The notes beneath the pieces were generated by a model. That model saw only the letters and a program-made list of their open reading frames with translations. It was not told the origin of the DNA and ran no database searches. From Brachionus plicatilis (Eukaryota; Rotifera; Eurotatoria; Ploima; Brachionidae): a stretch of 64,000 nucleotides of DNA. The position numbers were made by a program, and so were the translations under genes. The stretch lies in assembly GCA_010279815.1 (NCBI GenBank), contig QEOQ01000238.1:175986-239985 (forward strand), in the 5' to 3' direction. Numbering within the stretch: position 1 is the first letter of the stretch; the number at the start of each line of letters is the position of its first letter. Positions 1 through 64,000 of the stretch are shown here, in pieces.

Positions 1-1929
1 ACAGTTACTAGATCAAGTCCGATAGAATTTTGCTCTAAATTCTTTCAATTAAAGCTTACATAAGTAGAAGCCTTAAAATTTTTAAAGACAATTATGTGTT
101 TTAGAAAATCAGATGAATAAATATTTTTAAATTATTTTTTTTAAATTTTAATGATCCATGATTTAAAATGAAAAAAAATCTTGAAATTTAAATATTTTAT
201 TTATCGGATCTTTATCTTTTGGTGCTGAATTGTAGGTTCACAAAGGTATCGAAATTTGCTAACTACAATTCTATCAGTTCTATAAGAGGCCCTGAGAGTA
301 GAAGAGGCAATGCTGGTAAATTTTAATTTTGATTTTTGTCTCAATTTTTCGTGGAAGACAGAAATTATGGAAAAAAATATGGCAAAAAGTGAGATTGGAC
401 CTCTAATTTTTAGCCATTCTGGAAAAACTGGTTCAACATGTGGCCAATTTACTGTGACTAGCTTTTATTTGAGATATTTATAAGGCTACGATTGAAGCAA
501 TTCCTGCCACCTGGTTGAAAAGTTTACTTTTTTATTTAGAATTTTTTTTATCTTAGCTTACTTGATAATAAAAGGGATTGTTTAAAAAAAATTTAAGATT
601 GAATTTCATTTCTGATGGCTAAAAATTATGAAAAATCAATTGATTTTTATTCAGATACTTTTTCATGCTTGTTGATTTAGTAGATGAGTCATAGAATCAT
701 TGACTCGAATTAAAAATGAATATTCTTGCTTGTTAATTCGGTTTATTAGTCTTAAAATTATTTTTAATTTCAGCTTTATGAAAATAATTAATTTGTTTTT
801 TATTAAATAACATTCACATGTACTTTTTTTTGATTGAAAGCTGTATAATTCCTAATAAAAATATTTTTAAATAATTTTTAAATTAAATCTGGAAAATTTT
901 TGGATTTTATTTTTTTTAATTGGATCAAAATTTTAAATGTCGCATTACAAGCTTAAAAAAATTTAGATTTTAAATCCTACACATAATTTGGGAATTATTT
1001 GAAAATTAAAAAAAAATAATTTAAAATTAATCTAGTTTTCAAATTTTTTTAAAAAACTTCATGTCAAAGTTGAATGTGACAATGGGAGATTTTCTATGAA
1101 ATTAGAAATTAAATTTTTAGATCGAATTTTTTCCAATTTTGTCATCAGAGGGTCCAGTTACAATAATTCTAGGTGAAAGAAGAGATTATCGAAATTAAAT
1201 ACAAAAATTTGTCCAGGGAAACATATCTTGGTGAATTTGGCAAAAATAAATTTTTTTAAGTTTTTTTTATTTGGCAAAATGTAAAAGCTGAATTACTAAA
1301 CTATTAAAATTATGCTGCACTGGAACTTAAAAAAATTAAAAGAATTTTTAAGTATTTAAACATTTATTTCAAAAAAAAGATTAAGATTGAAAGAATCTGA
1401 TGGAGATTTTTAGACTCGAAATTAATATGTTTGGCTACAGTTTATGATTTGAAAAAATGAAGTTTTCAAAATTAAATTTTATTAAAATTTCTTTTCATGA
1501 AAAATTCGATAATTATGCAAAATTTGCTTATTATTTGTAAATTTAATGCTTGCAATTTTTTTCGAAAAAAAAATAATTTTTACAAAATTTTAAGTTTTTG
1601 AAAAAGTTTATAATTTTGAAAAAAAAATTTAAATTTAAAATTAAAAAAAAAATGTAATGCTACAAAAAATTGAATATTTTTTGTTATAAAAAATCATCTT
1701 AAAATTAAAATTCCATTTAAAAAAAATGTACAGAACTAAATTTTTTCTAAATGACACGCTGAGCAAATTGTCTTTGAATCCTTGACAAAAATGCAAATTG
1801 CAAACTCGGTTTTATCAAAAAAATAAAAGAAAAAAAATATAAAAGAATCCCTTTAATGTACATACATTTGAGTAAAAAAAAAAAATTTTCGATACATAAA
1901 AATCTAAAAATTTCAAAACCCTCTTTGGA
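1..1929. other. AT-rich intergenic DNA upstream of Arp1
   Basis: No convincing gene. A short open stretch near 232-325 lacks homology I recognise. The rest is A/T homopolymer runs. The Arp1 promoter must lie at the right end, but I see no clear TATA box or initiator. Confidence 0.5.
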
Positions 1930-3369
1930 ATGGATACTGACATAGTGATTGCCAATCAGCCCATTGTGATCGACAATGTAATTTTAGAATAAATAAAATT
2001 TTTAAATTTAAAACAAAACAAAAATTTTTTTTTTTAAATAATTCAATTATTTTAAGGGCTCGGGAATGTTAAAAGCCGGCTTCGCCGGAGACCAGGTTCC
2101 CAAGATCAACTTTTCCAATTAGTAAGCACTCTTTTAAGCAAACAGTGGGCACTTTCAACTTTTATTTTGCAGCATTGGTCGTCCAAAGCACACCAGAGTG
2201 ATGACCGGTGGTCTTGAGGCAGACATTTTATTTGGCAAAATGGCTGAAGAATACCGCGGCCTGTTGAACATTGCGTATCCAATGGAGCACGGCATAGTCA
2301 ACAATTGGAATGATATGGAGAAAATTTGGCAACATTTGTACTCCAAGAGCCAGCTTAATTCGAATTCAGAGGAGCACCCTGTGCTGCTGACAGAGGCGCC
2401 GCTGAATCCGAGGCGAAACCGCGAAAAGGCAGCTGAGATATTCTTCGAGACTTTCAATGTGCCAGCCTTGTACATTTCCATGCAAGCAGTGCTCAGTTTG
2501 TACTCAACTGGGCGCACCACCGGAGTTGTTCTTGACTCCGGAGATGGAGTCACCCATTCTGTGCCCATATTCGAAGGCTTCGCGCTGCCCCACTCGGTCA
2601 TGAGAAATGACATTGCTGGTCGGGAGGTGACCAAGTATCTAAAGCTTTTGCTCAAAAAAGAAGGCTTTAACTTCAGCACTACGGCCGAGTTTGAAATTGT
2701 GAAGAGTATTAAGGAACGAGCTTGCTATTTGTCCTCGAATCCAGTCAAGGAGGATTCAAGTCAAAACGAAAAACAAGTGTTTGTCTTACCTGACGGATCT
2801 GTCATTGATGTAAAATTTTTTTTTTTGTTAAAATTTTATTCTTTAATTAAAAAATAAAATAGTTTAAAAATTTTTATTAATTTAAAAAAAAAAATTTTTT
2901 TTGTTTTAGCTTGGACCATGTAGGTATAGAGCAGCAGAGCTTTTGTTCCGACCGGACTTGGTGGGGGACGAGTCCGAAGGCATAGTGGAAATTTTGGCCA
3001 ACTCTATCCAGAGGTCGGACATGGACCTGAGAAAGACTATGTATCAGAACATTGTGTTGTCCGGAGGTTCCACGTTGTTCAAGGGCTTTGGCGACAGACT
3101 GCTCAATGACCTAAAGAGAATTGTGTTCAATTCATTCAATATGAAAGAGTGCAAGATCAAGATTGCCTCGCCAAAGGAAAGACTCTACTCTACATGGATT
3201 GGGTTGGTTTTATAAATTTAAAATAAAAAAATGGAAGTTTTCGAATTGAATTTTTTTTTTTGATAGGGGTTCGATATTGGCTTCTTTGGATACATTTAAA
3301 AAGTTGTGGATTTCGAAAAGAGAGTACGAGAGTGAAGGTGTAAAGGTGCTGCACAAAAAGACTTTTTGA
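1930..3369 (+). CDS. ACTR1: Actin-related protein 1 (centractin), dynactin subunit
   Basis: Arp1 forms the short actin-like filament of dynactin, the cofactor of cytoplasmic dynein. I read five exons with GT...AG borders: 1930-1977, 2057-2121, 2173-2809, 2910-3202 and 3267-3369, joining to 381 codons; vertebrate Arp1 has 376. The N terminus reads [23 protein letters not shown], the Arp1 form of the actin phosphate-1 loop. Next come [35 protein letters not shown], the phosphate-2 loop [24 protein letters not shown], and a C terminus ending HKKTF. The IANQP start and HKKTF end mark Arp1 rather than actin, Arp2 or Arp3. There is a small insertion (about 5 residues) after LKRIV. Introns are only 51-100 nt and A/T-rich. 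All exon joins keep frame, so the gene looks intact. The exon borders are inferred from conservation and splice consensus. Confidence 0.95.
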
Positions 3370-4212
3370 ACGCATTTAGTTTTTGTTACAGATTTTACTT
3401 AATTTTTTTTTGCGCGCGCATTTTATGGAATTGTTTTTAAACACTATTTATTCAGCTCTATGGACAGTGTAAAATTTTTTCAAATATAAAATAAAAGAAG
3501 ATAAAATCAAGTTTATTTAGTAAATTGGTCATTTTTTTTTAATAGTTTAATAAATATTAAATAAAATATTTAATTTAAAATGGTCCTTTAAAAATTTAGA
3601 TAGTTCGGGAGAGTGAAGTCGGGAGCAAATTTGTTCAAATAAAACATTAATAGTCAGAAAAAATGTCTTCTTAAAGTCTTTTCAAAGTCAATTCATTTGA
3701 TCTGACTTGAATTTAAAAAAAAAAATCTTAATTCGTTTTTAACGAAAATAAATTCTATATTTGGCAGAACAAGAATCTTTTCAATGTAATTTCTTATGGA
3801 TATAACGAAGTTCGGATATTACGAATCACTTTTTAACAAATATTAGTGAATTTCTCTTGGTTTAAAACGTATTTAGTAAAAAAAATATTTTTGGTTTCTT
3901 TGTTTTTGATTGATTTTAAAGAATAAGTACTAATTTATCTAATTCTAATATAATAAGAAATAACATTTAACTTAAATAGCTAAAATTTTTTATTAAAAAG
4001 ATTTTATTTTTTGCTAAATAGTTAAATAAGTCTTTTACATAAAAAATATAACAAATTAAATACATTTATTTTTTATTATACAAATAGTTTTTTTATATAA
4101 AGAAATTAATTTAAAAATAAATAGTTTAATTTTTTTCTAAATTGAATTTTTCGTAAGTTAAATAAAAATAATTCTCATTTAAAAAGATTTTTTTTATATT
4201 TATAATTTTACA
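3370..4212. other. AT-rich intergenic DNA with a pogo-like TIR fragment
   Basis: It holds the Arp1 3' flank and, near 3796-3840, a motif (gatataacgaagttcgg) that resembles the 3' terminal repeat of the pogo-like element at 5041-5118. Nothing else recognisable. Confidence 0.4.
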
Positions 4213-4537
4213 TTAATTCTTATTCAATGCCCCATTATTAGATTTAGGTGGTCTACCTCTCTTTTTTACTTGAACAAATTCTCGATCATTTTCGTCGAAT
4301 TGAAGATTCAAAAGCTTGCAAAGTGAGATAAAATGTTTGCAAATACCGTATTCCAAAAAATATGTGCATGTACAAAATTTTGGAATCATTTAAATCATTT
4401 AAAGTTAAAAAATCAGCAAGTTTAATTAGCCCATTATCCCTAACGAGTTTCAGAACGAAACTCTCTTGAGATTTGCTTAAATCAGTGAGCATCTTTTCTA
4501 ATGTTGGATTGGATGGCAGATTGCGAATCATCATCAA
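4213..4537 (-). pseudogene. MULE transposase remnant, SWIM finger and basic tail
   Basis: Read on the minus strand, one frame gives 'MIPKFCTCTYFLEYGICKHF', a CxC...CxH SWIM zinc finger, then LCKLLNLQFDENDREFVQV and the basic AT-hook-like tail KKRGRPPKSNNG with a stop at 4213-4215. The sequence upstream of the finger (LVRDNGLIKLADFLTLNDLN) continues in another frame, so there is a frameshift near 4370-4385. A SWIM finger followed by KRGRP is typical of the C terminus of Mutator-like (MULE) transposases. The DDE core is absent, so this is a dead fragment. Confidence 0.7.
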
Positions 4538-4795
4538 ACATTGTCAAAATATATTTTTGTTTATTTAAAATTTAAATTTATTTAAAGTCAAAGGAAGTTT
4601 ATTTATCAAACAATTAATTTGTATATAAAGAAAAAAAATGTTTGCTTACAAAAATAAATTTTTTTAGGAAAGAATTTTTTGCCAATGTCCGCAAGTTCAT
4701 ACTAAATTTTTTGTTTATTTGTTTCATAAATTTGTTAAAAAAAGATTTCTATTTAACTTAAATAGTGAGCCATATAATGCAACTAAAATCAACAA

Positions 4796-5118
4796 GCTTT
4801 AAAATTAATTGATCAATTAAGAAAACATCTTTTAAAATCTACACACAATTTTGAATCGTCTATTGAAAATTTGGAAAGCATTGAAACCGAAATTTTAGGC
4901 TTTATGGGCAAACAAAAAACAATATTGGATTATTTCAAAAAATAATTTTTTTGATTTCTGATTTATGAATTATGATTTATTGTACTAGATTATGCTTTTT
5001 AAATTAATAAAAACTTTAAAAATAACATTATTTTCTCTTATTTGGATATAACGAAATTCGTTTATTACGAACTGCTTTTGGATTCCCCCAGTGACTTCGT
5101 TATAACTGTACTTCACTG
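4796..5118 (+). mobile_element. pogo/Tigger-like transposon 3' end
   Basis: A 49-codon open frame from 4796 to 4945 reads ALKLIDQLRKHLLK... and ends IETEILGFMGKQKTILDYF (positions up to the stop). This resembles the C-terminal tail of Tigger/pogo transposases. It is followed by a terminal-repeat-like sequence at 5041-5118 ending in aactgtacttcactg, i.e. CAGTGAAGTACAGTT on the other strand, next to TA. The CAGT start and TA flank fit the pogo group of Tc1/mariner. The 5' part and the catalytic core are missing. Confidence 0.65.
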
Positions 5119-5546
5119 TACTATTTTACTATTTTAGAAATTCTCTTAATCAATTCAATTTTACTCTTTTAATATTTTAGTAAAATTTTATCTTAGATTG
5201 ATTTTACTTTTCTACTTTTTAACTTTTTTTTATTTTTAGAAAATTTCCTAAAATAAATAATAGACCAGTCAGATAATATATTAAGAAAAATTTTAAGTTT
5301 TGTTTTTTAAAAAATTAAGGATGTTCCAGTTTTAAGTTAAATAATTCAAAGAAAATTAAAATTAAAATTGACCATAGTTTGACATAGAAAGACGTCGGCA
5401 GCAACTTGATTTTGTTTTTCAAATTTCTGATGAGAGTTGGTCCGGGACGCAACTCCTTTTTAAGGAATCGTGTTAACTAAATCAAAAGAATAATTATATG
5501 AATTAAATTAAATATACAATATCAGATTTTTTAATAAAAACTCATC

Positions 5547-5990
5547 TAAAATAGAAGCGGGTTCAACGTGGCGGGGTCCGGGGCAAAGCCTTGGTTTAGG
5601 GCTTCGGATGAGCAGAAGTTTAGGGTCTTTTTAAAAAATTAGTCTTTATTTTTCGTAACTTTTTTAAAATCATTTTATAATGAAATTCTCTCCTGTGGAT
5701 ACAAACCAAAATTTTTTTTAATATTTTAATCAAAAGCTCAAATGACTTGACTTGACTTTGAATTTATGAATTTTGAACAACTCTGTAAATTATTAGAAAA
5801 ATTTTATTCAAATAGTCAAATAGAAAATTAAATGAATAAGAAAATTTTTAAAATAGTAAAATTGAATTGATTAAGAGAATTTCTAAATTAGTAAAAAAGT
5901 AAAATTGATATAAAAAAAAATTGAACTGAAATAGTAAAATAATAAAATTGGATACTTTCTAGACCTAAACCCGCTATTCTTTTAGATTTT
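5547..5990. repeat. Possible foldback element with short inverted ends
   Basis: The ends ctaaaatagaagcgggtt (left) and aacccgctattcttttag (right) are imperfect inverted repeats around about 400 bp. A GC-richer patch lies at 5570-5625. I found no target duplication, so this is a weak call. Confidence 0.3.
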
Positions 5991-6330
5991 TTAAGGCTTT
6001 TGTAATTTCTAAGAGAGTGATAGGCTTTTTAAAATTAATTTGTACCTTATTTAAGAATACTCTTATTTCTTGTGATACTTCACACTTTCGATTCTACAAA
6101 ATCGAGGTGAAGACTAAAAGTGGTGGCTAATACATCGCCAAAGATTTTTCTTTTATCTATATCCGTATTAAATTCCTTACCATCCTTAAAAAGTGATGGC
6201 ATTTGTCTTGAACATTTCTTTGATCTGAACTTATTTATATTCCTCCAAAAATACCTCCTTGACTGTGGATTTTTCCTGTTTTATTTATGAAATCGAGCTA
6301 GTTTTGGCTCCAAAATTCTTGAATGAAAAG
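5990..6330 (-). pseudogene. LINE ORF2 linker fragment
   Basis: On the minus strand, one frame contains PSLFKDGKEFNTDIDKRKIF followed by GDVLATTFSLHLDFVESKV and a stop. This resembles the segment between endonuclease and reverse transcriptase in jockey/CR1-like LINEs (substrate-free linker with a K-A/I-F-G-D-x-L pattern). Stops and frameshifts surround it. It is an old truncated copy. Confidence 0.5.
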
Positions 6331-8363
6331 CAAGTCTGTTTTATATAGGAATTTCGATACAACGAATACGGAATTTTCCGCCCAAGTTGTTCCTTATACT
6401 GAGGATTAAATTAAAGAAGTATCAAAGTAAAAGTCTTTAAAAGATATGCAAAATTTTTTCTTTGTTTGGTAAAAAAGAAAAAAAAAATTAAAAAAATTAA
6501 CATCATCTTAATCTTGTTGTAAAATAAAATTTCTAAAAAATTTTTTTCACTTTGTCATAAAAAAATCAAATCAAAAACCAAAAATTTTTAAAGGTTTTAA
6601 AACACTTTTTTTGTATTACAGCGTCTTCAGTTCTTTTTAGTCGAATATCTTTTTAGTCATGCCGGTCAAATTCAAACAGACTTAAGAAGTAGACTTGATA
6701 CTGATCACTTAGAAATGCTACTTTTTATTCGAGACAATTTAAAAAATTTAAAAAGTTTTTAATGATAAAGTTTAATTTTTAAGCAAATTTTTTAAGAGAT
6801 TCTTTTTTTTATCATGTTTTTAAAAAATCAAATTTTTTTTTTTTTAAATAAAATATTTTATATATTTTTATTTAATTGATTATTTTAATTTTATTCGAAT
6901 ACAAAGAAAAAAATCTCGATTTTCATAATCGATCTTTGATTTTCGATTAACAACCCTAATATCTATCATAATAAAATTTTATTTTTTTAATTAAATTTAT
7001 TTTAAATTTTGTTTTATTTAATTAAAATCAAAAATTTTAAAAAACTTTTAAAATATAATGATTTTTTTTATTACCAAGTATAATTCTTTTAGGTGAAAAA
7101 AAAATTTATATTATTTATCTAATTTATTATTAAGTTAATCTTATTCTATTACATAGACAATTATCATTCTTGATATTATAAAAATGGATTAAAATCAAAA
7201 CAACAGGAGAAGAAAAAATCTAGCAACAGTTATTTCTATTTTAAAGGCTATCTAGCTTTTAAAATGTTGATATCCAATTTTAATCTAGAACTTTCGCAAA
7301 AGATGGATTTTAGATTACTTTAAAGGTTTTTTTTTAAATATCAAAATTTTTATAGTCAATAAAAATTTGAATATAAATACAATTCAAGGGAATTTTTTTT
7401 TTAAAAGTTCAAAATTAAAACCAAGTGACAATTTTTCTCAAAAGATGGCTTTGGTGACAATTGGATATGTTAAATGTCATTTAATTGTTTGAAACTATCA
7501 AGATTTATCTCAAAATAATAACAAATTTTCTATTTAAATCTCAGAATGGCTAATATTAAAACTGCAATTATTTTCGAAATTAGAAGTTAGCTTTTTAGTT
7601 ATATGGTGTATTTTTTCGTCTTTTAACGAAAATTTTCATAAAAATTTTGAAAAAGCACTGTAAAAAGTGCAATGTTTCAAATTTTTTTTTTTTAAAATGA
7701 ATAGGAGTTAATTTTGCAATTTTATTACATTGAAATTCAATAGATTTAAACAGACATAGGATATTTAGTTTTTATAGTTTAAAACAAAAATCTTTTAATT
7801 TTATTTATTTTTTAATTCAAATAAAAAAATTATTTTCGTCAAGAAAAAATAAATTTTTTAAAAAATATAAAATATTTAAGAATGAAGCAAATTAAAATTT
7901 TTTTAATTAAAAATATTAAACAGTCTTTTAAAAAAATATTCTAAATCAATTCAAAAACATAGAGCCTTAATTTTTTAATGCAGAAAAATAAGTTCCATTT
8001 TTGAAATAAATTATTTTCTAATAAAAAAACCATGAATTGTTTTAAGATAAAAAAAGTCTTTAGATAAAAATTTAAAATGCTTTAGCAATATTTAATTATC
8101 TACTGGAAAAGGTATCTTTTAAAAACACAATACATCAAAAAGCGAATAAAAACACCTAGTTTAAGTAAAATGATGTGAGTTTTTTTCACATAAAAAAGGA
8201 AGTTTAATAAAAATCAAATGAGATTAGATGAATGTATCAAAAAAAAAATCTGTCTTTTATGATAAATTTGGTGCTTCACACCAGGATTTGTTTTTTACTT
8301 CTTTGATCCGTATTTTTTTTCAAAGGATATCATTTAAATACAAAACTAAATGATAGTTAAAAG
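6331..8363. other. AT-rich intergenic DNA, no gene seen
   Basis: Long A/T runs and short degenerate repeats. A phrase near 6350-6400 (cgatacaacgaatacgg) faintly recalls the pogo-like terminal repeats. No coding exon, RNA gene or delimited transposon could be supported. Confidence 0.4.
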
Positions 8364-9081
8364 GGGTCATGTCCAGAATGTGATCAGTGATCAATGATCA
8401 CATATTTCGTGATCAAAAAAGCCTCTAATTTATGAAAAAATAAAAATAAATTTTTTTGATGATCAGAAAAATTTTTTGGTGGTCAGAAAAATTTTTTAAT
8501 ATAAATTAATTTTATTACCAATTTTCAAAAAAAAAAATTAAGTCTCAATTTTCAAAATAAAATAAAACAAAATCTAATTTATTCTTTGTGTTTTTTTGAC
8601 ATGTGCAATTTAGCACCCTTTTTATTTTTCATAAATTCACCACAAATGCTACATTCTACCGGTTTTGACTGTTTCCCAATTTCTTTTTTTGCTTTTTAAG
8701 CTGCATCGGACGATTCTACTGTGACCAAAGCAATTTCTTTGTAAAAACTGCCTTTTCTTTTACTGTTTTTAAATCTTAATATATATTTAAAAAACATATA
8801 GTTTATTATGGTGAGTTGCATTTTTTTTTTTGTTTTTTTTTAATTTCATTCAATATTTACATAATTTTAAAATTTCTAGAATGAAAAAAATTTTTGTTTT
8901 CAACAAAAAAAATTTCATGTGATCAAAAAAATTTTATGTGATCAAAAAAAAATTTTTGTGATCAATTTTTGATCACAAAGAGTACACTTAATATTTTGGT
9001 GATCAAAATGATCACATTCTGGACATGATACCTATGATCACATTTTTTGGTGAACACCTGATCACATTCTGGACATGACCC
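8364..9081. mobile_element. 718-bp hAT-like element, TSD GTTAAAAG, with C2H2 finger fragment
   Basis: A perfect 8-bp duplication GTTAAAAG flanks it at 8356-8363 and 9082-9089. The ends are inverted: GGGTCATGTCCAGAATGTGA on the left, its complement on the right. Subterminal GATCACA motifs recur, and the right end carries a second copy of the TIR sequence at about 9008-9030. On the minus strand around 8586-8670 a C2H2 finger is readable: VECSICGEFMKNKKGAKLHM followed by SKKH, probably a relic of the N-terminal DNA-binding part of the parent transposase. The 8-bp TSD fits hAT, though the GGGTC ends are not the usual CAGNG. Confidence 0.8.
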
Positions 9082-9330
9082 GTTAAAAGAATATTAATTT
9101 TAAAAAATCACTTAAAAAATTTTTAAAAAATTTTTAATATCTGAGATATTATTATTTTATTTTGGAAAAAAGAGAAATAAAAAAATTCTAAATTAAATTT
9201 TAAATTTATTATTAATAATAATACAATAATACATATTAATAAATAATTATTAATCATTAATTGATTTTTAATTAAAAATCTTTTTTTAAAATAGATAATC
9301 AATTGTTGATTCAATTTAGATAAAAAATAA

Positions 9331-10455
9331 ATGTATCTAAATTTTTGGCTCTTGATTGTTGGCCTCTCTTTGATTATTAGTAATAATTTTAATTTTTTTT
9401 TAAATTTTGATTTTAGTTGTAATATTTTTTGTTATCTAGAATGCGAGAGCTCAAGCGCATTTAAATGGAATTTAGATTTGACAAACAATTTTTACTGGGC
9501 AATTGGCTGTGATTATCACGAAAATAATCTAAAAAGTGAAAAAATGGTGGGTGAAAAATGTGGAAAAGCTTGCGCTCAAACTCCTGGTTGTTCTCATTTT
9601 ACATGGTCTAATTTCGAAGGAGGAACTTGTTGGATGAAGAAAGGATCAGTTTCAAAAAGTGATGCATTTTCAACTGGTGACATGACTATGGTATGTGGAG
9701 TTTTGGATAGAAATCTTGATGTTGGTTCAGGAATTGAAAGTCTCAAAGGCCAACTTTTGTGGTCTGATGAATTTGATTCATTGTCAAACTTTATGGCAAA
9801 TTGGAACCAAGAGACAGGTGGACATGGCTGGGGAAACAATGAGCTACAATATTATACAAATAACAACGAAAATACTGAAATCAGTAATGGAATGTTGACA
9901 ATACACACGAGAAAAGAATGGAAGAACAACTTGAAGTTTACATCGGCGAAACTTTTGAGTACAAAAAAATTTCGATATGGTGTTTATGAAATGAAAGCCA
10001 AACTTCCATACGGCAGAGGCACATGGTCAGCTTTCTGGCTATTGTCTGCTAGAAGACCATCGAATTGGCCAAATAATGGAGAGATCGATATAATGGAACA
10101 TGTTGGTTATGAACAAAATGTTGTTCATGCTACAATTCATTGTAAGGATTTTAATCACATTATAGACACACAAATACAAAGATCAACACAAGTAAATGAT
10201 GCTAGCAATCAATTTCATTTGTACCAGCTATATTGGTCAGAAAAAAGCATTCGAGGGTACGTTGATGCAAAGATTTATTTCCGGTATGATAGACCTGCTA
10301 ATGGCAACAATGATAACTGGCCGTTTGATGATGAATTTAACATAATTTTGAACACTGCTGTCGGAGGTGAATGGGGAGGCGCTCTCGGTATTGATGATAG
10401 TATATTTCCACAAAAGTATGTGATTGATTATGTCAGACATTTTGCTCATAAATAA
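9331..10455 (+). CDS. Secreted PAN/apple + GH16 endo-beta-glucanase
   Basis: Predicted secreted glycoside hydrolase family 16 enzyme (laminarinase / beta-1,3-glucanase type), likely for digesting algal or fungal beta-glucan. The open frame has 374 codons. A hydrophobic leader (residues 1-16) is followed by a PAN/apple-like cysteine module at about 60-122 (CGKACAQTPGCSHFTW, GTCWMK, VCG). The GH16 domain fills about 143-372: LLWSDEFDS, NNELQYYT, AFWLLSARRPSNWP, the catalytic motif GEIDIMEHVG (Glu251 nucleophile, Asp253, Glu256 acid/base by family rule), and VGGEWGG. Residues 17-36 are odd (Asn/Phe-rich) and are encoded by a stretch with a good donor (gtaata at 9380) and acceptor (ctag ending 9439). 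A 60-nt in-frame intron there would give a cleaner signal peptide (...LSLII-K-CESSS) and a 354-aa protein. polyA-like signal aataaa follows near 10508. Substrate specificity is inferred. Confidence 0.9.
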   Translation: MYLNFWLLIVGLSLIISNNFNFFLNFDFSCNIFCYLECESSSAFKWNLDLTNNFYWAIGCDYHENNLKSEKMVGEKCGKACAQTPGCSHFTWSNFEGGTCWMKKGSVSKSDAFSTGDMTMVCGVLDRNLDVGSGIESLKGQLLWSDEFDSLSNFMANWNQETGGHGWGNNELQYYTNNNENTEISNGMLTIHTRKEWKNNLKFTSAKLLSTKKFRYGVYEMKAKLPYGRGTWSAFWLLSARRPSNWPNNGEIDIMEHVGYEQNVVHATIHCKDFNHIIDTQIQRSTQVNDASNQFHLYQLYWSEKSIRGYVDAKIYFRYDRPANGNNDNWPFDDEFNIILNTAVGGEWGGALGIDDSIFPQKYVIDYVRHFAHK

Positions 10456-10617
10456 TTTTATAGAGAATTTATATTGATATGAAAAGAAGTTAAAAGATTT
10501 TTTTTTGAATAAATTTAAAATATTAATTGATTTTTATTGTATTTTTATTTTTATTTTAGAAGAGGCAAAAATCCTAAATCAGTAGAAACTAAAAAATAGA
10601 ACTTTAAGGCAAATTGA

Positions 10618-11125
10618 AGTTTCAGATCAAATTTTAAGATCAAAACGATCATTTAAAATTTCAAAACTTAATTAATCTAATGATTTTGATAATTTTTAAA
10701 AAATAAACACTAAACATTACTAGACATGTTATGTCAAAAAATTGTTCATTATCAAATAAACATCAAAATGATTGATCTCTAATTTATTTGACAAAAACAA
10801 TCAATAATTTAAATAATTCAGGTTAAGTTAAGTAAGTTAATTTCATTCAAACTGAAATAATTTTATTTTTCCACTTAAATAAATTTTAAATTTAAAAACA
10901 GTGAAGTTTTTTGTCTTTTAAAGTAAGTTTTCATTCAAATCAATTAAAATATTTGAACCTAAGTTCAATAAAAAGGAACATTTTAAAATTTTAAATATGA
11001 AAATAAACTTGACATGACATGTCAAATAATTGCTTTGGAAAAAATTTATTTTTTCTCTATTATTAAAAAAAACATTACAATTTATATTTTGATCTTTTGA
11101 TCGTGATCTTAAACTTCAATTTGCC
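10618..11125 (+). mobile_element. 508-bp hAT-like MITE, GGCAAATTG ends
   Basis: The ends are inverted repeats GGCAAATTGAAGTTTCAGATC and, on the other strand, GGCAAATTGAAGTTTAAGATC. The 8-bp flanks AACTTTAA (10610-10617) and AACTTTGA (11126-11133) match at 7 of 8 positions. An inverted homologous copy lies at 61127-61614. Other members of the family are at 22830-23323, 35986-36290 and 39690-39883. No coding content. Confidence 0.75.
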
Positions 11126-11769
11126 AACTTTGAGCATATTTTTACATTTCTTTCATTTACTTAAAACAATTTTTGAGCTAAGCTGTTAATTTTTTTAAAT
11201 TTTTAAATTGCGTAATTTGATAGCATTTAAAAAATTTAAAATTTAAAATTTAAAATTTAAAAATTTAGATATTTTCTTTTTTCTTTTACCAGGCATTTAA
11301 ATAAATAAAAAAAAAAATAATCAAACAAAAATTTAAATGTTTTTAAAATTTTTTTTCATTTAAAAAAAAATTTAAATTTAAATTTTACAAAAAATTAAAC
11401 AAAACATTTCATAATTTAATTAATAAATTTTTTTGCCAAAATTAAATTATCAATAAAAATCCCTGACAATGCCCAAAAGAAATCACTTGGATTGCCTAAT
11501 GTTGATACACAATGGGATAATTGTTTTATCACACTCAAAAATCGTTTAAGCACACTCTGAAAATCTAACAAACACACTCACTTAATAATACCCCTAAATC
11601 ACTGTTCTGCACACTCAAAATTTTTTTCCATAAAAAAATTTAATTTTACACTTTTTCCAAGTCTTAATAACACACTTTTCTTGAATTTTTAAAGTGTTCC
11701 ACGAAAATGGTTGAGTTTTATTCAGCAAATAAAAAATAATTTATAATCAGGCCTAAATTTTGCATTGCC
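11126..11769. other. AT-rich intergenic DNA with repeated cacactc motif
   Basis: Four or five dispersed copies of cacactc (11530-11660) occur in about 130 bp. No gene supported. Confidence 0.3.
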
Positions 11770-11970
11770 ATGAAGCAACAAGCCTCAAAGCTTTCCAAAA
11801 AACACTATTTTACGCGTTTGGCACCTGGCATTTATCAGTTTGATAATCGTGATGAATACCATGGAACCTGTCAAATCAAGAATCGTGTGTTTGTTAATAT
11901 GCCTAAAAAAGGTCGGCCAAAAAACTCTTCAAATTCCATTCTTGGAACTTCAGAACGTTCAATATCTTAA
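11770..11970 (+). CDS. Hypothetical 66-aa basic protein with KKGRPKN tail
   Basis: The open frame starts at an ATG and is GC-richer than its surroundings. It reads HYFTRLAPGIYQFDNRDEYHGT, then KNRVFVNMPKKGRPKNSSNS. The KKGRPKN segment resembles the basic tail of MULE-type transposases in this window (4213, 21233), but no SWIM finger precedes it. Followed by aataaag. I do not recognise the family. It could be the last exon of a transposon gene or a small host gene. Confidence 0.35.
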   Translation: MKQQASKLSKKHYFTRLAPGIYQFDNRDEYHGTCQIKNRVFVNMPKKGRPKNSSNSILGTSERSIS

Positions 11971-14900
11971 ATAAAGCTTTTAAAGATTAAACATTGTTTA
12001 TTATAAACCGGTTACATATCTCCTTTTTTTTTTAAATTTTAGCCAAATTTAATTCAAATTTTTTTATAACTAAATTCAAGATAAATTGTTATTTCTAAAA
12101 ACTCACCTTGTTAAACAAAATAAGCGCTTGTCGCACCATGTTCAGTCAAACCGACCCAAACCATTACTGACAGAGGGTTTTTTGATAGACCATAAAGTCC
12201 TTTTATAATAATTAGCTTATTTAATTTGATTAAATTTATCAAAGTACCTCCAATAAGAAGCCTTAGAATATTAATTATATTAAACTAAAATTAATAATAG
12301 AACAAAAATTTAATTTTTTTATCAATTTTATTAAATAATTAAAAGTCTGAACAACACACCATAATAGTGTATTAAAAATTTTTCTATGAATTTTTCTGGA
12401 TTTACTAAAAGCTCGTTGTAAGACCCTACAACTATAGACAAATCGCAGCAGACTTTAATTCGAAATTATCCAATTATATTAATATATTAGCCTATTATTA
12501 TATTATTATTTATTTATAATTATTTTTTTATAAATTTTTATTAATAAATATTTGTTATATTAAAATTTGTTAATTTGTTGATCAAAAAAATGATCACTTA
12601 TTTTTTTTAGATTATCTTAACAAAAGAAATTTATTACTTTTTTATTTGATAATCACATCAGTGATTTGAAATGAGGATTTTGGAAATTACCCTAAGCAAG
12701 CCTTTTTTACCAAAAATAATTTTATTTATCTCCAATTTTCGAAAATTTACTTCAATTTTTAAGAAATATATTATTTATCGCTTAATATGGCTAGTCAAGG
12801 AATATTAATGTAAAATCTTATGTGAATTCTGCAAAATTGAATGCTATTAAAAATTATTAAGAATAAAACGCAATTATTTGGAACAGATTTTGCAGACTTT
12901 TGCAGTAGATGAAACAAAAGTTGTTTCACTTTGTTTTATTTGCAGAACGAGTTTTTGACAATTAAAACAAGATTTATGAAATTTCACAATGCCCCTTAAT
13001 TTGATTCTTTCTTGCTATTTTTTTTCTTTTTTTTTAATTAAATAAACTAAATATAAATTAAATCAATTAAATTCAATCAAAATTTAAATTAATTTAATTA
13101 AAGAAATTAATCCACTTCTTTAAAAGTGGAGATAAAAATCACAAATTTGTTTTTAATGAATTTTAGACAAAAATTCCATTTCTTTAATTCGATTTTAAAG
13201 GGCTTTATTTAAAGTTTTTATTTTAAATTTGCTTTTTTAAATTGTTTTCTTTGGAATAAAACATAAAGAAATTAAGGTGTATTGAAGGAATTGAAAATTA
13301 AATTTTTATTTAATTTGATAACTGAAATAATCTTTCGATAGAGAGGAGTTACTTGTTGAAAGAAAAATATTAATGTACTGAAAAATGATATTGCCAAGAC
13401 AAACACTTGATTTAGATTATTTTTGATATGTTATAAATATTTGATTTTGTTGTGGGAGAGATTTTTGATATTTTTAAATAAAAAAAAATATTTAAATAAG
13501 TCTTTTTATTGAAAAAAATTTAAAACAGAAAAAAAAATGCATTTTAAATACATTTAGATATATTCATAAAAAAATCACACAGGGACCTTGGCATATACCT
13601 GAGCACATTCAAGTTAGTTAAAAAAATTTATTTTTTACCAAATTTAAATTAAGTTAAGTGATTAGACCTTGCTAAAATATTACGTAAATAAAAGTGAACA
13701 AAGATTTTGGTCACAATACTTGAATCAAGGGCTCCTCTTATTCAGTAAATATAAATTAGGTGAAATTTGTGGATTTTTATTACATAACATTTTATTTTTA
13801 TATTAAAACGTAAACAATTTTAATTAATTTGATTTTTATTTTAAAAAATAAGCTTTTAAATTCTTAAAATTTCTCAAAATTGTTTTCCCACTTTGTTTAG
13901 AAAATTCAAGCTAGTTTGAATTGATTGTATTGATTTTCTATACCAGTGATTTAAACTAGATCTATCCAGCATTAAGCATCCTTTAATTTTAAGTGATAAA
14001 CAGTTTTTTTTTATGAATAAAAAATACAAAAATTAGATCAAGATTTAGTCTTATTTTTTCCCCAATAAGTATCTATCTTTTTTTAAATTAATTTTTACTG
14101 TTAATTAATTATATTATTGCAGTTTACCAAAAAAATGCTATTAAATTTTTTGCTTATAAATTTTAATTCAAATAAACAATTTTTATTTTCAAAATTTTAG
14201 TGAAAAAAAAAAGACATTTTCTTTTATACAAGATTTATAATTTGTTTGTTTTCGCTCAATCTCTTAATAGATGATTAAAATAATGAATTTTTATTCAGTC
14301 TTAAAAATAGGTAAATAGCCTGTTGATTAAATTTGAAATTGAAAAATAAAATTTTTTTTTCAAATTTATTAAAGTTAGCTTTGACAATTAGGTCTCCTTG
14401 ATTTTTAATTAATAGTATTTTTCATAGTGTGCTAAAGCATTGAGGTTTCGAGTGCATATTAAATATATTAGCTGAACAATTTTAATTGAAAAAAAAATGT
14501 TCAGGAGAAGATTAATTTTCAAGATTTATGTGGTTTCAAAAATTTCACAATATAAAAATTTTTCAACAATTTTCTGCTTTATAAGGTTTAAGGAAAATTT
14601 TATGAGGTTTCTTTGCTTTTTTTCTCCTAAAATTCTCTAAAGTAATATCTTAATAGGAGCATTTTCTATTCGTTTAGTAAAATTATTATTTTTTAATAAT
14701 CAAATTATAAAGTCAACTTTTTTGTCAATTACACTAGAAATTTTATTTAAATTGATAAAAATAATTTATCATGAGACAAGTTTGATTATTTAATTAAGAC
14801 TAATTTAACACTAAAATTTTTTTCAATTTTTTTTCCAATTAAAAATTTTCTTAAGTTTTTTAATAATTTTCAATTACCATCAAAGGTGTTTTTTAAATAA

Positions 14901-15619
14901 AAAATTTTCTAAATTTTGAAAGTTTTTCTAGTGCTTAAAATAATTTACACGATCCGATAAACTGCTTTTTGAGGTCCATCTCTGTAAGGTTAATTTCAGA
15001 CTTTTGGCAATACATTTTAGAGTAGATTAAAATTACCGTAATTTTAATGAATTAATAAACTTCGAAGCAAATTTATAGATCTAAATAAATCCGAATTAAG
15101 TGTTTATCATTTCATGGTTTTGAGTTGTAATTATCAAGTGCCAAAATATTAAAAATTTTAAAGTTAAAAATACATCTGTAACATTTAAGAAAGAAATGAG
15201 TTCCATTCCGAAGTGTCTGGGTTTACATTGTACCATGTTTTTAAAACAGAACAAAAATATAAGTAATACAAAGTGAAGCCGAAAGATAAAGGTTCCGGAT
15301 ATATATTCACTAATCTGAATAATTAAAAACATGCATAATTTTTTAAAATATTTTTTTAAATGGGATTAAACTATCCATCTGTTAAAGCTTTTTAATATTA
15401 TTATTTTTTTTTTAAATGAATTTAGTTATTTCAAACAATATAGCGTAATAAAATAGTTAATTAATAGTTAAATAGTTAAAAGAATGTTTAATATTTTTAA
15501 ATGATTTTTAATTTTAAAATGTTGTTGTAATATACTGCGTTAAATTAAAACTTAGTAAAAAGGAATACACTTAAAAAATCTAAAAAAAAAAATTTTTAAA
15601 AAACTTGGACTTTTTTTTG
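11971..15619. other. AT-rich intergenic DNA, no gene seen
   Basis: Over 3.6 kb without a supportable gene. Open frames here are short, low-complexity and show no motif. A short GC-richer patch at 12120-12190 has no recognisable content. Confidence 0.4.
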
Positions 15620-16115
15620 GGTCTTTTAAACAACTCCGCTCTCGACTAAAGTGTTTATTTTAAGTTCTTCATGCATTAGTGAGCTGGAGTAAGTAAAGGG
15701 TTTTTTAAGGATCAAACGACGACAAGAGTATTGAAAACCTTGAACTCGTTGCTTACTTGATTCTGAAATATGAGCAAAAAGTAGACTACCGTAATCTATA
15801 TTTGAGATTACTAGCGAAAAATACATTTTTAAATTTACTTTTGCTGGAATTTTCCATTTTTTATTGTTTTAGATTTGTAAAATATTCATTTTTTTATAGG
15901 CATTTTGCTCTTAAGTGTTCGACATAAAACTTAAGGCTCATATTTGAGTCTAGGATAGCTCATAAATATTTTGGATTGTGTTCCCTTGCAATCTTTTCTC
16001 CAAAAATATGTAGATTTAGTTCTTCTTTACTTTTATGATTTTTTTGAAATTTATTTTATGAACATTTTGATCCACCAAGGTCTCTTATATAAAATTCAAC
16101 AACTCAAGATACAAC

Positions 16116-16795
16116 CAGAGTAGGGAAACTGATACTGAATAACTGATCAGTATCAGTTAATTTCAGTTATCAGTTAAACTGAAACTGACCGATAACTGAT
16201 TTTGAATTAACTGAGACTGACTGAAAACTGTTTTACTATTTATTTGAATTTTTGAAAATTTTTTTTTCGGTTTTAATTTAGTTTTACACTTATATATTTT
16301 TTTGACTAGTTAGTAATGCTTTGCAATAAATAAAAAGCTAATATATACATTATCTAAACCTTTTTTATTTTCTTTTATTTGAAATAAAGCTCATTTTCGA
16401 AAAATTTTTGAAAAATCGGTCTAGAGATTTTAAAGTTTTATCTTTGTTAGTGAGAGATATTTATTCGATTCAAGCCAGCTCGGCACCTATCGAAAAATAT
16501 TTTTCTGGGTCTACATTTTTGATGAGACCACATAGAAGTAGATTCACTTATAAAAATTTATCAAATATAATGTTTCTAAAATGTATTAAAAAATATATGT
16601 AAATATCCGTTTTAAATGTTAATTAGACTTTAATTTTTATAAACTGTTTAATAAATAAACTAATTGTATCATTTTTCTAATTAACTGATTTTTAACTGAT
16701 AACTGATACCCATTAACTGAGACTGATACTGAACTGATGCTCGAAAAACTGATACTGACTGAAAACTGATTTTTTTATAACTGATCCCAACTCTG
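16116..16795 (+). mobile_element. 680-bp hAT element, TSD GATACAAC, keeps dimerisation-domain relic
   Basis: Perfect 8-bp TSD GATACAAC at 16108-16115 and 16796-16803. The terminal repeats are CAGAGTAGGGAAACTGAT and CAGAGTTGGGATCAGTTAT, typical hAT ends. AACTGATA/CAGTTAT motifs crowd both subterminal zones. Inside, 16408-16602 (+) encodes FKVLSLLVRDIYSIQASSAP, IEKYFSGSTFLMRPHRSRF and NLSNIMFLKC, the hAT-family C-terminal dimerisation region. The catalytic domain is missing, so it is a non-autonomous internal-deletion derivative. It sits inside the LINE remnant. Confidence 0.92.
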
Positions 16796-16911
16796 GATAC
16801 AACCAATAATATCTCAATGGATTAAAGAATTCTTAAAAGATGGAACATTTTTTATTGAGGACAATAACAAAAAATCTAATACTAAGTCAAGTAAAACAGA
16901 AGGAGCTATCC

Positions 16912-17037
16912 CAGAGTTTTATAAAAGTCACAAGTCAAGACTTGTTATTTTAAAAAAAAATATTTTCAAGTCCAAGTCATACTTTTACTTGTTTTTGACT
17001 TGTTAAGACTTTTTTTCCTGACTTTTGTACAAGTCTG
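16912..17037. mobile_element. 126-bp hAT MITE ('caagtc' family), TSD AGCTATCC
   Basis: Perfect 8-bp TSD AGCTATCC at 16904-16911 and 17038-17045. The ends are CAGAGTTTTATAAAAGTCAC and, complemented, CAGACTTGTACAAAAGTCAG. Removing the element and one TSD restores the LINE reading GAILSPILFLIF, which confirms the boundaries. It is the smallest member of a family with CAAGTC/GACTTG-rich interiors found also at 29178, 34953 and 63116. Confidence 0.92.
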
Positions 17038-17574
17038 AGCTATCCTATCTCCGATTCTTTTCCTTATTTTCATAAATGACATTCCAAAAACAACGCCTAA
17101 CTACGCCAAAAATGAATCGTTATTATTTTCAGATGATCTTTTTAGTTTCTATTTTGGCCGCAAAACTAGACGTATTCAATGCGTGATGTAGCGACACTTA
17201 AGGAACTTAGAGGACTGGTTAAAAATGTGAAGGCTTAAAACATTTGGATCAAAATCGACTTATTTAATTTTTATTATTTATTTATGGCAATGTTAAATTT
17301 TGGTACAAAAATTACAGTACAAAAAGTTAAAACTTTATAATTTTTTTATTAATTGTGCAAAAATTGTTCTGCAAAAAATTAAAATTATTTGTTTAAATTT
17401 CTTTTTCAATGTAAATATTGAAACATGATTTTTTAAACATTAAACATAATTGTGATATTTTATTTAAGTGAATTTATGGCATCTTGAAGTTGATGATCAA
17501 TTCAAAATATCATTTCAATTCAAAAAGTTTATCCTTAGATATTAAACTAATTTAAATGATTGTAATGTATTATG

Positions 17575-17905
17575 CTTTACATGCAATGTAGATTTAGAAA
17601 ATAAAAAAAAAATTGAAAAAACATTTTCTCAGTCCATTGATAATCGATTTTAATATTTAAATATATTAACTGATTTTTTGTAGAGTTTATTTGAGATTTT
17701 TTATTTAAAAGTATTTGTGTTAGCATTCAAAATTAAATTTTTAAAAAAAATTCAAATAAAAAATTCCAAATTAGTAATAAAATGAAAATAAAACTTTACA
17801 AATAATCAGTTAACTAAATTGAAAATCGATTTTATTATTGGATTGAGAAAATGTTTTTTCAATTTTTTCTTATTTTCTAAATCTACATTGCATTTAAATC
17901 ATTTT
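17575..17905. repeat. Large inverted repeat (foldback), arms about 75-85 bp
   Basis: The left arm (about 17575-17660, gcaatgtagatttagaaaat...cgatttt) reappears complemented at about 17820-17900. The loop is about 160 bp. A nearby sequence at 17400-17480 (tcaatgtaaatattgaaaca) also occurs in the hAT element at 29355-29430, so this block may be the interior of a longer 'caagtc' hAT copy whose right end is at 18570. Confidence 0.55.
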
Positions 17906-18146
17906 AAAGTCCAAGTCAGGACTTTAAAATATTTTTTAAAATTGGCTAGATTAGGCTTCATATCAAAAAATTTATATACTCTTGGGTTGTCTAATGAAAT
18001 AGATTTTCCAATTTTCTTGCAATTTTAGCATAAATTTCTTCTTCAGTATTCAAAATTTTAAAGCCCGGACTTGGATTTTTGAATGAAATTTAAAAAAATA
18101 ATTAAGCCTTGGACTTTTGAAAAAAATAATTAAAGTCTTTGGTCGG

Positions 18147-18496
18147 GGTTTTGTGAATTTCAAGAACAAATTGAACAAAAATTCTTCACTTTTTAATAAA
18201 TTAAAATTAAAGTTAATAAAAAATACTAGAAAAAATACTGCAACATACTTTGTTGCATCTTTTTAACCCAAAATAAAATTTTTGTTTTCTTTATTTTTTA
18301 AGAAATCAAATCAATAATATATTTAAATCTTAATGATTCGTTTTTTTTGTCATTTCTTACATGAGTAAAATTATTCTAGGTAAAATAGGTGCAACAAAGT
18401 AGTATTATTTTTTCTAATATTTTTTATTAACTTTAATTTTAATTTATTAAAAAGTGAAGAATTTTTGTTCAATTTGTTCTTGAAATTCACAATACC
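18147..18496. mobile_element. 350-bp Mutator-type foldback MITE, TSD TTTGGTCGG
   Basis: Perfect 9-bp TSD TTTGGTCGG at 18138-18146 and 18497-18505. Both ends read GGT(A/T)TTGTGAATTTCAAG, and inverted similarity extends inward for over 100 bp, almost to the centre, around a tgcaaca...tgttgca motif. A 9-bp TSD and long TIRs fit Mutator-like elements. It is inserted in a 'caagtc' hAT remnant that ends at 18570 with CAACTCTG. Related copies lie in KSR introns and at 52948. Confidence 0.88.
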
Positions 18497-18676
18497 TTTG
18501 GTCGGACTTTTGAAAAAAAAAAGTCTGTACTTGGACTTTACTTGAGACTTGTGACTTTTAAACAACTCTGATTACAAATACCATCCGACTGCGGTCCGTG
18601 TCTTAGTAAAATCATTTTGGCTTGACTTGAAGATTTTTTTCTGAAAAAAGTCATTTCAAAAAATTTGAAACAAAAA

Positions 18677-18995
18677 TGGCCGCCAAAATAAATAGATAAA
18701 TCGGAGAAAAATTCATGTGACTGCCTAAATAAATAGATGGAACGGCAAAAAATTCATGTGGTCGCCTAAATAAATAGATGAAACGGCAAAAAATTCATGA
18801 GGCCGCCTAAATAAATAGATGGAACGGCAAAAAATTCATGTGGCCGCCTAAATAACTACATGGAACGACAAAAAATTCATGTGACTGCCTAAATAAATAG
18901 ATGGAACGGCAAAAAATTCATGTGGCCGCCTAAATAAATAGATGGAACGGCAAAAAATTCATGTGGCCGCCTAAATAAAAAGATGGAACGGCAAA
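18677..18995. repeat. 41-bp minisatellite, about 8 units
   Basis: Unit begins atggaacggcaaaaaattca and ends tggccgcctaaataaatag. About eight units with few substitutions (tggccgcc/tgactgcc variants). It lies between 'caagtc' hAT-like sequences (right end caagtctg at 19131-19138), so it may have grown inside such an element. The purine/pyrimidine pattern is not coding in any frame. Confidence 0.9.
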
Positions 18996-19138
18996 AAAAC
19001 TTATTTTAAAAATAATTTTTCAAGTCAAGTAATAAGACTTTTTTTTTTAAAGAAAAAAATTCAAGTCAAGTCAAAAGGCTTCAAAATTCAAAAAAAAGAC
19101 TTTAAAATGACTTTTTTCCTGACTTTTACGCAAGTCTG

Positions 19139-19519
19139 GTCTGGGACAACTGCAACACTTGAATGAACTTTAAATCTGACCAAGAATAAAATTTGCATTC
19201 TATGCTGCAAATGATCACTGTTTGCTGCGTTTGAGATGAAGTAATGTGACATGGGCTACTGATGCACGCGTTCTCAAGAGCTGATTAATTTTGCTGGTTT
19301 GTTTTCAATTTAGTAAATGAGATTAAAATGAGTTGTGCTCTCAATTTACAAAAATTAAAATGTGGCCTAAATAGTTTTTGTTTTTTGAGCTAGTGCCTGG
19401 ATCAGCTTTGTTCTCAAATGCCTGGATATTCTAATCTCACTTCTATTACATAATCATTGATTATTTTTTAATAAATAAATAAATAAATTAAATCAAGTTC
19501 TATTTAGTTCGCTTGCCAA
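19139..19519. other. KSR upstream region
   Basis: Moderately GC-richer than the intergenic background, with no repeat recognised and no open frame of interest. Probably distal regulatory DNA of KSR. Confidence 0.35.
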
Positions 19520-19599
19520 ATGAGTCTTAATGTGTTTACACTTGGTGGGCTCAGCGTCTGTGCGTCACACTGCTTTGGACGCATGTGTGCGCGTCTAAT

Positions 19600-19660
19600 G
19601 GACTCGGACGCGAGCGCTATAAAAGCCCAGCTCGACTCGCTTCTACTCTCTCTCAGCCAA
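19600..19660 (+). promoter_or_regulatory. Candidate KSR core promoter with TATA box
   Basis: TATAAAAG at 19618-19625 lies in a GC-rich island (19520-19700), with a pyrimidine-rich initiator-like run (ttctactctctctcagcc, from 19641) about 25-30 bp downstream. The first KSR ATG is 360 nt further on. An open frame overlaps this island (ATG at 19598, ends 19726), but it lacks a splice donor that would join it to the next exon, so I treat it as promoter and 5' UTR. Confidence 0.5.
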
Positions 19661-19982
19661 AGAAGTGACATCGAGCGCACCTGTCAGAAAGCGGTGCACC
19701 AATTGCGTCATTTTATCATAAATTAAATAATTCAAAATAGTTCATAATTTATTAATGAAGTAATACGGCGAGAAGGCAACGAATAATATTCAATTGAATG
19801 AGTCTTGTTCATTCATTGCTTTTATTTTCTCTCTTATTTCTTTTATGCAATATATGTAGCTTGGTTGGGATTGTTGTTGCAATAATTTAAAAATATTATT
19901 TTAGAAATTAATTATTATTATTAATTTTAAATCCATATTTTTTGTGAATTCACTTTTTGGCAACTATGAAATTGCGAGTGTA

Positions 19983-22900
19983 ATGGACAGCAAGGAGACC
20001 ATCGAGCAAAAGCTCGAGCAGATCGACAAAATCATAAGGATATGTCTGCAGTCGTCTGTGACCCAGCTCGGCAAGGACCAGAACAACAACCCGTGCTCGC
20101 CCGACTCCAACAATGTACCTTTTTGCCCCAATGGGAAAAAAATAAAAATTTTTCTCATCTCTTTTTTTTCTCTTTTTTTCCTCTAGACTGCAGTTTTTAA
20201 GCTTTTTGCCAAGCAACTCACGCTGCTCAAACAGCGCTCCAAAGACGGCCATGCCAATTTGTACAGCAAGTATCCCAACTTGAAAAAATGGCTTCAGCTG
20301 GTGAACGTGCCGGAGAGTTTGCTTAACGAGATGGACTTGTCGCGGGTCACTTTTCACGACCTGTTCTGCAAGGAGAGAGTGGATGAGGTGAGAGCGTGTC
20401 TTAGCGATTGTGGTCCCAGTCTGGATGACAAAGAGATAAGCAAGGTGTTCAACGGGTTCCAGTGTTTGCGTCAGCTGTCAAACCCGGACGTGGAGTCCGC
20501 GCAGAACATGGCCAATTCATCTACTAACAACTCCATATCACAGTCGGTCTCGTCGACGTCCTCGTCGAGCTCTTCGGTTGTCACAGGACAGCAGGCCATG
20601 CACGGCAAGCAGTCTGTGGCCGAGATAAACAGCTCGAATTCTGTGCGCGTCAAACAGCAGCGAAAGTCCGAGTCCGATGTCCAGTTCAACTCGGTGAACT
20701 GCTCCAATGGGCCCAAACAGCTCAAGCCGCTCACTAATAATCAATACAGTACATCAACAAACAATTTTTCCAATCTTTCCTCATCCTCAACAAGCTCAAG
20801 CAGTTCGAATAAAAAGAACAATTTCACTTTTTCGCCCACTCTTCCAGTCAAATCCAAAAGTAAGTGTTTTTTTTTTTTTTTTTTTTTTATTAATAAAATT
20901 ATTTATTAAATGGGAATTTGGAAAATTTGGAATTTTTTTTTTATTTTTGCTAAGACTGGTGATTTTCAGCTTAAATTTTTTTTTTAATTAAAATTAAAGT
21001 TAATTAAAAATATTGGAAAAAATACTGCAACAAACTTTTTTTACCTAAAAAAATTTTTATCATGGAAAAGGGGGTATTGTGAAAATCCTTTTTTGGTGAA
21101 TTAAAATTTGAGTTAATAAAATATACTTAAAAAAGGCTTCAAATTATTTTCGTAGGTAATTTTATTATTTTCGTAGCCAAAAAAATATAAATGTAGAAAA
21201 AAAAATATATCACATTTTTAATAGAAAGTAAATTAGTTGTTTGTATTTTTATTGATTTTAGGTGGACGGCCTCTTTTTTTTGGAGCCTCTTTTGAGTTTA
21301 GTCTTGTAATAGTTATTGACCAAGTCGGTTGAATGAGCAATCTATTGTTAGCATTGTTCTCTTGTTTTGATAACTGTGAAATAGGTTCCATTTGATTATC
21401 ATGTTGTTGTTCATCGACCTTTGAAATTTGATGTTCAAGATTGATACTTTGTAAAGCTGGGTTGGTTGGTCCAGTAGATTTTTTAGTCACTAATGCCATA
21501 TTTGCTTGTTTTCGTCTTCCTCTTTTTGAATTGCATTTTATGTTTAAATCAATAGATGGAAATTGACATAAGCCAAGATTGTAAGCCACACCAATGACAT
21601 GTTTATAAATATAATTTTTTTTCCAATCTGGACATGAACATTCGCTAAGTTGCCATTGATCATTATTAAATCTTACTTAACGCAACGTCATCTCTATGGT
21701 TGATAGGTCTTAAAATTGATGTCGAAGAGGATTCTGTATCACTCATTTTAAAAATTTACTTATCACTATTCAAACTCACTAAATATTCAACATTTATTTA
21801 GAAAAAATAACTTTTAAATTAGAATAAAACTCATCAATTTTCTCTAATTTACATCTGATACAAAATTAATTTTTTAGCTACTAAATAATTAAATCTATCT
21901 TTTTTTATTTAGCTACTTTTTTATTTTTAAATTTAAATTTAAATTTAATTAAATTTTTTTATTTTAAAATAAAATCATTTCTTTTTTTTTTTAAGTAAAT
22001 CAAATCAATAATAAATTTAAATCTTATTCATATTTTATGATTTGTCTAATAAAAGCATGAGAAAAATTAGGAAATATACGAATTGATAAGATTTAAATAG
22101 ATTATTGATTTGATTTACCTTAAACAAAAAGAAGAAAATAAAAATTTTATTTTAGACAAAAAAGGTGCAACAAAGAATGTTGCAGTATTTTTCCTAGTAT
22201 TTTTTATCTAATTTAATTTAAATAAATCAAAATATGAAGAATATTTGTTCAATTTGTATTTGAAATTCACAAGACATAATTATCTGAATTTAGTGACATT
22301 TCAGTAAAAAATCAAAAAATGAACACTGATTTTATAAAAGGAACATGTTAACTTTTGTTATAAAACAAATGCGGTTCTAATGAAATTCCGATCAAAAACA
22401 TAATTAAATTTCCATTTTTAAAAGAATTTCACAATTATTTAAAAAAATTTTAAATTTATTCAAATTTTAATTAATTACATGTCATTAATAATGAATTTTT
22501 ATTTTTCTAAAAAAAAGTGCTCAATTTTGAACAACATGTCACTAAAATAGAGTACTCTTTTTAAAGACATGTCAATAAATTTGGATACTTAAATAATAAT
22601 AAGCTACAGCAGGTCACCTGCGGAGCGAGAGTAGATGTGAAAAAAAAAAATTAAATTTTAGTCTTCATTTAATATGCAATTCAGTCAAGTTCATTCATAT
22701 ACTAAACTCGATTATTTATAACTTATGTTATTTCGGAAAATTTTAAGTAATTTTAACACACCTAATTAAAAAAAAGTAAATCAAATTAAATTAAAAAATT
22801 TAATTCAAATTTATTTAATTTATTTCTATGCGAAATTGATGTTCATGATCAAATATAAATTTCAAATCAAAATTTAAAAAAAAAAGATCATTTTTATAAA

Positions 22901-25900
22901 TTTTTTTATTGATAAATGACTAAACTTATAAATATAATTTGTTTAAACTTGAAGTATATTAAAAAATTCTAAGAATTTTTATGTGAAATAAAAAATAATT
23001 TTTAATCAATATTTTGACTTTTTGAAATTCAAAATTTAATTTTGTTTGGCTCTAATATGTTTTAATTTAAATTAAAATATAATTTAAAGCGTTTATTTGA
23101 GCCATACTTTGGATAACTCAATGTGGATTCTATCTTTCAAATAAAGATTTGGAAGAATCAATTAAAGATCAATTAGAATAAAAAATATTTGTTTTTTTTA
23201 AATTTAAGTGATTTAATGTTTAATAAAAAAAAGAAACAAAAAAAGTTTAGTTCATTTTTTTATTGAGATTTAAAATAGTTAAGTTTTGATCATGTGATCG
23301 TGGTCATGAAATTCAAGTTGCCCATTTCTATAATTAAATATTTTTTTAGCGTAAAATTAAATTATCAAATAATTTCGTGTTTCTAAAAAAAGCATATATT
23401 TTTATTTATTAAAGTAGACCGGAGCAAAAATTGAGAAACTTTTAGACAGGTCCTACAAAAACAATGAGAACCAAATATTCAAAATTTCCTGACCCTCACT
23501 GTTTTCAAAGCAAAAAAATTTAAAAAGTTTTGTCTTATGGTTTGGAATTTTCTGTACTTTTTTAGAATTAAATTTTATTTTTTTTGCACTGAGCTAATAC
23601 TCACACAGTTTAATAAAAAAATGGTAAAAATAGGAGAAAATTAAAATTAGATATATTGAAAACGAGAGTTAAATATTTTTAGATTTTTGATGCTCCTTCA
23701 GAATAAAAATATATAAATAAAAAATAAAATAAAATAAAAATAAAAAAAAGGATAAAAGTAAGGTAGCAATAAAATTAAAAAATTAAATTGTTTATTTTAT
23801 TTAAATTAATTGAGAACTAAATTTGACATCGAATTTAAATTAGGAAATTATATCAACTACTTTTCTGAAATCATTTTAATTAATGTTTTTGAAATCAATG
23901 ATTAAATTGAGTTGAGATTTCTTTTAAAAAATTTAAATTCTATTTGTTCCAAATTTTTTTTTTAAATTCGTTCCTAAAAACAAAATTATTTTTCTTATAG
24001 AAATAAATTATGACTATTATATTTGATTTCAATTTATTCTTTAAATCTAGTATAATTACATAATATCGAGTCTTTTATCTAATTAAAATTCAGCAGTTCT
24101 TTCATTGATATTTGATTCAATAATAATAAAACTTAAAAATTAGTCTGGGAAATAATTTTCAAATGTAAATAATCTTCTAATCAACTAGCAAATTTTGAAA
24201 ACAAATTTTTTATCGACATTTTCAATTACTATCCATTTCATATTTTCTATCAATTAAATCCTTAAGCTTTCAGCTTAACTAAAAAAATATCTTAAAAGGA
24301 AAATACTTATTTAAGTAATATTGTAAAGAAAAAACTTAATGAGTAAAAAAAAACTTTTTTCATTGTTTTTTAAAATATTCTTAATAAAATTTGAATGGTT
24401 TAATTATTTTATTTATATAGTTAGTTTTATCTCGCCTTGCTACACTCTTCTTCAATATGTTCTTCATTTCGTATGATGATTCTAATTTTTTTCACGAATT
24501 CGGTCAGATTTTACTTGAATTCTGACCATTTTGACATTTAAAGTCCCGCTAAGAGAACTGTTTTTTACGTAATTTTACATAATTACATAAAATTATGTAT
24601 AGATTAAAATTTCCGAGTAAAAATCGAATGTTGAGAATTTTTTAGTTTTTTTTTTAATTTCTCCTTAAATAAAAAAATCAATTAATGAAAAAAATAAAAT
24701 ATTAATAAATATCTATTAATTCAATTAATTCTTAACAATCGATTTTTACGGTGTTGTGAATTTCAAATACAAATTGAACAAAAATTCTTCATTTTTTGAT
24801 AAATTAAGATTAAAGTTAATTAAAAATATTGATGAAAATACTGCAACAGCACCTTTTTTTCCTAAAATAAAATTTTTTAGTGAATCGAATTGTTTTTTGT
24901 AGTAACGTAAATGTCCGATAAATATGACATGTCACTAAAACAGAGTAACCCTATTTTAGTGACATGTAATATTTGAGTGAACACTGATTTTTAAAATTGA
25001 AATATTCGCTTTTAGTGACATGCAACAAAAAGCGAATATGCATAATATTTTCATAAAAAATAGCAATATTTATGCATATTTGCTTATTGTTGCATGTCAC
25101 TAAAAGCGAATATTTCAATTTTAAAAAATCAGTGTTCACTGAAATATTACATGTCACTAAATTTGTTAGTGACATGTCATATTTATCGGACAATTACGTT
25201 AAATCAAATCAATAATCAATTTAAATCTTATTGATGCTGGTATTGTGACATTCAAATACAAATTTAACAAAAATTCTTCTTTTTTTTATTAATTAAAATT
25301 TAAGTGAAAAAAATGTACCTAAAAAAATACTGCAACAAAATGCAACATACTTTGTTGCACCTTTATTACTAAAAAAAAATCATTATTTTCTTTTATTTTA
25401 AGTAAATCAAAGCAATTTAAAATTTAAATCTTATTCATATTTTATGATTTGTCTAATAAAAGCATGAGAAAAATTATTTCAAGTAAAAAAGATGTAACAC
25501 AGTATGTACTTTTTTGTAGTATTTTTTTTAGTATATTTTATTTACTTTAATTTTAATTAATCAAAATAAGAACAACTTTTGAAGAATTTTTGTTCAATTT
25601 GAATTCAAAATTCACGGTTGCAATTTTTTCTTAAGTCGATTTTACCAAAATCTTAAATTTGGTAAAATTTAATTATTATTTTATAAATTTAAATGTCACT
25701 GTCAATTTATAAAATGTGTCATTTGTAAAATGACTTGGCAATTGATAAAACTCCACAGAAAATAAATTTTATATTCACATAAGACTGAAATGCTCTTTTT
25801 GAAAAGCTGAGTGTAGTAGTAGTAGTAAAAATAACTGCGACTCGAGAAAGACGAGGAAAACCGTAGGCTGTGGCAGTTCTTTGCAATCACACCAGATTCT

Positions 25901-28900
25901 GTACCATAAACCATTCATCAAGTCTTGCTTTAAAGGAATTTAATGAATTTGCTTCAACAACATTTTTTGGAAAACGGTTCCAGTCGTTTACAACCCTGTT
26001 TGTTATAAAGTTGAACCGTGATGGACAATTTTTAATAAGTTCTCTTGTAACCATCTTTGCATGACCCCTCAAAATATAATTATTTCTTTGAACGTACCTG
26101 ATTTCACTTACCAATTTAACAGTTTCTAGACTGTTTACAATTTAAAAAAACTGAATCAAATCGCCTCTTCTTCTTCTCGTATCCAAAGTGGTAAGTTTTA
26201 ATCTTTTCAATCTTTCTTCATACTCAAGATTCTTAAAGGCTGGAATCAACTTCGTAGCTCCACGTTGTACTATTTCTAATTCCTTCTTATCTTCTTTCAG
26301 GTATGGATTCCAAACACTAACTCCATATTCAATAAGAGGTCTTACCAATGAGGTATACAATAACTTAACTACATTGGCGTCCAAAAATTTAAAATTTTTC
26401 CAAATCATTCCCAAAATCTTATTCGCTCTGCCAGAAGAGTACCTAACATGTGCACCCCATTTTAGATCATTTTGAAAAAACACACCCAAATCCTTTTCCA
26501 ATTTTGTTTTATATAATGATTCTGTTCCATATTTATTAAAAATTGTGTAGTCAAACTGAGGATTTTTATTACCAATATGCATAACTTTACACTTTTCTTT
26601 GTTTAAATCAGTCGCCCATGTAATCGCCCAGCTTGAAACAGTATCTATATCGCGCTGTAAAGATAAGTTATCATTTAGATGGTTAACAGCTGCTAAAATT
26701 TTCATATCATCAGCATAGACTTTTGTTTCATTATTTAAAGATTCGGACAAATCGTTTATGTAAATAACAAAAAGAAGAGACCCAAGGACCGATCCTTGCG
26801 GAACACCACTAGTAACATCAAGCCATTCTGATTCAACGTTACCAAGAACAACTCTTTGCTTTCTTCCATCTAAAAAATTTTTCACCCAATCTAATATTTT
26901 TCCTTCGAATCCATAAGCTGATAACTTGTAGATTAACAGTCGATGTGAAACTTTGTGAAAGGCCTTGGAAAAGTCAGTGTATACGATGTCGATCTGATTG
27001 CCAGAGGCTAGTAGATTTGAGATTATATTCATTGTTTCTAGTAAATTTGTAGAGCACGACTTTTTTGGAACGAAACCGTGCTGAGCGTTAGATAAAAGAG
27101 CGTTCTTCAATAAGTGCATTAACATTAGTTCTTTAATTATGCTCTCCAGTATTTTATAGACAATACTGGTAAGTGAGTTTGTAAGTTTTGCTTAAAATGA
27201 AATGGGAAGATTTTTCAGTAAAAAAATTTTATAAATTAAATTTTCAATTAAGCGTTTTGTTTAATTTTTGTAAAATTTAAGTTTTATTATGCACAAAATT
27301 TTTGATAAATAAAAATAATTTATTAAGATTAAAGTTGATAAAATTTATTGAATAAAATACTGCAACAATTTTTTTTTCACCTTTTATTGCCAAAATAAAA
27401 TTTTTATTTTTGTTTTTTTTTAGTAAATAAAATCAATAATCAGCTTAAATCTTATTTAAATCTTACAATACCATTGATGCTTTAAATTTTGCCTATTTTT
27501 ACATGAGAAATATTATTTTGGCTAAAAAAAGTGCAATAAATTTACAAAAATTTAAAAAAGTAAAATTACATGAATTTACGTAAAAAAACAGTTATCATAG
27601 CAGTACTTTAAACAAAATATTTTGAAAAAAAATAATATAAAAATTTTAAAATTTATTTTCTTAAATAAAGAAGGCACTAAAGTGACAACTCCGCCGCCTT
27701 TTCGCAAAAACTCGACCGGCAACCCGATAAACCAAGTGAACTTGAACAATCCTCAATTGGCAGCTTTGGCCGCAGTATTGGCCAAGACAAATACTCAGAA
27801 CAAGAACCCATCAAGTGAGAGCACATCGAACATGCAGAGGAGCTCGTCCCACGAGTCCCACTTGCGCAACAAGATCCAAATAGTGCACCAAAATGATGCG
27901 GCGTCATCAGCACCGCAAGCAGAGAACAAAGCAGATGACAATTGCTTTCTGGCAACGGGGGACCGGAGACTATCAAACTCGGACAAGTGTGGCTCTGAGC
28001 TGAGCAGTCGCTGTCCGAGCGGACAAGCGTCGCCAAGTCTGCAAAGCCCGGGCCGATTTTCAAAAGCCTCCAATTCAATGACCAACTCAATTGAGGCAAA
28101 GTCTTCCCAAGTGAACCGCGAGCACCGGTAAGTACTGTGTTAAAACCCCTTTTTTTTATAAATGCATGGCTTGAGTTTTGAGTTAACCCTAGTTGGACGA
28201 ATGCATTTAAAGTGACCAACTGCAGTGTGTGCGGCAAAAAGCTTATTTTTGGAGTTAAATGCAAGAACTGCAAGTGAGTGAGCCTGACTAATTTTGTGAT
28301 CTAAATTTTAAATCGAGTTTTGCCCATTTTTAATTCAGCTTAATTAAGACATTTTATTAAAGATTTATAAAATATGTTCGCATTAGAAACATTAAAAAGT
28401 GTCTGGTCTGCCGCAAGCCAGTCTGGCACGGCCTCAAGTGCAAATACTGCAAGTAAAAAAGAAGAAGAAAATTCGATTTTAGAGAAAAAATTTATTTTTG
28501 TTTAGGATTTAATTTTAAAAAAATTATTTTAAAGGTTCCGGTGTCACAAAGACTGTGAGAAAAAGGTGGCACAATTTTGCAGCGTGAACAGCATGTCGTA
28601 TTTTACGAACGATTTGCCTGTGATCAGCGTTGCGGACAATACTGAGCAGCCAAAGTTTGTCCAGTACTCGAACACTTCGTCGGCGGCCTCTTCCACAACC
28701 GCCTCGCCAGCCCTGCATAATTTGAACCAGTCTCAGCTCAGCGAATCTTCCACTTTTAACTACAGTCCATCGAACAGCTTAACTTCAGCAGTGTTTGGCT
28801 TTGCCAACAAAATGGTCAATTCGAAAAATTCGACTCCCATCACAAATCACAAACCGGTCAAGTGTGTCAAAGATCCACACTTCATGGGTAAATAAATTTA

Positions 28901-31900
28901 CTTTACTTTTTGCTTTTTCTTTAATCCTTTTCACAGATACAGCGCTTTTGTAAAAGGTGCAGAATGGGCTAATTGTGTAATTTTACAAAAAAGAAAATGT
29001 TTCTTTTTCAAAATATTTAATTAATTTTTTTATGAAAAAATTTTTAAAAAAAATTCAGCATTCCTTACTTTTACTTACTTAATTTGGCAAAATTTTGTAA
29101 CCAAAATATAAATCATTGAACAATTTAGAAATTAAAAAAAAGTTAAATTCAAACAGTAATAAAAATACTTAAAATAAGAGTTGTACAAAAGTCACAAGTC
29201 AAGTGCAAGTCAGGGCTATGACTTGTTTCAAAAATTTTAAAAAAAAACAAGTCAAGATTTTTTTCTTATTTTAAGAATAGGATTAAAATATAAATAAAAA
29301 TTATAAGTATTGAATTTTTTTATTCAGGAAAAAATAAAAATATTTTATTTTAATTTTTTTTTCAATGTAAATATTGAAACATGATTTTTTAAACAATTCA
29401 CATAATTTTCATATTCTTTTTAAGTGAATTTATTAATAAAAAACAAAAAAAAATTGTTTTTAAAAAAATTTTAGAAATAAATTAAACAAGATAAAAAATA
29501 AAATTTTTATAAAAATTTAGACTTAATGAGATACAAATTGAAAAAAAGTTAAAACTCTTAACAAAGAAAAAAATAAAAAAAAAGAAAAAAAGTCTTAACT
29601 TGACTTGATTTCTTTTATATTTTTCAAAAGATTATTTATAAATTTATAATTTTTTGGTTAACAAAATGATTCAATTAGAAATGTAAACGTCAAAGAGATT
29701 TTAGAGAAAAAAAAATCTAAAATCAATTTTTACATAAACTATAATTTGTAAAAATAAAATCAGACAAAACATCAACTAAAGTTACTTTTGAACTTTTCCC
29801 TGTAAAAAAAAATTCAAGTTAAGTCGTGACTTGGACTTGTCTTGAGACTTGAGACTTGATGAACAACTCTGATTTATTTATTTGTCATCATATGTAGTTT
29901 TTTGTCAGTAATATTTATTTTTTTTTGTCAGTCCATTAATTGATGGCCTTAAAAATATATTTTTGTAAAAAAAAGTTTTATTTTTATGTTTATTTGTACC
30001 AAGCTAATGCTCCCTCAGAATAAAAATATAAAAAAAGATAAAAATAAATTTCTATAAGATAAAATTAAATAAACAAAAACAAAAGAAGGATACAAAAAAA
30101 AATAAAACTAAAAAAAAAAAAGGTAAAGTAAAAATAAGATAAAAGTAAAATAAATAAAAAAAAATAAAACACAATTAAAAAAGATAAATTGTAAGTAATG
30201 ACAGGTGCAAAAAGTTTAAGTATTGAACAGTTCAGAAAATAAAGAATAAATAGTAAAATGGCAATATATTTTTATTTTATTTATATATCTGTATCGGGCT
30301 AATTCTTCTTCAGAATAAAAATATATGAAAAAAAAAATAAAAGACCGGTCTTTCCAGGACATTTTTAAAGGACCGGTCTTTCCAGGACCTTTTTAAAGGA
30401 CCGGTCTTTCCAGGACCTTTTTAAAGGACCGGTCTTTTTTGGACCTTTTTAAAGGACCGGTCTTTTTTGGACCTTTTTAAAGGACCGGTCTTTTCTGGAC
30501 CTTTTTAAAGGACCGGTCTTTCCAGGACCTTTTTAAAGGACCGGTCTTTCCAGGACCATTTTAAAGGACCGGTCTTTCTAAACGCACTGTCTTAAAGGCC
30601 ATTTATTGGTCACAATATTGGTGACCCATAGATCACATAATGTTGGAGCCCCAATTTTCTTATATTTTTTGCTGTTTGTTGCTATGACAATTAAATTTTT
30701 TTTTTTGAAAGACTCGCGCTCTAGCTCATCGTGCAACAGTTCCGAGCCAAACTCGCCAAATTACTTCAAACAAATTCACAACCAGCAATTTAACCCTCAC
30801 AAACTGAATACATCGGACAAAAAGCCGTCCTTCTCGTCCATATCCAATGCTTCGATGGGATTTTTCAACACCAGCCAGGCGCCCAACCAACTTGTCTCAT
30901 CGGTCACCTCTACCACCACCCAGAACACACTGACAGCCTCAGACAACCCTCAGGACTCGCCCAAAACCGAATCGGAAAACGCCGCCGAAGACGAGGACGA
31001 AACCGTGACCGAAGACTCGAAACACTTCGCTCAAAACTCCGAGCTTCAACAGTTCAACATCCAGTACGAGGAGATCACGCAAAAGACCGAGATCGGCCGT
31101 GGCCGATTCGGCATTGTCTACAAAGCCTATTGGCACGGCGAAATCGCCAGCAAAGAAGTAACCTTCAACCAAAACATCAGCGAGGACTCGGAAGAACTGG
31201 TCCACTTCAAAGAAGAAGTGTCCAACCTGAGAAAGACGCGCCACTCAAATTTGATCTTGTTCATTGGCGCGTACATCAAGCCGCCCAAGTGCGCCATTGT
31301 AATGAGTCTGTGCCGCAGTCCCTCGCTGTACAAGTACCTGCACACCGAGTCTGTCTCGTCGGGCAACAAAGTCAACCTGGACTGGATCATAGACATTTGC
31401 ACACAGATAGCGCAGGCCATGGGCTACTTGCACAACAAGCAAATGATACACAAGGACCTCAGGTCCAAGAACGTGTTCATTGACGGAAACAAAGCGGTGA
31501 TCAGCGACTTTGGTCTGTACTCGATTAGGCGTCTGTGCAACAGGCTCAAGAGAGACGACCTGTTGCCCATAACAAAAGAGTGTTTGTACTATATGGCGCC
31601 GGAGCTAGTCAAAGTGATCGGCACTGGACGCATTGAGGCCGCATTTTCGCAGGCGTCCGATGTGTACGCGTTCGGCACCATTTGGTACGAGATGTTTTGT
31701 CATGAGTTTCCCTTCTCGTCCTACAGTGCCGACTCGGTATTGTATTTGGTCGGCAATGGCCTCAAGAATTTGTCGCCCAATATTCAATTGAGCAAAGAAT
31801 TTAAAGTAAGTTGAATGAACGGAAAAGAGATTTTTTTTTTCTTCTTTTTGAATTTTTTTTAGAGAAAAGAAAATTTGAGCATTTTTTTTGTCATTTAGAT

Positions 31901-34779
31901 TTTTTATTTATTTTTTGTCTGTGATCAGCAGAGACAACCAAAAAATGCATTTGCATTTTTTCGCATTTTTTTTTCCTAGGAACAATTTTTTTAAATTTTT
32001 AAGTTTTTGTTGCATTAGAAAATTAAAACATCAAAAATTCAACCACTATAATTTTTTTTGCATTTCAAATTATTTATTTAAATTATGTGATTTTTTTCTT
32101 TCTTAATTCAATTGAATTAAAATTTCAATCACATTAAAGCTTTTTCTTTATTAAATTTGAAATAGACTCATTTTGACTAAAATGTCAAAAATTACTCCTC
32201 AAAAAAGAATTTCTCAATTTAATAATAAAGAGTTATCCGTAAAAAAACAAAAACTTTACTGTGTTGCGTGTGACCAAGAATTAGATCACTTGCATAAATC
32301 TATTATTGAATCTCATCTTTTAACTCCAAAACATATTCAAAATTCGAAGAGTATTGCTTCACAAAAAGCTCTTGATTTTTCTGAAGAAAACAGTAGAGAT
32401 TTATTTTTAAAAGATCTAGTAATTGGTTTCGATTCGGCAAATGTACCCTTTCATAAAATAAACAAGAAATTTTTTCGGAGTATCTTTAATAAATATCTTA
32501 AAGTAAATTAAAAAAAAAAAATGTTTCGATATTTTAAAAAAATTAAAGCAAATTTCATTCTTAGCCTGAATATAAACTTCCGAGTGTGACTTGTTTACGT
32601 CGTTTTTTGCCTAATATTTACAAAGAAGAATTTAAAAAAATTGTGACTTTTTTTGCTGATTCTAAAGTTGCTTTGTTGAGCGATGAAACCTATGATTCAC
32701 TAAATCGATCTGTTTTTCAAATTATTTTGATTAAATTTTAATTTTTTTTAAGGATTTTTTATCTTATAAAACATTAAATTTTCATTAAAATGTAAAAATG
32801 CTGCGTAAAATTTTTAGGAATTGCCTCAATAAACTATTTTTGTTAAAAATTTTTATGCATTTTTTAGCATTTTTTTTTGCATTTCAACGCATTTTTATCA
32901 CATTTTTTGACCTAAAAAGGTCGCATTTATGCAGCATTTTTTCACCAAAAAAAATGCATTTTTGGTTGTCTCATCACTGATGAGACAGAGATTGTTCAGA
33001 TTTAAAAAAAATGGTATTGTGAATTTCAAAAACAAAATGAACAAAAATTCTTCATTTTTTAACAAATTAAAATTTAATTTAATAAAAAATATTAGAAAAA
33101 AATACTGCAATATAGTGCAACATACTTTGTTGCACCTTTTTTACCTAAAATAATTTTTCTCATGTAAAAAATGACAAAATAAACGAATCAATAAGATATA
33201 AATAGATTATTGGTTTGATTTTTTAAAAAATAAATAAAATAAAAATTTTATTTAAATAAATAAATATATTTAAGAAAAAAAAAATAAAAAAATAAAATTA
33301 CTATCAAATTGTACTTTTTATAAACTGATTAAAATGAAATCAATTTATCAAATTAATTTTTTATCTAATTCAACAGCACGTAATTATTTTCAATAAAAAT
33401 AAATTAAAATTAACAAAAACCAATTAATTTCAACTTATTAAGTTAATTTTTTTGTTTAAAATAGAATTTTTATTTTTTCAACAAAAAGTAATTATTTTCG
33501 CAGTACAGGTAATTAACAGCCTTTTACAATGGAGTTGGGTATTGAATATATCTTGATTCGAAACCTTCTTTGTATTCCTCCACCAGTCTGACAACTAATG
33601 GAATCGAATGACTCAGTCCTGTCCCAACATTTCTCTCACTCAACTTAAATATATCTGACTGCTGAATTCTGAATAGCTTGAAGTTTTTTAATATTATTTT
33701 CGGAAAATGAATTTAAGCAAGGAAAAGAAAAGTCTAAAATTGATCCGACTCAAGATTTATAATTCTAAAGTACCTAGCGATCTCAAACTTTAATATTTGT
33801 GTGCAAATTTTTAAAATATTCATTTTCTAAAGTACCTAGCAATCTCAATCTTTAATCACAAAAAAATCAATGAAAAGCTGAAAATATTTTCTTCCAAAAT
33901 CTTGTTTATGTTTATAAAGAGAATGAGTCCTCTCAAATTATATGATTAAAATAATCAATGGACTGGACAAAATTAACTGGCATGTACCCTTAGTGTTCAA
34001 GAACAAGCTCGAAAACATATTCCGTCCTTCCCCTAGACTGCATGAGTTTGTTATGGAGAAACAACTGGTGAAGAATTGTGAACAAAGATACAATTTCTTT
34101 AGCAATAGAGTAGTGAATGTATGGAACAAACTGGATAAAGATATTGTAAATTCTAATTCTATAAACGTTTTTAAAAACAAAATTGACAAAATTGATTTGA
34201 TTGAGCTATTATAATGAGATTAAACCCTCATTTCATGTGCCTAGCACATTATAGCTATTTATTTATTATTATTATTATTTATTATTATTAAATTTATCAA
34301 TTATTTTGTCTTTGTTAAGTTTGTAATTATCAAAATTTACGTGTTTACAAAATTTAAATTTAGTATTTTTATGGTTCTAAAAGGCAAAAATAAAATATCA
34401 ATAAGATCTTAGTTGATTTTTCTATCCAAAATAAAATCATTTGCTGCATTAATCCTCTTTTATATATTTTGAAAATGATAAAATTGAATTAAATTAACAA
34501 AAAAAAATTCTTAAATATTTTTTATTCTATTCGGATTTTAAGTTATCAAGCTAACTCACTATTTTTTAATTGTATTAATAGGATAATTAAATAACAAGTC
34601 TCTTTTTAAATAAAAGTTAATTAAAATTTTATTTTTAGATAATATTGTTGAAATGTTGGTCCAAGGATCCGTCGAATAGGCCTGATTTTTCGCGATTACT
34701 CGAAACTTTTCGCGGAATACCCAAAAAATCAAAGCTTTTTCGAAGCCCATCTCATCCAGTGCACATTAATATGCGCTAG
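19983..34779 (+). CDS. KSR: Kinase suppressor of Ras (KSR) scaffold
   Basis: Scaffold pseudokinase of Ras-RAF-MEK-ERK signalling. Exons: 19983-20114, 20187-20859, 27671-28127, 28193-28273, 28387-28452 (alternative, see findings), 28535-28887, 30712-31805, 34639-34779. Phases match at each join; without the alternative exon the protein is 976 aa (vertebrate KSR is about 900-950). Domains: N-terminal CA1 helical region (about 1-135, LFAKQLTLLKQ, YPNLKKWLQLV); Ser/Thr-rich linker with TPPPFRKNS; C1 zinc finger about 419-465 (NCSVCGKKLIFGVKCKNCK, FRCHKDCEKKVAQFC); kinase domain from about 684: GRGRFG loop, Lys713 in ASKEV (mammalian KSR has Arg), HKDLRSKN (812-819), DFG (831), APEL, ending LLKCWSKDPSNRPDF in the last exon and stop at 34777-34779, then aataaataaa. 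HKD in place of HRD and the KSR-type C1 separate it from RAF. The first coding Met (19983) is the only good ATG in frame; an upstream exon cannot be excluded. Introns of 6.8, 1.8 and 2.8 kb are transposon-filled. Confidence 0.92.
20965..21140. repeat. Partial Mutator-type MITE copy in KSR intron
   Basis: Matches the 350-bp family (attaaagttaattaaaaata, atactgcaaca, ggtattgtgaaa at 21075) in a rearranged, truncated form. No TSD found. Confidence 0.5.
21233..21700 (-). pseudogene. MULE transposase C-terminal remnant in KSR intron
   Basis: On the minus strand, WQLSECSCPDWKKNYIYKHV begins upstream of the ATG of the 118-aa open frame and continues IGVAYNLGLCQFPSIDL, then NSKRGRRKQANMALV and the end KKRGRPPKINKN. 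This is a SWIM finger plus basic tail of a Mutator-like transposase. The third SWIM cysteine (expected NYICKH) is Tyr, so the finger is broken. No catalytic domain remains. Confidence 0.75.
21960..22275. mobile_element. Truncated Mutator-type MITE in KSR intron
   Basis: Central and right parts of the 350-bp MITE: aagtaaatcaaatcaataat, gtgcaacaaagaatgttgca, and the right end gaaattcacaagac at about 22275. The left arm is missing. Confidence 0.6.
22830..23323 (-). mobile_element. 494-bp hAT-like MITE, TSD ATTTCTAT
   Basis: Perfect 8-bp TSD ATTTCTAT at 22822-22829 and 23324-23331. Ends: GCGAAATTGATGTTCATGAT on the left and, complemented, GGGCAACTTGAATTTCATGA on the right. The right part of its interior matches the element at 35986-36290 in inverted orientation (cacattgagttgtcc / ggataactcaatgtg). 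No coding content. It lies in the 6.8-kb KSR intron. Confidence 0.8.
24750..25237. mobile_element. Mutator-type MITE, split by a TA MITE
   Basis: Starts GGTGTTGTGAATTTCAAATA at 24750 and runs to a point (25237) where another copy begins. Joining 24904 to 25202 across the inserted MITE restores the family sequence gtaaatcaaatcaataat. Right arm not present. Confidence 0.7.
24905..25199 (-). mobile_element. 295-bp TA-flanked palindromic MITE, copy A
   Basis: Flanked by TA (24903-24904, 25200-25201). Terminal repeats ACGTAA(A/T)TGTCCGATAAA continue as tatgacatgtcactaa; the whole element is nearly palindromic with several gacatgtcactaa boxes. An 80-codon open frame inside is a by-product of the palindrome. 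TA target and size suggest Tc1/mariner. Copy B at 48270-48564 is the same sequence in opposite orientation. Confidence 0.9.
25238..25615. mobile_element. Mutator-type MITE, full-length but diverged
   Basis: Left end GGTATTGTGACATTCAAATA at 25238, centre atgcaacatactttgttgca, right end tttgaattcaaaattcac near 25613. The terminal bases have diverged and no TSD is visible. Confidence 0.65.
25812..27192 (-). mobile_element. 5'-truncated CR1/jockey-like LINE, one nonsense codon
   Basis: Minus strand. ORF2 reverse transcriptase from about 27192 (LTSIVYKILESIIKEL) through FSKAFHKVSHRLLIYKLSAY, SGVPQGSVLGSLLFVIYIND, the catalytic box VYADDMKI, and LYTSLVRPLIEYGVSVWNPY to PSRFNFITNRVVNDWN, stop at about 25887. 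The two open frames 27125-26142 and 26114-25887 are in the same frame and are divided by a single TAA where the context QFF-stop-IVNSLETV suggests Lys. The 3' UTR ends in a (tac)n-type microsatellite at about 25815-25830, as in CR1-like LINEs. Endonuclease and 5' part are absent. It lies antisense in a KSR intron. Confidence 0.88.
27310..27545. repeat. Mutator-type MITE, centre only
   Basis: Family sequence taagattaaagttgataaa, actgcaaca, gtaaataaaatcaataatca; both ends are lost. Confidence 0.5.
29178..29871. mobile_element. 'caagtc' hAT element, about 694 bp, in KSR intron
   Basis: Left end AGAGTTGTACAAAAGTCACA (first C changed), right end complemented CAGAGTTGTTCATCAAGTCT. CAAGTC/GACTTG boxes lie at both sides, and the interior tcaatgtaaatattgaaaca matches 17405-17425. 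The 8-bp flanks are not identical, so the copy is older. Confidence 0.7.
30341..30590. repeat. 28-bp tandem repeat with GACCGGTC palindrome, about 9 units
   Basis: Unit ggaccggtctttccaggacc followed by tttttaaa. About nine units, with ccagg/ttttgg variants in the middle ones. Each unit carries the palindromes GACCGGTC and, at the joint, ttttaaa. It lies 120 bp upstream of the kinase exon of KSR. Units are very alike, so the array is young or homogenised. Confidence 0.92.
31919..32979 (+). mobile_element. hAT element with N-terminal transposase fragment in KSR intron
   Basis: The ends are similar inverted repeats: CTGTGAT...GAGACAACCAAAA on the left and CAGTGATGAGACAACCAAAA on the right (complemented), with GCATTTTT motifs inside. 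The open frame 32173-32511 encodes a zinc-finger-like start (CVACDQELDHLHKSIIESHL, TPKHIQ) and DLVIGFDSANVPFHKI, then after a frameshift PEYKLPSVTCLRRFLP and FFADSKVALLSDETYDSLNR (32565-32720). This order is that of CGG-binding-protein-like hAT transposases (BED-like finger, then the first catalytic Asp region, SDET). The rest of the catalytic domain is gone. No clear TSD. Confidence 0.75.
33013..33260. mobile_element. Mutator-type MITE, left half, in KSR intron
   Basis: Starts GGTATTGTGAATTTCAAAAA at 33013, with atactgcaa and gtgcaacatactttgttgca in the middle. The right arm is missing. Confidence 0.65.
33525..33695 (-). pseudogene. LINE reverse transcriptase C-terminal fragment
   Basis: Minus strand reads NIKKLQAIQNSAVRYI, then in another frame KLSERNVGTGLSHSIPLVVR, typical of the post-thumb region of LINE RTs (KLQ.IQN...R.I). 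Short and broken. Confidence 0.45.
33942..34295 (+). mobile_element. LINE 3' end with (TTA)n tail in KSR intron
   Basis: ORF end KNCEQRYNFFSNRVVNVWN, followed by NSNSINVFKNKIDK and a stop at 34212-34214. This matches the last part of the LINE at 25812-27192 (FNFITNRVVNDWN). A short 3' UTR with the hairpin-forming gattaaaccctca is followed by a TTATTATTA tail at 34262-34290. Strongly 5'-truncated. Confidence 0.75.
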
Positions 34780-34952
34780 AATAAATAAATTTTTCTTTTT
34801 TTTTTCCAAGAATGATTTGGCCAAAGTATAAATTTATGTTTATTATTTTTTTGTTGTTTATTTATTTATACAATTTTTTGTTGTTATTTTACTGAAATAA
34901 ATTTTTTTTACTAATCCATTTTATTTATCATATTAATTTAGTTGATTAACTC

Positions 34953-35601
34953 CAGAGTTGTTTAAAAGTCACAAGTCTTAAGTCAAGTCAAAGTCAAGAC
35001 TTTGACTTGTTGGAAAAAATTTAAAAAGTACAAGTCATGACTTTGACTTGTTGGAAAAAAATTAAAAAATACAAGTCATGACTTTGACTTGTTGGAAAAA
35101 ATTTAAAAAGTACAAGTCATGACTTTGACTTGTTGGAAAAAATTTAAAAAGTACAAGACTTGACTTAGGAACTTTAAAGTTATTATTAATTTATTAAAAG
35201 AAATTAATTATTGATTAAAAAATATTATTAAATAAAAAAAATTTTCATTTCATATACTTATTTCATTTCATATATTTTTTTAAAAATAAAGTAATTAAGA
35301 ATTTTAGGAATTTTTTATTTAACTTAACGATAACTTTTATTCAAAAAATATTTAGTTTTAACTTAAATCTTTAAAAGATCAAAATTACACCGCAAAAGTG
35401 TTGTACTTTTTAAATTTTTTCCAACAAGTCAAACTCAAGACTTGTACTTTTTAAATTTTTTCCAACAAGTCAAAGTCAAGACTTGTACTTTTAAATTTTT
35501 TCCAACAAGTCAAAGTCATGACTTGTACTTTTTAAATTTTTAAAGTCAAAGTCTTGACTTTTTAATGACTTTTTGAGACTTTTTATTGTTACTTTTGTCT
35601 G
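34953..35601. mobile_element. 649-bp 'caagtc' hAT element, TSD ATTAACTC
   Basis: Perfect 8-bp TSD ATTAACTC at 34945-34952 and 35602-35609. Left end CAGAGTTGTTTAAAAGTCAC; right end complemented CAGACAAAAGTAACAATAAA. Both subterminal zones hold 41-bp-unit arrays of caagtcatgactttgacttg plus ttggaaaaaatttaaaaag, about four units left and three to four inverted units right. It lies just downstream of the KSR polyA region. Confidence 0.9.
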
Positions 35602-35985
35602 ATTAACTCATCATAACTCCTCGAGAACTCCCGTATCTCGATGAGTTAGTAATTAAGAAATTAGTCTCTTTGTATTGTGTTTGTATTTATTACGTAAATT
35701 TTTATTTTAGATTTTAAAAAAATTTTTTAAAATAGTAAAAGATTTTTATTCTAAGTTAATATTTACTTGCTTTTTAAGAATCGATTAGTCTGCTTTATTT
35801 CTGCAATTATTTTATTATTTAAAACAGTTCCACTGTGAAAAAAAGCTAAATTTCTAACACTTCAACAAACTTTTGAATGTAAAAAACTTAACTATGGAGA
35901 AGACATAAATTAAGACGTAAAATAAATTAATTTTTAAATAACAAAATATGTAATGGTTTTTGGCCAGATTTTTTCAAAATTTAAA

Positions 35986-36290
35986 CAGCAACTTAAAGTT
36001 CATGATCATGATCACATAATAATCATTTAATTAATTAAAATCTCAATAAATTTGATGAATTAATCGGTTTTTATCTCTTTTTTTAATTATTCATTAAATG
36101 CTTAATATTTAAATTTTAAAAATCTTATTCTCTTCAATTTATCATTAATTGATTTTTCTAAAATCTTTATTTGAAACTTTAAAGACTAAATTAAAATCCA
36201 CATTGAGTTGTCCAAATTATGGCTCAAACAAATGCTTTAAATGACATTTTAATATTGATTATAATAGGCAAATTTAATTGTGAGACCCCA
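35986..36290 (+). mobile_element. Partial GGCAA-family MITE
   Basis: Left end cagcaacttaaagttcatga with GATCATGATCA, interior cacattgagttgtccaaatt; inverted relative to the intact copy at 22830-23323. Right terminal repeat is eroded. Confidence 0.55.
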
Positions 36291-36778
36291 ATTATTGAAT
36301 AAAATATCCCAAATTTTTAAAAAATAACCTGGCGGATAGTAAAAGTTCACCACAAATTTATTAAATCTAGAACAAATATTATATGAATTATAACAAAAAT
36401 ATTAAAAACAACACAAATGATGAATATCAGAACAAATTTAATATTTTATTAACAGAAAATAAAAATGTTGCACATAAATGAAAAAAATGTAACAGATATA
36501 TTAGAGTAATCACTAATTAATTAAAAAATTAACTATCTGAGTTAATTAATAATTAATTGAGTGATTTAATTAACTTAATGTATAACTTCTCAGTATATAA
36601 CAGATATAAATGTGGATGAGATATAATTTAATCATATAATTAATTCAGAAAGCGTAGAACCAAAAACTTAATCGCACGAGAGTGTCTTGTTAGATCCATC
36701 AGACCAAACTCTTGATGATGTTGACGTATTTTCATCTTAAAAAGCCACAAGTCAAAAAAGAAAAGAGGAAAAGCTATA
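36291..36778. other. AT-rich DNA before the MULE remnant
   Basis: No gene seen. The last 130 bp (36650-36778) are GC-richer and probably the 5' flank of the MULE copy. Confidence 0.35.
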
Positions 36779-37818
36779 ATGTACGATATGCACTGTGAAT
36801 TCGACAATTTCAAAGACATGGAACGAGATGTACTTGACGGGAAAGTGAATGGAGGCACGTGGATATTTAAAAAACAAGACGGAGACAAATATAGATATTA
36901 TTGTAAATATCTGAATAACGGTTGTCAGGCAGCACTTTATCTGGAAGTAAACGATGGGACAACAGGTAGATGTTTTGTTTCAGAAGATGATCACACGAAC
37001 CACTTAGAAGAAGAAAATAAACAAAAAATTGACGACAATGTAATCAATCGAATAAAATACTTAGAAAGTTTGGGACAAAAGACTCAGCGTATCATTCATG
37101 AGTTAATCAAGCAAGGAATCAATCCGCCAAAAAAAGATAAAATTAATTACATTTTAAGAAAAATTCGTAAAGAAAAAAAAGTAACTGCTCAGCCAACTTT
37201 GAACGACGTTTTGACATGGTGTGAAAAATATCAAGAAATATGGAAAAACTTGGAATGACAAGGGTAAAACAATCCAACATTTACGTAGCAACATTTATTA
37301 AGTGAAAAGCGGCGATAAAGAGAAAACTTTAACAAGAAATGAGTGTAAACAATTTTTGCAAGAGCTCGAAGATAATAAATGGAATAATTATGATGAAATG
37401 TTTGTAGCAATCAATAGAATTCATATCATGAACAAAGAGAATTGGAAATTGAGTCATTGTACTTGTTGGTTTTGGTTGAAGCACTACAAATGTATTCATA
37501 TTATTGGCGGTGGATATCGTCTTCAATTGTTAAATTCTAAATCAATTGGCATGGATTTACCGTTGACAAATAAAAGAAAAGCTGGTGGTTCTTTAAAAAA
37601 TAAATCAGCATTGATTACTCAACCATCTGATTTAATCGAAACAATCGAGACTAGTATTGAAGGAGAAGACGAAGAATTAATTCAGCAACCAACTTAGAGA
37701 ATTAATAGGGCTAGCTCACAAAACGTTGCTCATGAAAAAGTTACATGTAAAACATGCGGCGGTGAATTAAAAAAAAGGAAATATTTTTATTGTGTTAACA
37801 AATGTAAACAAGATAATT
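36779..37818 (+). pseudogene. MULE remnant: FLYWCH-like finger and SWIM finger, catalytic core deleted
   Basis: The first open frame (36779-37258) has an N-terminal zinc-binding module of the FLYWCH/WRKY type (GTWIFKKQDGDKYRYYCKYL, CQAALYL, DDHTNH) and a basic helical region. The second (37302-37697) starts inside the C-terminal part: FLQELEDNKWNNYDEMFVAI, then the SWIM finger LSHCTCWFWLKHYKCIHIIG. An in-frame TAG at 37695-37697 is followed by 40 open codons with a CxxC...CxxxC finger (CKTCGGELKKRKYFYCVNKC). The DDE transposase domain normally between the two modules is absent, so an internal deletion occurred near 37260-37300. The finger-bearing ends are well kept, but it cannot encode transposase. 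Confidence 0.75.
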
Positions 37819-37987
37819 AGTTCTATAATTATTATTTTTTTCTTCAATTTGTGTTGAGAATTAAAAAAAAATTATTTGTTTAATGAATTTGTTTGTATTT
37901 TCTTTTTTTTTTTACTTCTTTCTATTAAAAATTCTATTTTCTTAATATGTGTTCATTATTTCTTTAAATTGTTCTTATTATAATAAA

Positions 37988-38438
37988 CAGGGACGACCAA
38001 AAGTTGCTTCCTCGAAACCGATTTCGATAAAAATGCAAAAGCTGGTTTGCGACGCTTGTAACATTTTGCAATTAGAATGTTAAGATTGAAACAGAAACTT
38101 AATTTTTTTATTTCTAAATTAGAATTTGGAATGGCTTTTTTATACCCAAAATTGTTTCATTAATAATTTTTTTTTGATTTTTTTTTTAAATGACTATTTT
38201 TAGAACACAAAAATTGAACCGGGTTTTATTTGAATGGAATTTTTTTTTTAATTAACAAACCTAATTTACTATATTAATATAAAATATTTAAAACTAAAAG
38301 AACTTTATTTGTACCGTACTTCAATTTATTTAAAAAATAAACAAAAATTTTGTTGGCAACTTTCGCAACTTTTGAGTGACCTCAGCAACTTTCGAGCAAC
38401 TTTTTTGGGGAAAAAAAAGCAACTTTTGGTCGTCCCTG
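37988..38438. mobile_element. 451-bp hAT MITE, CAGGGACGACC ends
   Basis: Left end CAGGGACGACCAAAAGTTGC; right end is its exact complement over 20 bp. The 8-bp flanks ATAATAAA (37980-37987) and CTAATAAA (38439-38446) match at 7 of 8 positions. GCAACTTT motifs repeat near the right end. No coding content. Confidence 0.85.
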
Positions 38439-40639
38439 CTAATAAATCAGTTCTTATTTTATTAAATTTGTGGAATATTTTACAATTTTTGTGGTTGAAA
38501 AATATTCATCGTCAAATAACCTCAATTAAAGAAAAAATCTGTAGTAATTAATTTAACACTGGAAGCCTCAAAAATTTTTTCGTGTTTATTTAAAATAAAA
38601 ATATTAAAAAAAAATTCAAGAACATTTATAAAAAAGAATTACTTTTTTTAAAAGAAAGAGATTAAATCTTTATATTCAGAAAAGATATGAGGATCAACAT
38701 TTTTTTAAAAACAAGTCAAAAAATTTTTATTCAAATTATGATTTTAATACAAATAATTACATTATTTTAAAAAGAAAAATTGAATTATTAAAATTCGAAA
38801 TTAACAACAGATTGAAACTATTAGAATGATTGTATGACTCGAAATATTTGAGATGACTGAGTCTGAGTCCGAATCAAATTATATGACTTACTAGTCCGTG
38901 TCAAAGTTCGACTCGGAAGTCAGGCTTATACTAATTTTGAGTCGTTTGACTCGCGAAAACGATTATGAAATAAATTACCGAATAATAATTTTTTTAGGAA
39001 AATTGAAGTTCATTTTGTTAATCCTCGGATAAGGTTAATTTAGTAAAACTCAGTTAATTTGTTTTTTAAATTTTATTTTATTAAATTATAAAATAATACT
39101 TATAAGAAATACGACAATAGGCTTAGGTAAACGTTTTATATTGTTTGTGGAAATATTCGAATAAGACGAATAAATGAAATAAAGTATTACATTTTTATAG
39201 TAAAAGAAATAATTAAAAAATATCAATCAAAAATCAATATTATCAAATAAAATATTAAAAGTAAGAAAGATTGTAGACAATGGTCATTGAGGTGTCATCA
39301 CGTGACTAACATACTGTAAGTGCATGATGACTAATGTTTGATATTTTACATTTATGTGCCGATCCTAAATGTAATTACAGCATGTAACATTTTGCGCAGA
39401 GCACAGTTTTATTTGATATATTTAAAGAGTTTCATTAAAAAACAAATTTATTATTTTTCTTTAGAAGCTGTTTCTCTCTCTCTATTTAACTTTATTAAAC
39501 TTTTGCCACAGAAAGACCACTTTCTATTTAGACAATCAAATTTAATAAACCACAATTAGCTTATTCTCTTTTATTTACCAAAACATAATATTTTTCAGTC
39601 ATTGCGATAACGATGAAACTTTTTATTAATTTAATTTAATTTAAACATCAAGATTAATAACTTTGTAAGTTATTAAATTTGAGGATCGTTGATCATAGTA
39701 ACAATTATCAAATGTAAATTTCAAACCAAAATATTAAGTTTTTAATTAAAATAAAAGGTATGTTTAATTGAATTTTTATTATTTTAGAAAAAATTAAAAA
39801 AAGCTATTTTTTATCATTTTTATTTAAGATTTTAATAAATTAATTTTTGACCTTATGATCATGATCATAAACTTAAAGTTGCCATTTTTTTAACCATAAC
39901 TGAAATTCTAGGGCGAAAAAGTTTTTCAACATTCATATTGAGATTTTTGTGCATTTTTGTTTTTTTTTTTAATTTACTAATACAAACGATTTAGAGTCTT
40001 TCAAAATGAAAATTTCAAAAGGGAAAATCTTAAAATTTTTAGAAAATTAATTACCTGACAAGCGAAGGATAGAATCGTCGGCAACACTTGGCTTTAGGTT
40101 TGTTGTTATGATTAATTGCTTTTTTTTATTCATACATTTCTAATTGTAAGTATATATTTGTTAAAATTGTGATTTATATTGACCCAATCAAAACATTATT
40201 ATTTTATAATTATTGTTAATATTAGTCTCAAAGGCAATTAAAATTAAAAAAAAGAGAAAAAGTTGTTTTAAAAAAACTTTAAGTTAAGTTATATTGAATA
40301 TTTTGAGTAAAAAAACTAAATTATCATCAAAATAAAATAGTCCAGATCGTAATGCATTGCATATTGAATGATCCGAAAGTAAATTTTAACTGAGTCAACT
40401 AATCCTTTGTTACCATAATGAAATTAAGTTTCGTTTAACTTTAGGCAAATTTTTATACTTTATTCCAGAGGTCAATATAACATTCTTCGGCTAATTTTTC
40501 TTTTTACCTGCATCAAAAATTTTTCTAATTTCAGAAAATTTATTCATTTATATTCTAATTATTTTTTGTTTATGCTTGCTTTCTTAGAAAATTCTTTTGT
40601 AAATTTATCATAGCGGTGTCGAGGAGGCTAAATCTTTGT
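38439..40639. other. AT-rich intergenic DNA with one MITE remnant
   Basis: Around 38820-38960 a cluster of gactcg/gagtc motifs recalls hAT subterminal repeats but has no defined ends. A GGCAA-family remnant lies at 39690-39883, ending atgatcatgatcataaactt and aaagttgcc. No gene supported. Confidence 0.4.
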
Positions 40640-40721
40640 CCAAGACAACTAACAGAATCATTATGGCGTGTGAGTGTTTTGATGCATTCTGAATTTTGAA
40701 TGTTCCAAATCCAAATCTTAT
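40640..40721 (-). pseudogene. Orphan WD40 repeat fragment
   Basis: The minus strand encodes WIWNIQNSECIKTLTRHNDS, nearly identical to a unit of the WD40 gene at 41728-43173 and in the same orientation, 1 kb beyond its stop. It is a detached partial repeat left by duplication or deletion. Confidence 0.75.
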
Positions 40722-40859
40722 TCTTTTTTTTTCTTTTTATCTTTTTACTGGAGTGAAGTTTTGACTTGAGTTAAATAGTTAGTTGAATTAACGAAAAAAT
40801 AATTCAAAGCCAATTCAATACTAACTCAATTTTAAATCAATAAAAAATTTTTTTTTTGT

Positions 40860-41224
40860 TTTCATTACTTTATTGAACGTTTAGGTTGATAATGTGTATG
40901 TCCTTAATCAACTTTGATATTAATCTCAATGCATGTTTTATTAATCTGGTCATTGTCTGTTGGGTTATCTTTTACGATCTTGTTTCTGTTGGTTTCGGAA
41001 CAAACAGTACAATTGGCGTTAATTCTTAAAAACGGAGTCGATCTTTGCTCAACTTTTTTGTAATTCACAGCATTACTTGCATTGAGTTTGGCGCATAATT
41101 GTTCATCAGGGTTGATATATTGTTCGATTATTGATATTGATTCCCTTATGTGGAATCTTTCTTTGTTTGTTTGTCTCCCGCTAGAATTTCGCTCAGTTTT
41201 TGAAGTGGTTATTAGTGATGGCAA
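40860..41224 (-). pseudogene. Transposon-type zinc-module fragment (paralogue of 57203-57850)
   Basis: Minus-strand open frame containing NAVNYKKVEQRSTPFLRINA followed by NCTVC, an acidic Asn-rich stretch, and INIKVD, where an in-frame TAA interrupts before GHTHYQPKRSIK. The pattern CxxC ... HTH with the R/STPF.R.NANC lead matches the frame at 57203-57850. It looks like the N-terminal zinc-binding module of a MULE-like transposase. The stop and short length indicate a relic. Confidence 0.5.
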
Positions 41225-41727
41225 TTGATTATTCAGTGATTTTAAGTCAAGAAATTTTAAATTAAGTTATTGAACAAAAGTTAGTGGGGGTGTTTCATAT
41301 ATGGAGAGGAATATGTTCTTATCATCAATTAATAGGTTTATATCTTCTAAGGTTTAATTCATATTCAAGTCATTGAAGGATTAAAGGAAAAGTAATATAT
41401 TTTAATTATTTTTTATTTCACGCAAATTTAAATAACTCCTTTCTTAAATCAATAATGCTCATTAAAGATGAAAACTAAGTAATGAAAATTTCGGAAAGAA
41501 TAAGCAAAATAATTTGTACAATAAAATTTCTATTTTTCTTATTAAATAAAAATTTAGTTATTATTAAGTTTGTATTGAATAATTTTTTAGTTAATTCAAT
41601 ATTCGTTTTAACTCAAGTCGAAAATTCACTCCTGTTTATTTTTTTTTATTGTTTTGTATTTCTCTTTTTCTTTATTTTCTTTTATTTCATAATTCCATAA
41701 ATTTATATTGATGAGGTCAATGTGAAT
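41225..41727. other. AT-rich 3' flank of the WD40 gene
   Basis: An open frame of hydrophobic, Phe-rich low-complexity sequence (41482-41700) is not considered coding. No other content recognised. Confidence 0.4.
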
Positions 41728-43173
41728 TTAATCAAAATTCCAAATTTTGATTGTCTTGTCCCAACTTCCGCTCCCCATAGTATATTGATCTATTGAAATA
41801 AGAAATATCACCCTATTAGTATGACCTGTGAGTGTTTTGTTGCATTCTGAATTTTGAATGTTCCAAATCTTGATTGTATTATAACTTCCGCTGACTATAG
41901 TATTTTGATCTATTGAAAGAAGACACAAAACAGAATTTGTATGGCCTGTGAGTGTTTTGATGCATTCTGATTTTTGAATATTCCAAATTTTGATTGTTGC
42001 ATCCCAACTTCCGCTCGCTAAAGTATTTTGATCTATTGAAAGAAGACACCTAACACAATCAGTATGACCTTTGAGCGTTTTGATGTATTCTGAATTTTGA
42101 ATGTTCCAAATCTTGATTGTTTTATCTTTACTTCCGCTCGCTAAAGTATTTTGATCTATTGAAAGAAGACACCAAACAGAATCAATATGACCTTTGAGCG
42201 TTTTGATGCATTCTGAATTTTGAATGTTCCAAATTTTGACTGTTTCATCCCAACTACCGCTCGCTATTATATTTTGATTTATTGTTAGAAGACACCTTAC
42301 CCTATCAGTATGGCCAATGAGTGTTTTGATGCAATATGATTTTTGAATTTCCCAAATCTTTATTGTCATATCCTCACTTCCGCTCGCTATAGTATTTTGA
42401 TCTATTGAAAGAAGACACCAAACAGAATCAGTATGTCCTGTGAGTGTTTTGATGCAATCTGATTTTTGAATATTCCAAATCTTGATTGTCTTATCCTCAC
42501 TTCCGCTGGCTATAGTATTTTGATCTATGGTAAGAAGACACAAAACAGAATCAGTATGACCTGTGAGCGTTTTGATGCATTGTGTGTTTTCAAATTTTTC
42601 CCATTCTAGTTTTCCTATAATATTAGCCAATTCTTTAGAACATTTAGTTTTTTTAAATATGTCTTTTATTTCTGTTTTAAACATTTCATTATATTTTACC
42701 TTTTCATTTTCTATTTTTTCAATGTATTCATTTTCTTTTTCAATTTTTTCCATCAAATCATCTATCTCCAACATTTCTTCAGTAAATTTTTTCTTACTTA
42801 ATCGTCCAAATTCATCTTTTTTGTATTCTTGAAGAAATACTCTTCTTCTTTGTTTAACTTCATCAACTAATTCATTTCTATGGTCGTTTATTTTTTTTTT
42901 CATTTCTTTTGCATGCATATCGATTTCAATTTTTAAATCTTTAAATTGATTTTCTATTTTATGATCGACATCGCTATTTGTGATTTCTTCTAACGCCTTT
43001 TCAATCTGTGCTCTTTTTATTTTCTCTTGATTTATCGGCATTTTTAAAGTGTCTTCAACATTTACAGAATGTAATTTTATGCATTCCGGACAATTTATAT
43101 CTCCCGTTTTTTCCATTAAATTTTTATATTGTGTCCATTTTTCGCAATTTAGTCTTATTGTTATTTCTTCCAT
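41728..43173 (-). CDS. Coiled-coil / seven-repeat WD40 protein
   Basis: Single-exon 481-codon gene on the minus strand; ATG at 43171-43173. Residues 1-40 hold two cysteine pairs' worth of spacing (C10, C28, C31) but no full RING or B-box. Residues 50-175 are highly charged and predicted coiled coil (heptad-like K/E runs: EKIEKENEYIEKIENEKVKY). From residue 199 to the end there are seven WD40 repeats of 40 residues, each like CIKTLTGHTDSVWCLLSIDQ, NTIASGS, KTIKIWNIQ. GH and IW/WD dipeptides are present in each, enough for a closed seven-blade propeller. Repeats are so alike that they form a 120-bp tandem repeat in DNA. The layout (coiled coil plus propeller) resembles adaptor proteins such as TRAF7-like or TRIM-like WD proteins, but I cannot assign an orthologue. 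Function: probable protein-protein scaffold. Confidence 0.8.
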   Translation of the reverse strand: MEEITIRLNCEKWTQYKNLMEKTGDINCPECIKLHSVNVEDTLKMPINQEKIKRAQIEKALEEITNSDVDHKIENQFKDLKIEIDMHAKEMKKKINDHRNELVDEVKQRRRVFLQEYKKDEFGRLSKKKFTEEMLEIDDLMEKIEKENEYIEKIENEKVKYNEMFKTEIKDIFKKTKCSKELANIIGKLEWEKFENTQCIKTLTGHTDSVLCLLTIDQNTIASGSEDKTIKIWNIQKSDCIKTLTGHTDSVWCLLSIDQNTIASGSEDMTIKIWEIQKSYCIKTLIGHTDRVRCLLTINQNIIASGSWDETVKIWNIQNSECIKTLKGHIDSVWCLLSIDQNTLASGSKDKTIKIWNIQNSEYIKTLKGHTDCVRCLLSIDQNTLASGSWDATIKIWNIQKSECIKTLTGHTNSVLCLLSIDQNTIVSGSYNTIKIWNIQNSECNKTLTGHTNRVIFLISIDQYTMGSGSWDKTIKIWNFD

Positions 43174-43454
43174 TTTAAAAATTAAAAAAAAATTGGATCA
43201 AATGAAAAATTCTGTTACAATTATTCTGTTAAAGTCTTTTGTTGTATTCGAGTATTTAGTCTTAATTATCTAAATAAAGTTGGGGTTGGGAATTAAATAA
43301 AAATAAAGTAGTTATTGGTGATTATTAAATTAAGTTAGCATTAGTTTCCTAAAATAAAATAAAGAATCTATTAGATGAAAATTAAAATTATAATAAAATG
43401 AAATTTTTAAATCAAATGAAAAATTTTATTGTGATTATTTTGTTAAAGTTTGCT

Positions 43455-43640
43455 ATTTGCCTTTTAAATAATTAATATATTTACGAAATTCAACGTCATT
43501 ATAATAAGTTGTACGTAAACCATTAGTAAGATGTTTCCATAGATTAGCTGCTAGATGAAAATAGCAACCGTCAACATTTGCTCCTTAACAACATTTTTTT
43601 ACAGTTTTAAAATTGCCAATTCAAAGTTGCATAATATATC
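43455..43640 (-). pseudogene. MULE transposase core fragment
   Basis: Minus strand reads GANVDGCYFHLAANLWKHLT followed by NGLRTTYYNDVEFRKYINYL. The GCxFHxxxxLWK...GL...Y....FR pattern is the conserved end of the MULE transposase domain (PF10551-like). Stops on both sides. It lies 280 bp upstream of the WD40 start. Confidence 0.65.
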
Positions 43641-44929
43641 TTTCGGCTTTGTCTGAATATATCAACCTAAAATACTAATTAATCGGTAATAATTTTCTTT
43701 TTTTTTGTCTGGTTTCGGCTGTTTTTACACAATTTATGAACCAGACTTCTTTTTTTTTAAAATTTTTCTCCATTTAGCTTAGTGAGATTTAACAAACTAA
43801 ATTGAATAGGGTAACTTTGAAAAGGAAAAACTCTTAAAATTTCTAAAAAGAAAAAAATTCTATTTTATTTTTTATGTTAATTTCTATCTAGGTTTTCTGT
43901 AATGTTTTGACGTAAATTTTTTCTTTTTTACATATATTTTTTTTCTAAATTTAGAGTCTAAATTTTTAAAAATAAGAAAATTTATTAAATTGCATGGTAT
44001 ACAAATTTGAAATTCCATTTATAAAAAAAGTGAAATTCAAATAAAAAATAATAAGAAAAGCAAATAATTATTATCCGACAGCAACATATGACTTAAGAAC
44101 AACATCATACATATTTTCAATTGCAACAATAACCAAACCATTTGTTTTTTTGTCGGATTTTTTGATATCCCCAGTTGTTTTGATAAAGATGATAATTTTT
44201 TACTTTGCTATGGTTATCGATGATATCTAAAATAGTCTACCCGTTTTTTATAATTTTATCGTTCTTGATTGAAAAATCATCAATTTTGAGATCTTTTTTG
44301 AAATGTTGACAAAGATGATTTGTAAATTTTTCTCTTAAATCTAAATTTTGTTGTTGGACTATCTTTTGAATTTTTTCAATCATTTTTATTTATATATTCA
44401 ATTTTGATTTAAAATTTAAAAATTTGATTTTTAAATTAAGAACTATGTAATTTCAATGAAATTTTCAATCTCGTTACTTTTTTTTTTTTTTTTAAACCTT
44501 AAAATAAGATTTATTTTTTGACATATTTTGTATTTTATTTATTTAATTCTCTTTTTTTCTTTTCCTAATAAATGGGTTCACTTGGCTCTACAGAGTATGG
44601 CACTAAGCCTTTCAAGTGAATTGAAATATATATGTTTTTCTAATCTTCGTCCAATAAAGTTGCATTTATTCGCAGACATCTTCATTTTCCATTTAAAGTT
44701 CACGAAATTCAAAACTTTAGTGCTATCTGAATTTCACATTTTTGACTCAAATTTCGTAATCTACGCCATCGAAAACCCCAAAAAAAAAATTTTACACCCA
44801 GGGTTCCAAAAATAGCAAACCCTTTAGAAAAATTGTTGTTCTTTAAGACTCAAAATCTCAAAGATAAAACTTAAATAAACTAAAAAAGTATATATATTCT
44901 GAAAGAGCATTAAATTCTCAACAAAAAAT
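43641..44929. other. AT-rich DNA with minor coding debris
   Basis: A 48-codon minus-strand frame (44240-44384, MIEKIQKIVQQQNLDLREKF...) may be transposon debris. A 34-bp sequence at about 44698-44738 recurs inverted at 49592-49632. No gene supported. Confidence 0.35.
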
Positions 44930-45655
44930 TTAAATGAATGGTGTATTTTTAACAGAATTGACATAAACTGGTCAAAAACTTTTTGCATGATTTTTGAAAA
45001 TAGGAAAAAATTATATCCAGATAAGATTAGAGTAGGTAATGAAAACATATTAGTTGTAAAGGAAATCTGTTTATTAGGATTCATAATTGATCAAAATCTT
45101 AATTTTACCAAATTTGTATCTAATTTATCAATTCAAGTTAATAGGAAATTATTTTCTATCAAGAGAATTTTCTATCTTGCTACTTCAGTAAAAATACAGT
45201 TTTTTAAGACCTTTATCCTCCCATATTTTGACTATTGCTCTACGCTTTTATGCTATTTTTCAAAAGAAGCAATAAATAAATTAGCTAAAAGTTATTATAT
45301 CTCTATCATAAAACTTTTAAATCTTAAGCTTGAAGCAAACAGCTTTAATGAAATAAATAACGCATTAGAAAAGTATGGTCTTTATTCATTTCAACATCGA
45401 ATTTTTGAAAGGATGCTAACTTTTTCTTATAAATGTATATTTTATTTCAATTCTCCGCTAAATCTTAAAGATAAATTAAAGAAAAATGACTCAAGAAATT
45501 TGAATTATACTTTAAGGAACAACAATAACCTTATTGAACCAATGGCCAAATCAAAAAGTGGTGAAAAAACATTTGAACATTTTTATTCAAGATTAATAAA
45601 TTGCTTTGTGATCAAGAGATCAATGTTGAAGTTTTCAACGTTTAAGCTTTCAATT
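44930..45655 (+). mobile_element. LINE reverse transcriptase C-terminal half, cut by assembly gap
   Basis: Frame from RIDINWSKTF / CMIFENRKKLYPDKI through ILVVKEICLLGFIIDQNLNF, FFKTFILPYFDYCSTLLCYF to RLINCFVIKRSMLKF, then N. This is the region after the catalytic box of a jockey-like LINE RT. It has no stop for 220 codons up to the gap. The remainder is unsequenced. Confidence 0.75.
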
Positions 45656-45803
45656 NNNNNNNNNNNNNNNNNNNNNNNNNNNNNNNNNNNNNNNNNNNNN
45701 NNNNNNNNNNNNNNNNNNNNNNNNNNNNNNNNNNNNNNNNNNNNNNNNNNNNNNNNNNNNNNNNNNNNNNNNNNNNNNNNNNNNNNNNNNNNNNNNNNNN
45801 NNN
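45656..45803. other. Assembly gap (148 N)
   Basis: A run of N. The sequences on its two sides belong to different transposon types, so the junction is unknown. Confidence 1.
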
Positions 45804-46345
45804 TTTAAAAATAATTATTTAAATAAATGAAGTGTTAATCAGTCTCATGAGGCATGGGCACTAGCCTGTTGATTAACCTTGAATTAATTAATCTTTATCA
45901 ATTTGAACGACTTTTTCAAATGCTCGAATTTAAAAAGGAATTTAACTTTCCAATTAAACATGAGTTTGAAATAATTTTTGATAACGCTAGAACATATACA
46001 GCTCAAAATATAAATATTGAGTATTTTAGGTATTTTATTTAGAGTTCTGAAGGTCCACTAATAGACCAAGTTTACTCATAAGTTTCCTCTTTAAGATTAT
46101 CATCATTTAGACACTGTCCGTATGACGAGCAAGAATAAATCAAACATTTCCAAGAATGATGGAGCTTTTAGCCGAAGCTAGAGAAAAGTATTTGGGTTCT
46201 GAGCTTTCAAAAAAATTAATTAGACGATTTTGGCGGTGTTTAGTAGGTTACAATAATGGTGCGACATACGGTCAAGTACTTTAAGCATATATTTCAGGAA
46301 AATCGAAAAAAACAGTAGTTGAGCACCTAAAAATATCGAATTCTT
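45804..46345 (+). pseudogene. DDE-type transposase remnant (unassigned family)
   Basis: The frame 45854-46042 reads LYQFERLFQMLEFKKEFNF, then FEIIFDNARTYTAQNINIEY; the FDNARTxTA phrase looks like the second catalytic Asp region of a DDE transposase. Further on (about 46155-46345), in another frame with one TAA, comes ELLAEAREKYLGSELSKKLI, RRFWRCLVGYNNGATYGQVL, AYISGKSKK, resembling the C-terminal tail of the same type of transposase. The part between them is deleted. Family assignment is from memory of sequence style, not a search. Confidence 0.5.
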
Positions 46346-48269
46346 TAGTTTAATCTAAAAATTCTAATAAAAAATTCAAATTTGACAAATTTGTTAAAAA
46401 TCACATGATTTAAAGAGATTTTTTAAGAAACATAAAGTAATAAATTGGAATAACTAAAAGAAAAATTAAAGAAAAATAAAGCAATAAATTTTGGCCTGGT
46501 ACAACTGAACCAAGTCCTTTCTTCATACTTTATCCCATGAGATTCAAGTAGTGTTGTAAATCAAATTGGCGATTTGAACAAATTATTCGATTTATTTCGA
46601 TTTAAATTTAACATTAAATTTGGATTCAAATTTAAACATAAATAAAATTTGAATTCAAATTTAAACTCAAAAAATATTTAAATTCTAAGATTAATTTAAA
46701 TAATTCTAAATTCTATTTAATTGTGTTTTAATTAAAATTACTTAAACAATTTGACTAATTTAAATTTTCGGATATAACTAAAACCTACTAAAATTTTATG
46801 CTGATATCCCATTCCATAGCATGCTCTTTTTTCAAATGACCAAGCATATTGCTTGAGTAATTTGTATTACTATATTCAACAGTGAAATATCAGCATTTTT
46901 ATTTACTAAAATTTTCTAACTTTAATTGAATTATTGTGGTAAGAGATCTTTTAATGTATTGCTTTTTGTTTATCGATCGAGAAGTAAAAGGTGCTTGTAA
47001 AAAATCTTGAGTTTGACTCATTTTTAAGAATATAAATTTGTTTTTAATAAAACTATTACTAAAACACGGACCACGGAATGTTTTAGTAATAACCAGGTCG
47101 GTTATTACTAAAACACGGACCTCCAGTTTTTAAATAAAACACGGACCCATACTTATCTCCCCCATTAAGACTATGCCATTTATCCCCCACCATTTTTCTA
47201 ATACATAATTTTACCAGCTTTCACGCAAGACAAAAATCTAAGCTCTAGCACATTTGGTTTGCCCTTCATTTAAGCTTGAAATCAAATTGTTTTAATTAAT
47301 TAAATTTATTTTTTAAATATTTCATTTAAATAATTTATTTTTTAAGACTCAGTTTATTTAACTTTTTTTTTCATTTTTTAAATTTTTTCCATTATATAAT
47401 TAATGGATTAAAAATTTTTTTCTTTTTTGCATGTCACTAAAATACTTCTTACATTTGATTTCACTTGAGATTTTTTACAAAATTGATTGCAAAAAAGATT
47501 GATAATTAAGTTTTATTATTTTGTGTTAATAAACATAGAAATATAGAGGAAGGAAATTAATAAATATTCGGTCGATAAGAAAAATCGCTTATTGTTTTAG
47601 CTATTTTATTTAAAAACGATTTATTTTTTTTCAACAAATAAAAATAATTACCGAAAACTCGGTCCCACTCCTCTTGGAACAATGTCAAAATTTGGGTTAA
47701 TTCTTTATAAACCCAAATAATACCTTCGAAGCCATGCAATAAAATTATTTCATTTTTTTTTAGAATAAACCTTGAAACCTGACTTTAAACTAAGAGTAAG
47801 CGCAAAAACTTGCTTTTATTCTTAGAATAATTTCGAATTTTTTCTGGAATAAACTTGTAAAATTGTGGAGTCAAATTAAAAATTAAAAATTAACTTTTAT
47901 TTTAAATTTTGTATTTATTTAGAGTAAAAGTTAAATGAAAAATCAATTGACACCGAATTCTGATTTTTTGAGAATTATCTGATTGAAATAATTATCGGTC
48001 CATATTAACGAACCCTTTTTGATCAAAAATAAAACTTTTGCATTAGCATGATTTAATAATTTCTATTAAATTATTGTTAATTTAAAATTTTAAAATATAG
48101 AAAAATTTTTTATTGTTGAGATTTTTATAATATTTTTTGGGCTCGTTAGAATATTATATTAAACTTTACTCTTCTGATTTATTGAAACACTTTAGGTTTG
48201 AATAAAAAACATAAAAAAGAGAAAAAATTTAAAAATAGTGTTTTTCTATTTTATTTACATTGATAAATA

Positions 48270-48564
48270 ACGTAATTGTCCGATAAATATGACATGTCAC
48301 TAACAAATTTAGTGACATGTAATATTTCAGTGAACACTGATTTTTTAAAATTGAAATATTCGCTTTTAGTGACATGCAACAATAAGCAAATATGCATAAA
48401 TATTGCTATTTTTTATGAAAATATTATGCATATTCGCTTTTTGTTGCATGTCACTAAAAGCGAATATTTCAATTTTAAAAATCAGTGTTCACTCAAATAT
48501 TACATGTCACTAAAATAGGGTTACTCTGTTTTAGTGACATGTCATATTTATCGGACATTTACGT
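48270..48564 (+). mobile_element. 295-bp TA-flanked palindromic MITE, copy B
   Basis: Flanked by TA (48268-48269 and 48565-48566). It is the reverse complement of copy A (24905-25199); lengths are equal and I see no difference in the parts I compared, including the whole 80-codon frame. It sits inside the long-TIR element. Confidence 0.92.
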
Positions 48565-48596
48565 TACTTTTTTAATTTTTAAAATTATAGAAAATA

Positions 48597-48924
48597 AGAT
48601 TTGAATAAAGATTTTTTGATTTAAAATCAAAATGAAGGACGAACCAAATGTGCTAGAGCTTAGATTTTGGTCTTGCGTGAAAGCTGGTAAAATTTTGTAC
48701 TAGAAAAATGGTGGGGGATAAATGTCATTGTTTTAATGGGGGAGATAAGTATGGGTCCGTAGATTTGAATAAAGATTTTTTGATTTAAAATCAAAATGAA
48801 GGACGAACCAAATGTGCTAGAGCTTAGATTTTTGTCTTGCGTGAAAGCTGGTAAAATTATGTATTAGAAAAATGGTGGGGGATAAATGGCATAGTCTTAA
48901 TGGGGAAGATAAGTATGGGTCCGT
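48597..48924. repeat. 164-bp tandem duplication of a TIR segment
   Basis: The segment starting agatttgaataaagattttt occurs at 48597 and again at 48761, each running to gataagtatgggtccgt. The two units differ by a few substitutions (ttttggtc/tttttgtc, cattgtttt/catagtctt). Only the outer unit continues into the TIR end. Confidence 0.88.
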
Positions 48925-49315
48925 GTTTTATTTAAAAACTGGAGGTCCGTGTTTTAGTAATAACCGACCTAAGACCTTGAACAAAAAAAAATAATTATTG
49001 AAAAAAGAAAAAAAATTGAAAAAACTTTATTTTTAGAATTTATTTGTTAATTACGTTTTAGAATTAATACACTTACTATAAAAACCGCCAAAATAAATTT
49101 AAATTTTCGTTTTGATTTTCAAATAAAAGCTTAATAACTGACTTTTTTAAATTGTAAATTGAATTGAATTATGATTAAAATTTGAATTTAAATTTAATTA
49201 TTATTCTGGGTTTAAATTTAAACTCAATTAAAAAATTAGTTTAAATTCAAACTCAAATTTAAAAATTAATTTAAATATTTAAAAGTAAATTCAAATGCTA
49301 TTTATTTACAACACT

Positions 49316-50025
49316 AGATTCAAGTAGAGAAGGTTACTTCTCGATTGCTTTTTACCATTCATCTTCATTCAAATATAAAATGGACAAGAAGAGTAAGCAA
49401 CCAGAAAATCGGATACCATTAAAAATCACATGATTTGAAGAGATTTTTTAAGAAAAATAAAGCAATAAAGTAAAAAAGTAAAACTATAGATTTGTTCAGA
49501 ATTTTGTCTAGATTTAAAAAAAAAAAAAAAAAAGTCGGGTAATAATTGATCCCTCGGAGGAGATTCCTCGGTTTTTCTAAATTACATAAAATATTCAGAT
49601 AGCACTAAAGTTTTGAATTTGGTGAACTTTGCAAAGCCAGTTCTTTGCTTTTTTCTTTATATATTTTTTTTTCTTTTTGGTCAATCAGTAGCAATATATT
49701 AAATTGTAGATTTTTAATCCTTCAAGGCAACGACTTTACTTTAAAAAAACTTTGAACAATTAAAAGTAGATTAAGTAATTGTGGCAGAAAAGCTTGGCGT
49801 GAGAATTAAAATTTTAATTAAAAATACTTGTGTTGTAACTAGGCTTCGTCATCCAAAGCCAACTGAATTGTCCGTATTTACACTTTACAAAAATACCAAT
49901 CTCAAGGTAAACAATTGCTAAACCTAATCCCAAGTCATACACAAAATAAACTGCTTTAAATTCGCTCTAATTAAATACAAACACAACCGAAAAAAAATAA
50001 TTTTTCATTTGACAAATATAACAAA
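49316..50025. other. Transposon debris and upstream region of the hydrolase-fold gene
   Basis: 49326-49480 continues the sequence interrupted at 46540 and may encode, on the minus strand, more of the DDE transposase (MVSDFLVAYSSCPFYI). From about 49790 the DNA is GC-richer and probably holds the promoter of the next gene. No TATA box seen. Confidence 0.4.
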
Positions 50026-51537
50026 ATGCTCTCAATTGGAAAATTTTGCTCAACCATTTTTGTCCTGGTCATCATGTTGACCAGTCTGGCCGCCATCGGA
50101 ATCTACTCAAGCTACACAGTCAAACCAGGGCCTAAATTCATACGCAACCAATTCATCGGTCTTTACCTGTCCATTCAGCTTCTATTCTACTGCCTACAAA
50201 CTTTGTATCTAAGCTACAAAAATCCACAGCGTTTCCTAAAGCCATTGGTTTTTGCCGATCTCGCCTATTTCACTTTGGCCATAGTTTTCTCCAGTCTGTC
50301 CGCTCTTTTTCATGTCTTGACCAACCGAGTCGACTCATGTGTCTTCTCCAGTCTCATTGTGCTCATTAATCTGCTCAATTTTTTGCTAATCATTAACAGA
50401 CGCTTCGAAACCAAGACCCACAAAAAATACATGGACTACATTGACTTTATAAAAACAAGTTCTTTTATTACTCTACAAGATGGTCTTTTAAAAAAAATTT
50501 TTCGCTTTTTAAATTTTCTATTAAAAATATTTTTTCTGCTAAGTTTAATTTTGATTTCAAATGGATCACTGATGAACAGCATGGCAAGAATAAAGTTCGG
50601 CGCCAAGGGCACATTTGTGAATGTTCCATTGTCGGACAAGTCCAATCGCTTAATTAAAATTCACCTTGTTTGTGACGGACCCAAAAGTGCCAATAGATCA
50701 AGCTTTCTTATCGAAGGCGACTGCAGGTCAAGTCACGTGGATTTTTTGGGCATTCAGAGAGAGCTGGTTAAAATGAACAGACGGGTGTGTGTTTGGGACA
50801 AGGCTGGCTTGGGCTACTCGGATTTTTTCTACTCAGACATGCACAATCATGGCTTGTATTATTCCAATTTTTTAAGGAGTATTAACGAGTCCAGAGTGGT
50901 GCTGGTGGGAATGGGAGATGGCGCTGATTTGGTGCTCGCGAACGCTGGCAAACTTGACAATTTAGAGAGGCTGGTTTTGTTTGATGCGTTGCCCACTCGG
51001 CTCAGATGGCACGCTGAATCACAAGTACGCAATTGGAGCCAGAACAAACTGCAGGAACAAATTGGAAATTTTGTGGAGAAAAAAATTTGGCTGATTAAGC
51101 TTGTGAACGCGTTTGCAGTGCCGTTGGGGCTAGTACCAAGTGTGGTGCAGAGAAAAAATTTTGATTTCAGCATGGAAAACAATCTGCTTTGGCTTAATGA
51201 AAAGGTTTGGCTAAGCGAGAAAATGTATCTGGAGCAGCTGGAAGGTTCGGGTGACAAGTTATTTGATTTGGGTGGCTTTGACGTGAGGGTCAGTCACGTG
51301 ATTACGAAAAAATCAAATGATCAAATTTATGATCAATTGTGTGCTCCTAAGAACCAAAAGGCCAACTCAAGGTACTGTTTGTATGAGAAAAAAATGAATG
51401 GGTATTTGGTGTCGGAAAGAAGTAAAATGGTTAACAATGGAAGTGTTTATGAGTGCAATGAAAATGAGTGTGGTGCTGAGTATTTTATCAGAAATGCTCA
51501 ATTTACTGCCAAAGTTTTAGATGGCATAAGCTCTTAA
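50026..51537 (+). CDS. Multi-pass membrane protein with alpha/beta-hydrolase fold, nucleophile lost
   Basis: Single-exon gene of 503 codons in a GC-richer island. Residues 1-180 contain about five hydrophobic segments (8-28, 44-63, 75-97, 104-124, 163-180). Residues 205-500 look like an alpha/beta hydrolase: strand FLIEGDCRSSHVDFLG, the helix ELVKMNRRVCVWDKAGLGYS (compare DRxGxGxS), and the elbow VVLVGMGDGADLVLANAGKL. In active members the elbow is GxSxG; here it is G-M-G-D-G, so the nucleophile position (297) is Gly. The oxyanion HG motif is also EG. It is therefore likely a non-catalytic member or uses an unusual mechanism. The multi-TM plus hydrolase arrangement recalls membrane ABHD-type proteins, but I cannot name an orthologue. 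The gene has no stops or frameshifts. polyA-like aataaa lies at about 51710. Confidence 0.8.
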   Translation: MLSIGKFCSTIFVLVIMLTSLAAIGIYSSYTVKPGPKFIRNQFIGLYLSIQLLFYCLQTLYLSYKNPQRFLKPLVFADLAYFTLAIVFSSLSALFHVLTNRVDSCVFSSLIVLINLLNFLLIINRRFETKTHKKYMDYIDFIKTSSFITLQDGLLKKIFRFLNFLLKIFFLLSLILISNGSLMNSMARIKFGAKGTFVNVPLSDKSNRLIKIHLVCDGPKSANRSSFLIEGDCRSSHVDFLGIQRELVKMNRRVCVWDKAGLGYSDFFYSDMHNHGLYYSNFLRSINESRVVLVGMGDGADLVLANAGKLDNLERLVLFDALPTRLRWHAESQVRNWSQNKLQEQIGNFVEKKIWLIKLVNAFAVPLGLVPSVVQRKNFDFSMENNLLWLNEKVWLSEKMYLEQLEGSGDKLFDLGGFDVRVSHVITKKSNDQIYDQLCAPKNQKANSRYCLYEKKMNGYLVSERSKMVNNGSVYECNENECGAEYFIRNAQFTAKVLDGISS

Positions 51538-52947
51538 ATATTGTTCTTTTTTTTTTTTTTTTTTTTAGAATCTTTAAACTAGTTATGTAAATTCTGATTC
51601 ATTTTGTTGTTTTGTATCATGATGGTATTTTAGTTTTTTTCATTCATAGCATAGTTCTAATGCTAAAATTGTTCTCTGTTTTTTTTTTAATTTTTTAAAA
51701 TTTTTAATCAATAAATTATTTTTAAGAATTGTTTTTTTTTCAAATATCATTTTAAAAAAACTTTCTATTTTTTTTGAATTAAAAAATCAAAAATAAAAGG
51801 TTTTAATCTTGATTATTTGCGTGACGAGCATTTTAAGCATAGACACACGTGAATAAAAAACAAATACTCACGGAGGACGATTGGGGTAAATTTTGATGTA
51901 AAAAACAAAATAAATATAAAGTGGATTGTCTGATTTTGTCAATAATAAAATAACTTTACATATATATTAAATATTTTTAAGCTTATTATTGATTTATTTG
52001 AATGAATTGAAAAATTACAGTATATTAAATTTTTATTTATTTAAATGCAAATTTTGTAAAATTATAAAAATGCAAAAAAAAAAAAGTATTTAAACAATAT
52101 AATTTTATCTACTATTCAAGAAACTAATTTCGAAAAAAACTTGTTTTTTTTTTATTTTGTTTTTTTTTTAATTTTAATAAAATAGTTTAAATTCAATTCC
52201 ATTTCTTTATTTTCTTGAACCATACCTTTTTTTAATAAGCAGCCTTAAAGATTTCGCTTTGGTAAACCAATAACGATTATTAAAAGCAGTTTTTTTTTAC
52301 ATTTATATCATTTTTAACTAGTTTTACATTAATCTGAATTTTATATTTTTACCTAAATGTATAAAATAAAACTAACTTAAATGTAAACTAGATGACCCCC
52401 TTTTAAAAGTTTATATCATTCTAAGATTGAAATATAGTATTTCAAAATTATTAAGTTGATTATGAAAACTTTAATTACAAAAAATTATTTTTTTAATTAT
52501 TTTTTTGAAAATAATGAAAAATTGAAAAATGAAATTTGAGGATATAAAATTCTATTACCTTTAAAAATTTTTAAGAATAATTCAGCTTTTTTAGTTCTTA
52601 AGATCTGAAAAAAAAATTTAGAATCATTTTTTAATTGATACAGTATGATGGAAAACAATTTAAATGAGAAATCGAGAAGCAAGTCCATTTTCTCAAATAT
52701 TCCAAGATGAAAATGAACGATTTTTTGCATTTTTTTTTAAATTCAATATTTCCTTTTTTTTTCTTTATTTCCTTTTTTTTAGAAAGAAATGTTTATTGTT
52801 TGTTTTTTTCAATGTTTATTTGAATTTTGTAACCTTGTCAGAATTTTACTTTATTTTAATCCGATTAAAATTCATAATATTAAAAACTAAACTGGGTCTC
52901 GGCCGAACACTTGCACAGAGTTTCAGTTTCAGGCTTGTTGTCAGTTA
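51538..52947. other. AT-rich intergenic DNA, no gene seen
   Basis: 3' flank of the hydrolase-fold gene, with long T and A runs. Open frames here are Phe/Lys-rich low-complexity and not supported. Confidence 0.4.
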
Positions 52948-53297
52948 GGTTTTGTGAAATTCAGTACAAAATGATTAAAAGAACATAAAAAAAGGTAAAA
53001 AAAATTGAATAACTTTTTTTCTAAATGTTTAAACTTAATTCTGTAAATGCAACTTCAATCAAGGTCATATCAAGGTCTGCTAAATTTGCAGAGTTTAGCA
53101 AAAATTAAATTTCTATCTAATCGAGCGTAGGGCATTTTGCAGAAATTTTGCACATCATTAGCAGCCTTTTACAGTTGATGCAACTTTGAAAGTTGCACCA
53201 TTCTGCATTCACAGAATTAATTTTAAACTTTTTGAAAAAAAGTTATTTAATTTTTTTAAACTTTGTTCTGTTGTTTTGTTCTGAACTTCACAAAACC
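52948..53297. mobile_element. 350-bp Mutator-type foldback MITE, TSD TGTCAGTT(A/G)
   Basis: 9-bp flanks TGTCAGTTA (52939-52947) and TGTCAGTTG (53298-53306), 8 of 9 identical. Ends GGTTTTGTGAAATTCAG and, complemented, GGTTTTGTGAAGTTCAG; inverted similarity extends over 100 bp. Same length (350 bp) and TIR start as the copy at 18147, but the interior differs (gcagag boxes), so it is a sister subfamily. Confidence 0.85.
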
Positions 53298-53392
53298 TGT
53301 CAGTTGGAAAAATATTATTTAAAATGAAAATTAAATTTAGGATAAAATTTTCTGATTATTTTTTTTTTAAATAATTTAAAAAAGAAATTTTA

Positions 53393-53499
53393 GAATAGGC
53401 TCTACAAAAACTCTGCATTTAAATTACGCACTTGAATTAAATACTTTTTAATGACATGCGTTTTCCTGCAAAATTGCAGAGTTTTTACAGAGCCTATTC
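53393..53499. mobile_element. 107-bp TA-flanked foldback MITE
   Basis: TA at 53391-53392 and 53500-53501. Ends GAATAGGCTCTACAAAAACT and, complemented, GAATAGGCTCTGTAAAAACT, followed by ctgca on both sides. No coding capacity. Confidence 0.75.
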
Positions 53500-53994
53500 T
53501 AATATTCAGCATTTTTTTTGCATTATTTTGTATTTTGCAGAGAGATTTAATCAAATACCAAATTTCATAAGTTATAAAAAAATTACTTTTTGATCTGATT
53601 TTTTTGATCCTGAACTTCTAGATGCCAATGCACTGACATTATTGAGTGAATATTTGTATTGAGGTATGAGAAAAATTTGTATGTTTAATTACCTTAAGTT
53701 AGATATTAATTAAAAATTTGTATGTTTTGGTACATTAAGTTCATTTTAAAGTTGATTAATTAGTTAATTTTCTTAATTGTAAAAAAAATAATTAGAAATA
53801 ATAATAAGATAAAATTTTTTAATTCTAAATATTTTTGAATTATTTAAAATTTTTTTGTCTATTTTCATAAAGAAAAACGCTTTCTTAACCAATTAGTAAA
53901 TTTTAATACTTTTTTCTTTAAAAAAATAAAACCTGTTTTTACATAATATGAATGAAAATAAAGAAATTCTTTTAAATAAAATATTTTACTTTAA

Positions 53995-54225
53995 CCTTCA
54001 TACAGCTTCATTCATGAGTAAAAAAATCTCATTGTTTACCAAGACTGGGTCAAAAATACCCCAATGTAATTTTGTGACCAATGACATATACTAAACTTTC
54101 CAATGATAATAAAAAAATAAATTTTAATAAAAGCAAAAAAATTTCAGGGTTTTTTTTTTTTTGACCCATCTTAGCATTTTTAAGTTGGTCGGATCAAAAA
54201 TGACCCAATCATGGCTGTATGAAGG
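53995..54225. mobile_element. 231-bp piggyBac-like MITE
   Basis: Left flank TTAA (53991-53994), right flank TAAA (54226-54229), a one-base change from the expected TTAA. Ends CCTTCATACAGC are perfect inverted repeats. Inside, gggtcaaaaatacccc and ggatcaaaaatgaccc form a second inverted pair, as often seen in piggyBac-type MITEs. Confidence 0.65.
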
Positions 54226-54229
54226 TAAA

Positions 54230-55749
54230 GGTTCTTATTTTCTTAAAACATATCGGCTTAGTTTTATTAAAAATTTAAAAGTTGAGTCATTTGAGTTCTC
54301 ACACGATCAAAAAGTTATGCAATTAGTCCAAGTGATCTCGAGTATGATAATGCTCGAAATGACATTAAGATGTTAGCAATATTCAAGCAAATACCCGAGA
54401 GAAAAAAAGGCTCATAGAGTTAGGTTCAAAAACTGTCCAAATAGTCTAAGAAGTCTAAATTTGAGTTATTTTCTATTTCGAAATTAACTAAACAGAATAG
54501 ATAGAAAAGCTAAATTTTATCCTTTTATTTTTTTCCCAATTCATTATCTGACTCCTCTACAACATCAATTTTGTTTAAATCATTGTCTAAGACAAAACCA
54601 AATTTCACTTTTGCTAAATTTTGAATACATTTTAGTTTTTTGTCAAGAGACAGTTGCTTTTGTTTAATCCGCAATTTGAGGTTTTTGAGTCTTGTTGCTC
54701 TGTGTTATACTTGGCTTTTATCAGGGCTAGATTCTTGAAATCATTTTTTTTTTTTTTTTTTTTTCTTTTTTTGGATTCATTTTTGCTTTAGTAAAATTTT
54801 AAAATATTTGGTTAATTCTAATGTAATTGAATAATTGACTGAATTATTAACTTTACAAAAACTTCAGAAAATTTTATTGTAAAAAGTGTGATTTTTTTTT
54901 TAAAAAGTAACACAGTTAATAAGCGTGGGAAAATTTATTTCTCTGATTCTATTAATTTTTTAGCTAACTTTTTCACACTTTTGATTTTTAAATAGTAAGG
55001 ATATTTAAAAATTTACATTTAGTTTGGTAACCGTAAGTTGTTATATATATGTAAAAAAATTGTTACCTCTTTGTGTGTGTGCTGAATAGTAATTAAAAAA
55101 ATTCTCGACGTAAATCTTCGTCTAATACACGTAGAAAAAAATTTTTATCTATTTTCTTGATAAAAATTTTTGACAGACAATAATTAAAGATATTCAGATA
55201 AAACTTAACATTAAATTAATAAAAAATTTGAGTATTTTCGCAAAATGACATTCTAATAGGGATCAATACACACTTAACTCAAATAAAAGCATAAAAACAA
55301 TCCTCTATTTGTGGTCACTTCTATTTTAATTTTTAAATTTATTCCTAAATTAAAGTTAAAAAATAACACCTCGTTAATCGCAATTATACAATATGTTACA
55401 AAAGTTTTGAATTAATTAGGTTATTCATTAAAAATTGTTTATGTATTGAATTTAACAAATATTAGAGAGCAAAAGAAAAAAATAAAAGCACTAATTTGTA
55501 GAATTTTTTTTCTCTAAAATTTAATATATCTTACTATAATTATCTATAATTATCTTTTATAAATTTATAATCAAAAAAATTCCTTTAAAAATTAAAAAAT
55601 AAAAGTCAGTGCAAAAGTTTAGAAATTCGGGTTATCAAAAAGTTTTAAAAATCATTACTTTCTTTTTTCACAACTTTTTAATTAATTCTTAAATATCTTC
55701 TAATTTTGAGTAAATTTTGCTCTTAAACTGCTTATTTTAAAAACTCTCC
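54230..55749. other. AT-rich intergenic DNA, no gene seen
   Basis: T-tracts up to 22 nt at 54750. Nothing coding or delimited found. Confidence 0.4.
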
Positions 55750-56350
55750 AACTCTTCATTTGGTCTCTAAGTAGCATTACCAGTTTTACAACAGCCAGGT
55801 GCAGAAAAAACTATGAAAAAACTAAGGATTAAATCTATCTATCGGCAAAAATCGAATACCAATAATGCCATACCCAACTTTTCTCGGTCAAAAACTCGAC
55901 CCGAATCTCAAGTTTACCAACCATTTAACGATTTATCGGCTAGAATGCTTTCAAAAATCAATATAATTAAAAAGTAAAAACAGTTAAATATTAAAAACAA
56001 GATCAACTTATGTAAAACAGTGTTTACGAGTCTAATTAGATCCAATTTCGACTAAATGTTCATTGCCCTATCCACTTCAACACAAAGAATCTTAAACCAC
56101 CTTCAAAAACTACAAAATCGATTCTTAAAAACAATAAAATACTTTCATTTGAGAACAAGAATCTCGACGATCCACCAAAAGTTTAATATAGACAATAACA
56201 CAACCAGAACTGATCACATATTTGATAAATTCCTTGCCAAACGCCAATCTCATGTTCAAATCATCAGCGACCCAAACGACTCTCGTAACATCACAAATTC
56301 AACTGACAAGTACTGGTCTTCTTTGACAAATTCAGGCACGCAGCCTGGTG
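55750..56350 (+). pseudogene. LINE reverse transcriptase C-terminal remnant
   Basis: Fragments IPYPTFLGQKLDPNLKFTNH (about 55870-55930), NKINLCKTVFTSLIRSNFD, then after a stop FIALSTSTQRILNHLQKLQN, RFLKTIKYFH and QKFNIDNN. The order fits the segment after the RT catalytic box of jockey/I-like LINEs. Several stops. Confidence 0.6.
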
Positions 56351-57202
56351 CTTAAACGATCAAAATGATATCTTTAATTTCTCATATAAATTGAAAAAAT
56401 CACTGAAATTTTTTTTTTTTTTGTATTCTTTTTCATTCTTTCGAATTCAAGTTAATTCTATTTTTTTTGAATAACTTTATTTTTGTTTAAATCTATTATG
56501 CTTGTATTCAATACAAATGTGTTATGTGACTTAACAAACAAATTTTAAGTTTAAAAAAAAACGTTAATATAAATTTGTCGAACATTAATTAGATTCTGAT
56601 TTTCAAAAATTTTGCTCATTTATTTTATCAAAATCTATTTATGACGGGGGCTGAAAAAGAGGTTAGCGACCATTCCAAACTGCCCGGGGTCTTCTTCAAA
56701 CTATTATTTTAATAAAAAATAAAAATACTCGCCACCGATTTGAATTCTTAGACTCAAGGGGTTAGGATAAATAAGTTTACTATAATGAGATATCTCTGCA
56801 GTCAGAAAACCGCTTCTTTACATTAAAGATGGGCAAAAGATATAAGTGGTGTAAACAGAGACTAATTGGACAGTTAATAAATGGTCTAGAGTTATTTTCA
56901 GTATCTTTTTTATCTATCTTTTATGTTAAGAAGCGGTTTTCTAACTGCTATATATGACTCTAAACCTTTTTTTTCACGTCACTTCATGTTGACTTGTAAT
57001 GTACTCTCCAATCATACTCCAGTCATATTTTTTTTTCCGTTCGTTTCTCCTAGGGCTTTGTTATAATTATTGAGTAATAGAAAATAGTTAAGTATTCGTT
57101 TATATCCATCATTAAACAAGTTTTTTCTGTATTGTTGTGGGACACAAACTAGACTCCCGGTTGCATCGAGATGCAGAATTAGATTGTTAATTGGAGTTTT
57201 GT
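56351..57202. other. Intergenic DNA with a foldback at 56798-56948
   Basis: gcagtcagaaaaccgcttct (56798) is repeated inverted as agaagcggttttctaactgc (ends 56948): a 151-bp MITE-like foldback with no clear TSD. Otherwise no gene. Confidence 0.5.
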
Positions 57203-57850
57203 TTATTGCTTCGAATTATTTTTCGGTAAAAACTGAAATTGGTAATGAAGGATACGTCGATACGCGCTGAATGTAGTATCAATTTTATTGTCACGAAATT
57301 GTGATCTATAGGCTTCTGCGACTGATAATAAATTTGTTAAAAAATCGAACGAGTATTTTGTTTGAGTGCCTCTATTTTCTACACTTGTAGTTGCTGTTGA
57401 AGTTTGTAGCTCGCTTGAATTTTGTTCTTCTATACTGATATCCGAATCATTAGTTAAAACAAATTTTGCACTAACGTTTATACTTTTTAGTTGATTGTGC
57501 TCCGAGTGATATTTACGTAAAGCTAATTCACTTGGAGGGTTAAACCATTTAGCTTTTTTATTTGAAAAATATTTTTTAGACGATCCATGAAACTTGTTGG
57601 TGATTTCTTCGGAAGTTTTTGCTCTATTATCGCGCTTGAGTTTAATTGTATTGTTGTGTGTGTGAGGACCTGTCACTGTGATAGAAACATCAGAGTAGTC
57701 ACGGTTAGCCTGTGCATTCATAAATGGATCTTCGTCGATTGTAATTGTATATTTGCTCGTATCACTACAAATCTTGCAATTGGCATTAACTCTCATAAAT
57801 GGTGTTATTGATCTCTCGGTTGTCGTGTAAATAACAGCATTTTTTTGCTT
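57203..57850 (-). CDS. Transposon-type zinc-module protein fragment
   Basis: 197-codon open frame on the minus strand; homologous sequence extends upstream of the ATG to about 57850 (NAVIYTTTERSITPFM). Features: NANCKICSDTSKYTI, SITVTGPHTHNN, then KTSEEITNKFHGSSKKYF and PPSELALRKYHSEHN. The CxxC...HTH pattern and the following helical segment are like the N-terminal zinc-binding region of MULE-like transposases. A paralogous shorter copy is at 40860-41224. The frame is intact, but no transposase core follows. It may be a transposon-derived gene or a truncated element. Confidence 0.5.
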   Translation of the reverse strand, partial: KQKNAVIYTTTERSITPFMRVNANCKICSDTSKYTITIDEDPFMNAQANRDYSDVSITVTGPHTHNNTIKLKRDNRAKTSEEITNKFHGSSKKYFSNKKAKWFNPPSELALRKYHSEHNQLKSINVSAKFVLTNDSDISIEEQNSSELQTSTATTSVENRGTQTKYSFDFLTNLLSVAEAYRSQFRDNKIDTTFSAYRRILHYQFQFLPKNNSKQ

Positions 57851-58494
57851 TAATTTGACTCGAGTTTTTTCTTTTATAATTATTGCGAAGAACGAAGCAG
57901 CCGTGACGAGCTATATAGTCTCACAATGAGAGTGTATTGTAAATTTAGAATGCGCGATTTGAAAATTTTTTCTGGATGAGAATTTTTTTAATAAAACCTT
58001 ATCATACACAATTCTTAATTTGAAAAAAAAATTGAAAATTTACCAATTAAAATTTGCAAATAAAACTTTACTTTTTACTAATTTTTAACTCTTATTTATA
58101 AACAAAATTATGCAAGATTTTTTCAATTTTTTTAGAAATTTTTATTTTAATTATAAAAAATAAATTTTTTTATAAAAAAAATTATACTAGATTTTTTCAA
58201 TTATTAAATGGGTGTTTAAAAAATCTCGTTGCTTTTTTTCAAATGAAAAAAAAGTATGTTGCGGTAGACCGATCTCCATAAAATTTTACACAGGGGTACT
58301 TAGTGCTTTCTAGTATAAAAATACATGGTCAGCTTTCCAGTTCAAGCGTGCCATAACTTAATATTTTATATCATCTTAAAGCTTATTCTTTTATCTTTCA
58401 ATTGAGCATATATAAATTGGACCATAATCTTTATTCTTTAATTTTTTTTAGTTCAGATCATGAAAATTTTGGACAAAAATAGGTTAGGAAAAAA
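57851..58494. other. AT-rich intergenic DNA
   Basis: No gene or delimited element seen. Confidence 0.4.
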
Positions 58495-58720
58495 AATTTT
58501 TGTTTTCATTTGAATCGAATCGCCTTTTATTCTTCTATCTTCAAGATTCAACGAGCCTAATTCATTTAATCTCTCTTCATAAGTTTTTTGATTAATCTAA
58601 CTAGTTTAGTGAAACCGGTTTGAAAAAAATTTTCTTAAAATTAAGCATTTAAAAAGTAAAGCTGATTTAAGTTCTTTGAAAATGACACCGCCACTTCGTT
58701 TGCCAACACTAGTAAACAGG
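58495..58720 (-). pseudogene. LINE RT C-terminal fragment
   Basis: Minus strand contains TYEERLNELGSLNLEDRRIK followed by GDSIQM. It matches the EERLKRLKLTTLDTRRRRGD LIQ region of the LINE at 25812-27192. Short and degraded. Confidence 0.6.
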
Positions 58721-60309
58721 TTCATATGAAATTATATGAAATTTGGAAAATAATCAATAATAAGGCAAATTTAAATTTTATTTAAAAATTTTTTATTTTA
58801 AAAAATATTTCAATAACTCAACATATTCGATTAGTAGACTTGAACACATTGTCATAATTTTTACACATAATTTTAAAATAAATAATAATAAATGTAGTCA
58901 TAATTTAAATAAAAAAATTTTTAGGTTTAAATTTTTGAAGATTATCTTGGTATTTTTAAAAATGAAAGCATAACGCAAAAAAATATATTTATCAAATTTT
59001 ACTTTTCATTTTTATTTTACTCTATGATTATTCAGAATAAAATTTGTGTTTGAAACTTTTTTTTTCAATTAAAAAAAAATAATTATAATATAATAAAGGT
59101 TATAATAAAATAGTAAAATAGGTGATTTATCAAAATAAATTGTTTAAAAGCTAGTGATGAATTCGAATTAGCTTTTTTGACACAAACTGAAACTTGAATA
59201 AATAAAAAATTTGAAAAGACTTTTGAAAAAGTAGATCATTCGAATAAAATCTTGAATATAAGATAAATTTGAATTATATTTTATTTATTTTTAATTTTGA
59301 AATTAAATTCAAAAACTGTCTTTTTTTAAATTAAAATTCGAACTTAATTTTAATTTAAAAAACAACTTGAATTTTAGATAAATTCAACTAATAATTTAAA
59401 AGTATTAGAATTTGAATAGAATATTTGAAAAATTAAGTATTTGAAAATTTAGTTTTTTGTACTCTGTAGCTTTGGATAAATCAGAACAGCTATTTTTTGG
59501 TACCTGGTAAGATGGATGGGACTATTGTAATCCAGAAAATGTTGGTAGAGTTGTGTTACCTGGTGAAAATCTGGAATACTTTTAGTATCCAAATCGATTT
59601 GAAAATTCAATTTATTCAATGAATTATTTTTTAACTAAATTTTTTTTGATCAATTATTTTTTTGATTTATTTTTAAAAAATTTAACTAAAATTTAAATTT
59701 AACTAAATTTAACTGCAAAGGGCAAAATTTAACTAAATTTTTTTTGATCAATTATTTTTTTGATTTATTTTTATTTTCAAATATTAAATCGAGAATTTAT
59801 TATATTCAGTTTTTGATCAAAAAATTTTATATTTTCAAATTTTAAATTCGAATATATTAGAGATTCGATTTTTAATTAAAATAAATTAATTTTCAAGTAT
59901 ATTATTCAAAAATATTTATATATTCAAAAATTAAATTCAAACCTAATTTTCATTCGAAATGCTACTTATTCGAATATCGGTTCGAATATGCATATCCGAT
60001 TTCATCACTATTAATTCCTAAATTTTGATGAACACAATGCTACTTTTATAGCGATAACCTTTTCCTGGTTGAATGTTTCATCCACAGCGCTCAGCATTTT
60101 CAAATTTTAAAATGATGCCCAAAATTTGGGAGCGATGTATCAATTTCAGGTGTCTCCCCTTCACTTTGATTAATAAAATAATATTTTTGGTAAATAATTT
60201 ATTCAAAAACTGGGCAAAATTTTCAAAAGAAAACTAAAATTTTATGAGAAAAATAAAATCATAACAAAATATCAACATCATGGGTTATTTTATTCCGCTA
60301 GAATCAGAT
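58721..60309. other. AT-rich intergenic DNA
   Basis: A 45-bp sequence (aaatttaactaaattttttt...gatttattttta) occurs twice around 59630-59780. No gene seen. Confidence 0.4.
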
Positions 60310-60846
60310 CTACAATTTTTTATTTCTGCCGATCATGTATCTACAATTTGGGCAATAATGCTCCGCATCTTTGCATGCTAAAAATTTTTAATTTAAAAAT
60401 AATTTATTTTGTTATTTTAGATAAAAAAGCCTACAATCAACACAAAAGGGAACCAGACAGCACCCCAACCAGAGCCCGATAAAGCATAGACCTCCGGCTA
60501 TGAGCCATGTCAAAACTCCGGATTGGTATTTGACTCTGGTAAGCACGCTTGCGCGACAATTCGGGCACATAATTTGAGCTGGGTTGTCGCCAAGTCTTAT
60601 AGGAAGACCTACATAGACAATGCTAGGTTGGGGTTGTTGGTAAATTAAGGTCTCAGTTGCAAGCACGGTATCTGGCACTGATGGCTGTGGTAAACTGCCT
60701 TGAAACTTTTGCTCACTTTGACTCTGAGTACCAGTGTAGCCTGCATCTACATATGATGGAGGCAAATCATTTTCTTTGTCGTAGTCTGCTACAGAATAAA
60801 AATTTTTAGAAAAAAATTTTTTTTTTTTCAAACTAGGCTTACACAT
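60310..60846 (-). CDS. LITAF: LITAF-domain (LITAF/SIMPLE-like) membrane-associated zinc protein
   Basis: Three exons on the minus strand: 60846-60843, 60788-60435, 60377-60310, giving 141 aa. The first holds only ATG-T; donor gtaagc. This removes a Lys/Phe-rich pseudo-N-terminus visible in the unspliced frame and gives MSDYDKENDLPPSYVDAGY, with the PPxY motif expected in LITAF proteins. The LITAF domain follows: CPNC knuckle (IMCPNCRASVLTRVKY), the amphipathic hydrophobic hairpin TWLIAGGLCFIGLWLGCCLV, then in the last exon DSCKDAEHYCPNCRYMIG and the stop at 60310-60312. Both CxxC pairs are present. Family role: monotopic endosomal/lysosomal membrane protein linked to sorting. polyA signal aataaa follows within 20 nt of the stop. 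Borders inferred from GT...AG and conservation. Confidence 0.92.
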
Positions 60847-61126
60847 TTTTTTATTTTAAAAAAAAAATTGCTTATGAGAAATTTTATTAAATATGTTGAA
60901 ATTTATATATTTGATTGCAAATTATAATTTTGACTCGATTGCAAATTTTTGCTAACACAAATACCTGAATAATTTATCTTCTAGACAAAGATAAGTTTTG
61001 TCTGATTTATTTTTTTTTAAAGTCTTAATTTAAATTTTGATTGTTGTAGCATAGAACTATGTAATTAACTCTAAAAGAAAAAAGGTTGGATTTGGGACTC
61101 TTAGAGTCGTTAACACGAGGTTACGG

Positions 61127-61614
61127 TAATAGAGAAAAAATGAATTTTTACTAAAGCAATTACTTGACATGTCATGTCAAATTTATTTTCATATTTAAAA
61201 TTTTAAAATGTCCCATTTAATTGAACTTTAATAGGTTTAAATATTTTAATTGATTTTAACTAAAAATTATTTTTAAAGACAAAAAACTTTACTGTTTTAA
61301 AATTTATAATTTATTTAAAAATAAAATTATTTCAGTTTAAATGAATTGATATAAAAATTATAAATCTGAATTTGTGAATTAACTTAACCTGAATTATTTA
61401 AATTATTGATTGTTTTTGTAAAATAAATTCGAGATCACTCATTTTGACGTTAATTTGATAATGAATCATTATTAGACATTACATGTCAAGTAATGCTTGG
61501 TATTTAATTCTTAAAAATTATCAAAATCATTAAATTAATTAAGTTTTAAAATTTTTAATGATCGCTCTAAAAATTTGATCTGAAACTTTCAAACTGAATT
61601 TGCCGTTTCTACTT
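61127..61614 (-). mobile_element. GGCAA-family MITE, inverted copy of 10618-11125
   Basis: Right end (complemented) GGCAAATTCAGTTTGAAAGT; interior tracks the copy at 10618-11125 over nearly its full length (gtttttgtaaaataaattcg, acttgacatgtcatgtcaaa). The left terminal repeat (about 95 bp) is missing. Identity is moderate. Confidence 0.7.
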
Positions 61615-61756
61615 GTAATCAGAATAATTTATTTAAAATAAAATCTAAAACAAGTTAAGTTATAATGTTATTTTTTTAATTTGCGGTAGCTATTTCGACT
61701 TTTAGTCTTCTTCAGGCAATAGAGAAAAAAAATATTAAATTTTTGATGCTTAAATA

Positions 61757-62050
61757 CAGTACATCCTAAAACTAACTTCATCGCTTTCTTTTCCTTTCCT
61801 CTTCCTTTCCAAAAATTTTATTTTAAATTAGTTTCAATTTTAAAAGAAAATTTAATTTTTATTTAAAAAAATCCAATTTTTTTTAAATTTTAAAGGAAAT
61901 TGGAACTTTTATTTAAAAAAATTAAATTTTTTTAATTTATAGAAAATTTGCTTAATTCATTATATTCTTTATTTTTATTTTTTCAAGAGAGGAAGAGGAA
62001 AGGAAGAGGAAAGGAAAAGAAAGCGATGAAGTTAGTTTTAGGATGTACTG
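61757..62050. mobile_element. 294-bp TA-flanked MITE with about 54-bp perfect TIRs
   Basis: TA at 61755-61756 and 62051-62052. Ends CAGTACATCCTAAAACTAAC, continuing ttcatcgctttcttttcctt; the right end is the complement over about 54 bp without a mismatch that I can see. Start CAGT and TA target fit Tc1/mariner (pogo-type) MITEs. The centre is also roughly palindromic. Confidence 0.9.
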
Positions 62051-62169
62051 TAGTAAAAAAATAACACGTTTTAAGATTTCGAAATAAAAGGAAAAAAAAG
62101 TAAAAAAAAAGAAATTTTTATGATGAAATTTAAATTACTATTTGTAATTTAAAAATGTTAAAGTGCTAA

Positions 62170-63110
62170 TTGAGGGAATGACTTCATTAAGAATCTCAAT
62201 TCCTAATTTAATGAACATGTGTATTAAAAACGTTTCATTTTTTAGTCTTTCTTCCAAATCCACATTGACTTTATAAATAAAAAAACGTAAATCTACTGTA
62301 AAATCGTGTTCATTCAAGTTAAAATGAATTGAAAAATTTGATTTGTGATTTATGTATGGAGTATATTTTTGTATACAGTTTAAATGTTCTTTAAATCTTC
62401 TTTTAAAACAATTTGTTTGTCCAATATAGTAGACTTTGCATTTAATACATAAAATAATGTAGACACAATCAATTGAGTTACAACTTGACTTAGACTCAAT
62501 GGGTGTAAAAATTGTTCTTTTAGATAAAATCTACAAACTAAGCAGTTCAGGTCTTGACATTTTTTTAAAGAAAAATGTTCCACTTTAGGAAAAGGAAAAT
62601 TATAGATTAAAATTGATCCTAGATTTAATTGAATTTTATTAAGAACTAATAATTGAGCATTTTTTAATACAGAATGATCCTTAAAAGAGTGATTCCAAAA
62701 ATTTTTAATTAAACTTTTTAAATTTATTATATTTCTATCATATTCAATGCAAAGATAAATACTGTTTTGATCTACAAATTTTTTCTTTTTCTTATAGGGA
62801 ATTAAGTCTTTCCAAGGGATATTACTAACCATTCGTGATTGAAAACAAAAATTTTAAAGGAATATCTTCTTTTAATTAACTCAAATGTATAGAGTCTAGC
62901 AAATGATAATTAATCTATTAAAGATGAACAAATTCGTCTTACTCTTATAAAAATAGATTTTGGAATATTATCAAATATAAATTCAGGATGATTTTCGTTT
63001 CTATTTGTATTTCGATTGACTTTGAATATAATTTTGAGTGATTTGTTTTGAATAATTTGAAGTTTTTTTTGATTGTTTTTCGAGTTATGTGATACAGTAC
63101 CATACCAAAT
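62170..63110 (-). pseudogene. Penelope-like retroelement remnant with GIY-YIG endonuclease
   Basis: Minus strand. Order: IIQNKSLKIIFKVN near 63030; IPKSIFIRVRRICSSLID at 62940-62960, then FARLYTFELIKRRYSFKI; the frame 62832-62380 with NIINLKSLIKNFWNHSF and CQDLNCLVCRFYL; after a frameshift near 62490 the GIY-YIG domain: CVYIILCIKCKVYYIGQT, then CFKRRFKEHL and a downstream tail to about 62170. The RT-to-endonuclease linker with RxRRICSS, the Cys-rich knuckle and the C-terminal GIY-YIG are the hallmark of Penelope-like elements. At least one stop and two frameshifts; RT core not seen because the hAT MITE at 63116 interrupts. Confidence 0.7.
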
Positions 63111-63115
63111 TGAAT

Positions 63116-63491
63116 CAGACTTGTTTATAAGTCAATGTTTTAAAACTAAGTCACAAAAATTTAAGTCAAAGTTAGAACTTGACTTAAATTTTTTTTTTAA
63201 GTTAATGATTAAAAGAAAAAAATCAAAGTCAATGATTTAAATTTTTTTTTTCTAAGTCAAAGTTATGACTTGCACAATAATTTTTATCAATACCTGCTTC
63301 ATCAGGACCAGTTGAAAAATTTATTTTCTAAATCTGGTTACATTAACAAACCAAATAGGTCAAGATTAACAGCCAGGAATTTGGAACCAACTACTTTATT
63401 GGAATCAAATATGGATTTATTAAGTCATATTCTTGAATAAAAAAAAAAAATTTTGACTTGACCTAAGACTTGTGACTTAAAAAGCAGTCTG
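63116..63491 (+). mobile_element. 376-bp 'caagtc' hAT element with dimerisation relic
   Basis: 8-bp flanks AATTGAAT (63108-63115) and TATTGAAT (63492-63499), 7 of 8. Ends CAGACTTGTTTATAAGTCAA and, complemented, CAGACTGCTTTTTAAGTCAC. The interior reads SIPASSGPVEK, then with a frameshift FSKSGYINKPNRSRLTARNL, the hAT dimerisation motif. This ties the whole 'caagtc' MITE family to a hAT parent. Confidence 0.85.
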
Positions 63492-63561
63492 TATTGAATC
63501 ATTGATTGAATTGTAAGTTTTTAAATGGTAATTAATGTTTTTTACTAGAATTGTTTAAAAG

Positions 63562-64000
63562 TAGTGATGGGAGTTTTCTTGGTTTTTTTGGTTTCCCAAA
63601 ATTAGCATGCTAAAATTTTGGTAAACCAAAATTAGGAAACCAACTTTTGGTAAAACCAAATTTGGCAAACCAGAAATTTGGTAAAACCAAATTTAGCAAA
63701 CCAATGATTAAGCAGACCTGGTTGGTATTAGTTTCAAAAAAAAAAAGACAAAAATAACTTCAAATAATTTATTTTATTCTTAATTTTATTTTTCTTCATT
63801 CTAAGAGTACAAAAAAATTAACAAAAAAAAGAGAAAATTACAAATTCCGATTTTAGTATATAAACATTATTTTTTCAAAATTTGTAATAGAAAGTCTATT
63901 TCTTCGGTCCCATAATTGATATCCGGCATGTGAGAAAAACCTCTCGCTTGAAACACTAGTAGCCGGTGTAGCTAAAATTGCGCAAGCTAAGCTTGAAAGA
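63562..64000 (-). mobile_element. hAT transposon, 3' end, running off the window
   Basis: The end TAGTGATGGGAGTTTTCTTG (63562-63582) is followed by ggtaaaaccaaatttggcaa-type subterminal repeats, 63600-63710. From 63847 leftwards in the minus frame, the hAT C terminus is readable from the window edge: LACAILATPATSVSSERFFS, HAGYQLWDRRNRLSI, NFEKIMFIY and a stop. ATPATSVSSERFFS is the canonical hAT dimerisation motif and is intact here, so a fuller transposase may lie beyond base 64000. Confidence 0.8.

What the first reader, a model, noticed from the sequence alone, without database searches (positions are those of the whole stretch)
28193..28452. Duplicated half-zinc-finger exon in the KSR C1 domain
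Two consecutive small exons, 28193-28273 (81 nt) and 28387-28452 (66 nt), both encode CxxC-9-CxxC half-fingers (CSVCGKKLIFGVKCKNC and CLVCRKPVWHGLKCKYC). Both have phase-2 entry and exit, a length divisible by 3, and good splice sites, and both can join the next exon FRCHKDCEKK that supplies the rest of the C1 finger. They can therefore be used alternatively or together. The second keeps all four cysteines but has another loop (VWHG for LIFG) and a shorter distance to the first His. As the C1 finger is the membrane-recruitment module, alternative use would change localisation of the scaffold. I know of no such arrangement in KSR.
Basis: partly seen in the sequence, partly recalled or inferred. 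Interest (0 to 1): 0.85.

Follow-up and report, generated by a model that had tools for sequence, protein, structure and literature searches.

The report
Swappable membrane-finger exons in rotifer KSR
In a rotifer's gene for the signalling scaffold KSR, the exon that encodes the membrane-touching part of its zinc finger exists twice side by side, and molluscs show a matching pair, so the protein can probably be made with either of two membrane-gripping surfaces.

Summary
The window carries a single-copy KSR gene of Brachionus plicatilis or a sibling species. After exon ...EHR| lie two phase-2, length-divisible-by-3 exons that both encode the CxxC-x9-CxxC part of the C1 domain. The second most likely starts at 28363, not 28387. 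It is then 90 nt and gives a complete C1 half (H-x13-C) rather than the truncated H-x5-C. A deposited B. plicatilis gene model (P0121) uses exactly this exon and skips the first; the B. calyciflorus model (P0001) uses the first. AlphaFold2 folds the second form as a C1 domain (pLDDT 89-95).

KSR of molluscs shows the same architecture. Two first-half versions (A, B) alternate between near-identical flanks at the same borders. Both occur in tandem, A before B, in Plakobranchus and Tegillarca models. Four B-only and one A-only cDNA-sized contigs exist. The swapped segment spans both loops by which the related RAF1 CRD enters the membrane.

Best reading: mutually exclusive exons that exchange KSR's membrane face. 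Transcripts from this species were not seen, and orthology of the rotifer exon with mollusc B is unresolved.

The parts
19983..20114 (+). KSR exon 1 (start ATG; start codon is my choice)
   Evidence: gene model; aligns to B. calyciflorus P0001
20187..20859 (+). KSR exon 2 (CA1 region)
27674..28127 (+). KSR exon 3, ends ...EHR| (phase 2); carries the first zinc-binding His of the C1 domain
28193..28273 (+). alternative C1 exon A (81 nt, phase 2/2): WTNAFKVTNCSVCGKKLIFGVKCKNCK
   Evidence: A-type by HMM (39.0 vs 16.2 bits); A-type exon used in B. calyciflorus model P0001
28363..28452 (+). alternative C1 exon B-like (90 nt, phase 2/2): FIKYVRIRNIKKCLVCRKPVWHGLKCKYCK
   Evidence: identical peptide in deposited B. 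plicatilis model P0121; AlphaFold2 pLDDT 89-95 over the C1 domain
   Evidence: disfavoured
28535..28887 (+). KSR exon with the last part of the C1 domain (FRCHKDCEKKVAQFC) and CA4 region
30712..31805 (+). KSR exon with CA4 and most of the kinase domain
34639..34779 (+). last KSR exon, end of kinase domain and stop
   Evidence: aligns to P0001 C-terminus

Best explanation
Exons 28193-28273 and 28363-28452 are a tandem-duplicated, functional pair of mutually exclusive exons in the single KSR gene. Each supplies the strand, the two loops and four of the eight zinc ligands of the C1 domain. The shared exons before and after supply the first His and the last His/Cys/Cys. Choosing one or the other yields two KSR scaffolds with the same zinc core but different membrane-facing loops: nearly neutral loop 1 in form A (WTNAFKVTN, +1), strongly basic in form B (FIKYVRIRNIKK, +5). 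Shown here: the exons, their phases, their coding character, a deposited gene model of the same species complex that uses exon B alone, the predicted C1 fold of form B, and the same alternation in molluscs. Inferred: regulated, exclusive splicing in this species, and different lipid or partner preference and localisation of KSR.
Against: No RNA reads from this species were available; P0121 is a gene model, and a search for partial relatives of 248-788 aa found only it. No splicing mechanism that would enforce exclusivity was found: the intron between the exons (89 nt) is no shorter than other short introns of the gene (65-82 nt), frames do not forbid double inclusion, and intron-intron pairing is not above shuffles (136 of 500 as low for introns 2-3). 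Exon B's 24-nt extension has intron-like GC3 (1/7), and the Pfam C1 score rises only from 30.9 to 32.1 bits with it. Exon B is not recognised as mollusc B by HMM (A 14.0, B 6.6 bits). The A form was not folded here, and no binding was tested.
Confidence: 0.77

Rival explanations
1. Both exons are spliced together (cassette use), giving a KSR with CxxC-x9-CxxC twice: an extra half-finger in front of the C1 domain.
For: Frame allows it. Two mollusc proteins on genome contigs, P0126 and P0138, contain both in order A-B. The joint form has the highest summed Pfam C1 score, 40.5 bits from two stretches, against 35.9 for the first exon alone and 32.1 for the second.
Against: 26 of the 28 proteins judged spiralian carry exactly one, among them all five cDNA-sized contigs. 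AlphaFold2 of P0126 gives a disturbed C1 with pLDDT about 41 over 461-480. Gene predictors tend to string adjacent exons together (general knowledge).
Confidence: 0.08
2. The second exon is a decaying duplicate that is rarely or never used.
For: No transcript seen. Donor GTAAAA and acceptors with 9 of 20 pyrimidines are not strong. The A-type exon is the one used in rotifer models P0001 and P0002.
Against: 24 of 53 core nucleotides changed, yet no stop, no frameshift, all four Cys and Gly kept, GC3 16/21. Neutral survival is 0.075-0.96% with 60-40% of sites hit, though 11.7% with 20%. P0121 is identical over the whole exon. The form folds as C1.
Confidence: 0.07
3. The second exon is used with the 28386 acceptor (66 nt), giving a C1-like finger without strand 1 and with H-x5-C.
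For: cattag is a good acceptor; the 24-nt extension has intron-like GC3, 1/7.
Against: In 147 of 154 proteins of P0001-P0154 with a parsable C1 core, His-Cys spacing is 10-14 in 143 and otherwise 8, 20, 23 and 24 (the single 13 is P0121 aside, and P0121 itself was not among the 154; 23 and 24 are the double forms). The first strand of the predicted fold (225-229) lies in the extension. The deposited model uses 28363.
Confidence: 0.12
4. The rotifer pair arose by its own duplication, independent of the mollusc A/B pair (both still mutually exclusive exons); the shared borders merely reflect the shared exon structure.
For: Exon B scores poorly against mollusc B (6.6-10.5 bits) and a little better against A (14.0-14.3 bits). 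A tree with exon B inside the rotifer A group is not rejected (p-AU 0.157).
Against: Same borders and same order A-B. A tree with exon B in the B clade fits at least as well (p-AU 0.33), and a recent origin as sister of this species' exon A alone is rejected only by the AU test (p-AU 0.03; KH 0.067 and SH 0.109 do not reject).
Confidence: 0.5

Closest known systems
Kinase suppressor of Ras (KSR1/KSR2; rotifer, mollusc and arthropod KSR)
   Same: Domain order, C1 domain of the atypical KSR kind, kinase domain; most named rows among the closest relatives are deposited as KSR, others as hypothetical or unnamed (alignment).
   Different: In the rows and passages that I saw, no KSR paper mentions alternative C1 exons; here the C1 first half is duplicated.
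RAF1 cysteine-rich domain (CRD)
   Same: Nearest solved fold to the second form, 0.9 A over 49 residues for 6xi7_B; the swapped segment corresponds to RAF1 about 141-169 (my reading of that alignment) and spans both membrane loops.
   Different: RAF has a RAS-binding domain, not found here; no exon duplication of the CRD was looked for in RAF.
Mutually exclusive tandem exon pairs, e.g. SNAP25a/b and U2AF1 exon 3/Ab
   Same: Tandem duplicated exons that swap a protein patch. SNAP25: search listing and start of abstract only; that its pair is mutually exclusive exons 5a/5b is recalled. U2AF1: listing and passages; that its pair covers part of a zinc finger is recalled.
   Different: Other genes; no regulator or repression mechanism is known here.

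Membership tests
KSR | RAF-like kinase domain | tested here: met
   Pfam PF07714 169 bits; named relatives among the best rows are KSR
KSR | C1 domain before the S/T-rich region | tested here: met
   PF00130 29.4 bits, cut-off 26.5; 1kbe (KSR1 C1) is the best PDB sequence match of the form with the first exon
KSR | no RAS-binding domain | tested here: met
   none among the 5 Pfam families with E<=0.1
KSR | N-terminal CC-SAM (CA1) | tested here: inconclusive
   No SAM_KSR1 hit in the window protein; sub-threshold hit in P0001, 17.5 bits vs 22.5; aligned over this region
C1 domain (form with exon 28363-28452) | H-x(10-14)-C-x2-C-x9-C-x2-C-x4-H-x2-C-x7-C | tested here: met
   (His-Cys spacing 13)
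   His-Cys spacing 5, below every value (8-24) parsed in 147 proteins
C1 domain (form with exon 28363-28452) | C1 fold | tested here: met
   AlphaFold2 pLDDT 89-95 over 221-270; best Foldseek and VIA rows are RAF1 CRD and other C1 domains
mutually exclusive exon pair | adjacent homologous exons, same phase, length divisible by 3 | tested here: met
mutually exclusive exon pair | transcripts contain exactly one of the two | tested here: inconclusive
   Not testable in this species; 5 of 5 cDNA-sized contigs (molluscs by similarity) have one; of 28 proteins, those contigs included, 9 A only, 17 B or B-like only, 2 both
ortholog of the mollusc B exon | groups with mollusc/brachiopod/annelid B sequences | tested here: inconclusive

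The most novel reading that the evidence does not exclude
KSR carried a pair of mutually exclusive C1 exons already in the common ancestor of rotifers, molluscs, brachiopods and annelids. The switch exchanges the whole membrane-contact face of the Ras-MAPK scaffold while keeping its zinc core. It has been kept for over 500 million years as the spiralian way of making two KSRs from one gene, where vertebrates use two genes.
Probability: 0.4. Interest if true: 0.78.

Novelty: new variant of a known kind. Interest (0 to 1): 0.63.

Why it matters
KSR sets where and when Raf-MEK-ERK signalling is assembled, and its cysteine-rich CA3/C1 region has been linked to membrane association (PMC9441002, passages). 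A splice switch that exchanges exactly the two loops which, in RAF1, enter the bilayer would let one gene send the scaffold to two kinds of membrane or partner. It gives a natural pair of near-identical scaffolds for testing what the KSR C1 domain binds. If the pair is general in spiralians, many of their KSR gene models show only one of two forms.

Tried and rejected
RNA pairing between introns as the exclusivity mechanism: duplex energies of introns 1-2, 2-3 and 1-3 were not exceptional (179, 136 and 152 of 500 shuffles as low), although an 11/12 complementary pair flanks the second exon (28310-28321 / 28468-28479). Steric exclusion was rejected, as the intron between the exons (89 nt) is no shorter than introns of 65, 72 and 82 nt in the same gene. 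A second KSR gene or an assembly duplicate was rejected: the DNA of 28060-28760 and the C1 peptide hit only this locus, and the next kinase match is 43% over part of the domain. Recent duplication limited to this species is weakly disfavoured (p-AU 0.03 for sister exons, but KH 0.067 and SH 0.109). KSR3 (PMC10322840, 12 of 14 passages) as the source of the C1 variant: the passages seen do not mention alternative C1 exons. Literature: no paper on KSR with mutually exclusive C1 exons among the rows I saw (20 of 36 papers listed, none with the phrase 'mutually exclusive exons', 2 of 2, none, 15 of 138, 12 of 57, where 'ksr' in the one paper I opened is the splicing factor KSRP, none). Only this open-licence library was searched, and unlisted rows were not seen. 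A DNA comparison with the B. calyciflorus intron could not be made, because no eukaryote genome collection is held. An earlier count said 30 or more near-identical copies of the foldback element; a recount gives 19 near-full-length places at 98% or more, the window's own included.

Full report
What the window is. The window (about 26% GC) is part of contig C29 of a 102.9-Mb, 173-contig genome. Its nearest protein is B. calyciflorus KSR (P0001, 72% overall in the alignment). A deposited Brachionus plicatilis fragment (P0121, 401 aa, on a 6.3-kb contig) matches 296 of 297 shared residues, so the genome is B. plicatilis or a close sibling. The KSR locus is single: the DNA around the C1 exons and the C1 peptide match nowhere else in the genome, and the next-best kinase match is 43% over part of the domain.

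The observation. Exon 28193-28273 (81 nt) and a second CxxC-x9-CxxC exon ending at 28452 are there, with usable splice sites, equal phases (2/2) and open frames in every combination. The second exon's core is GC-rich (48.5%) in AT-rich surroundings, with codon third positions like the rest of the gene (16/21 vs 629/976 G or C). Only 31 of 11,273 overlapping intron windows of that size reach its GC. The cores differ at 24 of 53 nucleotides but keep 4 of 4 cysteines. Under simple neutral decay of the core, 11.7, 0.96, 0.075 and 0% of runs with 20, 40, 60 and 80% of sites hit kept frame and cysteines. If all divergence fell on the second exon, the 60% line is nearest; if half did, a line between 20 and 40% (my estimate).

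The corrected exon. I listed the AG dinucleotides upstream. One 24 nt further up (28361-28362) keeps phase 2 and the frame and restores HR|F..., a 13-residue spacing. This was written down before I saw any annotation with it (note). A later protein search returned P0121, whose deposited sequence reads EHR|FIKYVRIRNIKKCLVCRKPVWHGLKCKYCK|FRCHKDC, that is 28127^28363 and 28452^28535 with the first exon skipped. Spacings of 10-14 are seen in 143 of the 147 proteins in which the C1 core could be parsed (154 examined, P0001-P0154, P0121 among them; a spacing of 13 occurs once). The others have 8, 20, 23 and 24, the last two being the double forms P0126 and P0138. Against the extension: its third positions are intron-like (1/7) and the Pfam C1 score gains only 1.2 bits (30.9 to 32.1). 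P0121 is a gene model, not a transcript. If it comes from the HYR1 genome annotation, that was made with GeneMark, MAKER2, Augustus, B. plicatilis ESTs and congeneric transcriptomes (PMC6207753, passages); the link of P0121 to that annotation is my inference.

The wider pattern. In KSR proteins of molluscs the C1 first half comes in two versions at the same place, directly after HR (or HK) and up to CK. Bulinus (A) and Biomphalaria (B) have identical flanks (14 aa before, 16 aa after) but 11/25 identity in the segment. Aplysia (A) and Bradybaena (B) have 11/27, with 16/16 after. Lottia (A) and Patella (B), two limpets, have 11/27, with 14/16 after. Two mytilid-like contigs, one A (P0128) and one B (P0130), are 90% identical overall but 13/27 in the segment. 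Over the 16 pairs that I chose, 9 A-B pairs are 37-48%, 4 A-A pairs 93-100% and 3 B-B pairs 68-100% identical in the segment. Two proteins on genome contigs, Plakobranchus P0126 and Tegillarca P0138, contain both, A before B, the order seen in the rotifer DNA. Of 28 proteins that I judged spiralian by name or similarity (from; one search listed 120 of 484 hits, so more may exist), 9 carry A only (two of them rotifers), 16 B only, 1 the rotifer second exon only, 2 both. Five unnamed entries sit on contigs of 3140-4065 nt for 842-942 residues, which I take for cDNA because an intron-bearing KSR gene would not fit; four are B, one is A, none has both. Because the database is clustered at 90% identity, two isoforms of one species usually hide behind one representative, so I could not show both in one named mollusc apart from the two double models.

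How old. The first rotifer exon is clearly A-type (HMM 39.0 vs 16.2 bits). The second is not clearly either (A 14.0, B 6.6; 66-nt form 14.3 and 10.5). The mollusc/brachiopod/annelid B sequences form one group (ultrafast bootstrap 89); the rotifer second exon falls on a long branch next to that group plus vertebrate KSR with low support (61). Placing it with the B group is compatible (p-AU 0.33), placing it inside rotifer A is also compatible (0.157), and making it the sister of this species' A exon alone is disfavoured by the AU test only (0.03; KH 0.067, SH 0.109). So either the pair is ancestral to Spiralia and the rotifer copy has diverged, or the same exon was duplicated twice.

Mechanism. 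In RAF1 the two CRD loops that enter the membrane are residues 143-151 and 157-164 (PMC7895934, passages), with L147-L149 in loop 1 and Q156, F158 and L160 in loop 2 reaching the acyl chains (PMC10902389, passages). By the structural alignment the swapped exon covers about RAF1 141-169 (my reading of the ranges), hence both loops and the two CxxC pairs. The first His and the distal His/Cys/Cys come from the constant exons. In the rotifer, loop 1 goes from +1 (WTNAFKVTN) to +5 (FIKYVRIRNIKK). I infer that the second form prefers anionic membranes; this is not shown. How the exons exclude each other is unknown; pairing of introns and a too-short intron were considered and not supported.

Verdict. 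One border was wrong, the joint use is unlikely, and the arrangement is broader than supposed. It is a new case of a known kind of splicing switch in a place where I found none described (rows seen).

Noticed in passing
window 24903-25200 (and 48269-48568): A palindromic, foldback element of about 298 bp in the KSR intron; 19 near-full-length places in the genome at 98% identity or more, the window's own two included, besides diverged and partial ones (lower bound): a young MITE-like family.
   Followed up: partly
window 26142-27191 (-): A 349-aa open frame that by eye is a reverse transcriptase of a non-LTR element, inside the same KSR intron.
   Followed up: no
window 30338-30578: 28-bp tandem repeat, 8.6 copies at 95% match (TAAAGGACCGGTCTTTCCAGGACCTTTT), GC-rich in the AT-rich intron before the kinase exon.
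   Followed up: no
window 28310-28321 and 28468-28479: 12-nt arms, 92% complementary, in the introns on either side of the second C1 exon; they could loop it out, but pairing energy of the two introns is not above shuffles.
   Followed up: partly
P0126 (Plakobranchus) and P0138 (Tegillarca): Deposited proteins on genome contigs that contain both C1 half-exons in a row; possibly annotation artefacts worth checking.
   Followed up: partly
P0008, P0010, P0011, P0017, P0019 (aphids) and P0024 (phylloxera): Their KSR C1 first half (FSNLLPM[LF]GYC[ED]QCSVRVFVGVKCKICK) differs strongly from other Hemiptera such as Bemisia; the two scored (P0008, P0024) fit B slightly better than A (17.7 vs 15.5 and 22.9 vs 19.3 bits). 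Whether they too have a second exon is open.
   Followed up: no
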